Shown here: one piece after another, positions 1-35,846 of the stretch
Numbering within the stretch: the stretch's first letter is position 1
Layout: each line of letters opens with the position of its first letter
Origin: Elusimicrobia bacterium CG_4_9_14_3_um_filter_62_55
Lineage (GTDB): Bacteria; Elusimicrobiota; Elusimicrobia; UBA1565
Assembly: GCA_002790095.1 (NCBI GenBank)
Contig: PFUL01000145.1
Span: 1-35,846, forward strand
Direction of reading: 5' to 3'
DNA length: 35,846 nucleotides
Made by a program: the position numbers and the translations under genes
The notes under the pieces: model-generated
Databases searched by the model: none
The model's input: only the letters and a program-made list of their open reading frames with translations
Told to the model about the DNA's origin: nothing

Positions 1-321
1 TTCTTCGTTGAGAAACAGATCGAGGTAGGCGTCCTCGGCCGCGGGTTCCGCTTCCGGCTCGGGAAGAAGGCGCTCCAGACGCGCGGGCACGCTGAATCGG
101 GGAGCTTCCGGCTGGGGGAGAGCCGCAAGAAAAGCCATATTTTTTCTTTCTTTTTTCGGAAGAGCCGAGAGAGGAACCCGCGCGGCGGGCTTGGCCGTCG
201 GCTTCTCCGTTTGGGTTGCCGCCGGAGCGGGAGGCATCGGCCCCTCGGGAAGCACCGCCGCCGCCCGCGCGAACGGCGACGCGAACGAGAACAGAAAGGC
301 GACGGCGACGGTCAAACGCAT
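1..321 (-). CDS. Secreted protein of unknown function, N-terminal part only
   Basis: The gene runs off the left edge, so only the first 107 residues are visible. It opens with a Sec-type signal peptide: Met-Arg, a hydrophobic stretch to about residue 14, and a likely cleavage after FARA near residue 20. What follows is rich in Pro, Ala and Glu, with a basic patch (KKERK) near residue 58, and reads like a low-complexity linker in front of an unseen domain. The reading frame stays open from the ATG at 321 to the edge. A promoter-like element sits about 30 nt upstream. I do not recognise the family, and the missing C-terminus holds the answer. Confidence 0.6.
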   Translation of the reverse strand, partial: MRLTVAVAFLFSFASPFARAAAVLPEGPMPPAPAATQTEKPTAKPAARVPLSALPKKERKNMAFLAALPQPEAPRFSVPARLERLLPEPEAEPAAEDAYLDLFLNEE

Positions 322-351
322 TCGATCCTCCACGGGATCGAGGGGCGTGAT

Positions 352-379
352 AGTATAACCCCCGCTCTTGCGTTTGCAA
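352..379 (-). promoter_or_regulatory. Promoter for the partial secreted gene
   Basis: On the minus strand TTGCAA (379-374), a 16-nt spacer and TATACT (357-352) form a good sigma-70-type promoter about 30 nt before the ATG at 321. The -35 lies inside the hairpin at 359-388, so termination of the upstream gene and initiation of this one share the same bases. Confidence 0.5.
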
Positions 380-388
380 GAGCGGGGG
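359..388. terminator. 13-bp GC-rich hairpin between two minus-strand genes
   Basis: A perfect 13-bp stem (359-371 with 376-388) closes on a GTTT loop. It lies about 20 nt beyond the stop of the secreted gene 410-1027 and could terminate it. On the minus strand it is followed only by TTATACTAT, not by a U-run, so intrinsic termination would be weak. Confidence 0.5.
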
Positions 389-409
389 CGCGAAATATTT
401 GTGCCGGGC

Positions 410-1027
410 TTACGGCAGGAACCGCGGAGTGATCGACGCGCTGGAATAGTCCCGGCGTCCGGCGCCGCGCGAGGAGAACAGCACCCCGAGTTCGGAGGGA
501 TCGCCGTGCTGGGTGACGTATTGGCGCATCGTGCTGGCCTCGATCTGACCGGCTTCCATGAAGTAAAAGCCCTTCTGAACGCCGGGGCGGGCTTCACCGT
601 TTTGAAGCATCACGTGGAAAACCAAGGTCGGATCCCCGACGAGGTCCGCGTCGAGACCGACGGCCTTCGCGAACTTCTTCGGCGGAACGCGGCACTCGGT
701 GAGCACCGAGACGCCCTTTCCGAAAAGTTTGTTGACGTTGGCCCACATCAGGGCGTCGTGCTTCGCCTTGCACTTGTAGCTCCACGTCGAGCCGTCCTTG
801 CGGGTGATTGTCACCTTCATGGTCGAACGGCGGTTCAGGCGGCGGGCGGCCACGTCCACATCGAGATCGTAATCCACCTTGTAGGACTGCCATCCGTAGC
901 GGTTGGCGAACTCGATGCGGCGGCCGGTGAAGCCGAATCCGCCCTCGTCTTTCACTTCGAAACGCTCCGCGTGAACGGAGCCCGCGGCGCAGAGCAGGAA
1001 CGCGAGGGCGATGATGGAGCGTTTCAT
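410..1027 (-). CDS. Secreted protein of unknown function (205 aa)
   Basis: I start this gene at 1027, because the ATG there opens a textbook signal peptide (MKRSIIALAFLLCAAGSVHA, cleavage after residue 20). The frame stays open upstream to 1198, but those residues look like leader sequence. An AGGGG about 8 nt before the ATG serves as Shine-Dalgarno. The mature part, about 185 residues, begins ERFEVKDEGG and has basic, beta-rich stretches such as VTITRKDGSTWSYKCK. It contains two cysteines (CK and ECRVPP) that could form a disulfide. No enzyme motif is visible. It is probably periplasmic or outer-membrane associated. The function is unknown. Confidence 0.7.
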   Translation of the reverse strand: MKRSIIALAFLLCAAGSVHAERFEVKDEGGFGFTGRRIEFANRYGWQSYKVDYDLDVDVAARRLNRRSTMKVTITRKDGSTWSYKCKAKHDALMWANVNKLFGKGVSVLTECRVPPKKFAKAVGLDADLVGDPTLVFHVMLQNGEARPGVQKGFYFMEAGQIEASTMRQYVTQHGDPSELGVLFSSRGAGRRDYSSASITPRFLP

Positions 1028-1066
1028 AGGATTCCCCTGACCCCTCGAGGGGGTCTTCCAAATCGT

Positions 1067-1107
1067 ATCAGGCCACTTCCCCTCGGACATGGGGGAAGGG
1101 ACCTGAT
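1067..1107. other. Imperfect hairpin in the leader of the 205-aa secreted gene
   Basis: ATCAGG (1067-1072) pairs with CCTGAT (1102-1107), and CTTCCCC (1076-1082) pairs with GGGGAAG (1092-1098), with a 3x3 internal loop and a 9-nt apical loop. It lies 40-80 nt upstream of the ATG at 1027. The 1028-1360 interval holds this hairpin, the 12-bp palindrome at 1041-1052, an AT-rich stretch (about 1232-1303) likely to contain promoters, and the promoter of the response regulator. I see no gene in it. Confidence 0.4.
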
Positions 1108-1323
1108 GCGAAGTAGGCCGAAAGTCCCAGATATAGGAACCTCGCTCTTGGAGTTGATTCGCGTTGTCGTCGGTGTGGATGGACTCTGGGCGCTTCATCC
1201 TTTGACCATAGCCCCTGCGCGTTAACGGGGCGTTTCAGAAAAATAAAATACTTGTTACGGAATCCGATCTAAGACTTCCAGTTAAAATTCCAATACTTTT
1301 TATGTCTCCCCCCCGGAGGGTCC

Positions 1324-1352
1324 TTGAGTTTTCGTGAGTCCCGGGCTAGGCT
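1324..1352 (+). promoter_or_regulatory. Promoter of the response-regulator gene, leaderless type
   Basis: TTGAGT (1324-1329), a 17-nt spacer and TAGGCT (1347-1352) are followed by only 8 nt before the ATG at 1361. Transcription would start at or next to the start codon, and no Shine-Dalgarno is present. Confidence 0.5.
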
Positions 1353-1360
1353 ATCGGCAC

Positions 1361-1741
1361 ATGGAAAACCGAAAACGCATCGTCGTGGTGGAAGACGACC
1401 CCTCGATGGCCGATCTGTTTTACGCCCTCCTCAAGCAAGACGACAACATCGTCGAACTCGCCGCGGACGGACGGGACGCGATCACGAAAATCGCGATCGC
1501 CCACACGGATTTGATCATCATGGATTTCATGCTGCCCGACAAAAGCGGCTTCGAGATCATCAAGCAGATTCAAGACATGGTCGACGGCAGCCCTCCCGTC
1601 ATCGGCGTCACGGGCCGCTACAAGAACTCCGCCGAAGAAAGGGAAATCCGCGCGCAGCCGAACGTCGTCGACTTTTTCCTGAAGCCGGTCGACCACGAGG
1701 AATTCCTGCTTTCCGTCCGCAAAGCGCTCGGAACGAATTAA
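1361..1741 (+). CDS. Single-domain response regulator (CheY/Spo0F-like receiver)
   Basis: A 126-residue stand-alone receiver domain. The Asp pair of the acidic pocket is at residues 12-13 (VVVEDDPSM), the phospho-acceptor is Asp55 (IIMDFMLPD), the switch Thr is Thr84 (GVTG), and the conserved Lys is Lys108 (FFLKPVD). There is no output domain, so it must act by protein contact or as a relay in a phosphorelay. The frame stays open upstream to 1334, but the ATG at 1361 fits both the family start and the promoter. No kinase gene is adjacent. Three kinases lie elsewhere in the window (18236, 29575, 33900), and pairing with any of them would be a guess. Confidence 0.92.
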   Translation: MENRKRIVVVEDDPSMADLFYALLKQDDNIVELAADGRDAITKIAIAHTDLIIMDFMLPDKSGFEIIKQIQDMVDGSPPVIGVTGRYKNSAEEREIRAQPNVVDFFLKPVDHEEFLLSVRKALGTN

Positions 1742-1759
1742 GCGGGGCCGGTGATTTGA

Positions 1760-1765
1760 TATAAT
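1760..1765 (+). promoter_or_regulatory. -10 box for tRNA-Gln
   Basis: A perfect TATAAT lies 28 nt before the first tRNA base, inside a GTGATT/AATCAC dyad (1751-1756 and 1763-1768). No good -35 is visible at 17 nt spacing. Confidence 0.5.
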
Positions 1766-1793
1766 CACGCCTAGTTCTATCCGCCGCATCCAT

Positions 1794-1867
1794 TGCCCGA
1801 TGGTGTAACGGTAGCACGACTGCCTCTGGAGCAGTTTGTCGGGGTTCGAATCCCTGTCGGGCAACCA
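1794..1867 (+). tRNA. tRNA-Gln (anticodon CTG), CCA encoded
   Basis: The 74-nt cloverleaf has acceptor arms TGCCCGA (1794-1800) and TCGGGCA (1857-1863), discriminator A, and an encoded CCA at 1865-1867. The anticodon arm ACTGC/GCAGT encloses the loop CTCTGGA, giving anticodon CTG, which reads glutamine codon CAG. The T arm carries the usual GTTCGAATC. The D arm is short (GGTGTAACGGTAGCAC), as is common for tRNA-Gln. It is transcribed on its own from the TATAAT at 1760. Confidence 0.95.
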
Positions 1868-1883
1868 ATTCTCATACCCATCA

Positions 1884-1970
1884 AAACTGATCCTGTCGCC
1901 CACCATCTGGAATCCCAGGTCGGGCAGCGGCCGCAGGGTCAGTTTCATTGCATATTGCGTCAAACGCAAT
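1884..1970. repeat. Two hairpins downstream of tRNA-Gln
   Basis: The first hairpin pairs 1884-1895 (AAACTGATCCTG) with 1934-1945 (CAGGGTCAGTTT) through 12 pairs including one wobble. Nested GCCC/GGGC (1898-1901, 1922-1925) and CTGG/CCAG (1907-1910, 1915-1918) stems extend it. The second, ATTGCGT-CAA-ACGCAAT (1954-1970), is a perfect 7-bp stem. Neither is followed by a U-run. They fill the gap between the tRNA and the 3' end of the HigBA operon and may process or terminate transcripts from both sides. Confidence 0.45.
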
Positions 1971-2024
1971 CCGAAAAGGCGATCAATCTATGTTAATGAT
2001 TGCACTGAATGCTTTGAGTTAGAC

Positions 2025-2312
2025 CTAGCGCAAATCCACCACCAGCCGACTATCCAACGCATGCGCGATCTTCTGCAGGGTCAACAGCGTGACGTTGGGG
2101 TGCTTGAACGTCTCAATATCCGAGACGACCTGCTGGGTGGTGTGAAGCCGCTTGGCTAGCTGTCCCTGGGTCAATTTCTTGCGCTTGCGAAGCTCCGCGA
2201 TGCGCAGAGCCAGTCGGGCGCGGACGTCCTCCTCCTCGTAAGCCTTCTTGAGCGTGGGGTTCTTGAGCTGGTCCTTAAGCCAGTCATCGAAATAGAATCT
2301 CTTGGGCTTCAT
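2025..2312 (-). CDS. higA: HigA-type antitoxin, XRE helix-turn-helix
   Basis: A 95-residue antitoxin with a 40-residue N-terminal part (FYFDDWLKDQLKNP…YEEEDVRARLALRIAELRKRK) followed by an XRE/Cro HTH (LTQGQLAKRLHTTQQVVSDIE, about residues 48-68). It ends in a short tail (RLVVDLR). Its ATG overlaps the toxin stop by 4 nt (ATGA), the toxin-first order typical of higBA. It should neutralise the toxin protein and repress the operon through the operator in the promoter at 2686-2714. Confidence 0.88.
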   Translation of the reverse strand: MKPKRFYFDDWLKDQLKNPTLKKAYEEEDVRARLALRIAELRKRKKLTQGQLAKRLHTTQQVVSDIETFKHPNVTLLTLQKIAHALDSRLVVDLR

Positions 2313-2665
2313 GGCTTTCCCCCTCCGAACGTCAGAATCCAGTCGTTCCGGTAGCGCAGCGCCCGCTGGATATCCGCCTTCGGAACCTTCTTCGTCTTCT
2401 TCAAGAATCCGTGCGTCACGACCACGATGCTCCGACCGTAGATGAAGTAAAGAAGACGAATCTCGAGCCGGGCGAAGGAGACCCGCAGTTCCCGGATCGG
2501 CTCCTCCAAGACATCCGCGTACGGCCTCGGGAGGTTTGGGCCCTTCTCCTGCAAGAGCTTCAGCCAGACCGCCGCCTTCATTCGAGGCCGCTCGTCCAAG
2601 GATTCCAGGAAGTCCTTGGCCGGATAGTCGCCCCGGGGCGTCTGGTAGAACTCTAGCTTGTAGAT
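2309..2665 (-). CDS. higB: HigB-type toxin (RelE superfamily), apparent ATC start
   Basis: A predicted ribosome-dependent mRNA endonuclease of the HigB/Gp49-like family. The family N-terminus (M-Y-K-[IL]-E-F-Y-x-T) is encoded here as IYKLEFYQT, where the first codon is ATC at 2665-2663. A GGGAGG (2671-2676) sits 5 nt upstream, and the -10 ends about 20 nt upstream, so the signals all point to ATC. No ATG, GTG or TTG exists in frame between the upstream TAA and a TTG at 2599. That TTG would delete the first beta strand and leave 96 residues. The catalytic C-terminus (VTHGFLKKTKKVPKADIQRA) is intact. From ATC the product is 118 residues, the usual HigB length. Either AUC initiates translation, or the start codon is mutated and the toxin is crippled. 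Confidence 0.8.
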   Translation of the reverse strand: MYKLEFYQTPRGDYPAKDFLESLDERPRMKAAVWLKLLQEKGPNLPRPYADVLEEPIRELRVSFARLEIRLLYFIYGRSIVVVTHGFLKKTKKVPKADIQRALRYRNDWILTFGGGKP

Positions 2666-2685
2666 GCTCGCCTCCCGAGGACTTT

Positions 2686-2714
2686 AGAATACATTACATA
2701 TCATGTATCGTCAA
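2686..2714 (-). promoter_or_regulatory. HigBA promoter with operator in the spacer
   Basis: On the minus strand TTGACG (2714-2709), a spacer of exactly 17 nt and TATTCT (2691-2686) make a near-consensus promoter. The spacer contains the dyad TACAT-N3-ATGTA (2695-2707), the likely HigA/HigBA operator. Confidence 0.72.
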
Positions 2715-2789
2715 GACCCGGACGGGTGAATCTCAATGCGGGTGGCAATCGGAGCTATCGGAAGGCAAGCGCTGCGAAACTGAAGCCCC

Positions 2790-2818
2790 TTGACGCGGTT
2801 CACCACTTATGGTACACT
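2790..2818 (+). promoter_or_regulatory. Promoter/operator of the RHH-RelE module
   Basis: TTGACG (2790-2795), a 17-nt spacer and TACACT (2813-2818) end 6 nt before the ATG at 2825, so the mRNA should be leaderless. A TTATG-N7-CATAA dyad (2807-2823) is centred on the -10 box and is a good candidate operator for autoregulation. Confidence 0.68.
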
Positions 2819-2824
2819 CATAAA

Positions 2825-3058
2825 ATGGCGACCAAGAATCCGCGTCTACAGGTCATGCTGGAGCCCAAGCTTTACAACGCCGTCGCGTCGCTCGCCGACG
2901 AAGAAGGCGTTTCCCTTTCCACCAAAGCCCGCGATCTTATCCGCGAGGCCGTCGAGCATCTCGAAGACCTGACGCTCTCAAAGATCGTCGAAGACCGCGC
3001 GAAGAAGCCCGCCAAGCTGCTGCCGATGAAGGAAATGGAACGACGGCTTGGCCGCTGA
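2825..3058 (+). CDS. Ribbon-helix-helix antitoxin
   Basis: A 77-residue antitoxin. Its N-terminus carries a ribbon-helix-helix DNA-binding fold: beta strand RLQVMLEPKLYNAV, then helices from ASLADEEGVSLSTKARDLIREAVEHL. The charged tail (SKIVEDRAKKPAKLLPMKEMERR) would wrap the toxin. The frame is open upstream, but the family start and the promoter agree on the ATG at 2825. No Shine-Dalgarno precedes it, which fits leaderless translation. Its 3' end overlaps the toxin gene by 11 nt. It should repress its own promoter. Confidence 0.85.
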   Translation: MATKNPRLQVMLEPKLYNAVASLADEEGVSLSTKARDLIREAVEHLEDLTLSKIVEDRAKKPAKLLPMKEMERRLGR

Positions 3059-3341
3059 TCCGTTCAAGATCCTCTTCCGGCCCGAGGTCGAAGACGATCT
3101 ACGCGCCGTCGATCGCCGCCTTCAAAAGAGGATTCTCGAAGCGATCCGTTCGCGTCTGGGCGGCGAACCTTCCCGCCTCGGAAAGCCTTTGGGGGGAAAA
3201 CTCGGCGGGATGCGGCGCATCCGCTGCGGAGATTACCGGATCGCCTGCCAAGTCATAGCGATGAAGGTCGTGATCTGGGCGATCATTCACCGAAAGTCGA
3301 TCTACGCCGAACTGGAGCGCAGGCTCGGCGGCGCCGTCTAG
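3048..3341 (+). CDS. RelE/ParE-superfamily toxin
   Basis: A 97-residue toxin of the RelE fold: FKILFRPEVEDDLRAVDRRLQKRILEAIRSRL, a GKPLGGKLGGMRRIRCGDYRIACQV core with the basic R-x-R-x-GDYR signature of RelE, and a C-terminal strand (VVIWAIIHRKSIYAE). RelE members cleave ribosome-bound mRNA and ParE members poison gyrase. The GDYRI and HRKxxY elements favour RelE. I use the TTG at 3048, which overlaps the antitoxin end by 11 nt and implies translational coupling. The N-terminal residues before FKILF are uncertain. Confidence 0.85.
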   Translation: MAADPFKILFRPEVEDDLRAVDRRLQKRILEAIRSRLGGEPSRLGKPLGGKLGGMRRIRCGDYRIACQVIAMKVVIWAIIHRKSIYAELERRLGGAV

Positions 3342-3463
3342 GGATTTGAGCATCGTCCTATTACGGTTCCGGTTTCAGCCGATCCTGACCATGGAAGAGG
3401 ATTTCGGGCGCACGGGACCGGCCATCGTCGTTTCCTTCCCTCTGGAGCCCCCCGGCCGTTTGG

Positions 3464-3469
3464 TAGAAT
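3464..3469 (+). promoter_or_regulatory. Extended -10 box before the PhnA-type gene
   Basis: TGG-TAGAAT (3461-3469) matches the TGn-extended -10 seen elsewhere in this window. It predicts a leader of about 30 nt with a GGAG Shine-Dalgarno ahead of the ATG at 3506. The rest of 3342-3505 shows no gene. Confidence 0.4.
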
Positions 3470-3505
3470 CCCTTCAACATAAAGCGCAACTGCGGAGCTG
3501 AAATC

Positions 3506-3841
3506 ATGGGAAAAATTACCTGTCCGATCTGCGAGATGGACGACATCCTGCAATCCCCGACGCGGTGGGAGTGCTCCACCTGCGGCCACGAGTGGGAACG
3601 CGCGGCCGAAGCGGAGGCGGAGGACGGCCCTCCCGTCGTCAAAGACGCCAACGGCAACGCGCTCGCCGACGGCGACATCGTCATGCTGATCAAGGATCTG
3701 CCGTTGAAGGGGGCGTCCCGGACGCTCAAGAGCGGGACGAAGTCGAAGGCCATCCGCCTGGTGGACGGCGATCACGAGATCAGCTGCAAGATGGACGGGA
3801 TAACCGTCTTCCTCAAAGCCTGCTTCGTAAAAAAAGCCTGA
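3506..3841 (+). CDS. PhnA/YjdM-family zinc-ribbon protein
   Basis: A 111-residue cytosolic protein of the PhnA/YjdM family. The N-terminal zinc ribbon has Cys6, Cys9, Cys23 and Cys26 (CPIC…CSTC). The C-terminal PhnA domain begins VVKDANGNALADGDIVMLIKDLPLKG and continues through LKSGTKSKAIRLVDGDHEISCKMDG, the conserved core of the family. Despite the historical name, YjdM is not part of the C-P lyase pathway and its role is unclear. No phosphonate genes lie nearby. The usual family length is about 110 residues, so the protein is complete. Confidence 0.93.
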   Translation: MGKITCPICEMDDILQSPTRWECSTCGHEWERAAEAEAEDGPPVVKDANGNALADGDIVMLIKDLPLKGASRTLKSGTKSKAIRLVDGDHEISCKMDGITVFLKACFVKKA

Positions 3842-3889
3842 TAGACGGCGAGATCCGCAGAATCCCCGCAATCCCGACTCCGGACATCC

Positions 3890-3895
3890 TATAAT
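3890..3895 (+). promoter_or_regulatory. -10 box of the 3901 lipoprotein gene, leaderless type
   Basis: A perfect TATAAT ends 5 nt before the ATG at 3901. No Shine-Dalgarno and no clear -35 are present. The transcript would begin at the start codon. Confidence 0.5.
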
Positions 3896-3900
3896 CGCAG

Positions 3901-4461
3901 ATGATCGAATTCCCCCGCCTCGCGCGTCTGCTCCCCGCCGTTCTCCTCATCCTCCAGGGCTGCGCCTCCGTTTCCGCCCCGCCCGAAGCCATGGGCGCCG
4001 CGCCGACGGACCTGCTCTTCGGAATCCGCGCGATCGGCGGGGTCAACGGCGCGGGGTGGACGGCCGAGGCGCAGAAGCGCCAGGTCAATCACGTGCATCT
4101 GCTCAACGAGACGAATACCGGAAACGTCGACGTCATCCTGCGGGCGGCGTTGGTCAAGCGCGGAACCCGCGTCTCGCTGGAGACCGTTTCCGCTCGCACC
4201 GGAGAAACCCTGACCCGCGGGGAAATCAGCTACCTATGGGTTCGCAGTTCCTGGCGGGAAGTCATCGATCACTTGGTCGTCAATTACAAAAAGGGAACCC
4301 CCCTGTACGAGAAAATCATCGCCGAACGCGAAGCGGCCAAACCCGCCGTCGCGGGCGTAACCAAGGCCGAACTCCAGCGGATGGTCACCTCCGCGGTCGC
4401 CGGGAGCGGACCGCGCCCGGAGGCGGTTCCGGAGCGGCCGCCGACGAGCGCGGGCGCGTGA
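3901..4461 (+). CDS. Lipoprotein of unknown function, 3' end rearranged
   Basis: The product has a lipoprotein signal peptide with a lipobox ending LQGC (Cys21), so it is probably anchored in a membrane facing the periplasm. The body (residues about 32-140) shows hydrophobic-polar alternation such as VDVILRAALVKRGTRVSLETVSARTGETL, suggesting a beta-rich domain. A putative helix follows (YEKIIAEREAAKP…TKAELQRMVTSAV). The last residues (about 177-186, ERPPTSAGA) are translated in the wrong frame through the start of a caspase gene remnant (4431-4580), so the native C-terminus has been lost. It lies just upstream of an intact caspase-like lipoprotein and may have worked with it. I do not recognise the family. 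Confidence 0.72.
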   Translation: MIEFPRLARLLPAVLLILQGCASVSAPPEAMGAAPTDLLFGIRAIGGVNGAGWTAEAQKRQVNHVHLLNETNTGNVDVILRAALVKRGTRVSLETVSARTGETLTRGEISYLWVRSSWREVIDHLVVNYKKGTPLYEKIIAEREAAKPAVAGVTKAELQRMVTSAVAGSGPRPEAVPERPPTSAGA

Positions 4462-4580
4462 CTCTCAAAGGCCTCTACGAGTATCTGACGCCGAAGGTCA
4501 GCGACGAGGCGCGTCGACAGAACCGTTCGCAGACTCCGACGTACAACGGGGAGTTCGACGTGCTGATCCGCTCCCGCTGA
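4431..4580 (+). pseudogene. C-terminal remnant of a second caspase-like peptidase gene
   Basis: In the frame ending at the TGA 4578-4580, about 49 codons encode GAAADERG…GLYEYLTPKVSDEARRQNRSQTP. This aligns closely with the C-terminus of the intact caspase-like protein encoded at 4666-5907 (GAAADASG…GLYEYLRPKVQEEARLQNREQTP). The similarity begins abruptly at about 4431, inside the end of the upstream lipoprotein gene and in a different frame. The catalytic domain is missing. The simplest reading is that a tandem caspase paralogue lost its 5' part in a deletion that also cut the lipoprotein gene. Confidence 0.78.
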
Positions 4581-4591
4581 AACGAATTTTC

Positions 4592-4597
4592 TATACT
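4592..4597 (+). promoter_or_regulatory. Possible -10 box before the caspase-like gene
   Basis: TATACT lies 33 nt before a GGAGG-preceded ATG at 4631 and 68 nt before the caspase start. No matching -35 is visible. Confidence 0.35.
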
Positions 4598-4630
4598 GGG
4601 GCGCAGTTCGAGAATCATGGAGGATCCCCC

Positions 4631-4669
4631 ATGGCCGACGAGAACACCCTGACGCGGGTGCAGGCGTGA
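4631..4669 (+). CDS. 12-codon leader ORF overlapping the caspase start
   Basis: ATG at 4631 follows a GGAGG (4619-4623) and encodes MADENTLTRVQA before a TGA at 4667-4669. That stop overlaps the caspase GTG start (GTGA). The caspase GTG has no Shine-Dalgarno of its own, so translation is probably coupled through this leader. It may instead be the relic of a longer gene's N-terminus. Confidence 0.4.
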   Translation: MADENTLTRVQA

Positions 4670-5907
4670 AGCGGGCTTTGGCCGCCGCCGCTCTGCTGGC
4701 CGGCTGCACCTCGACGGCCGTGGTGCGCGACGCCTCCGGCGACATCGATCTTGCCTTTTGCGCGTTCGACGCGAATCCCGGCGGGCAATGGGGCAGTTTT
4801 TTCGCACGGAAGATGCGCGAACTTCCGCCGCCGTCCTTTGAGAGCGTGCGGGGGATCGCTTCTCTGAACGAAGCCGAGGGCTGCGATCTCGCAGCGGAGA
4901 TCCGCTCCTCCGGAGCGACGATTCTCTCTCCGACGAGCGCGACGGTGTATTCGGCCGCGTCGCGAAAGAAGTTGTTCTCCGTGAGTGCGACCGGCCGGGG
5001 CCAGCCGGGAAAGCTCGGCCGCTCGATCCTCAGGGAATTTCAGCGGGACGGCGAGCCGTATCGGCTGGCGCTCGCCGAACGCGCGGCCCGCGGAAACGCG
5101 TACGCACCGGCGCGTCCCGGCGCACCTAACGCCCGGCGTTCCGACGTTGACTCGCCCGGTTATCGCGCGCCCCAACGCCCGAACGACTTCGCGGTCGTGA
5201 TCGGCATCGACGGCTACAAAGATTTGCCGCGTGCAGAGTTCGCCGAGCGCGACGCCGAAGCGGCCGCCTCTCATTTCGCCGCGCTCGGCGTTCCGAAGCG
5301 CCACATCGTCTCGCTCTATGGAGAGAACGCGACTCGCACGGGTCTGACCAAATACTTGGAGGAATGGCTGCCGCGCAACGCGAAGCCCGAATCCACGGTC
5401 TACTTCTTTTTCTCGGGGCACGGCGCGCCGGACCCGAAAACCGGAGCGGCCTATCTCGTGCCGTGGGACGGCGACGCGTCTTTTCTCAAATCGACCGCCT
5501 ATCCGCTGGACAAACTCTATTCTGAACTCGGCAAACTCCCGGCGAAGCGCGTCGTCGTGGCTCTCGACGCGTGCTTTTCCGGCGCGGGGGGGCGCTCGGT
5601 GCTCGCGAAGGGAGCGCGGCCGCTGGTGACGAAGGTCCGACTCGCCTCGCGGCCGCTCAAAAACCTGACGATGCTGACCGCCTCCGCGGGCGACGAAATC
5701 ACGACCACGCTCGACGCCCAGGGACACGGAGTCTTCACCTACTACCTGCTCAAAGGCCTCCAAGGCGCGGCGGCGGACGCTTCAGGGACGATCACGGCGA
5801 CCGGCCTGTACGAATACCTCCGGCCGAAGGTGCAAGAGGAAGCCCGATTGCAGAACCGCGAACAGACTCCGTCCTTGTTCTATATCACCGACCCGGTGCT
5901 GCGATGA
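4666..5907 (+). CDS. Caspase-like (C14/metacaspase-type) lipoprotein peptidase
   Basis: A 413-residue protein starting at GTG 4666. A lipoprotein signal ends in LAGC (Cys14), so the enzyme should sit membrane-anchored outside the cytoplasm. Residues about 18-165 form an N-terminal domain of unknown type, followed by a Pro/Arg-rich linker. The caspase p20-like domain begins near residue 174 (FAVVIGIDGYKDLP). It has the catalytic His252 (FFFSGHGAP) and Cys303 (VALDACFSGAGG). The C-terminus (GLYEYLRPKVQEEARLQNREQTP) is shared with the remnant at 4431-4580. Such bacterial orthocaspases usually cleave after Arg or Lys, and their biological roles are mostly unknown. Its stop overlaps the YciI start (ATGA), so the two are co-translated. 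Confidence 0.9.
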   Translation: MKRALAAAALLAGCTSTAVVRDASGDIDLAFCAFDANPGGQWGSFFARKMRELPPPSFESVRGIASLNEAEGCDLAAEIRSSGATILSPTSATVYSAASRKKLFSVSATGRGQPGKLGRSILREFQRDGEPYRLALAERAARGNAYAPARPGAPNARRSDVDSPGYRAPQRPNDFAVVIGIDGYKDLPRAEFAERDAEAAASHFAALGVPKRHIVSLYGENATRTGLTKYLEEWLPRNAKPESTVYFFFSGHGAPDPKTGAAYLVPWDGDASFLKSTAYPLDKLYSELGKLPAKRVVVALDACFSGAGGRSVLAKGARPLVTKVRLASRPLKNLTMLTASAGDEITTTLDAQGHGVFTYYLLKGLQGAAADASGTITATGLYEYLRPKVQEEARLQNREQTPSLFYITDPVLR

Positions 5908-6203
5908 GCGGCGAATTCACGCGCTTCGTGATTTTGCTCTCGCACGCCGGGAAGCCGATGACCGAGGCGGTGATCCGCGCCCACGTGGCGCATCTCAAGC
6001 GCCTCAACGACGAGGGCCGGCTCGTGCTCTGCGGCCCGTTCAAGGATTTCAAGGGCGGCATGGTCGTCGTCAAAGCGGACTCCTACGAGGAAGCGAAGGC
6101 GATCGCCGAAGCCGATCCCTTCGTGAAGGAGGGCGTCGAAACCTACGAACTGCGCACCTGGGAACTCTCCTGCCGTGAAAACAACCACATGGGGATGGGC
6201 TGA
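5904..6203 (+). CDS. YciI-family protein
   Basis: A 99-residue protein of the YCII-related superfamily, a small dimeric alpha-beta barrel fold. Visible features are an N-terminal strand FTRFVILLSHAGKP, the helix VIRAHVAHLKRLNDEGRLVLCGPF with the conserved His (residue 29) and GPF turn, GGMVVVKADSYEEAKAIAEADPF, and a C-terminal strand (ETYELRTWEL). Its ATG overlaps the caspase stop. Family members are catalytic or binding modules of mostly unknown substrate. Its link to the caspase is by position only. Confidence 0.9.
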   Translation: MSGEFTRFVILLSHAGKPMTEAVIRAHVAHLKRLNDEGRLVLCGPFKDFKGGMVVVKADSYEEAKAIAEADPFVKEGVETYELRTWELSCRENNHMGMG

Positions 6204-6249
6204 TCCGCCGCGCCCGGAAAGCGCGGAATCTTTTGCTAAGGTGACCCGC

Positions 6250-7572
6250 GTGTGCGACAGAACCCGCCGGCAGTGGATCGTGCTCGGTTCGATGTACGCG
6301 GGCTACGGCGCGATGATGGTCTGCCGCCAGATGGTGACCATACTCAGTCCCGCGATGCTCGCCGACCCTTCGCTGGGACTGACGAAAACCAACCTCGGCG
6401 ATTTCGCCGCCTACGGGACGATCGGAGCGCTGGTCGGAAAGCTCATCTGGGGACCTCTCGGAGACCGGATCGGCGGTCGTAAAACCTTTCTGCTCGGAAT
6501 CCTGCTCTCGGCCGTTCTGGTCGCCGCGTTCGGCCTCTCGCCGGGAGTCGCCGCGTTCACCGTTTGCAGCTTCCTTCTATACGGCGCGAAATCGGCCGGC
6601 TGGCCGGGCATGGCCAAATTGGTCGAGGAATGGTTCCACCCGCAAAAATACGGGCGGGTCTGGGGCATTCTCTCCACGAGTTCGCGCGCCAGCGTGGTCG
6701 TCGGCACGCTGTTCTTCGGGTGGCTGCTCGGCCGTTACCCGTGGCGGGCGGTCGCGTTCTCCGCGACCGGAACCGCGCTGCTGATCCTCGCGCTCTGCTG
6801 GGTTACTCTGGGGGAAAAACCCGAGGATCCCGGTTTTCTCGAAGCCGACGCGGAGGCGTCCGGCGACGCGGAACACGACGAGGAATCGGCGCGCGCGTTG
6901 GACAACAAACTCCATCACCCCCTTAACGGCACGTCCTTGCCCGCCGCACTTTGGGCTTTCGCGAACAGCGGCCGGTGCTGGTTGATCGTCGCCATGCTGA
7001 TGGCGCTGACCTGCATGATGGCGTTTCTGGATTTCGTTCCGGTTTACCTGATGGAGGTGTTCGGCCTGACGCCGTCCCGGGCGGCGATGGCCTCCTCGGT
7101 GTTCCCGATCGGTTCCTTGACCGGCCTGCTCGCCGCCGTCGCCTTCTACGACCGGTTTTCAAAGAAAGGTTTAAGGCGCGTTCTGACGATCGCGCTGATC
7201 CTCTCGACCGCCTGCGTCGTCGCGCTTCAAGTACTCCCGCGGCTTGGACTCGGACCGGACTCGAATTTCGCCGCCGCCTTGGCGTTGATCCTGATCTTCG
7301 GGGCGATGATCTCGCCGGCCTACTACATCCCGATGAGCGTCTTCTCCATCGAGTTCGGCGGCCCGCATTCGGCGACCTTGATCTGCCTCATCGACGCGTT
7401 CGGCTTCGCGGCCAGCGCCTCGTTCGGCTTTGTCGGGGGCCGCTTGGCCGACGGCGCCGGAGGCTGGTTCAGCTTCATGACGATGCTGGTCGCCGTGTCG
7501 ATCACCGGGACCCTGACGGTTTGGGGCTTCCTGCACGCCGACTACAAGGCTTCCCGGCCCCCGAACGCCTAG
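6250..7572 (+). CDS. MFS transporter, organophosphate:phosphate antiporter-like
   Basis: A twelve-helix MFS permease of about 440 residues. TM1 carries YAGYGAMMVCRQ, resembling the Y-x-x-Y…R of GlpT/UhpT, whose Arg binds phosphate. The loop after TM2 has the MFS signature GPLGDRIGGRK. A charged, Glu-rich cytoplasmic loop (EADAEASGDAEHDEESA) splits the two six-helix halves, and the C-half holds FGLTPSRAAMASSVFPIGSL. The frame opens with GTG at 6175 inside yciI, but GTGs at 6241 and 6250 are closer to TM1. A TGC-TAAGGT element (6234-6242) ending 7 nt before 6250 favours that start. The substrate is likely a phosphorylated or anionic metabolite, but this is not certain. Confidence 0.82.
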   Translation: MCDRTRRQWIVLGSMYAGYGAMMVCRQMVTILSPAMLADPSLGLTKTNLGDFAAYGTIGALVGKLIWGPLGDRIGGRKTFLLGILLSAVLVAAFGLSPGVAAFTVCSFLLYGAKSAGWPGMAKLVEEWFHPQKYGRVWGILSTSSRASVVVGTLFFGWLLGRYPWRAVAFSATGTALLILALCWVTLGEKPEDPGFLEADAEASGDAEHDEESARALDNKLHHPLNGTSLPAALWAFANSGRCWLIVAMLMALTCMMAFLDFVPVYLMEVFGLTPSRAAMASSVFPIGSLTGLLAAVAFYDRFSKKGLRRVLTIALILSTACVVALQVLPRLGLGPDSNFAAALALILIFGAMISPAYYIPMSVFSIEFGGPHSATLICLIDAFGFAASASFGFVGGRLADGAGGWFSFMTMLVAVSITGTLTVWGFLHADYKASRPPNA

Positions 7573-7652
7573 GACCTTCCGGCCGGTGCCGCGGGCATTT
7601 TGCCGCCCCGCGCACTCCCCGATGGCCCCTACCGTCGAAGGCCGCGACGGGC

Positions 7653-7658
7653 TACAAT
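7653..7658 (+). promoter_or_regulatory. -10 box of the phosphoesterase gene, leaderless type
   Basis: TACAAT ends 7 nt before the ATG at 7666. An in-frame ATG at 7657 lies inside the hexamer and so cannot be transcribed from this promoter, which supports 7666 as the start. Confidence 0.45.
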
Positions 7659-7665
7659 GGTGAGG

Positions 7666-8679
7666 ATGACGGTGTTAAAGCCTCTGCTCGTTTTGGCGCT
7701 TCTCGCGTCGAGCCCCGGTTCCGGGGCGGGACTTGGGGCCGGGTCGCAGCTTCGAGAAATCGCGGCGGGCTTGGGTGTGGACTCCCCTCCCGCTCCGCCG
7801 GCGACGGTGGGAAAGCCGACGTCGAGCCCTTGGTCGCGCGAGGCGCAGCTTAGGGGGCTTCCCCGCCTTGCCGATCCCGACGCGACGGTGCGCTTCGTCG
7901 TGCTCGGCGACATCGAGCCGGGCCGCTTCTGGTTCACACGCGCCTTTCCCCCGAAGAAAAACGCCTTCGAACGGCAGTTGGCCGCGCTGCAGCGCGAAGA
8001 ACCGGCCTTCGTGCTTCAACTCGGAGACACCGTCAGCCGCGGCACCGACGCAAACTTTGCCGAACTCGAGGAGAAGCTCGAGCGCGTCGCCTATCGCCCG
8101 TTCTTCCCGGTCGTCGGGAATCACGATCGTCCCCGGACCCACGGGCATTCGGACAAGAGCCTCTTCAACGGCATGTTCGGCGACGGGGATTTCCATTTCG
8201 ACCTAGGCGGCTGCCGCTTCATCCTGATGGACAATTCGAATTGGGAACTGACGTCCGCCCAACTCGCGTGGCTTGAACGCGCGCTGGACACGCCGCGTCG
8301 GAAGATCGTCGCAATGCACATTCCCCCGTCGTACCTCCGCGGACGCTTCGCCAAACCCAAGCGCGAACCGAAAGAGGCTTCGCTGAAGGTCAAGGAAAGC
8401 GTCGGATGGTTCACCGAGGGCGCGATTGAATTGGCCGCGTTGATGACCCGCTACCGGGTCGACCGCGTCTACTTCGGGCATCTGCACACCTTGGCCTACG
8501 CCGACTACGGCGGCGTCCGCTACGTCATATCGGGCGGCGGCGGGTCGCCGTTGTACCGCGCCCCTGGGATTCCGGGCACCAAAACCTCCCACTACATCGT
8601 CGTCGAAGCGGGTCCAGCCGGAATCACGGAACGCATCGAAACGATGCGGGGAAAATCGCTGACCTTTCTCAAACCGTAA
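7666..8679 (+). CDS. Secreted calcineurin-like metallophosphoesterase
   Basis: A 337-residue phosphoesterase with an N-terminal signal peptide (hydrophobic to about residue 14, Gly/Ala-rich to 26), so it is probably periplasmic. The metal-binding motifs appear in order: GDIEPG (Asp82), LGDTVSRG (Asp121), GNHD (Asn152/His153), AMHIPPS and FGHLH. The first motif is normally D-x-H, and here the His is replaced (D-I-E), so one metal ligand differs or is supplied by Glu84. A linker (residues 30-70) separates the signal from the domain. Substrate unknown; candidates are phosphodiesters or phosphomonoesters. It follows the OPA-type transporter on the same strand with a 93-nt gap and its own promoter. 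Confidence 0.88.
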   Translation: MTVLKPLLVLALLASSPGSGAGLGAGSQLREIAAGLGVDSPPAPPATVGKPTSSPWSREAQLRGLPRLADPDATVRFVVLGDIEPGRFWFTRAFPPKKNAFERQLAALQREEPAFVLQLGDTVSRGTDANFAELEEKLERVAYRPFFPVVGNHDRPRTHGHSDKSLFNGMFGDGDFHFDLGGCRFILMDNSNWELTSAQLAWLERALDTPRRKIVAMHIPPSYLRGRFAKPKREPKEASLKVKESVGWFTEGAIELAALMTRYRVDRVYFGHLHTLAYADYGGVRYVISGGGGSPLYRAPGIPGTKTSHYIVVEAGPAGITERIETMRGKSLTFLKP

Positions 8680-8703
8680 CCCGTCCTTTCCCGGAACGCG
8701 GAA

Positions 8704-8712
8704 TGCTAGAAT
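8704..8712 (+). promoter_or_regulatory. Extended -10 promoter, leaderless type
   Basis: TGC-TAGAAT ends 5 nt before the ATG at 8718. There is no Shine-Dalgarno. An upstream in-frame start at 8703 would precede the promoter and is rejected. Confidence 0.5.
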
Positions 8713-8717
8713 CCGGC

Positions 8718-9446
8718 ATGCTGACTTTCGTCCTGCTCGGTCTGCTGGCGGCGTCCCCCTCCCAGGCCCAAGCCTGGAAACGCCTTTTCAAAACCCCGGC
8801 GGCGTCCCGGACGGCCTCCTGTCCTCGCGTGCGTCCGGTCATCGCGGGAGGGACGCAAGGCTACGCCGACTCGCTCAATTCGGGTCTCTGCTTCGTGTCG
8901 ATCAGCCCCACCGACACGACGGGCCTGATTTACCGCAACTACGGCATCTTCAGCGACGGAATGCTGCTGGTGTTCAATTCCTTCGGCGACAGCGAGGACA
9001 CCGCGAAGGATACCGGCGCACGCGAGTTCTATTTCTTCCCCCGCGCCCAGGTCCCGGCCCTCTCGATCGATGCGGGAGGGCCCTCGGTCTCCGTGCGGAT
9101 GGCAGACGGGGGGCTGTTGTCCTTCGACCCCGCGACCGCGCAGCCGAACGCAGCCGAACGCGGGTCGGTGTCCGTCGCGCCGCGCCTCGACCGGGGAAAC
9201 CGCGGCGGCCTCGAATTCCCGTCTTACTCGGGCCTGATGCTCGACGTCGGATTCCGGATGGGAGAGCTTCCTTCCGGGCGGCCCAGCGCGGAGTCGTCGT
9301 TTCGCGACGCCAACGGGCGGCTTTGCGCGGTAAAAAACAGCGAGGTCTTCGCGTACGCGAACGGCGAGCGGAGCTTCCGCTTCGACGACCCTGGATTGAA
9401 GGCCTTCCTTAAGACGCGCTGTCCGTCCCTTTCAGTTTACTTCTGA
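8718..9446 (+). CDS. Secreted protein of unknown function (242 aa)
   Basis: The ATG at 8718 opens a signal peptide (MLTFVLLGLLAASPSQAQA, cleavage near residue 19). The mature part has four cysteines (SCPRVRP, GLCFVS, RLCAVK, TRCPSL), which suggests two disulfides in an exported domain. Motifs such as YRNYGIFSDGMLLVFNSFGDSE and EFYFFPRA suggest a beta-sandwich or jelly-roll. A 10-bp direct repeat (9139-9158) lies in a loop-coding stretch (QPNAAERG). I do not recognise the family. Confidence 0.7.
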   Translation: MLTFVLLGLLAASPSQAQAWKRLFKTPAASRTASCPRVRPVIAGGTQGYADSLNSGLCFVSISPTDTTGLIYRNYGIFSDGMLLVFNSFGDSEDTAKDTGAREFYFFPRAQVPALSIDAGGPSVSVRMADGGLLSFDPATAQPNAAERGSVSVAPRLDRGNRGGLEFPSYSGLMLDVGFRMGELPSGRPSAESSFRDANGRLCAVKNSEVFAYANGERSFRFDDPGLKAFLKTRCPSLSVYF

Positions 9447-9475
9447 TATCGGTTTTCCCTTTTGCGGCTCGCCTA

Positions 9476-9504
9476 TGGACCGGCGCCTTATTTATATGTA
9501 CACT
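9476..9504 (+). promoter_or_regulatory. brnT promoter, leaderless type
   Basis: TGGACC (9476-9481), a 17-nt spacer and TACACT (9499-9504) end 6 nt before the brnT ATG at 9511. This is the same -10 sequence and same spacing as the RHH-RelE module at 2813. Confidence 0.6.
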
Positions 9505-9512
9505 GTACATAT
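9494..9512. promoter_or_regulatory. BrnTA operator
   Basis: A perfect 9-bp inverted repeat ATATGTACA-C-TGTACATAT covers the -10 box and the first two bases of the start codon. A protein bound here would block RNA polymerase. BrnA is the expected DNA-binding partner, as in other brnTA operons. Confidence 0.75.
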
Positions 9513-9795
9513 GTCAGGACTGAGCGTCGAATGGGATGCCGGGAAAAGCCGCGCGAATGCTAAGAAGCACGGCATCACATTCGAGGAGGCTCAGACCGTC
9601 TTTCTTGATGAAAACGCGGTGAGATTCTATGACCCCGACCACTCTCAGGAAGAGGATCGCTTCATTCTCCTCGGGATGAGTTTCCGCCTCCGCGTGCTCG
9701 TCGTATGTCATTGCCTGCGGGAGTCGGATTCCGTCATACGGATCATCTCCGCTCGAAAGGCGGATAAACGCGAGGCCAAGCCGTACTGGAGGTAA
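9511..9795 (+). CDS. brnT: BrnT-family toxin
   Basis: A 94-residue BrnT toxin with a RelE-like ribonuclease fold. It shows the family pattern VEWDAGKSRANAKKHGITFEEAQTVFLDE, then DPDHSQEEDRFILLGMSFRLRVLVVCHC and the C-terminal IRIISARKADKREAKPY, where the basic RISARKA segment is the active-site strand. The ATG at 9511 fits both family length and promoter; the frame also opens at 9475. It is followed after 4 nt by the antitoxin, the usual toxin-first order. Confidence 0.93.
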   Translation: MSGLSVEWDAGKSRANAKKHGITFEEAQTVFLDENAVRFYDPDHSQEEDRFILLGMSFRLRVLVVCHCLRESDSVIRIISARKADKREAKPYWR

Positions 9796-9799
9796 AACC

Positions 9800-10018
9800 A
9801 TGAGGGATCATTACGACTTTGGGAAAATGAAGGGCGAAAAGAACCCCTATGCTTCTCGCCTCAAGCAATCGATCACCATTCGCCTTGATAAGGGAACCGT
9901 TTCCTATTTCAAGGGCTTGGCGGCCGAGGTCGGGATGCCGTATCAGAATCTCATCAATCTCTACCTGAGAGACTGCGCTGTTCATCATAAACGATTGGCC
10001 ATGAAATGGTCCGCCTAA
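9800..10018 (+). CDS. brnA: BrnA-family antitoxin (RHH)
   Basis: A 72-residue antitoxin. The N-terminus has the BrnA signature DFGKMKGEKNPYASRLKQ. A ribbon-helix-helix domain follows (SITIRLDKGTVSYFKGLAAEVGMPYQNLINLYLRDCA), with a short C-terminal tail (KRLAMKWSA). A strong TGGAGGT (9787-9793) sits 6 nt before the ATG, in contrast to the leaderless toxin. This could keep antitoxin synthesis above toxin synthesis. BrnA normally binds the operon's operator, here 9494-9512. Confidence 0.93.
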   Translation: MRDHYDFGKMKGEKNPYASRLKQSITIRLDKGTVSYFKGLAAEVGMPYQNLINLYLRDCAVHHKRLAMKWSA

Positions 10019-10143
10019 ACACGGCCGACGCCCCCTGACCCCCGTCATGCCGCACCCTGACCTCCGCCGTAGGCCGTTCGGACCCTTTTGAAGCAGGTTG
10101 TTGGGCTTTGGCGGGCCTGGGAAAATCGGGCCATCCTGGAAGC

Positions 10144-11181
10144 ATGAACGGGTGGTGGATTCTAGCGGCGGCTCTCCTTCTTTTCCCGGCGACCGGCAGC
10201 GCCGAAAGCGCGGGAACCGTGCGAATCCGGATCACGCTCCCCGAGACCCTCGACCCCCAAACCCAGGAACGCCTGAAGGCCAGCGACGCCGCCGTCTCTT
10301 TGCTGCTCGCTCCCGGAACGCCCGCGGCGCAGAAGGGAAGCTATGAACGCCTCAGCCCCGAAGGCTTTAACCCCCGGCTCTCCGACAAGGAGCGCACGGG
10401 TTTAATAAAGGAACTCCGCGCAATCTGGGGAGACCGCTTCTCGCTTCAAGCGTATGCGAGCAAGGCTCAGGCCTCCGCGGCGAAGGCCGCCGCTCCCCGC
10501 GACGCGTCCCCCCGCGTCAACGCCGCGTTGGAGCGGAAAAAGATCGCCGCGGCGCTCGATGTCGGGGCCACGCGGACCCGCCAAAACCTGTATTACGACA
10601 ACGCCCGCGGAGCTTCCGCGGTCGCCGGCGCTCCGGTCCGGGCTGAATTCAAAGCCGCCGAGGCCCCCGCGCAAATCTCCGCGCAGAAAGGGCTCAAAAC
10701 CAACACCCCCCCGGCCCCCGCCCGCAAGAACGGAAAGGAACCGATTAAACTGGGCCGGGTCGCGCTGGAAACGGTAAAGGGAGCCGGCGACGTCGTACGC
10801 GGGCTGTTCAGTTGGCGCGGATTGGCGACCGCCGCCGCCGCGGTCGCGATCGTAACCGTCGCCCCGGTCGCCGTGTACGGCTTTCTCGCGCTTGGCGCCG
10901 CAGTCGGCGGCTACACCATCGGCAAGGCGATCTACAACGGCGTGAAAGGCTACCGCGAAGGAAACGCCGAAGAGGTCTACGCGGCCTCGCGCGAGTTCGG
11001 ACAAGGCGCCTTGACCTTGGGGTTGTCGCTCTACGGCGCGCGGCACGCCCCGAAAAGCCTCCGCCCCCATTTCCCGAAGCCCCATGAATACAAAGCCCTC
11101 CTCTCCTCCTGCGACGACGAGGCGATCGTGATCACCTCGCTGCTGCAAAAACTGCGCGGAAAAACCGCCGCGGCGCATTGA
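10144..11181 (+). CDS. Exported or membrane protein with glycine-rich hydrophobic hairpin (345 aa)
   Basis: The ATG at 10144 (GGAAG upstream) opens a signal peptide ending near TGSAESAG (residue about 20). Residues 21-110 are a polar domain with IRITLPETLDPQTQERLKASDAAVSLLLAPG. Residues 110-210 are Ala/Pro/Lys-rich and probably disordered. Two adjacent hydrophobic stretches (about 230-275) include LGAAVGGYTIGKAIYNGVKGY, with glycine-zipper spacing. The C-terminal 60 residues are soluble. The layout (export signal, disordered linker, glycine-rich membrane hairpin) resembles proteins that insert in membranes, but there is no homology I recognise. The gene lies between BrnTA and the helicase. 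Confidence 0.65.
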   Translation: MNGWWILAAALLLFPATGSAESAGTVRIRITLPETLDPQTQERLKASDAAVSLLLAPGTPAAQKGSYERLSPEGFNPRLSDKERTGLIKELRAIWGDRFSLQAYASKAQASAAKAAAPRDASPRVNAALERKKIAAALDVGATRTRQNLYYDNARGASAVAGAPVRAEFKAAEAPAQISAQKGLKTNTPPAPARKNGKEPIKLGRVALETVKGAGDVVRGLFSWRGLATAAAAVAIVTVAPVAVYGFLALGAAVGGYTIGKAIYNGVKGYREGNAEEVYAASREFGQGALTLGLSLYGARHAPKSLRPHFPKPHEYKALLSSCDDEAIVITSLLQKLRGKTAAAH

Positions 11182-11205
11182 CTGGCGCAGCGCCCCCTAT
11201 ACGAC

Positions 11206-11211
11206 TATCAT
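11206..11211 (+). promoter_or_regulatory. -10 box of the helicase gene, leaderless type
   Basis: TATCAT ends 6 nt before the ATC at 11218, the same spacing as other leaderless promoters in the window. The -35 region (TGGCGC at 17 nt) is poor. Confidence 0.38.
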
Positions 11212-11217
11212 AGAGGG

Positions 11218-12444
11218 ATCAAAAACACATTCGAAGCCTTAGGCTTATCCAAGGAATTATGCCGGGCCGTGGCCGATAAAGGCTATACCCGGCCGACGCC
11301 GATCCAGGCGCAGTCCATCCCCGCGATTCTGGAAGGACGAGACATTTTCGGAGGCGCGCAAACGGGAACCGGGAAGACGGCCGGCTTCACCCTCCCCCTC
11401 TTGCAGCTCAACGCCGAACGCGCGGGCGACGGCAAGCGGCGCATTCGCTCGTTGATTCTCGTTCCCACGCGAGAACTCGCGGCGCAGGTCTCCGAAAGCG
11501 TCCGCCGCTACGGCGCGCATTTGCCCCTGAAATCGGCGACCGTGGCCGGCGGCATCCCCATGCGCTTTCAGTTCAGAGCGATCGAGGGCGGCGTGGACAT
11601 TTTGATCGCGACTCCCGGGCGGCTGCTGGACCTGCTCAAACGCAAGAGCATTTCCCTCAAGCATTTGAACGTGCTGGTGCTCGACGAGGCCGACCGGATG
11701 CTGGACATGGGATTCATGCCCGACATCCGCGAGATCTTAACGCATGTCGGTCCGGAGCGGCAGACCTTGATGTTCTCCGCGACCACGCCCAAACCCATCG
11801 AGACTCTGGCGCGCACGATCCTCAATGACCCGCTCCGGGTGCAGGTCGGCGAGGAAAACCAGGTCCCCGAAAACATCTCCCATGTCGTCTACTTCGTTTC
11901 CCGCAGGAACAAGCCCGAAGCGCTCGTAAAGCTCTTCAAGGAAGGACGGTGGGGCCAGGTTCTGATCTTCACCCGGACGAAACTCGACGCGGATTCCCTG
12001 AAAGACACTTTGATGGAGCGCGGACTAAGCTCCAAGGTGATTCACGGCGGCAAGCCGCAAACCGTGCGCACGACGACGCTCAAGAATTTTAAAACAGGAA
12101 AAATCAAAATCCTGATCGCGACCGATGTGGCCGCCCGGGGCCTCGATATCGACCAGCTGCCGCATGTGGTCAATTTCGAACTCCCGCAGTCTCCCGACGA
12201 TTACGTACACCGCATCGGCCGCACGGGACGCGCGGGGAACAAGGGAACCGCCGTTTCCTTGGTCTCCCAAAACGAACGGCACAGCCTCGCGCGCATCGAA
12301 AAGCACATCAAGAAATCGTTTCTGCGGGAAAAAATCAAAGGATTCGAAGAATTCGCCGCGCCCCATAAAGGCGCCGGCAAGTGGCGACGCTCGAAGCGAA
12401 AAAAATTCGATCCGTTCAAAGGCGCGATCGCTAAAAAGCGCTAA
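11218..12444 (+). CDS. DEAD-box RNA helicase (RhlE-like), apparent ATC start
   Basis: An ATP-dependent RNA helicase with all core motifs: Q motif GYTRPTPIQ, motif I AQTGTGKT, Ia [24 protein letters not shown], then in the second RecA domain [20 protein letters not shown] and HRIGRTGR. The basic tail ([13 protein letters not shown]) suits RNA binding. The family N-terminus (M-x-F-x-x-LGLS) is encoded upstream of the GTG at 11269 as [23 protein letters not shown], whose first codon is ATC at 11218. No ATG, GTG or TTG lies in frame between the previous gene's stop and 11269. From ATC the protein has 408 residues. Its stop overlaps the convergent copA stop, with no terminator between. Likely roles are rRNA maturation or mRNA decay. 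Confidence 0.88.
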
Positions 12445-12641
12445 ACCGCTTTATACCCCGCTTTCTCCACCGCCGCCCGCAGCGCCGCTGGATCCACGCC
12501 ATCGCGAGATTCGATCACGGCCGTACCGCCCTCTAGAGATACGTCGACCTTCGTCACGCCCTGCACGCCCTGCAGCGCTTCGGTCGCGTGGCGTACGCAG
12601 TTCTGGCAGGTCATCCCCTCGATCTTGAGATTCGTGATCAT
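12441..12641 (-). CDS. copZ: CopZ-like copper chaperone from an internal start within copA
   Basis: The ATG at 12641 ([19 protein letters not shown]) is preceded at 7 nt by AGGAGGG (12655-12649), one of the strongest Shine-Dalgarno sequences here. It would yield a 66-residue ferredoxin-like domain with the Cys pair CxxC, the normal size and sequence of a free CopZ. It shares the frame and stop codon with copA. I infer that copZ was a separate gene whose upstream copA stop was lost. Independent translation is likely but not shown. Confidence 0.6.
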
Positions 12642-14879
12642 CGATTTTCCCTCCTTTTTCAAATTCGAGCGCGCGGGCGCGAAATTCTTCAAGCGAAGCG
12701 CGTTTAAAACCACCGAAACGGAACTCAGCGCCATCGCCCCCGCGGCGAACATCGGATTAAGCGACGGTCCGCCGAAGGCGAACAAAAGACCCGCCGCCAC
12801 CGGGATTCCCGCGGCGTTGTAGGCCAACGCCCAGAAGAGATTCTGCTTGATGTTGCTCAGCGTCGCCCGGCTGAGAGCGACGGCGTCGACCACCCCGTTC
12901 ACGCTCCCGCGCATCAAGACGATGTCCGCGGATTCGATCGCGACGTCGGTCCCGGCGCCCATCGCGATGCCCACTTCCGCCAGCGCGAGCGCGGGGGCGT
13001 CGTTGATCCCGTCGCCCACCATCGCGACCTTCTTCCCCCCGGCCTGCAGTTCCCGGATTTTTTCCGCCTTTTCCGAGGGAAGCACCCCGGCGAAGACCCG
13101 CGAAATCCCCAACCCGCCGGCCACGGCCTCGGCCGTCGCGAGGGAGTCGCCGGTCAGCATCGCGACTTCCAAACCCATCGCGCGCAGCGCCGCCACCGCC
13201 TCCCGGCTTTCGGGGCGGACGCGGTCGGAAATCGCGATTAAGCCCGCCGGCTCCGCGTCGACGGTGACGAAGACCAGAGATTTTCCCTCGCGGGCCAATT
13301 TCTGAAAATCCGCGGCGGGGCCGTCGCGGCCGACCGAGACTTCCCGCCCCTCGACCCTCGCGCGAACGCCTCTTCCGGTGAGCGCTTGAAATCCTTCCGC
13401 TTTGGGAACCGCGACCCCGCGCCGGCGGGCCTCTTCGATCACCGCCCGCGCGAGCGGGTGTTCCGAGCCGGCTTCCGCGGCGGCGGCCAAACGAAGCAGA
13501 TCGTATTCCTTAAAGGAGCTCGCCGGGACCAGGTCGGAAACGGTAGGCTTCCCTTCGGTGAGGGTTCCGGTCTTGTCGAAAACGATCGTATCGAGCCGTC
13601 CCGCCGTTTCGAGCGCCTCCCCCCCCTTAATGAGCACCCCCAACGAGGCGCCGCGCCCCGCGGCCACCATAATGGCCGTGGGAGTCGCCAACCCCAGCGC
13701 GCAGGGACATGCGATCACCAACACCGCGATGAAAGTCTTCAGCACGAACGCCGTCGGCATGCCCGCCCACGCCCAACCTAAAGCGGAGAGCGCCGCGATC
13801 GCGATCACGACCGGGACGAAGGTTCCGGCGATCGTGTCGGCGATGCGCGCGATCGGAGCCTTGCTGCCCTGAGCTTCCTCCACCATGTGAACAATGCGGG
13901 AAAGCACCGTGTCCTTCCCGACGCGCGTCGCGCGGACCCGGATAAATCCGCCGCCGTTGATCGTGGCTCCGGTCACGGAGTCGCCCGCCTTTTTCTCGAC
14001 GGGCATCGGCTCGCCGGTCAGCATCGATTCGTCGACGCTGGTGTTCCCATCGACGATATCTCCGTCGACCGGAACCCGTTCCCCGGGACGGATCGCGAGG
14101 AAATCCCCGACGCGGACCTCGGAAAGCGGCACCTGGACTTCCTCGCCGTCTTGAGTGATTCGGGCCGTCGCCGGGCTTAAAAGCATCAACTTCTCGACGG
14201 CTCCCGCGGCGCGGTTTTTGCTCGTCGCTTCCAGCATCCGTCCGAGCAGGATCAGCGTCAAGATGACGCCGGCGGTTTCGTAATACAGGTGCATCGCCGT
14301 CTCGGGATGCCCGGACCAGACGAGGACCGTATTCCAAAGGCTGTAGACGAACGCGGCGCCTGCTCCGACCGCGATCAACGAGTCCATATTCGGATCGGCC
14401 CGATACAATCGATAGAAGCCGATGCGAAAGAAATCGCGGCCCACCGCCAGTATCGGCAGCGACAGCAGCAGTTGGACGCCCGCATAGCGGCCCGGCGCGC
14501 TCGAGGGACTGAGCGCGGAGGGAAGGGACAGCCCGACCATTTCCGCCATCGCCAAAACGAAAAGCGGGGCGGTGAAGGCCGCAGCGAACGCGAGCTTGCG
14601 CCGCAGGGCGGCGAGTTCCCCGTCGCGGCGATCGCGCGTCTTCCCCGGATCGGCGTCTTCCGCCGCGATCCCGTAGCCGGCCCTCTCGACCGCGCCGCGA
14701 ATCCGATCCACCGAGGGTTCCCCCGCGGAGAACGAAACACGCGCGGTTTCAGTCGCCAGGTTCACCTGGGCAGAGGAAACCCCCTCGACGCCCGACAAGG
14801 CTTTTTCCACATGGAGTATGCAGGAGGCGCAGGTCATCCCTTCGATGCGGACGGTGAGCCGGGCGTCTTCCGTTTTCAC
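12441..14879 (-). CDS. copA: Cu(I)-exporting P1B-type ATPase CopA with C-terminal CopZ-like domain
   Basis: An 812-residue copper pump of the inner membrane. Domains in order: N-terminal heavy-metal domain (GMTCASC, residues 14-20), membrane helices, actuator with TGEP ([15 protein letters not shown]), metal channel CPC ([13 protein letters not shown]), phosphorylation motif DKTGT, nucleotide-binding [16 protein letters not shown], and the last helices ending [13 protein letters not shown]. CopA proteins normally stop there. This one reads on through a short linker ([11 protein letters not shown]) into a second heavy-metal domain with GMTCQNC, the size of a free CopZ chaperone. An internal ribosome binding site could also make that domain alone. 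The start lies 4 nt after the csoR stop, so both form one operon under CsoR control. Confidence 0.95.
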
Positions 14880-14883
14880 GCGA

Positions 14884-15153
14884 TCACTCCCAGCTTCGCA
14901 CGAGGGTCACGACCTCGCCGATCTTCTCGTCGATTTGATTTTGCTTGCGGGAACGCACCGCGTCCGCGACGCAGGTCCGCAAATGCCCGTCTAAAACGCT
15001 GAGCCCGACCTCCTTCAAAGCCGAGCGGATCGCCTTGATCTGCTGGGCGACGTCGACGCAGTAGCGCCCTTCCTCGATCATTTTGCGGATGCCGCGGACC
15101 TGTCCTTCGATTCGATTGAGCCGCTTTAATTGGGCTTCGTGTTTGCTGGGCAT
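14884..15153 (-). CDS. csoR: Copper-sensing repressor CsoR
   Basis: An 89-residue all-helical repressor of the CsoR/RcnR family. It opens with [29 protein letters not shown], the family signature. The Cu(I) ligands are the Cys of RYCVDV and the His and Cys of GHLRTC, the C-H-C set of true CsoR. Copper binding releases it from DNA. I start it at the ATG at 15153, which has a GGAGG 6 nt upstream. The in-frame ATG at 15174 overlaps the -10 box and cannot be on the transcript. It is followed at 4 nt by copA, confirming its role as local copper repressor. Confidence 0.94.
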
Positions 15154-15174
15154 GGTTCCTCCGGGGTCCCCCAT

Positions 15175-15203
15175 ATACTATACCCATGTAGAGTATTTGT
15201 CAA
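15175..15203 (-). promoter_or_regulatory. csoR-copA promoter and CsoR operator
   Basis: On the minus strand a perfect TTGACA (15203-15198), a 17-nt spacer and TAGTAT (15180-15175) form the strongest promoter of the window. The spacer holds the pseudo-dyad ATAC-N9-GTAT (15180-15196) between the two hexamers, where CsoR should bind. Confidence 0.75.
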
Positions 15204-15252
15204 GGGCTTTGTGCTAGGATAGGACGGAGGTTCGCGCCGCCTTATCGGCGCG

Positions 15253-16455
15253 CTAGTCTGCGAGGCGGCCGAACTCCCTCGCGGCCAAACAGCCCCCGGC
15301 AATCGCGAAGCACGCCAGCGGCGCGCGATAAGCGGCCTGCACCCCGAACGCGTCCGACAGCCAACCGAAGCTTTGCTGCCCGAGCAGGAGGAGCGTCATC
15401 ATCACAGTATATTCGATCGCCAACAACTGCCGGTAGCGGTTCGGATAGTCGGCGACTAAAATAGTCGCCGACAGGGGAAAGACGGGCGCGAGCGCGAAGC
15501 CCGAGAGGGCGATTCCCCAATCCCATCCCGCCAGCACCGCCGCGAAGCACGCCCCGCCGGCGACGATTCCCGCGATCGGCAGCAAACGCTCGGCCCAGGG
15601 CTGCAGGAGCCAGGCGACCAAACCGCGCCCCGCGGCCAGTCCGATAAAGAAACCCGCCAGGACCTTGCCCGCGGACTCCAGTGAGTGCCCGCGCGCGACG
15701 AGATAGGTCGCCGCCCACGTAGAAAGGGCGACCTCCCCCAAAACATAGATGCTCAAGCCGGCGACGAGAAGCCACGCGTCGAGACCGAATCCCCCCCGGC
15801 GCCCGCCGCTTTCCTCATGAGAGTGAACTTCGCGGGGTCTGCGGTAAGCGACCGCGACCGGAACCGCCAGAAAAGCAAACGGCGCCAACAGCGCCGGCCC
15901 GAAGGGCGCGCGTGCGGCCGCCCAGGGGAGATAAAACGCGGGCAAGGACGCGAAGACGCCGTAGCAGACATGGAGCGCGCTCATGACCCGCCCGCGGGTT
16001 CTGGCGGGAGAGGCGGCGATGGCGTACAGATTCGCCGACAGGCCGACACCCGCGTTGCCCGCCCCCCAAACCACGCCTGCCCCCAGAAGCGGCACAAGAG
16101 ACGCCGCCCCTACGACGCAGAACGCGGCTAAGCCCTGAAACACGGAGGAGAGGGCCAAAAAACGACGCTGCGGCCAGGCGAGGAGCAGGCGGGTCGAACC
16201 CATCATCATCAGCAGCGCCCCCAAACTGACCGCCGAGACGAAGGAGGCGGTCGCCCCGTAACTGAGGTGCAGACGGGTCCCCAACAGCGGGAGCATCGGG
16301 CCTCGTAAATTGTCCAAGGACGCCGTCACCGCCATACAGACCACAGCCAGAGCGAAGAGTCCCCCGTCCAGACGCGTTCCAGGGTCAGGAACGACCTCGG
16401 CCGCCGGGGGGTGGGAGGGGATCGAATAGGCGGGGACGGCCGGATCGGCTTGCAT
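15253..16455 (-). CDS. MFS transporter of unknown substrate
   Basis: A 400-residue major facilitator with a 28-residue Pro-rich cytoplasmic N-terminus and about twelve hydrophobic helices in two halves. They are separated by a charged loop near residue 215 (RRPREVHSHEESGGRRGG). TM1 includes AVTASLDNLRGPMLP. The helix pair GAGVVWGAGNAGVGLSANLYAIAASPARTRGRVMSALHVCYGVF resembles MFS sugar or fucose permease-like proteins, where an H-x-x-YG-x-G motif is usual. It lies downstream of csoR on the same strand, but with the opposite gene order and its own promoter. The substrate cannot be inferred. Confidence 0.82.
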   Translation of the reverse strand: MQADPAVPAYSIPSHPPAAEVVPDPGTRLDGGLFALAVVCMAVTASLDNLRGPMLPLLGTRLHLSYGATASFVSAVSLGALLMMMGSTRLLLAWPQRRFLALSSVFQGLAAFCVVGAASLVPLLGAGVVWGAGNAGVGLSANLYAIAASPARTRGRVMSALHVCYGVFASLPAFYLPWAAARAPFGPALLAPFAFLAVPVAVAYRRPREVHSHEESGGRRGGFGLDAWLLVAGLSIYVLGEVALSTWAATYLVARGHSLESAGKVLAGFFIGLAAGRGLVAWLLQPWAERLLPIAGIVAGGACFAAVLAGWDWGIALSGFALAPVFPLSATILVADYPNRYRQLLAIEYTVMMTLLLLGQQSFGWLSDAFGVQAAYRAPLACFAIAGGCLAAREFGRLAD

Positions 16456-16463
16456 GCCTCAAA

Positions 16464-16472
16464 AGCATAGCA
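16464..16472 (-). promoter_or_regulatory. Extended -10 promoter of the MFS gene, leaderless type
   Basis: TGC-TATGCT on the minus strand ends 8 nt before the ATG at 16455. No Shine-Dalgarno and no clear -35 are seen. Confidence 0.4.
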
Positions 16473-16543
16473 AGCCGCTGGGATGGGGGTCCTAAAATAA
16501 ACCCGAATTCGGACCAGATTTTGCTTCCCAGCCCCATTTCCCG

Positions 16544-16552
16544 TGCTACAAT
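16544..16552 (+). promoter_or_regulatory. Extended -10 promoter of the cold-shock gene
   Basis: TGC-TACAAT predicts a start near 16559 and a leader of about 114 nt before the ATG at 16673. Long leaders are typical of cspA-type genes. Confidence 0.5.
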
Positions 16553-16611
16553 GAGGTGAGTAAGTTAGAGCCCCGTGTTTACCGCCTTTTCGGAGATGTT
16601 CTTTCCTAAAG

Positions 16612-16647
16612 CGTGTGAGTCGGAGCTTAAAAATAAAGACTTACACG
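16612..16647 (+). promoter_or_regulatory. Stem-loop in the cold-shock mRNA leader
   Basis: CGTGTGAGTC (16612-16621) pairs with GACTTACACG (16638-16647) in a 10-bp stem with one wobble and a 16-nt A-rich loop. It lies 26 nt before the ATG and close to the AGAGGA ribosome binding site. This may be a cold-responsive element, as found in cspA leaders. Confidence 0.5.
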
Positions 16648-16672
16648 TCGTATCATCAGAGGATTCATTAGC

Positions 16673-16873
16673 ATGAAAGGCAAAGTAAAGTGGTTTAACG
16701 ACCAGAAGGGCTTCGGATTCATCACGCCGGAGGACGGCTCCAAGGACCTGTTCGTCCATCATTCTTCGATTCTGGCCGACGGCTTCAAGACGCTCGCGGA
16801 AAATCAGAGCGTCGAATTCGAAGTCGAGCAGTCCGATAAAGGACCGCGCGCGGCGAACGTAAAGCCCCTCTAA
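16673..16873 (+). CDS. Cold-shock domain protein
   Basis: A 66-residue single CSD protein. It starts [22 protein letters not shown] with RNP1 (KGFGFI) and contains RNP2 (LFVHH), the two nucleic-acid-binding motifs of the OB fold. It ends [11 protein letters not shown] at the usual length. It acts as an RNA chaperone or transcription antiterminator. A long structured leader and a strong terminator make it a monocistronic unit. Confidence 0.97.
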
Positions 16874-16895
16874 GCGGCTCGTTCACCGATAACAG

Positions 16896-16934
16896 AAGGC
16901 CCGCGCCGAAAGGCGCGGGCCTTTCTTTTTCTCT
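16896..16934 (+). terminator. Rho-independent terminator after the cold-shock gene
   Basis: A perfect 12-bp stem (AAGGCCCGCGCC, loop GAAA, GGCGCGGGCCTT) is followed by TCTTTTTCTC. This is the clearest intrinsic terminator in the window. Confidence 0.95.
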
Positions 16935-16951
16935 TACTGCGGTCAAATTCG

Positions 16952-16957
16952 TAAAAT
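16952..16957 (+). promoter_or_regulatory. Possible -10 box of the carbonic anhydrase operon
   Basis: TAAAAT ends 9 nt before the ATG at 16967. The intervening GGGGG could serve as a minimal ribosome binding site or the transcript could be nearly leaderless. Confidence 0.35.
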
Positions 16958-16966
16958 GGGGGCCCT

Positions 16967-17518
16967 ATGCACCGGCTCAAATCCATCGACAAAGAAACCG
17001 ACATCCCCGCCTGCTACGCGTCGACCCCGATCGGAGATCTGCTGCGGTTTCACAACCTCGCCGCCGCGCTTAGGGAAATCCAACAGGCGGAACTCCTGAT
17101 CGGCATGTGCATGGACAGCCGAAAAAGCCTCCGCATCCCAGACAATTTCGCGTTCATTCTGCGCGCCGGCGGAGCCAACCTCCGCTACAGCGAGTTCAAG
17201 GTATCCTACGCAGTGGCCGTCGGCGGGGTGCGCCATATCGCGCTGATCGGACATACCGAGTGCGGAATGGTCAACCTGATCGCGCGAAAGAAGATCGTGG
17301 TGGACGGCCTGGTCGACGTCGGCTGGGACCGGGAAGCCGCCGAGGATCACTTCACGACCTTCGCCCCGATGGTTGAAATCGGCAACGAAGCGGATTTCAT
17401 CTACTCCGAAACAAAGCGCCTTCGGGTCCGCTACCCTCGCCTCACGGTCGCGCCCTTCCTTTACAAAGTCGCCGACAACCGCCTCTATCTTCTCGCGGAA
17501 CCCCCTTTGGGAGACTGA
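16967..17518 (+). CDS. Beta-carbonic anhydrase-like protein
   Basis: A 183-residue protein with the zinc site of beta-carbonic anhydrases: Cys48-x-Asp50-x-Arg52 (MCMDSR) and His96-x-x-Cys99 (GHTECGM). RAGGAN (residues 66-71) matches the family R-x-[AG]-G-x-x loop. The first 47 residues lack the usual longer N-terminal arm. Enzymes of this family interconvert CO2 and bicarbonate. It is the first gene of a tight three-gene run: 4 nt to the membrane protein, which in turn overlaps a histidine kinase. CO2/bicarbonate sensing is a possible theme, but unproven. Confidence 0.87.
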   Translation: MHRLKSIDKETDIPACYASTPIGDLLRFHNLAAALREIQQAELLIGMCMDSRKSLRIPDNFAFILRAGGANLRYSEFKVSYAVAVGGVRHIALIGHTECGMVNLIARKKIVVDGLVDVGWDREAAEDHFTTFAPMVEIGNEADFIYSETKRLRVRYPRLTVAPFLYKVADNRLYLLAEPPLGD

Positions 17519-17522
17519 CGCG

Positions 17523-18239
17523 ATGCCCGAGGACCACCCCCCCCTGCCGCCCCCGAAGCCCTCCCCGTTCGAGGTCGGCGAGTGGCGGGAAATCATATTG
17601 GCCCTTCTTTGCGCCACCGCGACGCTTTTCGCGATCGGGGCGCTGTTTTTGCGCGACCCGAAGGACGCCGCGACCTTGCTCTCGGCCATCGGCCTGCACG
17701 TGGCGGGCGCGCGCGCGCCCGCGGTACTCTACTGCCTCGCGCGCGGACTTTCTCCGGGGTGGACGCTGCTGTTCAATTTCTACATCGAGGTTCTGATCGT
17801 CTTCATCGCGTACTACGGCTTCGTCCTGGTCGTACGCGAAGGACTCGAATCGAAGATCCTGCACATCGCGGCCAAGCAGGCCGAAGCCGCCGCGCAGCGG
17901 CACCGATCTCTGCTCAAACGCTTTGAACTGTTCGGCTTGTTTCTTTTGGTGCTGGCACCGCTGCCGATGACCGGTCCGGTCAGCGGGGCGCTGATCGGCT
18001 ACCTGCTCAACGTGAAGCCTTGGGTCACCTTTTCGGTCGTCTTTTCAGGAACCTTCGTGGCCCTGGCTTCTTATGTGGCGCTGGGAAGGGTGGTGCTTTC
18101 CCGGATGATCGAGAACCAGAAAGGATACCAAGACGAGGCAACCTTGCTCCTCGCCTTCGTGATCGCGGGTTTCACGATCTACCACGTCAAAACGATCGGG
18201 AAATGGGTCGAGGAAACGGTTTCCGGGGACGCCGCGTGA
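17523..18239 (+). CDS. Small multidrug export family (PF06695-like) membrane protein
   Basis: A 238-residue inner-membrane protein. After a Pro-rich cytoplasmic N-terminus come about five to six hydrophobic segments. The stretch LAPLPMTGPVSGALIGYLLNVK matches the PLPxTG-xxxGA signature of the Sm_multidrug_ex family. The middle polar segment (REGLESKILHIAAKQAEAAAQRHRSLLKRFE) is a charged amphipathic helix before that core. The family name rests on limited data and the actual substrate is unknown. Located between the carbonic anhydrase gene (4 nt) and the kinase gene (GTGA overlap), so it is probably co-expressed with both. Confidence 0.75.
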   Translation: MPEDHPPLPPPKPSPFEVGEWREIILALLCATATLFAIGALFLRDPKDAATLLSAIGLHVAGARAPAVLYCLARGLSPGWTLLFNFYIEVLIVFIAYYGFVLVVREGLESKILHIAAKQAEAAAQRHRSLLKRFELFGLFLLVLAPLPMTGPVSGALIGYLLNVKPWVTFSVVFSGTFVALASYVALGRVVLSRMIENQKGYQDEATLLLAFVIAGFTIYHVKTIGKWVEETVSGDAA

Positions 18240-19585
18240 CGCTCAGAACGCGCTTTGTCCTCGTCATCCTGGGGCTCATGCTCCTCGCGCAGGCGATGTT
18301 CGGATCCGCGTACTACTTTCTCCAGAAGAAGGCCGAACTCGCCGAAAACTACAATCGCTCGATGCGCTCGCTGCGCTTCGCCGCCGCGGTCTGCCACGAG
18401 GCGAGCCTCACGGGAGACTGGAATCCGGCGAAATCCCACGCCTCCCTCCTGCGCGAGGATCTGCGCATCCGCTACGCCGACTGTTTCGACGGGAACGGCG
18501 CGCCGCTCACCGGGGAGGCGCCCGGCCCCGCCCCGGACGCTCCCGCCCCGGCGGGGGTTTGGGAAATTTCCCGTTCGTTCGGCCTGAATGGAGGGGAGGC
18601 CGGTCGCGTGCGCATCGGATTCGATGCCGCCGCGGTCGATGCGGAAATCGACGCGAACTTGGCCCGCGCCGTCTGGGACATGGCTCGCGTCGCCTCCTTC
18701 ACTTTGCTGTTCGGATTTTTGGCCGCGGTGATGGTCGCACGCACGCTGACTCGCCCGATCGAGGCGATCGCCGCGGCGGCGAAGAAAGTCGAGGAGGGCG
18801 ACCTCGGCCACCGCATTCCCGATGGAGGAGGGGCCGAGGAAGTCGAGGCGCTTCGGAGGAGATTCAATGCGATGACCGAACGCCTCGCTGAGACCGACCG
18901 GATGAAGCAGAGCTTCGTTCAGAGCTTCACCCACGACCTCAAAAACCCTCTTTCGGGCATCAAGGCCTGCATCGCCTCCATGCACGCGGGGAGCTTCGGG
19001 GAGATCAACGATAAGCAGCGGCGATATCTGGAATCCTCGCTGGAAGCGGCCGAACGCCTTTGGGACTACATCGACGACATCCTCTCCGTCATGAAGCTTC
19101 AAACCGGAGGCTTTCCCACCCGGGTTGAAGCGCTCGACGGCAGGGAGATCGCGCGGGAAAGCGCGGAATCCTTCGCGCTTAAGGCGAAACAGTGTCTCGT
19201 CGACCTAACGCGCGACATGCCCGACGAACTCCCGCAGGTCCGCGCCGACGCGCAGTTGCTGCGGCGGGTTTTCGACAACCTGATCTCCAATGCGCTCAAT
19301 TTCACGCCCCGAGGCGGCAAGATCGTCGTGCGCGCCGAAAGGGAAAGGGAATTCGTTCGCTTCGAAATTCGCGACACGGGGCCGGGAATTCCCGCCAAGG
19401 ATCTCGAGCGCGTTTTCGAAAGCTTCCATCAAGTCGAGAAGAACAAATCCAAAGCGCGCCGGAGCGGGACCGGCCTCGGGCTGGCGATCTGCCGCAGCAT
19501 CGTCCGCGAACTCGGCGGCCGCATCTGGGCCCAAGCGCCGCGCGCCGGCGGCACCCGACTCTTCTTCACCCTTCCAGCCGCCTGA
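18236..19585 (+). CDS. Membrane sensor histidine kinase with HAMP domain
   Basis: A 449-residue sensor kinase starting at GTG 18236, overlapping the previous stop. Transmembrane helix 1 is at about residues 8-27. A periplasmic sensor of about 120 residues follows, then helix 2 near 145-165, a HAMP domain (ARTLTRPIEAIAAAAKKVEEGDLGHRI), and a HisKA helix with the phospho-acceptor His in FTHDLKNPLSGIK. The ATPase has N box DNLISNALNF, G1 DTGPGIP, F box and G2 GTGLGLAICRSIV. No response regulator follows, so its partner must be elsewhere. Its place behind a carbonic anhydrase gene is unusual. Confidence 0.94.
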   Translation: MTLRTRFVLVILGLMLLAQAMFGSAYYFLQKKAELAENYNRSMRSLRFAAAVCHEASLTGDWNPAKSHASLLREDLRIRYADCFDGNGAPLTGEAPGPAPDAPAPAGVWEISRSFGLNGGEAGRVRIGFDAAAVDAEIDANLARAVWDMARVASFTLLFGFLAAVMVARTLTRPIEAIAAAAKKVEEGDLGHRIPDGGGAEEVEALRRRFNAMTERLAETDRMKQSFVQSFTHDLKNPLSGIKACIASMHAGSFGEINDKQRRYLESSLEAAERLWDYIDDILSVMKLQTGGFPTRVEALDGREIARESAESFALKAKQCLVDLTRDMPDELPQVRADAQLLRRVFDNLISNALNFTPRGGKIVVRAEREREFVRFEIRDTGPGIPAKDLERVFESFHQVEKNKSKARRSGTGLGLAICRSIVRELGGRIWAQAPRAGGTRLFFTLPAA

Positions 19586-19617
19586 GACCTAACGGCCCGA
19601 CGCCGGCGAGTCCGCGA

Positions 19618-19826
19618 TTATTTTGAGCAGGATTCCCCCTTAGGACCGTCGCAGCCGAGCCGGCGCAAAATATCCTCCATCAAACACCACCGCGTGAACG
19701 CGGACTGAATCAGGTTCGCGCCCACGAACGCCGTGAAGGCGAACCAATAGGGATGGACCCAAAACCCCAACCCGAGGCTGATGAGAATAAACGATCCGGC
19801 GATGAGCCGGATGCGGTGTTCCAACT

Positions 19827-19830
<4 letters not shown>
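19618..19830 (-). CDS. DUF2892-family small membrane protein
   Basis: A 70-residue protein with two hydrophobic segments (LIAGSFILISLGLGFWV and WFAFTAFVGANLIQSAF). It ends in a Cys-containing tail (CLMEDILRRLGCDGPKGESC), a pattern of the DUF2892/YgaP-membrane family. Its ATG overlaps the RND pump stop (ATGA), so it is co-translated. DUF2892 proteins often follow RND permease genes in this way. The function is unknown. Confidence 0.85.
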
Positions 19831-23029
<3,199 letters not shown>

Positions 23030-23033
<4 letters not shown>

Positions 23034-24400
23034 TGCAGTTCTCCGAGCAGATTCTTTCCGATCTCCGCGACGGCCTCCTCGTCCATTCCGCCCGAGGCGG
23101 CGATCACCCGCGCCCGACCGGCATGCAAACCGTAGAACGTGCGCAAGCGCGCTTCTTCGGCGTCGGCGAGCCCCGACTCCGCGCGAAGCACTTCGAGAAT
23201 GCTCTGCCGGCCTTCGCGGTACAGCGGCCTGAATTTCTCGATGGACGCCCGCGCCCGCCTCAGCATCTGCTCCGCCAACGGCAGCGTGCGGGCGGCCCCC
23301 TCGTAGGCGCTGCGGGCGCGCGCAAGTTCAATCTCGGCCGCCTCCCGCACGCGGCGGGCCTCGTCCGCACCCGCTTCCCCGCGCGCCTTTGCGGCCGCGG
23401 TTCGGGAAAGGTAGGTCGGATCCCCGAACGCAAGCGACGCCCGGACGCCGACCATTCGCGTCGCCGGATTCGAGGACAGATCGCGGCTGTGGGTCTCGAT
23501 TCCCCCGAAGGCCTCGACGCGCGGAAGCAAGGTCATCCTCTCGGCGCGGCGTACGGCTGCGGCCGCCTCCGCGTTCAGCGCGGCCCGCCGAACATCGGGC
23601 CGCGAGTCGATCGGGGCGGCACTTTTTGTGAATTGAAACCCCGCGTCGTCCGTCGGCGACGACAGGGTCCCGCTCAATGTGATGCTCGCGGGATCGCGCG
23701 CCAGCAGCACGCCCAGAGTGCGCCCAATCGCTTCTCGCCCGGAATTCGCCTCCTCAAGCCGCACCCGGAGCCCGCCGAGCACGGCCTGAGCCGCTTCGTA
23801 ATCGGACCCCAAGACCAAGCCGCGCGCTTTCAGTTTATCCGCGCTTCCAATTTCGACTTCAGCGGAGGCGATGCGCGCTGCCAGCGAATGCGCCAACGCC
23901 TCGATCATCAGCCCCCGCAGATAGAGATCGACGACGCTTTCGCGCAATCCCTGCCGACCCGCAAAAACGCCCAATTCGGCTTGGCGCTCCGAAACCCGCG
24001 CCAACCGGCGCCGCGAGTCGAGTTGGAACCCGGTAAACACCGGAACGCCTATTTCGATCCCGCTGGAAAAGTCATTGAGCGCTCCGGGGTCGTTGAGCGC
24101 GCCGATCGCGAAGTTCGCCGGCCCGAAATCCCCCTGTCTAAGCAGCGAACCGAAGACATAGACCGGATCGTCCCCGCGGGTAAAACCCGCCTTGGCCCTG
24201 AGAACCGGCAGACGGCTTAGATCCCAGACCGACCGCTCGGCCTTGGCCGCACGCAGCGCGGCTTCGGCGGCGGCCGTTCCAGGATTGCGCGCGAGAGCGG
24301 CGTCCACAGCCTCCGGGAGAGTCAGCGCGGCGGCGTCGGCGAAAGCCGCAAAAATAACGGCGACGGCCAGAACGGATAGAAAATGGATAGGGAACCTCAT
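23030..24400 (-). CDS. TolC-family outer-membrane efflux protein
   Basis: A 456-residue outer-membrane factor with a signal peptide (MRFPIHFLSVLAVAVIFAAFADA). The two repeats typical of the family begin LTLPEAVDAALARNPGTAAAEAALRAAKAERSVWDLSRLPVLRAKAG and, in the second half, RPDVRRAALNAEAAAAVRRAERMTLLPRVEAFGG. Long Ala/Arg/Glu helices between them form the periplasmic tunnel. Near the C-terminus, FRPLYREGRQSILEVLRAESGLADAEEARL is the family motif with the Glu of the aperture. Its stop overlaps the RND start (ATGA), leaving no room for an adaptor gene. Confidence 0.93.
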
Positions 24401-24451
24401 AGCGTCTAGATGCGATTCGCCCGAAAAGGATTCAGGCGAAAAGCGTACTAT

Positions 24452-24694
24452 TTACTTGTATTTTTTTCGTGCACGCAGTTTCGCGCGCAATCGTTCCCGA
24501 AGGGTTCGGGCGGGCGCAGTCTGCGCTTGAAGATGAAAAACCGAAACCGTTCGGCGAAGGTTGCGGAGGAAGGCTTCGCAGGGCGCGCAGTCCTTCAAAT
24601 GCCGATCGAGATGATCGCAAAAGGAGTCGTCGAGAGTCCCGTCGATGTAGTCGGATAGGCGCTTGACCAGCTGCTTGCAACGAAGCGCCTTCAT
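24452..24694 (-). CDS. Small zinc-finger anti-sigma factor
   Basis: An 80-residue protein with the anti-sigma zinc-binding pattern H-x3-C-x2-C (HLKDCAPC) after a helix LVKRLSDYIDGTLDDSFCDHLDRH. It ends with a basic stretch (RERLRAKLRARKKYK) and has no transmembrane segment, so it is a soluble anti-sigma of the ZAS type, which often senses redox state or metals. Its ATG overlaps the sigma factor stop (ATGA). It should hold the ECF sigma until signal arrives. Confidence 0.88.
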   Translation of the reverse strand: MKALRCKQLVKRLSDYIDGTLDDSFCDHLDRHLKDCAPCEAFLRNLRRTVSVFHLQAQTAPARTLRERLRAKLRARKKYK

Positions 24695-25296
24695 GCGGAC
24701 CGCCCGCTCATGTACGCGTCCAACCGATCCCGCAGAAACATGCGTCCCCGGTGCAGACGAGATTTCACCGCCGCGACGCTCAATCCGAGCACCGTCGCGG
24801 TTTCCTCGTTGGAAAGGCGCTCAATGTCCCGCAGGCTCAACACGAGCCGATAATCGACGGGCAGTTCCTGAAGCGCCTTGCGGACCGTCTCCTTGATCTC
24901 CCGTTTCTGAGCCGCCTCGTCGGGTTCGAACGTCCAATCCTTGACGTCGCCGGCCGCGGCGCGCCCGGCCCGGGCGGGATCGTCCAACAGCGGAACGAAC
25001 GGCTCCCGTTTCCTTTTCCGATGGCGCATCCAGCAAAGATTGGCCGCGATCCGGTACAGCCAGGTCCCCAGATTGGAGTCCTTCCGAAATTTTCCGATCT
25101 TCTCGAAGGCCGTCAAAAAGGTCTCCTGATAGACATCCTCGGCGTCGGACGGAAGCCCGGAGCAGACGCTCTTGGCAAGACGGAAAATCTTGTCCTCGTA
25201 GCGGCGAATCAATTGATCGAACGCGTCCGTATCCCCGCTTTTGCTGGCGGCGATCAGACTATTTTCGCTGGGGAGGTCGGCGACGGATTCCTTCAT
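24691..25296 (-). CDS. ECF-type RNA polymerase sigma factor
   Basis: A 201-residue sigma factor. Region 2 includes FDQLIRRYEDKIFRLAKSVCSGLPSDAEDVYQETFLTAFEKIGKFR and GTWLYRIAANLCWMRHRKRKR. Region 4 is ALQELPVDYRLVLSLRDIERLSNEETATVLGLSVAAVKSRLHRGRMFLRDRL. A 40-residue linker separates them. I start at ATG 25296, which follows an extended -10 by 8 nt; an upstream TTG at 25314 lies before the promoter. It lies ahead of the TolC-RND-DUF2892 genes on the same strand and probably controls them and itself. Confidence 0.95.
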   Translation of the reverse strand: MKESVADLPSENSLIAASKSGDTDAFDQLIRRYEDKIFRLAKSVCSGLPSDAEDVYQETFLTAFEKIGKFRKDSNLGTWLYRIAANLCWMRHRKRKREPFVPLLDDPARAGRAAAGDVKDWTFEPDEAAQKREIKETVRKALQELPVDYRLVLSLRDIERLSNEETATVLGLSVAAVKSRLHRGRMFLRDRLDAYMSGRSA

Positions 25297-25304
25297 CCTC
25301 CGCG

Positions 25305-25313
25305 ATTCTAACA
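25305..25313 (-). promoter_or_regulatory. Extended -10 promoter of the sigma gene, leaderless type
   Basis: TGT-TAGAAT on the minus strand ends 8 nt before the ATG at 25296. A GGAGG overlapping the gap sits too near the ATG to act as a Shine-Dalgarno. Confidence 0.45.
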
Positions 25314-25351
25314 CTTAACGGGGAGGTCTTCGGTCCCGCGGAACGAACGGC

Positions 25352-26077
25352 TTACTTGTAGCCGCGCTCCCAGGAACCGTACATCGGGTTCGGAAGCTGG
25401 AAATACAAAACCCCCCACGGGGAGTCGTCCGCGGCGGCCTCCGCTCGGGCTTTCGCGGCGTTCTCCGTGCCGTGAAGTTCGATCATGTCCCGGACGCTGT
25501 CTCCGATCAGAGCGACAATGCGCCGCGGACCGATGCCCTCGCAGCGTTCCTTCCCGCTCACGACGCATGCGCGCCGGATTTCCTTATTGTCGGGCTTGTC
25601 TTTGCGCGCGAGCAGCAAGTGGGTTTTCCCGTCGTAGAGACCGAACTTCTTAAGATTCGCGATCGTGTGGGCGTCTCGCTCCGCTTTGCGGTCGGTAATG
25701 TAGACGATTTTCCCGCCGGGAAGCGCCTTGACCTTGTCGAGAAATTCGCGCGCCCCGGGCACCAAAACAGCTTCCTCACGCTCGACCCACTTACCCCACG
25801 AATCGGGCGTATAACCCAAGCCCTGTGCGTAGCGTTCGATCTGATAGGTCGAATTGTCCAGGACGGTCTCGTCGAGATCGAGGACGACGGCCCAAGGCCC
25901 CTTCTCCTCGGCGACCGCTCCTTTCACCGCGGCGAACGCGCCGCGGAAGGTCTGCGCACAAATCGCGGCGTATTCGACCGAATCGGTGACCCACTGCACT
26001 TCCTTGTGCACCGCGACCTCGTCGGCCTTTACCGAAGACACCGCGAAGAAAACAATCAAAAACAAAAAATGCCGCAT
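25352..26077 (-). CDS. Secreted HAD-type acid phosphatase (class C / e(P4)-like)
   Basis: A 241-residue phosphatase with a signal peptide (MRHFLFLIVFFAVSSVKA). The HAD motifs are complete: VVLDLDETVLDNSTYQ (nucleophile and acid/base Asp), IVYITDRK (motif II), a conserved Lys region (LLLARKDKPDNKEIRR) and GDSVRDM (motif IV). The layout fits class C acid phosphatases, where the lipoprotein e(P4) releases phosphate from nucleotides. This one has no lipobox, so it is probably free in the periplasm. It lies downstream of the arsenic-related cluster, separated by a long palindrome, and may or may not share its transcript. Confidence 0.9.
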   Translation of the reverse strand: MRHFLFLIVFFAVSSVKADEVAVHKEVQWVTDSVEYAAICAQTFRGAFAAVKGAVAEEKGPWAVVLDLDETVLDNSTYQIERYAQGLGYTPDSWGKWVEREEAVLVPGAREFLDKVKALPGGKIVYITDRKAERDAHTIANLKKFGLYDGKTHLLLARKDKPDNKEIRRACVVSGKERCEGIGPRRIVALIGDSVRDMIELHGTENAAKARAEAAADDSPWGVLYFQLPNPMYGSWERGYK

Positions 26078-26100
26078 AGAGGCTCCTATTATTATGAGGT

Positions 26101-26204
26101 GGGGTCGTTCGTCAAGTTGTTTAAGTTGTTCAAGTTATTCGTTGTCCTGACAAAGAAGATATCTCAATAACTTGAATAACTCAAACAACTTGACGAACGG
26201 CCCC
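26101..26204. repeat. 39-bp inverted repeat with internal 9-bp repeats
   Basis: Arm 26101-26139 and arm 26166-26204 match at 36 of 39 positions and are separated by 26 nt. The arms contain tandem 9-mers (CAAGTTGTT, TAAGTTGTT, CAAGTTATT) and are far more AT-rich than the flanking genes. The outer ends are GGGG and CCCC. The element lies between the glycosyltransferase stop and the phosphatase start. It looks like a REP- or MITE-type palindrome and could also act as terminator or stabiliser of mRNA. Confidence 0.8.
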
Positions 26205-26208
26205 GAAT

Positions 26209-26826
26209 CTATCCGTTGAGACGGAGTCCGCGTTCGTAGCGGTCGTTCATGTCCTGGGGAGAGCGGCCGAGGCGATATTCCAATTTCAGGAGTTGGTTCA
26301 GCAGCGCCTGACGCCAGACCCCTCGGGTCGTGAAGCGGACCGCGGAGGTCGTGGATAGGAACGGCAGGACGCGCGGACGGGCGCGTTCCCGGAGGATTTT
26401 AGAGAGTTCGGTGTCTTCGAAAATCTCGACGGCCGGGATCGACCGCGTCAGCAGTTCCCGGCGGAAAAAAATGCAGTGGTCGAGATAGAGAATGCCGTGG
26501 CGGGGTCGGACTCGGTTCGAGTACCAACTGGTAAAACGGAGCAAATAGTGATCCGCGTCGAAGCGATGCGTAAATCCCCCCCATTCCAACTCCTCGGCGT
26601 GATCGCGCAGCCATTCAAGGCCGGCGCGTTCCACCAAGGAACGGGGATGGTGCAGCAGGATCATATCCCCGCGACTCGCGTCGATCCCGCGCTGGAGACG
26701 CTCGGCACGAGTCTTCCCGGCGCCGCGCAAGACCTCGATGCCCTCCACTTCCATCAACCGCCGGAGGATGCGTTCGGTCCATTCCGTTTTCTCGTCGTTG
26801 AGAACCGGAAGGACCACGGAAAGCAC
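26209..26826 (-). CDS. Glycosyltransferase, TIGR04283-like (family 2)
   Basis: A 205-residue family-2-type glycosyltransferase, starting at GTG 26826. The nucleotide-binding strand is LSVVLPVLNDE. MILLHHPRSL replaces the usual D-x-D with H-P-R. WGGFTHRFD, LYLDHCIFFRRELL, FEDTELSKILRERARPRVL and the C-terminal RGVWRQALLNQLLKLEYRLGRSP match the TIGR04283 group (radical-SAM-associated transferases). The group is found near ArsM and radical SAM genes in other bacteria. Here it lies 9 nt behind the radical SAM gene. A role in transferring or making the sugar part of an arsenosugar is an inference. Confidence 0.82.
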   Translation of the reverse strand: MLSVVLPVLNDEKTEWTERILRRLMEVEGIEVLRGAGKTRAERLQRGIDASRGDMILLHHPRSLVERAGLEWLRDHAEELEWGGFTHRFDADHYLLRFTSWYSNRVRPRHGILYLDHCIFFRRELLTRSIPAVEIFEDTELSKILRERARPRVLPFLSTTSAVRFTTRGVWRQALLNQLLKLEYRLGRSPQDMNDRYERGLRLNG

Positions 26827-26835
26827 GAGGCCGCC

Positions 26836-27819
26836 TTATCCCGCGCAGGACGCGCCGCCGAGAACGCAAAAGGCGGCGCAATGGGGATGGACGAGGCTGA
26901 CGGGCTTGAGCGATTCGACGAGGGATTTTCCCATCGAGAAGCGATCGTCGTAGGCGAGCAAGGTACAGGCCTGGACGCGCAAAACGCCCTCACCCTTGCG
27001 CTTGACGAGCATCCGCGAACTCGCGCACATCACCGAAGCGGGCGCCTTCTTCAGGAGGCCCCAGCACTCCGTGGTGATTTCGGGGAACTCGGCGGACTCG
27101 TCCATTTCAGGGAAGACCGTCAGCACTTTCGGATCGGACGCGTCGAGCGCGATTTTAAGACGCTCGAACAGCGCCCGGTAGCCGTCCTTCGAGGCCCCCG
27201 GCTCCTCGTCGGTCAACGCCCTTCCCGCGACGCCGACCGGAAACCCGTTTTCCGCGAGCCAACGCAGTCCGAGTACGGCGGCGTCGAACGCCCCTGCGCC
27301 GCGTTCGCCGTCGTGCACTGCGGCCGTATGGTGGTCCAGAGAAACCCGGAAACGAAGTTTCGCGCCGAAACGCCCCTTGAGCGAAAGCAGGTCCGCACGC
27401 CGGTTCATCAACGGTTTCATGGCGTTGGTCAGGATCAGAACCTCGAAACCGCGCTCCAGGCAGAGCGCGGCCATCGCCGTCATCTCCGGATTGAGGAACG
27501 GTTCTCCCCCGGTAAAGCCGATCTCGCGCGTCCCCAAGCCCTCAGACTCGATTTCATCGAGAAAGGGGCGCAGATCGGCGACCGACAGGTACGCCAAACG
27601 GTCGTTCCTAGGGGAGGATTCGATGTAGCAGTGGGCGCAGGCGATGTTGCACAGCGTCCCCGTATTCACCCACAGCGTTTCCAACCTCGTCGGGGAAACG
27701 GTCGCGCGGGCCTTTCCTCCGGCCGTGACGGCCGGGTCCGACCATTTGGGCCGGGCGTCCTCATAGCCCCCATGAAGCCCGGCACGACGGGGCTCCGCCC
27801 CGTCAGCAGCAGCCGGCAT
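26836..27819 (-). CDS. Radical SAM protein, candidate organoarsenical enzyme
   Basis: A 327-residue radical SAM enzyme with the Fe4S4 motif C-x3-C-x2-C (TLCNIACAHCYIE), the GGE motif (IGFTGGEPFLNPE) and a long SAM-binding region. The C-terminus is Cys-rich (PHCAAFCVLGGASCAG), possibly binding a second cluster. The N-terminal 40 residues look unstructured, and the start is uncertain. It overlaps the arsM end by 17 nt. In other organisms ArsS (a different subgroup) transfers a 5'-deoxyadenosyl group to arsenic in arsenosugar synthesis. This protein does not look like TIGR04167 ArsS, so it may do an analogous or a different step. Confidence 0.85.
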   Translation of the reverse strand: MPAAADGAEPRRAGLHGGYEDARPKWSDPAVTAGGKARATVSPTRLETLWVNTGTLCNIACAHCYIESSPRNDRLAYLSVADLRPFLDEIESEGLGTREIGFTGGEPFLNPEMTAMAALCLERGFEVLILTNAMKPLMNRRADLLSLKGRFGAKLRFRVSLDHHTAAVHDGERGAGAFDAAVLGLRWLAENGFPVGVAGRALTDEEPGASKDGYRALFERLKIALDASDPKVLTVFPEMDESAEFPEITTECWGLLKKAPASVMCASSRMLVKRKGEGVLRVQACTLLAYDDRFSMGKSLVESLKPVSLVHPHCAAFCVLGGASCAG

Positions 27820-28864
27820 TCGCGTCCGCGTCCGCGACGGTTTTTTTGAACGGGACGTCGAGACCGCAGTCCTTGAAGATCCCGTAGTGGACGCTCGTGC
27901 CGCCGATGAAGACGAAATGCCGCTTGAACCGGGACTCCGAGAGCATCAGCGAGGTGTTCGCGCAAACCTCGTGCGCCTTCCCGGCGAGGAAGCGATGATG
28001 ATCGTCCAAATCGAAGTACTGCGGACATTCCGTCATCGTCCCCTTGTAGACGACCGCCTGCCCGAAATCCTCGCAGGCGTCCTCCAGCGCGGGGATCTTG
28101 AAGAGCCGGTAGGTCGCCGAATAGAACCGAATGTGTCCGGCCTTCGCGCGAACGTCCTTGTTCCCCAATTCGAGCGGCCGCGATTCCACCAGCCGCGGGT
28201 CGGAAAAGCCGGCCTTGCGCGCCAGGCGAAGGAAATCGTTCCAATAAAGCGCCCCGGACAGGCATTCCCCGTAAAGCACCTTGTCTTCCCGGAGTTCCTC
28301 GGGAACGCGCCGATCGGCGTACACGTCGGAGAAGTACAGTTCCCCACCGATCTTCAAGACCCGCCACGCTTCGCGAAGCACCGACTCCTTGTTTTTCGCC
28401 AAATTGATCACGCAGTTGGAAACGATCAGGTCGAACGACGCGTCGGACAATCCGGCCTCGTAGAGACGTTCGATGTTGCCGTTCTTGAACTCGACGTTCG
28501 AGCGCGCGTACCCGAAGGTCTTCGCGTGATGATCCAGATGCTTGCGGGCGACGAGAAGCTGCTCTTCGGTCATATCGATCCCGACGACCCGGCCCTTCGG
28601 CCCGACCAACTGGGACAGCACGTAGCAATCCCGCCCGGAACCCGAACCCAGGTCCAGCACCGAAAGTCCGTCGACGTCGTGGGGGACGATCAACCCGCAG
28701 CCGTAGTAGCGGGACAGCACTTCGTCGTGAACCTTGCCCAGCGCCTTTCGAATGTAATCCGGGGTTCCCGCGGTATCGCAGCAGGCGTCGGTTTTCAAAT
28801 CCGTGCTGGAAGCGAGCGTTTTCCCGTAATATTCACGAACGTCTTCTTCGACCTTCGAACTCAT
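27803..28864 (-). CDS. arsM: Arsenite S-adenosylmethionine methyltransferase ArsM
   Basis: A 353-residue methyltransferase. The SAM site is VLDLGSGSGRDCYVLSQLVGPKGRVVGIDMT. ArsM features are visible: KTDACC near residue 28, YYGCG (residue about 57), SNCVINL and GECLSGALY, whose cysteines correspond to the arsenic-binding cysteines of known ArsM. GGELYFSDVYADRR is the family signature, strongly resembling the algal CmArsM. The C-terminal domain (about residues 230-353) ends in NAGCC, an extra Cys pair that could bind As(III). It adds methyl groups to arsenite. The start at 28864 has GGAGG upstream. It heads the arsM-radical SAM-glycosyltransferase operon. Confidence 0.93.
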   Translation of the reverse strand: MSSKVEEDVREYYGKTLASSTDLKTDACCDTAGTPDYIRKALGKVHDEVLSRYYGCGLIVPHDVDGLSVLDLGSGSGRDCYVLSQLVGPKGRVVGIDMTEEQLLVARKHLDHHAKTFGYARSNVEFKNGNIERLYEAGLSDASFDLIVSNCVINLAKNKESVLREAWRVLKIGGELYFSDVYADRRVPEELREDKVLYGECLSGALYWNDFLRLARKAGFSDPRLVESRPLELGNKDVRAKAGHIRFYSATYRLFKIPALEDACEDFGQAVVYKGTMTECPQYFDLDDHHRFLAGKAHEVCANTSLMLSESRFKRHFVFIGGTSVHYGIFKDCGLDVPFKKTVADADANAGCC

Positions 28865-28893
28865 GACGATCCTCCGGGGGGGGATGTAAGACA

Positions 28894-28899
28894 ATTCTA
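28894..28899 (-). promoter_or_regulatory. -10 box of the arsM operon
   Basis: TAGAAT on the minus strand predicts a leader of about 23 nt that includes the GGAGG ribosome binding site. No ArsR-type gene or clear operator is seen nearby. Confidence 0.4.
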
Positions 28900-28980
28900 C
28901 CCAACTATTAGTGCGGCGAGAACCCCCAATGTTACGCCCTCCGGACGGCCGAAAGACCCGACAAACGATAGGCCCTTCGG

Positions 28981-28989
28981 TGCTATAAT
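28981..28989 (+). promoter_or_regulatory. Extended -10 promoter, leaderless type
   Basis: TGC-TATAAT ends 6 nt before the ATG at 28996. It lies divergent to the arsM promoter across an interval of about 90 nt. Confidence 0.55.
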
Positions 28990-28995
28990 CCCTTT

Positions 28996-29496
28996 ATGAA
29001 AAACACCCTCTTCGCCGCGCTGACGGCCCTCGTTCTCTCCACGTCCGCGTACTCCGCCGCCCCGGATTCGATCGAATCGCTGCGGGCGACCGCCGCCGCT
29101 CCCGTCGTCTCCCCCTTCCGCCGCGCCTTCAAAGCCAGCCGCTTCCTCTCCTTGAGCGGCTGGGTGACCCTGCGCGGAAACGCGTCCGTCCGCGAGGGAG
29201 CGACCTTCCTCAGCGTCCCTGTTTCCGGGAACACAACCCTTTACGGCTCGGGCGCGCGTACCGGCACCGTTTGGATCAACAAGACGGTCATGGTCCGCCT
29301 CTATCCCGGCCAAACCTTCGTCAACGAGACGGTCCCCATTTACGAATACGTTCCGGTCTACGACGGAGGGCGCTACGTCGGAAGCACGAACGTCTCCGGC
29401 TCCGTGCGGATTTCCGGGACGCTCTCCGGGTCCTGGCTGCAGTTGTCCGGATCCGGGAATCTCAGCGGAACTTTGTTCGTCAACGACCGCCGCTGA
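28996..29496 (+). CDS. Secreted beta-rich protein of unknown function (166 aa)
   Basis: A signal peptide (MKNTLFAALTALVLSTSAYSA, cleavage near residue 21) is followed by a polar linker. Residues 55-165 then show strands with regular Gly/Ser/Thr turns: LSLSGWVTLRGNASVREGATFLSV, VSGNTTLYGSG, VRISGTLSGSWLQLSGSGNLSGTLFV. The pattern suggests a beta-helix or beta-sandwich on the cell surface or in the periplasm. No cysteines. No family is recognised. It is divergent from arsM and followed by a kinase gene with its own ribosome binding site. Confidence 0.7.
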   Translation: MKNTLFAALTALVLSTSAYSAAPDSIESLRATAAAPVVSPFRRAFKASRFLSLSGWVTLRGNASVREGATFLSVPVSGNTTLYGSGARTGTVWINKTVMVRLYPGQTFVNETVPIYEYVPVYDGGRYVGSTNVSGSVRISGTLSGSWLQLSGSGNLSGTLFVNDRR

Positions 29497-29574
29497 TCCT
29501 TCGGCGATGGGCCCTAGGGGAACACCCCCTTCTTCTTTATAGGCAATATCGTTGCCCTTCATTTTGGAGGGACG

Positions 29575-30732
29575 ATGGAGCAAAAATCGACACGGCTTTC
29601 GACCGACTTCCTTTCCGCTGAACGCGCGGCCCAAGAGGCGCTCCTCTCGGACTTCGAACGGATCGAAGGCGTGCCGCTGATTCGTCAGATTCTGGACCTC
29701 GTCCCCGACGGCGTGCTCATTCTCAACCCCGAGCGTCAAATCGTTTTCTGCAATCGCGCGATGCTCAACCTGCTTCACGTAGACGATATCAAACAAACGC
29801 TCGGACTCAGACCCGGCGAAGCGCTGCAGTGCATGCACTCCACGGAGTTCGCGGGCGGCTGCGGCACCACGGAGTTCTGCCGGGAATGCGGCGTTTCGAA
29901 GGCGATCCTCGCCGCGGGGAAACTCGGGGCGGGAGAGTCGGAATGCCGCATCCTGCGCAAGGACGGTGTCGCGCTCGACCTGCGCATCTCCACCGGCGTT
30001 TTCGAACTCCACGGAAATCGCTACATCGCCTTCACTCTCTCGGACATCGCCGACGAGAACCGGAGAAAGGCGCTCGAACGTATCTTCTTTCACGACATCC
30101 TCAACACGGCCGGAAACCTGCGCGGCGTAACGGAACTCTTCAAAGACCCCGACGTCGCGGACAAGGAGTCCTTCATGGATATGGCTCACGACCTCTCGGA
30201 ACGCCTGATCGAAGAAATCGAAAGCCAGCGGCAGTTGACGATGGCGGAAAATCAGGAATTGATTTGCGAACCGTCTTCCTTCAACTCCAAGGATTTAATG
30301 GATGAAATCGTGCGGGCCTATCGCATTCATCCGGTCGGACGGAGCCGGATCCTCCGCTTGGATCATCGAAGCGCGGCCCTCATGATCCATTGCGACCGGA
30401 CGATTTTGGGACGGGTCCTCGGGAATCTCCTCAAAAACGCGCTGGAAGCGACCTCCGTCGGAGGAACCGTCACCCTCGGCTGCAAAGCCTATGAGGACCG
30501 GCTGGAGTTCTGGGTTCACAACGATGCCACGATGTCCGATCCCGTACGGCGTCAGATTTTCCAACGGTCGTTCTCCACGAAGGGATCCAACCGCGGTTTA
30601 GGCACCTACAGCGTCAAACTGCTTACCGAACGCTATCTGGGCGGCACCGTCGGCTTCACGACCACGCCGGGAGAAGGGACCCGCTTTTTCTCTCAAATTC
30701 CTCTCGGCACTTCACCGGGCGGGAATTGCTAA
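29575..30732 (+). CDS. Soluble PAS histidine kinase with a cysteine-rich sensor
   Basis: A 385-residue kinase without transmembrane segments. The PAS-like domain (about 33-165) holds a cysteine cluster: Cys86, then Cys96-x5-Cys102-x2-Cys105 (GGCGTTEFCRECGVSKAI), which could bind a metal or a redox cofactor. The phospho-acceptor is His173 in FFHDILNTAGNLRG, an uncommon H box without the usual Pro. The ATPase has GNLLKNALEA (N box) and KGSNRGLGTYSVKLL (G2). The GGAGG (29566-29570) is well placed. No response regulator is adjacent. Probably a cytosolic redox or metal sensor. Confidence 0.9.
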   Translation: MEQKSTRLSTDFLSAERAAQEALLSDFERIEGVPLIRQILDLVPDGVLILNPERQIVFCNRAMLNLLHVDDIKQTLGLRPGEALQCMHSTEFAGGCGTTEFCRECGVSKAILAAGKLGAGESECRILRKDGVALDLRISTGVFELHGNRYIAFTLSDIADENRRKALERIFFHDILNTAGNLRGVTELFKDPDVADKESFMDMAHDLSERLIEEIESQRQLTMAENQELICEPSSFNSKDLMDEIVRAYRIHPVGRSRILRLDHRSAALMIHCDRTILGRVLGNLLKNALEATSVGGTVTLGCKAYEDRLEFWVHNDATMSDPVRRQIFQRSFSTKGSNRGLGTYSVKLLTERYLGGTVGFTTTPGEGTRFFSQIPLGTSPGGNC

Positions 30733-30735
30733 ACT
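30727..30735 (+). promoter_or_regulatory. Extended -10 promoter of the transketolase-like gene
   Basis: TGC-TAAACT overlaps the kinase stop codon. It predicts a leader of about 21 nt with AAGGAGA before the ATG at 30764, so this gene is translated with a normal Shine-Dalgarno. Confidence 0.45.
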
Positions 30736-30763
30736 CGAATTTGAATTCACGGAAGGAGACGCC

Positions 30764-33091
30764 ATGACGACCCTCGCTCAAACCCCGACCAATTCCGACT
30801 CTCTCCGCCTGCGCCCCCGGCGCGGCGTGTATAAGAAAGTTGTTGCGGCCTCTTTGGAAGACGCGGCCTTCTTCGAAGATTTCGACATCGCCTACCGCGC
30901 GCTCACGGCGATCCTCTTCAACTTCTCCTCCTCGGGACACCCGGGCGGGAGCATTTCCGCCGGAAAAACCATGGCCGGCCTCATTTTCGACACGATGGAC
31001 TACGACTTCTCAAAGCCCGACCGAGAGGACTCGGACTTGATCGTTTTCGCCGGCGGCCACAAGGCGATGGGCATGTACGCGATGTGGGCTATTCGGGACG
31101 AACTGGTGAAGACCGCCCGACCGAAACTCCTCGGAACCTCGAAACGCCGCCTGCGCTTCGAAGACCTGCTGGGCTTCCGCCGCAACCCGACTCAAGGCAC
31201 GCCTCTGTTTAAGAAGTTCGACTCGAAACCGCTGGACGGCCATCCCACGCCGATCGTTCCGTTCGTGCCGGTCGCAACCGGACCCAGCGGGGTCGGCATC
31301 TGCTCGGCCGTCGGCCTAGCCGCCGGCGCGCGCGACGCGTACGGGAAGAACTGCCCGGTCGTTCACATCATCGAAGGGGAAGGCGGGATGACCCCCGGCC
31401 GCGTCCACGAGGCGATCGCCGCGGGCGTCACCAACGGCCTCTCGAACACCTGGCTCCACATCGACTGGAATCAGGCCTCGATCGATTCCGACGCGGTCTG
31501 CGCTCTCGACGGGACCCCCGGCGACTACGTCCAATGGGATCCGGTCGAGTTGATGCGTCTGCACGACTGGAACGTGGTCTACGCCGGAAACGGCCACGAC
31601 GTCGCGAACGTGCACACGGCCCTGAGACTCGCTGGAGAGATGGACAACGACCTGCCGACCGCGATCGTCTACCGGACGATCAAGGGCTGGCGCTACGGCG
31701 TCGAGGGCAAAAAATCCCACGGCGGCGGCCACAAATTCGGCTCCGAAGGCTACCACGCGGCGCTTCGCCCGTTCGAAGAGCGCTTCGGGATGGAATTCCC
31801 AAAACTCGAGCAGGGAATGGACTCGAAGGCGCACGAGCAGGCCTATTGGGACACGCTTACCGCGATGCGAAAAGCGATCGCCGCGCATCCCGGTTTCGCG
31901 AAAACCGCCGCCGACCGAGTCCAAGCGGCGAAAGACCGGCTCGACGCGAGCCGCCGCACGCCGCGCCCGGGCCCGAATCTCTCAAAGATCTACGGGAATT
32001 CCGTCGACGCGAAGAAGACCCCGAAGGAATTGGTGAACGAACCCGGATCGGGACAAACGCTCCGCGGCGCGCTCGGCGACTCTTTGGGCTACCTGAACCA
32101 GCTCTCCGGCGGATCCATTTTGGCCTGCGCCGCCGATCTGCTCGATTCGACGAGCGTCTCAGGCGCCGGGAAGGGCTTTCCGGGAGGATTCTTCCACCCG
32201 AGCACGAATCCACAATCGCGTTTGCTCGCCGTCGGCGGCATCTGCGAGGACGCGATGGGCGGGATCATGGCGGGCATCTCCGCCTTCGGCCGCCACATCG
32301 GGGTTTCGAGCTCTTACTCGGCCTTCATCGCGCCGCTTGAACACATCCCGGCGCGCTGCCACGCGATCAGCCAGCAGTTCCGCCGTGAAATGACCGGGGA
32401 ACCGTACCGCCCCTGGATCATGATCAACGGCCACGCCGGCTCGATGACGGGCGAGGACGGTCCGACTCACGCGGACCCTCAGCCGCTTCAGATGTACGCG
32501 GGGAATTTCCCCAAGGGCAGGGTGATCACCCTCACCCCGTGGGACCCCAACGAGGTGTGGCCGCTGCTTGTCGCGGCGCTCAAGGCCCGCCCGGCGGTCA
32601 TCACCCCGTTCGTCACGCGTCCGAAGATGACCGTGGTGGACCGAAAGAAGCTCGGGCTTCCTCCGGCGTTCATCGCCGCGCAGGGCGTCTACGCGATGCG
32701 CCGCGCGAAAACGAAGAAGACCGTCGTTTTGCTGGGACACGCGGCGGGCTCGATGTTCGTCGACTTCGTGCTTCCCCGCCTCGACAAGGAAAAGGCGAAG
32801 CTGAATGTATTCTATGTGTCGAGCTCCGAGCTCTTCGATCTCCTTCCGCCGAAAAAACAAGAGGAGATCTTCCCGGAAGCGCTCACGTACGGCGCGATGG
32901 GCATCACGGACTTCACGCTCCCGACGCTGTACCGTTGGGTGCGCTCGAACAAAGGCCAGAAGGCCAGCGTCTATCCGTTCAGCCGGGATCATTATCTCGG
33001 CAGCGGGGATTGGACGAAGGTCCTCGAGGAAGGACGGCTTGACGGTCCCGGCCAGTGGAAGGCGGTTAAGGCGTACCTAAAAGCGCGCTGA
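30764..33091 (+). CDS. Transketolase-family ThDP enzyme, long form (775 aa)
   Basis: The thiamine-diphosphate domain shows SSGHPGGSISAG, GPSGVGICSAVGLAAGARD and a modified cofactor motif: EGEGGMTPGRVHEAI…WNQASID stands where transketolases have GDG…N. The pyrimidine domain contains VGGICEDAMGGIMAGISAFGRHIG, with the Glu that activates the cofactor, and the third domain ends VYPFSRDHYLGSGDW. Usual transketolases have about 660 residues. Here an extra 100 or so lie mainly around 170-190 and 340-430. The family moves two-carbon units in the pentose phosphate pathway. The altered motif and length leave room for another substrate. No other sugar-phosphate genes are adjacent. Confidence 0.83.
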   Translation: MTTLAQTPTNSDSLRLRPRRGVYKKVVAASLEDAAFFEDFDIAYRALTAILFNFSSSGHPGGSISAGKTMAGLIFDTMDYDFSKPDREDSDLIVFAGGHKAMGMYAMWAIRDELVKTARPKLLGTSKRRLRFEDLLGFRRNPTQGTPLFKKFDSKPLDGHPTPIVPFVPVATGPSGVGICSAVGLAAGARDAYGKNCPVVHIIEGEGGMTPGRVHEAIAAGVTNGLSNTWLHIDWNQASIDSDAVCALDGTPGDYVQWDPVELMRLHDWNVVYAGNGHDVANVHTALRLAGEMDNDLPTAIVYRTIKGWRYGVEGKKSHGGGHKFGSEGYHAALRPFEERFGMEFPKLEQGMDSKAHEQAYWDTLTAMRKAIAAHPGFAKTAADRVQAAKDRLDASRRTPRPGPNLSKIYGNSVDAKKTPKELVNEPGSGQTLRGALGDSLGYLNQLSGGSILACAADLLDSTSVSGAGKGFPGGFFHPSTNPQSRLLAVGGICEDAMGGIMAGISAFGRHIGVSSSYSAFIAPLEHIPARCHAISQQFRREMTGEPYRPWIMINGHAGSMTGEDGPTHADPQPLQMYAGNFPKGRVITLTPWDPNEVWPLLVAALKARPAVITPFVTRPKMTVVDRKKLGLPPAFIAAQGVYAMRRAKTKKTVVLLGHAAGSMFVDFVLPRLDKEKAKLNVFYVSSSELFDLLPPKKQEEIFPEALTYGAMGITDFTLPTLYRWVRSNKGQKASVYPFSRDHYLGSGDWTKVLEEGRLDGPGQWKAVKAYLKAR

Positions 33092-33148
33092 CGGACGGAA
33101 TAGGCGTTTCCGTTTCCCTTCTCCCGCGATTTCGTCGACCGGGCGGGA

Positions 33149-33754
33149 TCAAACCGCACTCCCCCCCGATCGCACATGCACATCGCGCTGCGGAAACGGA
33201 ATCTCGATCTTCGCCCGGCGCAACGCCTTCTCCAGCTCGAAATAAATCAGGCTCTTCGTATGAAACTGCTTGCGCGGATCCCGTATCCACACCAGCAGCT
33301 CAAAATTCAACGACGAATCCCCGAAGCCCAAGAAGCGCACGCTCGGCCGCGGCTCGGAAAGAATCTCCTCATGCGCCGTCACGCTCAGCGCCGTCTCCCG
33401 CACCCTCTCCGTATCGCTGCCGTACGCCACGCCGAAGAAGCCGCCCAGCACCGTCAAACTCGTCAGGTTCACGCCGACGGACTGAATCGCCACGAGCACC
33501 GAAACCGCGATCATCGTGTAGTGCAGCATGCGCGTCAAGGCGTAGCCCAGCCCGCGCTCAAAGGACAGCCGCGACCCGAATTGCGAGCGCAGCAGCTTTT
33601 GGATCAGGCGCGAAAGCATCGTCCCGCCGACGATAATCATCGTCGCGGCGAAAAAACTCATCACGCTGACCGGCGAGTCCCCCAAAGTGAAGATAGGGGC
33701 GGTAAAGATCTTCTGCAGCAGTCGAAGTCCCTCGGTCGGATTAAAATCGATCAT
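33149..33754 (-). CDS. MscS-type protein with the pore and beta domain deleted
   Basis: A 201-residue protein that begins like a MscS mechanosensitive channel: TM helices to about residue 95, then VGVNLTSLTVLGG. At residues 104-110 the sequence jumps from GGFFGV straight to the cytoplasmic C-terminal domain (AYGSDTERVRETALSVTAHEEIL…VRFLGFGDSSLNFELLVWIRDP). MscS family members have about 80-90 residues between these points, holding the pore helix TM3b and the beta domain. The frame is intact across the junction (about 33425-33440), so this is an in-frame deletion. It is unlikely to form a normal channel. It ends near the transketolase gene, convergent. Confidence 0.85.
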   Translation of the reverse strand: MIDFNPTEGLRLLQKIFTAPIFTLGDSPVSVMSFFAATMIIVGGTMLSRLIQKLLRSQFGSRLSFERGLGYALTRMLHYTMIAVSVLVAIQSVGVNLTSLTVLGGFFGVAYGSDTERVRETALSVTAHEEILSEPRPSVRFLGFGDSSLNFELLVWIRDPRKQFHTKSLIYFELEKALRRAKIEIPFPQRDVHVRSGGSAV

Positions 33755-33862
33755 GGTTGTCGTCGGCCCCCCAAAACCCGTGGATATCCCGATTTTAGCC
33801 GATTACGCGGAAGTTCCGCCGCGGTTTCGCGAGGATCCGCTGATATCCCCGTGGATATCCCC

Positions 33863-33891
33863 TTGCGCGTACAGAATCCGTCTCTTACAAT
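33863..33891 (+). promoter_or_regulatory. Promoter of the PAS kinase gene, leaderless type
   Basis: TTGCGC (33863-33868), a 17-nt spacer and TACAAT (33886-33891) end 8 nt before the ATG at 33900. An in-frame start upstream (33687) would precede the promoter. Confidence 0.55.
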
Positions 33892-33899
33892 CTTCACTA

Positions 33900-35012
33900 A
33901 TGAAAGATCCCGTATCGGAATACGCCGCCGAATCCCGGCAGGCGCTGTACTTTCTCGACTCGATCATCGAGGCGATTCCGAATATGGTCTTAGTAAAGGA
34001 AGCGCGCGACCTTCGATTCGTGCGCTTCAATAAGGCCGGAGAGGAACTTCTGGGGCTGCCGCGCGAGGAGATGATCGGAAAAAACGACTACGACCTTTTC
34101 CCGAAGGAGCAGGCGGACTTCTTTACCTCCCACGATCGATGGGTTCTCAAATCGGGGGAACCGCTCGACATCCCCGAGGAACCCGTCGACACTCCCAACG
34201 GGAAGCGCTGGCTGCATACGCAGAAGATTCCGCTTTTGGGCCCGGACGGCAGTCCCGCGTTTTTGCTCGGGATCTCGCGGGATATCACCAAACACCGAAT
34301 GCTCGACCGAGAGCGGGACGATCTGATCGCGGTGGCGAGTCACGAACTGCGCTCCCCGGCAAGCGCCATCGTGGGGTCCCTCACGACGCTCGCGGACGCG
34401 CTGGGCGATGCGATCCCCCCGGACGCGTCCGAAACCCTCGCGCTGACCCTGGAAAACGCCGAGCGCCTGGTCCATCTGCTCGACGACTGCCTCGACATGT
34501 CTTTACTGACCGCCAAGAATCTCCGCTTCGACGCGGATTCCTTCGATTTGGCCCGTCTGTTGGAGGACGCGATTCGTCTCAACGGTCCTTACGCCATACG
34601 ACTCGCGTCTCACTATACGCTCTCCGATTCTCTCCCGTCGGCTCCCGTCCGGGGCGATCGCCACAAACTGATGCAGGCGCTGACGAATCTGTTGACGAAC
34701 GCGGCGAAGTTCTCGCGAAAGGGAGCGTCGGTCGTGGTTTCTTTAATGGAACAGGGGGAATCGTACCTCGTCTCGATCGAGGACCGCGGTCCGGGCATCC
34801 CGGAAGAGTTCCGAAGCCGCATCTTCCATCGGTTCTCCCGCTCGCGCTCGGACGCCACAGCGGCGATGGAAGGCTCGGGACTGGGCCTCGCGATCACCAA
34901 GCGCATCATCGAAGCCCATGGGGGAAGGATCGGCTACCGCTGCGAATTCACGCGGGGAACGACCTTTTACTTCACGGTTCCGAAAGCGTCAGACGTGAAG
35001 AACGCGCAATAG
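33900..35012 (+). CDS. Cytosolic PAS-HisKA histidine kinase
   Basis: A 370-residue kinase. The PAS domain is at residues about 17-135 (DSIIEAIPNMVLVKEARDLRFVRFNKAGEELLG…DITKHRMLDRERDD). The HisKA helix carries the phospho-acceptor His in VASHELRSPASAIVGSL. The ATPase includes LTNLLTNAAKFSRKGA, EDRGPGIPEEF, FSRSRSDA and GSGLGLAITKRIIEAHGG. No membrane segment is visible. I chose the ATG at 33900 because it agrees with the promoter and with PAS domain length. Its 3' end overlaps the convergent antiporter gene by 24 nt. No response regulator is adjacent. Confidence 0.94.
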   Translation: MKDPVSEYAAESRQALYFLDSIIEAIPNMVLVKEARDLRFVRFNKAGEELLGLPREEMIGKNDYDLFPKEQADFFTSHDRWVLKSGEPLDIPEEPVDTPNGKRWLHTQKIPLLGPDGSPAFLLGISRDITKHRMLDRERDDLIAVASHELRSPASAIVGSLTTLADALGDAIPPDASETLALTLENAERLVHLLDDCLDMSLLTAKNLRFDADSFDLARLLEDAIRLNGPYAIRLASHYTLSDSLPSAPVRGDRHKLMQALTNLLTNAAKFSRKGASVVVSLMEQGESYLVSIEDRGPGIPEEFRSRIFHRFSRSRSDATAAMEGSGLGLAITKRIIEAHGGRIGYRCEFTRGTTFYFTVPKASDVKNAQ

Positions 35013-35846
35013 ATCCCGCTGTTCAATCAACCCAATCGGGTGCTTCCGCTCCATATCCTCGACCACGGCGATTTCGCCGAGATTATGGCGATGGAAAAGA
35101 CGCAGAATTTCCGGGAGTCCCGTCTCCGGCGTGACGATCGGCGTGTCGGAATCGGCCAAATTCCCGGCCGTCGCGCGCCGAGCGGAAGCGGAGCCGTACA
35201 ACTGGTCCCGAATCTTCCGGAAATGGATCATCCCGACGTAGGCACCGGTCTTATCGACGACCGGAAAGTCATGGAAGCGGCTGCGCTCGATGAACTCCAG
35301 CACGGCGTCGAAATCGCTTTCCGAGGGGAGGAAGTTGATGTTGGTGCGCATCAGATGGCGGGCGGTCAGCGCCCCCTCGGTCTTCGGAAGAGTTCCTTCG
35401 TCACTCGCCTGCTTGAGCAGGCGGTTCATCCCGGGTCCCGGGCTGATCCAGGTCCGCTGTAGGAAACCCGGGCGCAATAAGGTGACCGCCTTAACCTCCC
35501 CGGCTTCAATGAGAGTCCGCTTCACGAACATCGGACCGCTGATCTCGAACAGGGCGACCGCGGCGAGCAATATCGTGTTGAGTTTTGCGGCGACGGGATG
35601 GACCCAATTTGCGGTGATCGCCGCGCCGAGAGAGATGGCGACGCTCCCCTGACAGAGCAGCCCCAGCCCCGTCGATTCGGGAACGGTCGCGTCCGGGCCC
35701 TGCGCGAGCACGGCACGCCGCACGCCCCAATACTTCGCCCCTGCGCGCGCAGCGATGTAGACCACGCCGAGCAAGCCGAGATGCGGCAATTCTTCCAAAT
35801 GAAGCGCGTAGCCCGCCAGGACGAAGAACAGAGAGAAGATCGGCAT
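34989..35846 (-). CDS. Cation:proton antiporter-like protein with two CBS domains, C-terminal part
   Basis: The gene runs off the right edge, so only the last 285 residues are seen. The first part is membrane-spanning (IFSLFFVLAGYALHLEELPHLGLLGVVYIAARAGAKYWG; LGLLCQGSVAISLGAAITA), similar to the final helices of a CPA2-type sodium- or potassium-proton antiporter. Two CBS domains follow: LMRTNINFLPSESDFDAVLEFI…DFPVVDKTGAYVGMIHFRKIRDQL and NLADSDTPIVTPETGLPEILRLFHRHNLGEIAVVEDMERKHPIGLIEQRDLLRVL. CBS domains bind adenine nucleotides or c-di-AMP and usually regulate such transporters. The Met at the edge is probably internal. Its stop overlaps the convergent kinase. Confidence 0.8.
   Translation of the reverse strand: MPIFSLFFVLAGYALHLEELPHLGLLGVVYIAARAGAKYWGVRRAVLAQGPDATVPESTGLGLLCQGSVAISLGAAITANWVHPVAAKLNTILLAAVALFEISGPMFVKRTLIEAGEVKAVTLLRPGFLQRTWISPGPGMNRLLKQASDEGTLPKTEGALTARHLMRTNINFLPSESDFDAVLEFIERSRFHDFPVVDKTGAYVGMIHFRKIRDQLYGSASARRATAGNLADSDTPIVTPETGLPEILRLFHRHNLGEIAVVEDMERKHPIGLIEQRDLLRVLHV

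Follow-up and report, generated by a model that had tools for sequence, protein, structure and literature searches.

An arsM–radical SAM operon of Elusimicrobiota and its possible part in organoarsenical biosynthesis

The window, that is, the whole stretch of DNA analysed here (35,846 nucleotides), comes from an Elusimicrobiota genome of 4.3 Mb that is 95% complete. On the minus strand, three genes lie in one tight operon in the order arsM, a radical SAM gene and a TIGR04283-like gene. The family to which the radical SAM protein of the window belongs is named RSAM2 here and is represented by 31 member sequences. The genes, their motifs and an adjoining palindrome are as follows:

27803..28864, minus strand: arsM, a long (CrArsM-type) arsenite S-adenosylmethionine methyltransferase of 353 aa with a C-terminal CC
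26836..27819, minus strand: RSAM2, a radical SAM protein (PF04055) of 327 aa with a twitch/SPASM-like, Cys-rich C-terminal region
27628..27651, minus strand: CX3CX2C radical SAM [4Fe-4S] motif (C57/C61/C64) in TLCNIACAHCYIE, invariant in the 31 RSAM2 sequences
26845..27027, minus strand: C-terminal cysteine frame of RSAM2 (C265, C285, C314, C318, C325; MCxS..RM ... ACTL ... HPHCAxFCVLGGxxC)
26209..26826, minus strand: TIGR04283-like gene encoding a GT-A-fold protein of 205 aa that lacks the N-terminal Asp motif and the DXD motif
26638..26652, minus strand: HHPRS where the canonical HADT (DXD) motif sits in an alignment of 41 TIGR04283-like proteins
26101..26204, no strand assigned: long imperfect palindrome just 3' of the operon (39-nt arms, 92% complementary, 26-nt loop)

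The arsM gene starts with ATG at 28864, is immediately preceded by the ribosome-binding site GGAGGA, and stops at 27803. The ATG of RSAM2, at 27819, lies within arsM, giving a 17-nt overlap, and the TIGR04283-like gene starts with GTG at 26826, 9 nt after the RSAM2 stop; the three-gene layout reported in the first-pass annotation was thus reproduced in coordinates, overlap and gap. RSAM2 was present in 8 of 341 Elusimicrobiota genomes at nine loci, all of one order. At every one of these loci where the contig allows, arsM precedes RSAM2, and the two frames overlap by 14–17 nt at all seven loci checked, which is a sign of translational coupling. The order arsM, RSAM2, GT-like gene recurs in other Elusimicrobiota with proteins 57–79% identical, so the operon is not a chance arrangement, and the neighbourhood is conserved beyond the window. 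At seven of the nine loci, RSAM2 is followed by the short GT-like gene also found in the window; the remaining two (the second copy in genome G025, and G048) have canonical TIGR04283, TIGR04282 and a PiT-type transporter. Genome G025 therefore carries two RSAM2 operons, one reduced and window-like and one of standard type. TIGR04282 was not found in the window genome, and its homologue of MTA phosphorylase lies away from the operon.

The product of the first gene matched Chlamydomonas ArsM (PDB 5evj) over residues 6–335 (phmmer, E 5e-111), and cysteine occupies all four catalytic positions in this alignment (ACC, YYGCG, SNCVINL, GECLSGAL). Length-wise homology to a characterised ArsM together with the four catalytic cysteines identifies the protein as ArsM, in agreement with its earlier naming from signature and cysteines. 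It also contains a Methyltransf_31 domain match, falls below the cut-off of the NCBIfam arsenite methyltransferase PRK11873 (E 1e-52), and scored 160 bits with the arsinothricin-type ArsM model (cut-off 500). The CC tail, which had been singled out as an extra feature, is common among relatives.

The second protein passed Pfam PF04055 (E 2.6e-15) and reached no NCBIfam family cut-off. It scored 61.3 bits with the ArsS model TIGR04167 (cut-off 300), and its best NCBIfam match over the barrel was Rv1681 (NF049973; 95.5 bits, cut-off 380). The core therefore scored higher to Rv1681 than to ArsS, and all 31 members matched both models. The CX3CX2C motif and the Cys-rich C-terminus had been offered as differences from ArsS; the data did not bear this out, as the same spacing is invariant in ArsS and ArsS has a Cys-rich C-terminus as well. 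The five cysteines of the C-terminal frame were invariant across 37 sequences (RSAM2 and its sister groups) and probably form an auxiliary cluster or an arsenic-thiol site. The tail HPHCAxFCVLGGxxC resembles HCxGCTAGxGSSCxG of ArsS by eye, but the C-termini compared alone did not reach significance (E 0.016). The C-termini of RSAM2 and group C, a related set of radical SAM proteins, did match (E 6.6e-10).

Sixty radical SAM proteins were placed in a maximum-likelihood tree, in which RSAM2 formed one clade (21 rows, 100/99) and ArsS a separate one (11 rows, 100/100). The nearest sister of RSAM2 was a protein of genome G069 (98/89), followed by group C (99/99), whose genes adjoin a metallophosphoesterase gene. 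MftC and MoaA fell in another fork (95/78), outside the clade of RSAM2 and group C (99/99); grouping with peptide-modifying or cofactor enzymes, against which the tree with ArsS as reference had been proposed as a check, was not seen. By its score and its separate clade RSAM2 is not ArsS, as the first-pass annotation had held, and membership of the Rv1681 family was rejected in the same way, by a score far below its cut-off and by the position of the Rv1681-like protein outside the clade of RSAM2 and group C. Profile comparison matched RSAM2 to group C over the full length (E 6e-50), to the Rv1681-like protein over the barrel (E 9e-25) and to ArsS over the barrel core (E 9e-20), and group C aligned with ArsS over nearly its whole length (E 9e-18). 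No profile similarity to ArsL was detected (hhalign probability 1.2%). The AlphaFold2 model of RSAM2 had a confident radical SAM barrel and a C-terminal domain (pLDDT 89.8; one plasmid-derived row was left out of the structure-prediction input), and Foldseek returned generic radical SAM/twitch relatives only, BlsE first, with SkfB and SuiB also among the nearest.

The third protein scored 89.1 bits with TIGR04283 (cut-off 182) and its relatives 85 and 77 bits, so the likeness noted earlier holds below the cut-off, whereas the signature residues of a glycosyltransferase are missing. In the alignment with 41 TIGR04283-like proteins, the aspartates of the N-terminal VDGGSxD are replaced or deleted, in addition to the HHPRS replacement. 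HHPRS, YLDHC and EIFEDTELS were unchanged in all seven operon copies, which are 62–72% identical to the window copy, so the motif loss is not decay. AlphaFold2 and Foldseek suggested a GT-A fold with low confidence, from a weak model (pLDDT 69). With the DXD motif lost, ordinary nucleotide-sugar transfer by this protein appears doubtful.

In Elusimicrobiota, long-type ArsM has a radical SAM partner of one of four types, either as a neighbour or within the same chain: ArsS, RSAM2, the sister type of RSAM2, and an RSAM–ArsM fusion of about 850 aa in which the radical SAM domain is N-terminal and the ArsM domain C-terminal. Genuine ArsS above the cut-off lies beside long ArsM in G018 and G060, and the sister type overlaps arsM in G069. 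The fusion was found in 18 of 341 genomes by a fusion-alignment search (two of these are truncated matches), and its radical SAM domains form a clade apart from RSAM2. Long-ArsM matches of E 1.6e-42 or better were listed at 28 loci. At 27 of them a radical SAM gene is fused to the arsM gene or lies no more than 3.5 kb away, and the remaining one, in the 73% complete genome G053, has ArsS on a different contig. The same companions (PiT, TIGR04283, TIGR04282, DUF547, VTT and FAD oxidoreductase) recur around the ArsS, RSAM2 and fusion cores. Genome G018 has PiT, ArsS, ArsM (50% to the window), TIGR04283, TIGR04282, DUF547, VTT and FAD; G025 and G048 have PiT, ArsM, RSAM2, TIGR04283 and TIGR04282; and G027, G033 and G047 have PiT, the fusion, TIGR04283, TIGR04282, VTT and FAD, with DUF547 detected in the first two. 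These shared companions indicate that RSAM2 fills the slot of ArsS. ArsS was absent from every RSAM2-bearing Elusimicrobiota genome, and RSAM2 (8 genomes), ArsS (9) and the fusion (18) did not overlap in any of the 341; with counts this small, zero overlap is no surprise, and mutual exclusion at the genome level was rejected as proof of replacement. The exchange of these types at one position in the cluster carries more weight.

Across the palindrome lies a phosphatase gene, which had been mentioned together with the operon. The palindrome is real, but the phosphatase does not stand beside the operon in relatives and was rejected as a pathway member. The palindrome folds at -56.1 kcal/mol (z -11.4) with no T run and is possibly an RNA hairpin that ends the operon transcript; no second copy occurs in the window, and a repeat element was rejected. 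The lack of arsR and of an arsenite exporter, from which biosynthesis had been argued, is correct for the three-gene operon and incorrect for the genome, where a full arsR-arsD-arsA-arsC-acr3 operon lies on a different contig. Since that operon covers export and reduction, the argument is weakened. It also lends some weight to plain detoxification, in which ArsM, usually a detoxification enzyme, would methylate arsenic with the radical SAM and GT-like proteins as accessories or passengers. We consider this explanation very improbable: the conserved arsM/RSAM2 translational overlap argues for a working partnership, the companion genes are of arsenosugar type, and a radical SAM domain and an ArsM domain are joined in one chain in the 18 other genomes that carry the fusion.

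We lean, by a little, towards reading the operon as a reduced unit for the biosynthesis of an organoarsenical of arsenosugar type, in which a non-ArsS radical SAM enzyme does the job of ArsS. ArsM would methylate As(III), yielding mono- and dimethylarsenite. With its [4Fe-4S] cluster RSAM2, whose translation begins at the overlapping start, would cleave SAM and, like ArsS, furnish the trivalent methylarsenical with a carbon group taken from SAM, most likely 5'-deoxyadenosyl; the GT-A-like third protein may then modify or bind the RSAM2 product. The ArsS reaction, as outlined in PMC12159101 after Cheng et al. 2021, is the addition of 5'-deoxyadenosyl to a methylarsenical. We infer that RSAM2 acts on arsenic, which group it transfers and what the third protein does. 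The first-pass annotation had suggested an organoarsenical made by a variant route; the stated differences from ArsS, the CC tail and the phosphatase fell away, and the swapping of RSAM2, ArsS and the fusion within one cluster context now supports it. No TIGR04282 gene was found in the window genome, so what the operon makes may be less than a complete arsenosugar.

Outside Elusimicrobiota, RSAM2 tracks TIGR04283 more than ArsM in proteobacteria. Among 20 RSAM2-bearing proteobacterial genomes, ArsM was not detected in 15 (E 1e-15), including Rubritepida flocculans DSM 14296, Pseudooceanicola batsensis HTCC2597 and Primorskyibacter flagellatus, and the other five had three long-type and two weak matches; a TIGR04283 protein was present in 19. 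With ArsM missing from so many hosts, arsenic is a substrate that we infer for RSAM2, and the same hosts cast doubt on whether the TIGR04282/TIGR04283 pathway always concerns arsenic. RSAM2 could instead be a general enzyme of that pathway with a native substrate other than arsenic, and ArsM could have been recruited secondarily in Elusimicrobiota or could methylate another metalloid or a thiol product. This would suit group C, which occurs with metallophosphoesterase, in some cases also with TIGR04283, and has no adjacent ArsM, and it would suit Roseomonas, where PhnDEC-type transporter genes lie 3' of RSAM2. We regard it as rather unlikely, because arsM accompanies RSAM2, in overlapping frames, at all nine Elusimicrobiota loci wherever the contig allows, and because several of the 20 genomes are drafts, which makes the absence of ArsM weak evidence. 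Some ArsS clusters likewise have no arsM nearby, so this absence does not separate RSAM2 from ArsS, and arsenic is open to the same doubt for ArsS, except in the cyanobacteria that have been studied by experiment. The swap of ArsS and RSAM2 also occurs outside Elusimicrobiota: a Roseomonas plasmid cluster holds RSAM2, a second radical SAM gene, DUF547 and a metallophosphoesterase-like gene, and a Burkholderia glumae plasmid cluster holds ArsS with homologues of these companions (52% for the second radical SAM).

In gammaproteobacteria, RSAM2 adjoins an MTA-phosphorylase-like gene and TIGR04282/TIGR04283, a neighbourhood that fits an adenosyl (5'-deoxyadenosyl) product. It therefore speaks against a different C–As bond, made with, for example, an aminocarboxypropyl or a sugar-derived group and leading to an undescribed class of organoarsenical, as does the missing profile similarity to ArsL, the known aminocarboxypropyl enzyme. 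We think such a bond quite improbable, even though RSAM2 lies outside ArsS in the tree with its own invariant set of C-terminal cysteines, is partnered by a DXD-less GT-A protein in place of the standard two glycosyltransferases, and occurs in G025 in two operons, one standard-type and the other reduced, which suggests two products. A broader proposal can be advanced only tentatively: RSAM2 could be a family in its own right, different from both ArsL and ArsS, that forms C–As bonds and, paired with the DXD-less GT-A protein, gives an undescribed class of organoarsenical. Elusimicrobiota could then have evolved several separate radical SAM enzymes to work with ArsM, namely ArsS, RSAM2, the sister type of RSAM2 and the fusion.

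Returning to the reading that we favour, biosynthesis by a reduced unit, RSAM2 would be the third family to form C–As bonds, after ArsS and ArsL, the two radical SAM enzymes named for this in the accessible parts of the literature. Together with the RSAM–ArsM fusions it would add to the routes known to lead to organoarsenicals, show how they could be made by bacteria that lack ArsS, and offer, in arsM with RSAM2, a directly testable two-gene system. The open literature yielded no description of RSAM2, the RSAM–ArsM fusion or a non-ArsS arsenosugar enzyme.

Among known systems, the arsenosugar cluster of ArsS (TIGR04167) resembles the window operon in that ArsM adjoins a radical SAM gene and a TIGR04283-type gene, and relatives of RSAM2 share its PiT, TIGR04282, DUF547, VTT and FAD oxidoreductase companions, some with an MTA-phosphorylase-like neighbour. 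The window differs in its radical SAM protein, which is not ArsS by score (61 of 300 bits) or clade, in its three genes only, in a third protein without DXD and in a genome without TIGR04282; the full arsenosugar-type set (ArsM, radical SAM, TIGR04283 and TIGR04282) is present in G025 and G048 and incomplete in the window genome. Over the barrel, no NCBIfam model scores higher than that of the Rv1681 family (95 bits), but RSAM2 stays far under its 380-bit cut-off and the Rv1681-like protein lies outside the clade of RSAM2 and group C. The arsinothricin operon arsQML is likewise compact and pairs ArsM with the non-ArsS radical SAM protein ArsL (PMC8552651). However, ArsL has about 430 aa, carries its CX3CX2C near position 190 and has no profile match to RSAM2, the window operon has no ArsQ, and its ArsM reaches 160 of 500 bits; an arsinothricin operon was therefore rejected. 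Finally, the RSAM–ArsM fusion combines a radical SAM domain and an ArsM domain among the same companion genes, and differs from the window pair in being a single chain of about 850 aa, in the separate clade of its radical SAM domain and in lacking the C-terminal cysteine set of RSAM2.

In 18 Elusimicrobiota genomes, including two truncated matches, a radical SAM domain (N-terminal) and ArsM (C-terminal) were found naturally fused in a protein of about 850 aa. The fusion gene sits within clusters holding PiT, TIGR04283, TIGR04282, DUF547, VTT and FAD oxidoreductase genes, and was located as follows:

L112, 5651-8188: RSAM-ArsM fusion gene, also found at loci L111, L113, L114 and L142-L148

Two separate arsM-RSAM2 operons were carried by a single Elusimicrobiota genome, G025 (loci L104 and L103); one of the pair was accompanied by canonical TIGR04283/TIGR04282 genes and PiT, and the other by the DXD-less protein. 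A sister radical SAM family, hosted by Elusimicrobiota and Acidobacteriota, was adjoined by a metallophosphoesterase gene, with ArsM absent nearby (loci L010-L013, L055-L058, L115 and L116). Some of these loci add an MFS transporter, TIGR04283 and TIGR04282, and the protein has a CxxC tail, ending in CRT in the Elusimicrobiota members.

ECF sigma factor genes were close to many of the clusters (window 24452-25314; loci L107, L109, L112, L129, L142 and L144-L146), and it is possible that these factors regulate them. The sigma gene of the window was accompanied by a zf-HC2 anti-sigma gene, and a 61% relative was present about 3 kb from the cluster in genome G005. An RND efflux permease and a TolC-like outer membrane protein (19827-24400) adjoin the sigma/anti-sigma pair. 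A near-perfect palindrome with 39-nt arms, present as a single copy within the window (26101-26204), had a predicted hairpin energy of -56 kcal/mol (z -11.4), and a downstream T run was absent. Elsewhere in the window, a copper-type P-ATPase (12441-14879) carried a CopZ/MerP-like metal-binding domain C-terminally as well as N-terminally, and the protein at 4666-5907 contained a caspase-like Peptidase_C14 domain.

RSAM2 was also observed on a plasmid, in a single row of genes from Roseomonas:

L031, 4034-10994: Roseomonas plasmid cluster with TIGR04282, DUF547, a second radical SAM gene (TrsS/Tes-like), RSAM2, PhnD/PhnE/ATPase transporter genes and a metallophosphoesterase gene

Marinobacter adhaerens plasmid pHP-187 carried an unannotated RSAM2 relative (35%) spread across two reading frames (L032:6839-7904), which is probably a broken gene. 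An arsenosugar-type cluster with PiT and mtnP, with no radical SAM gene nearby, was present on an Acinetobacter portensis plasmid (L121:1-7019), and its ArsM shared 56% identity with the window ArsM.
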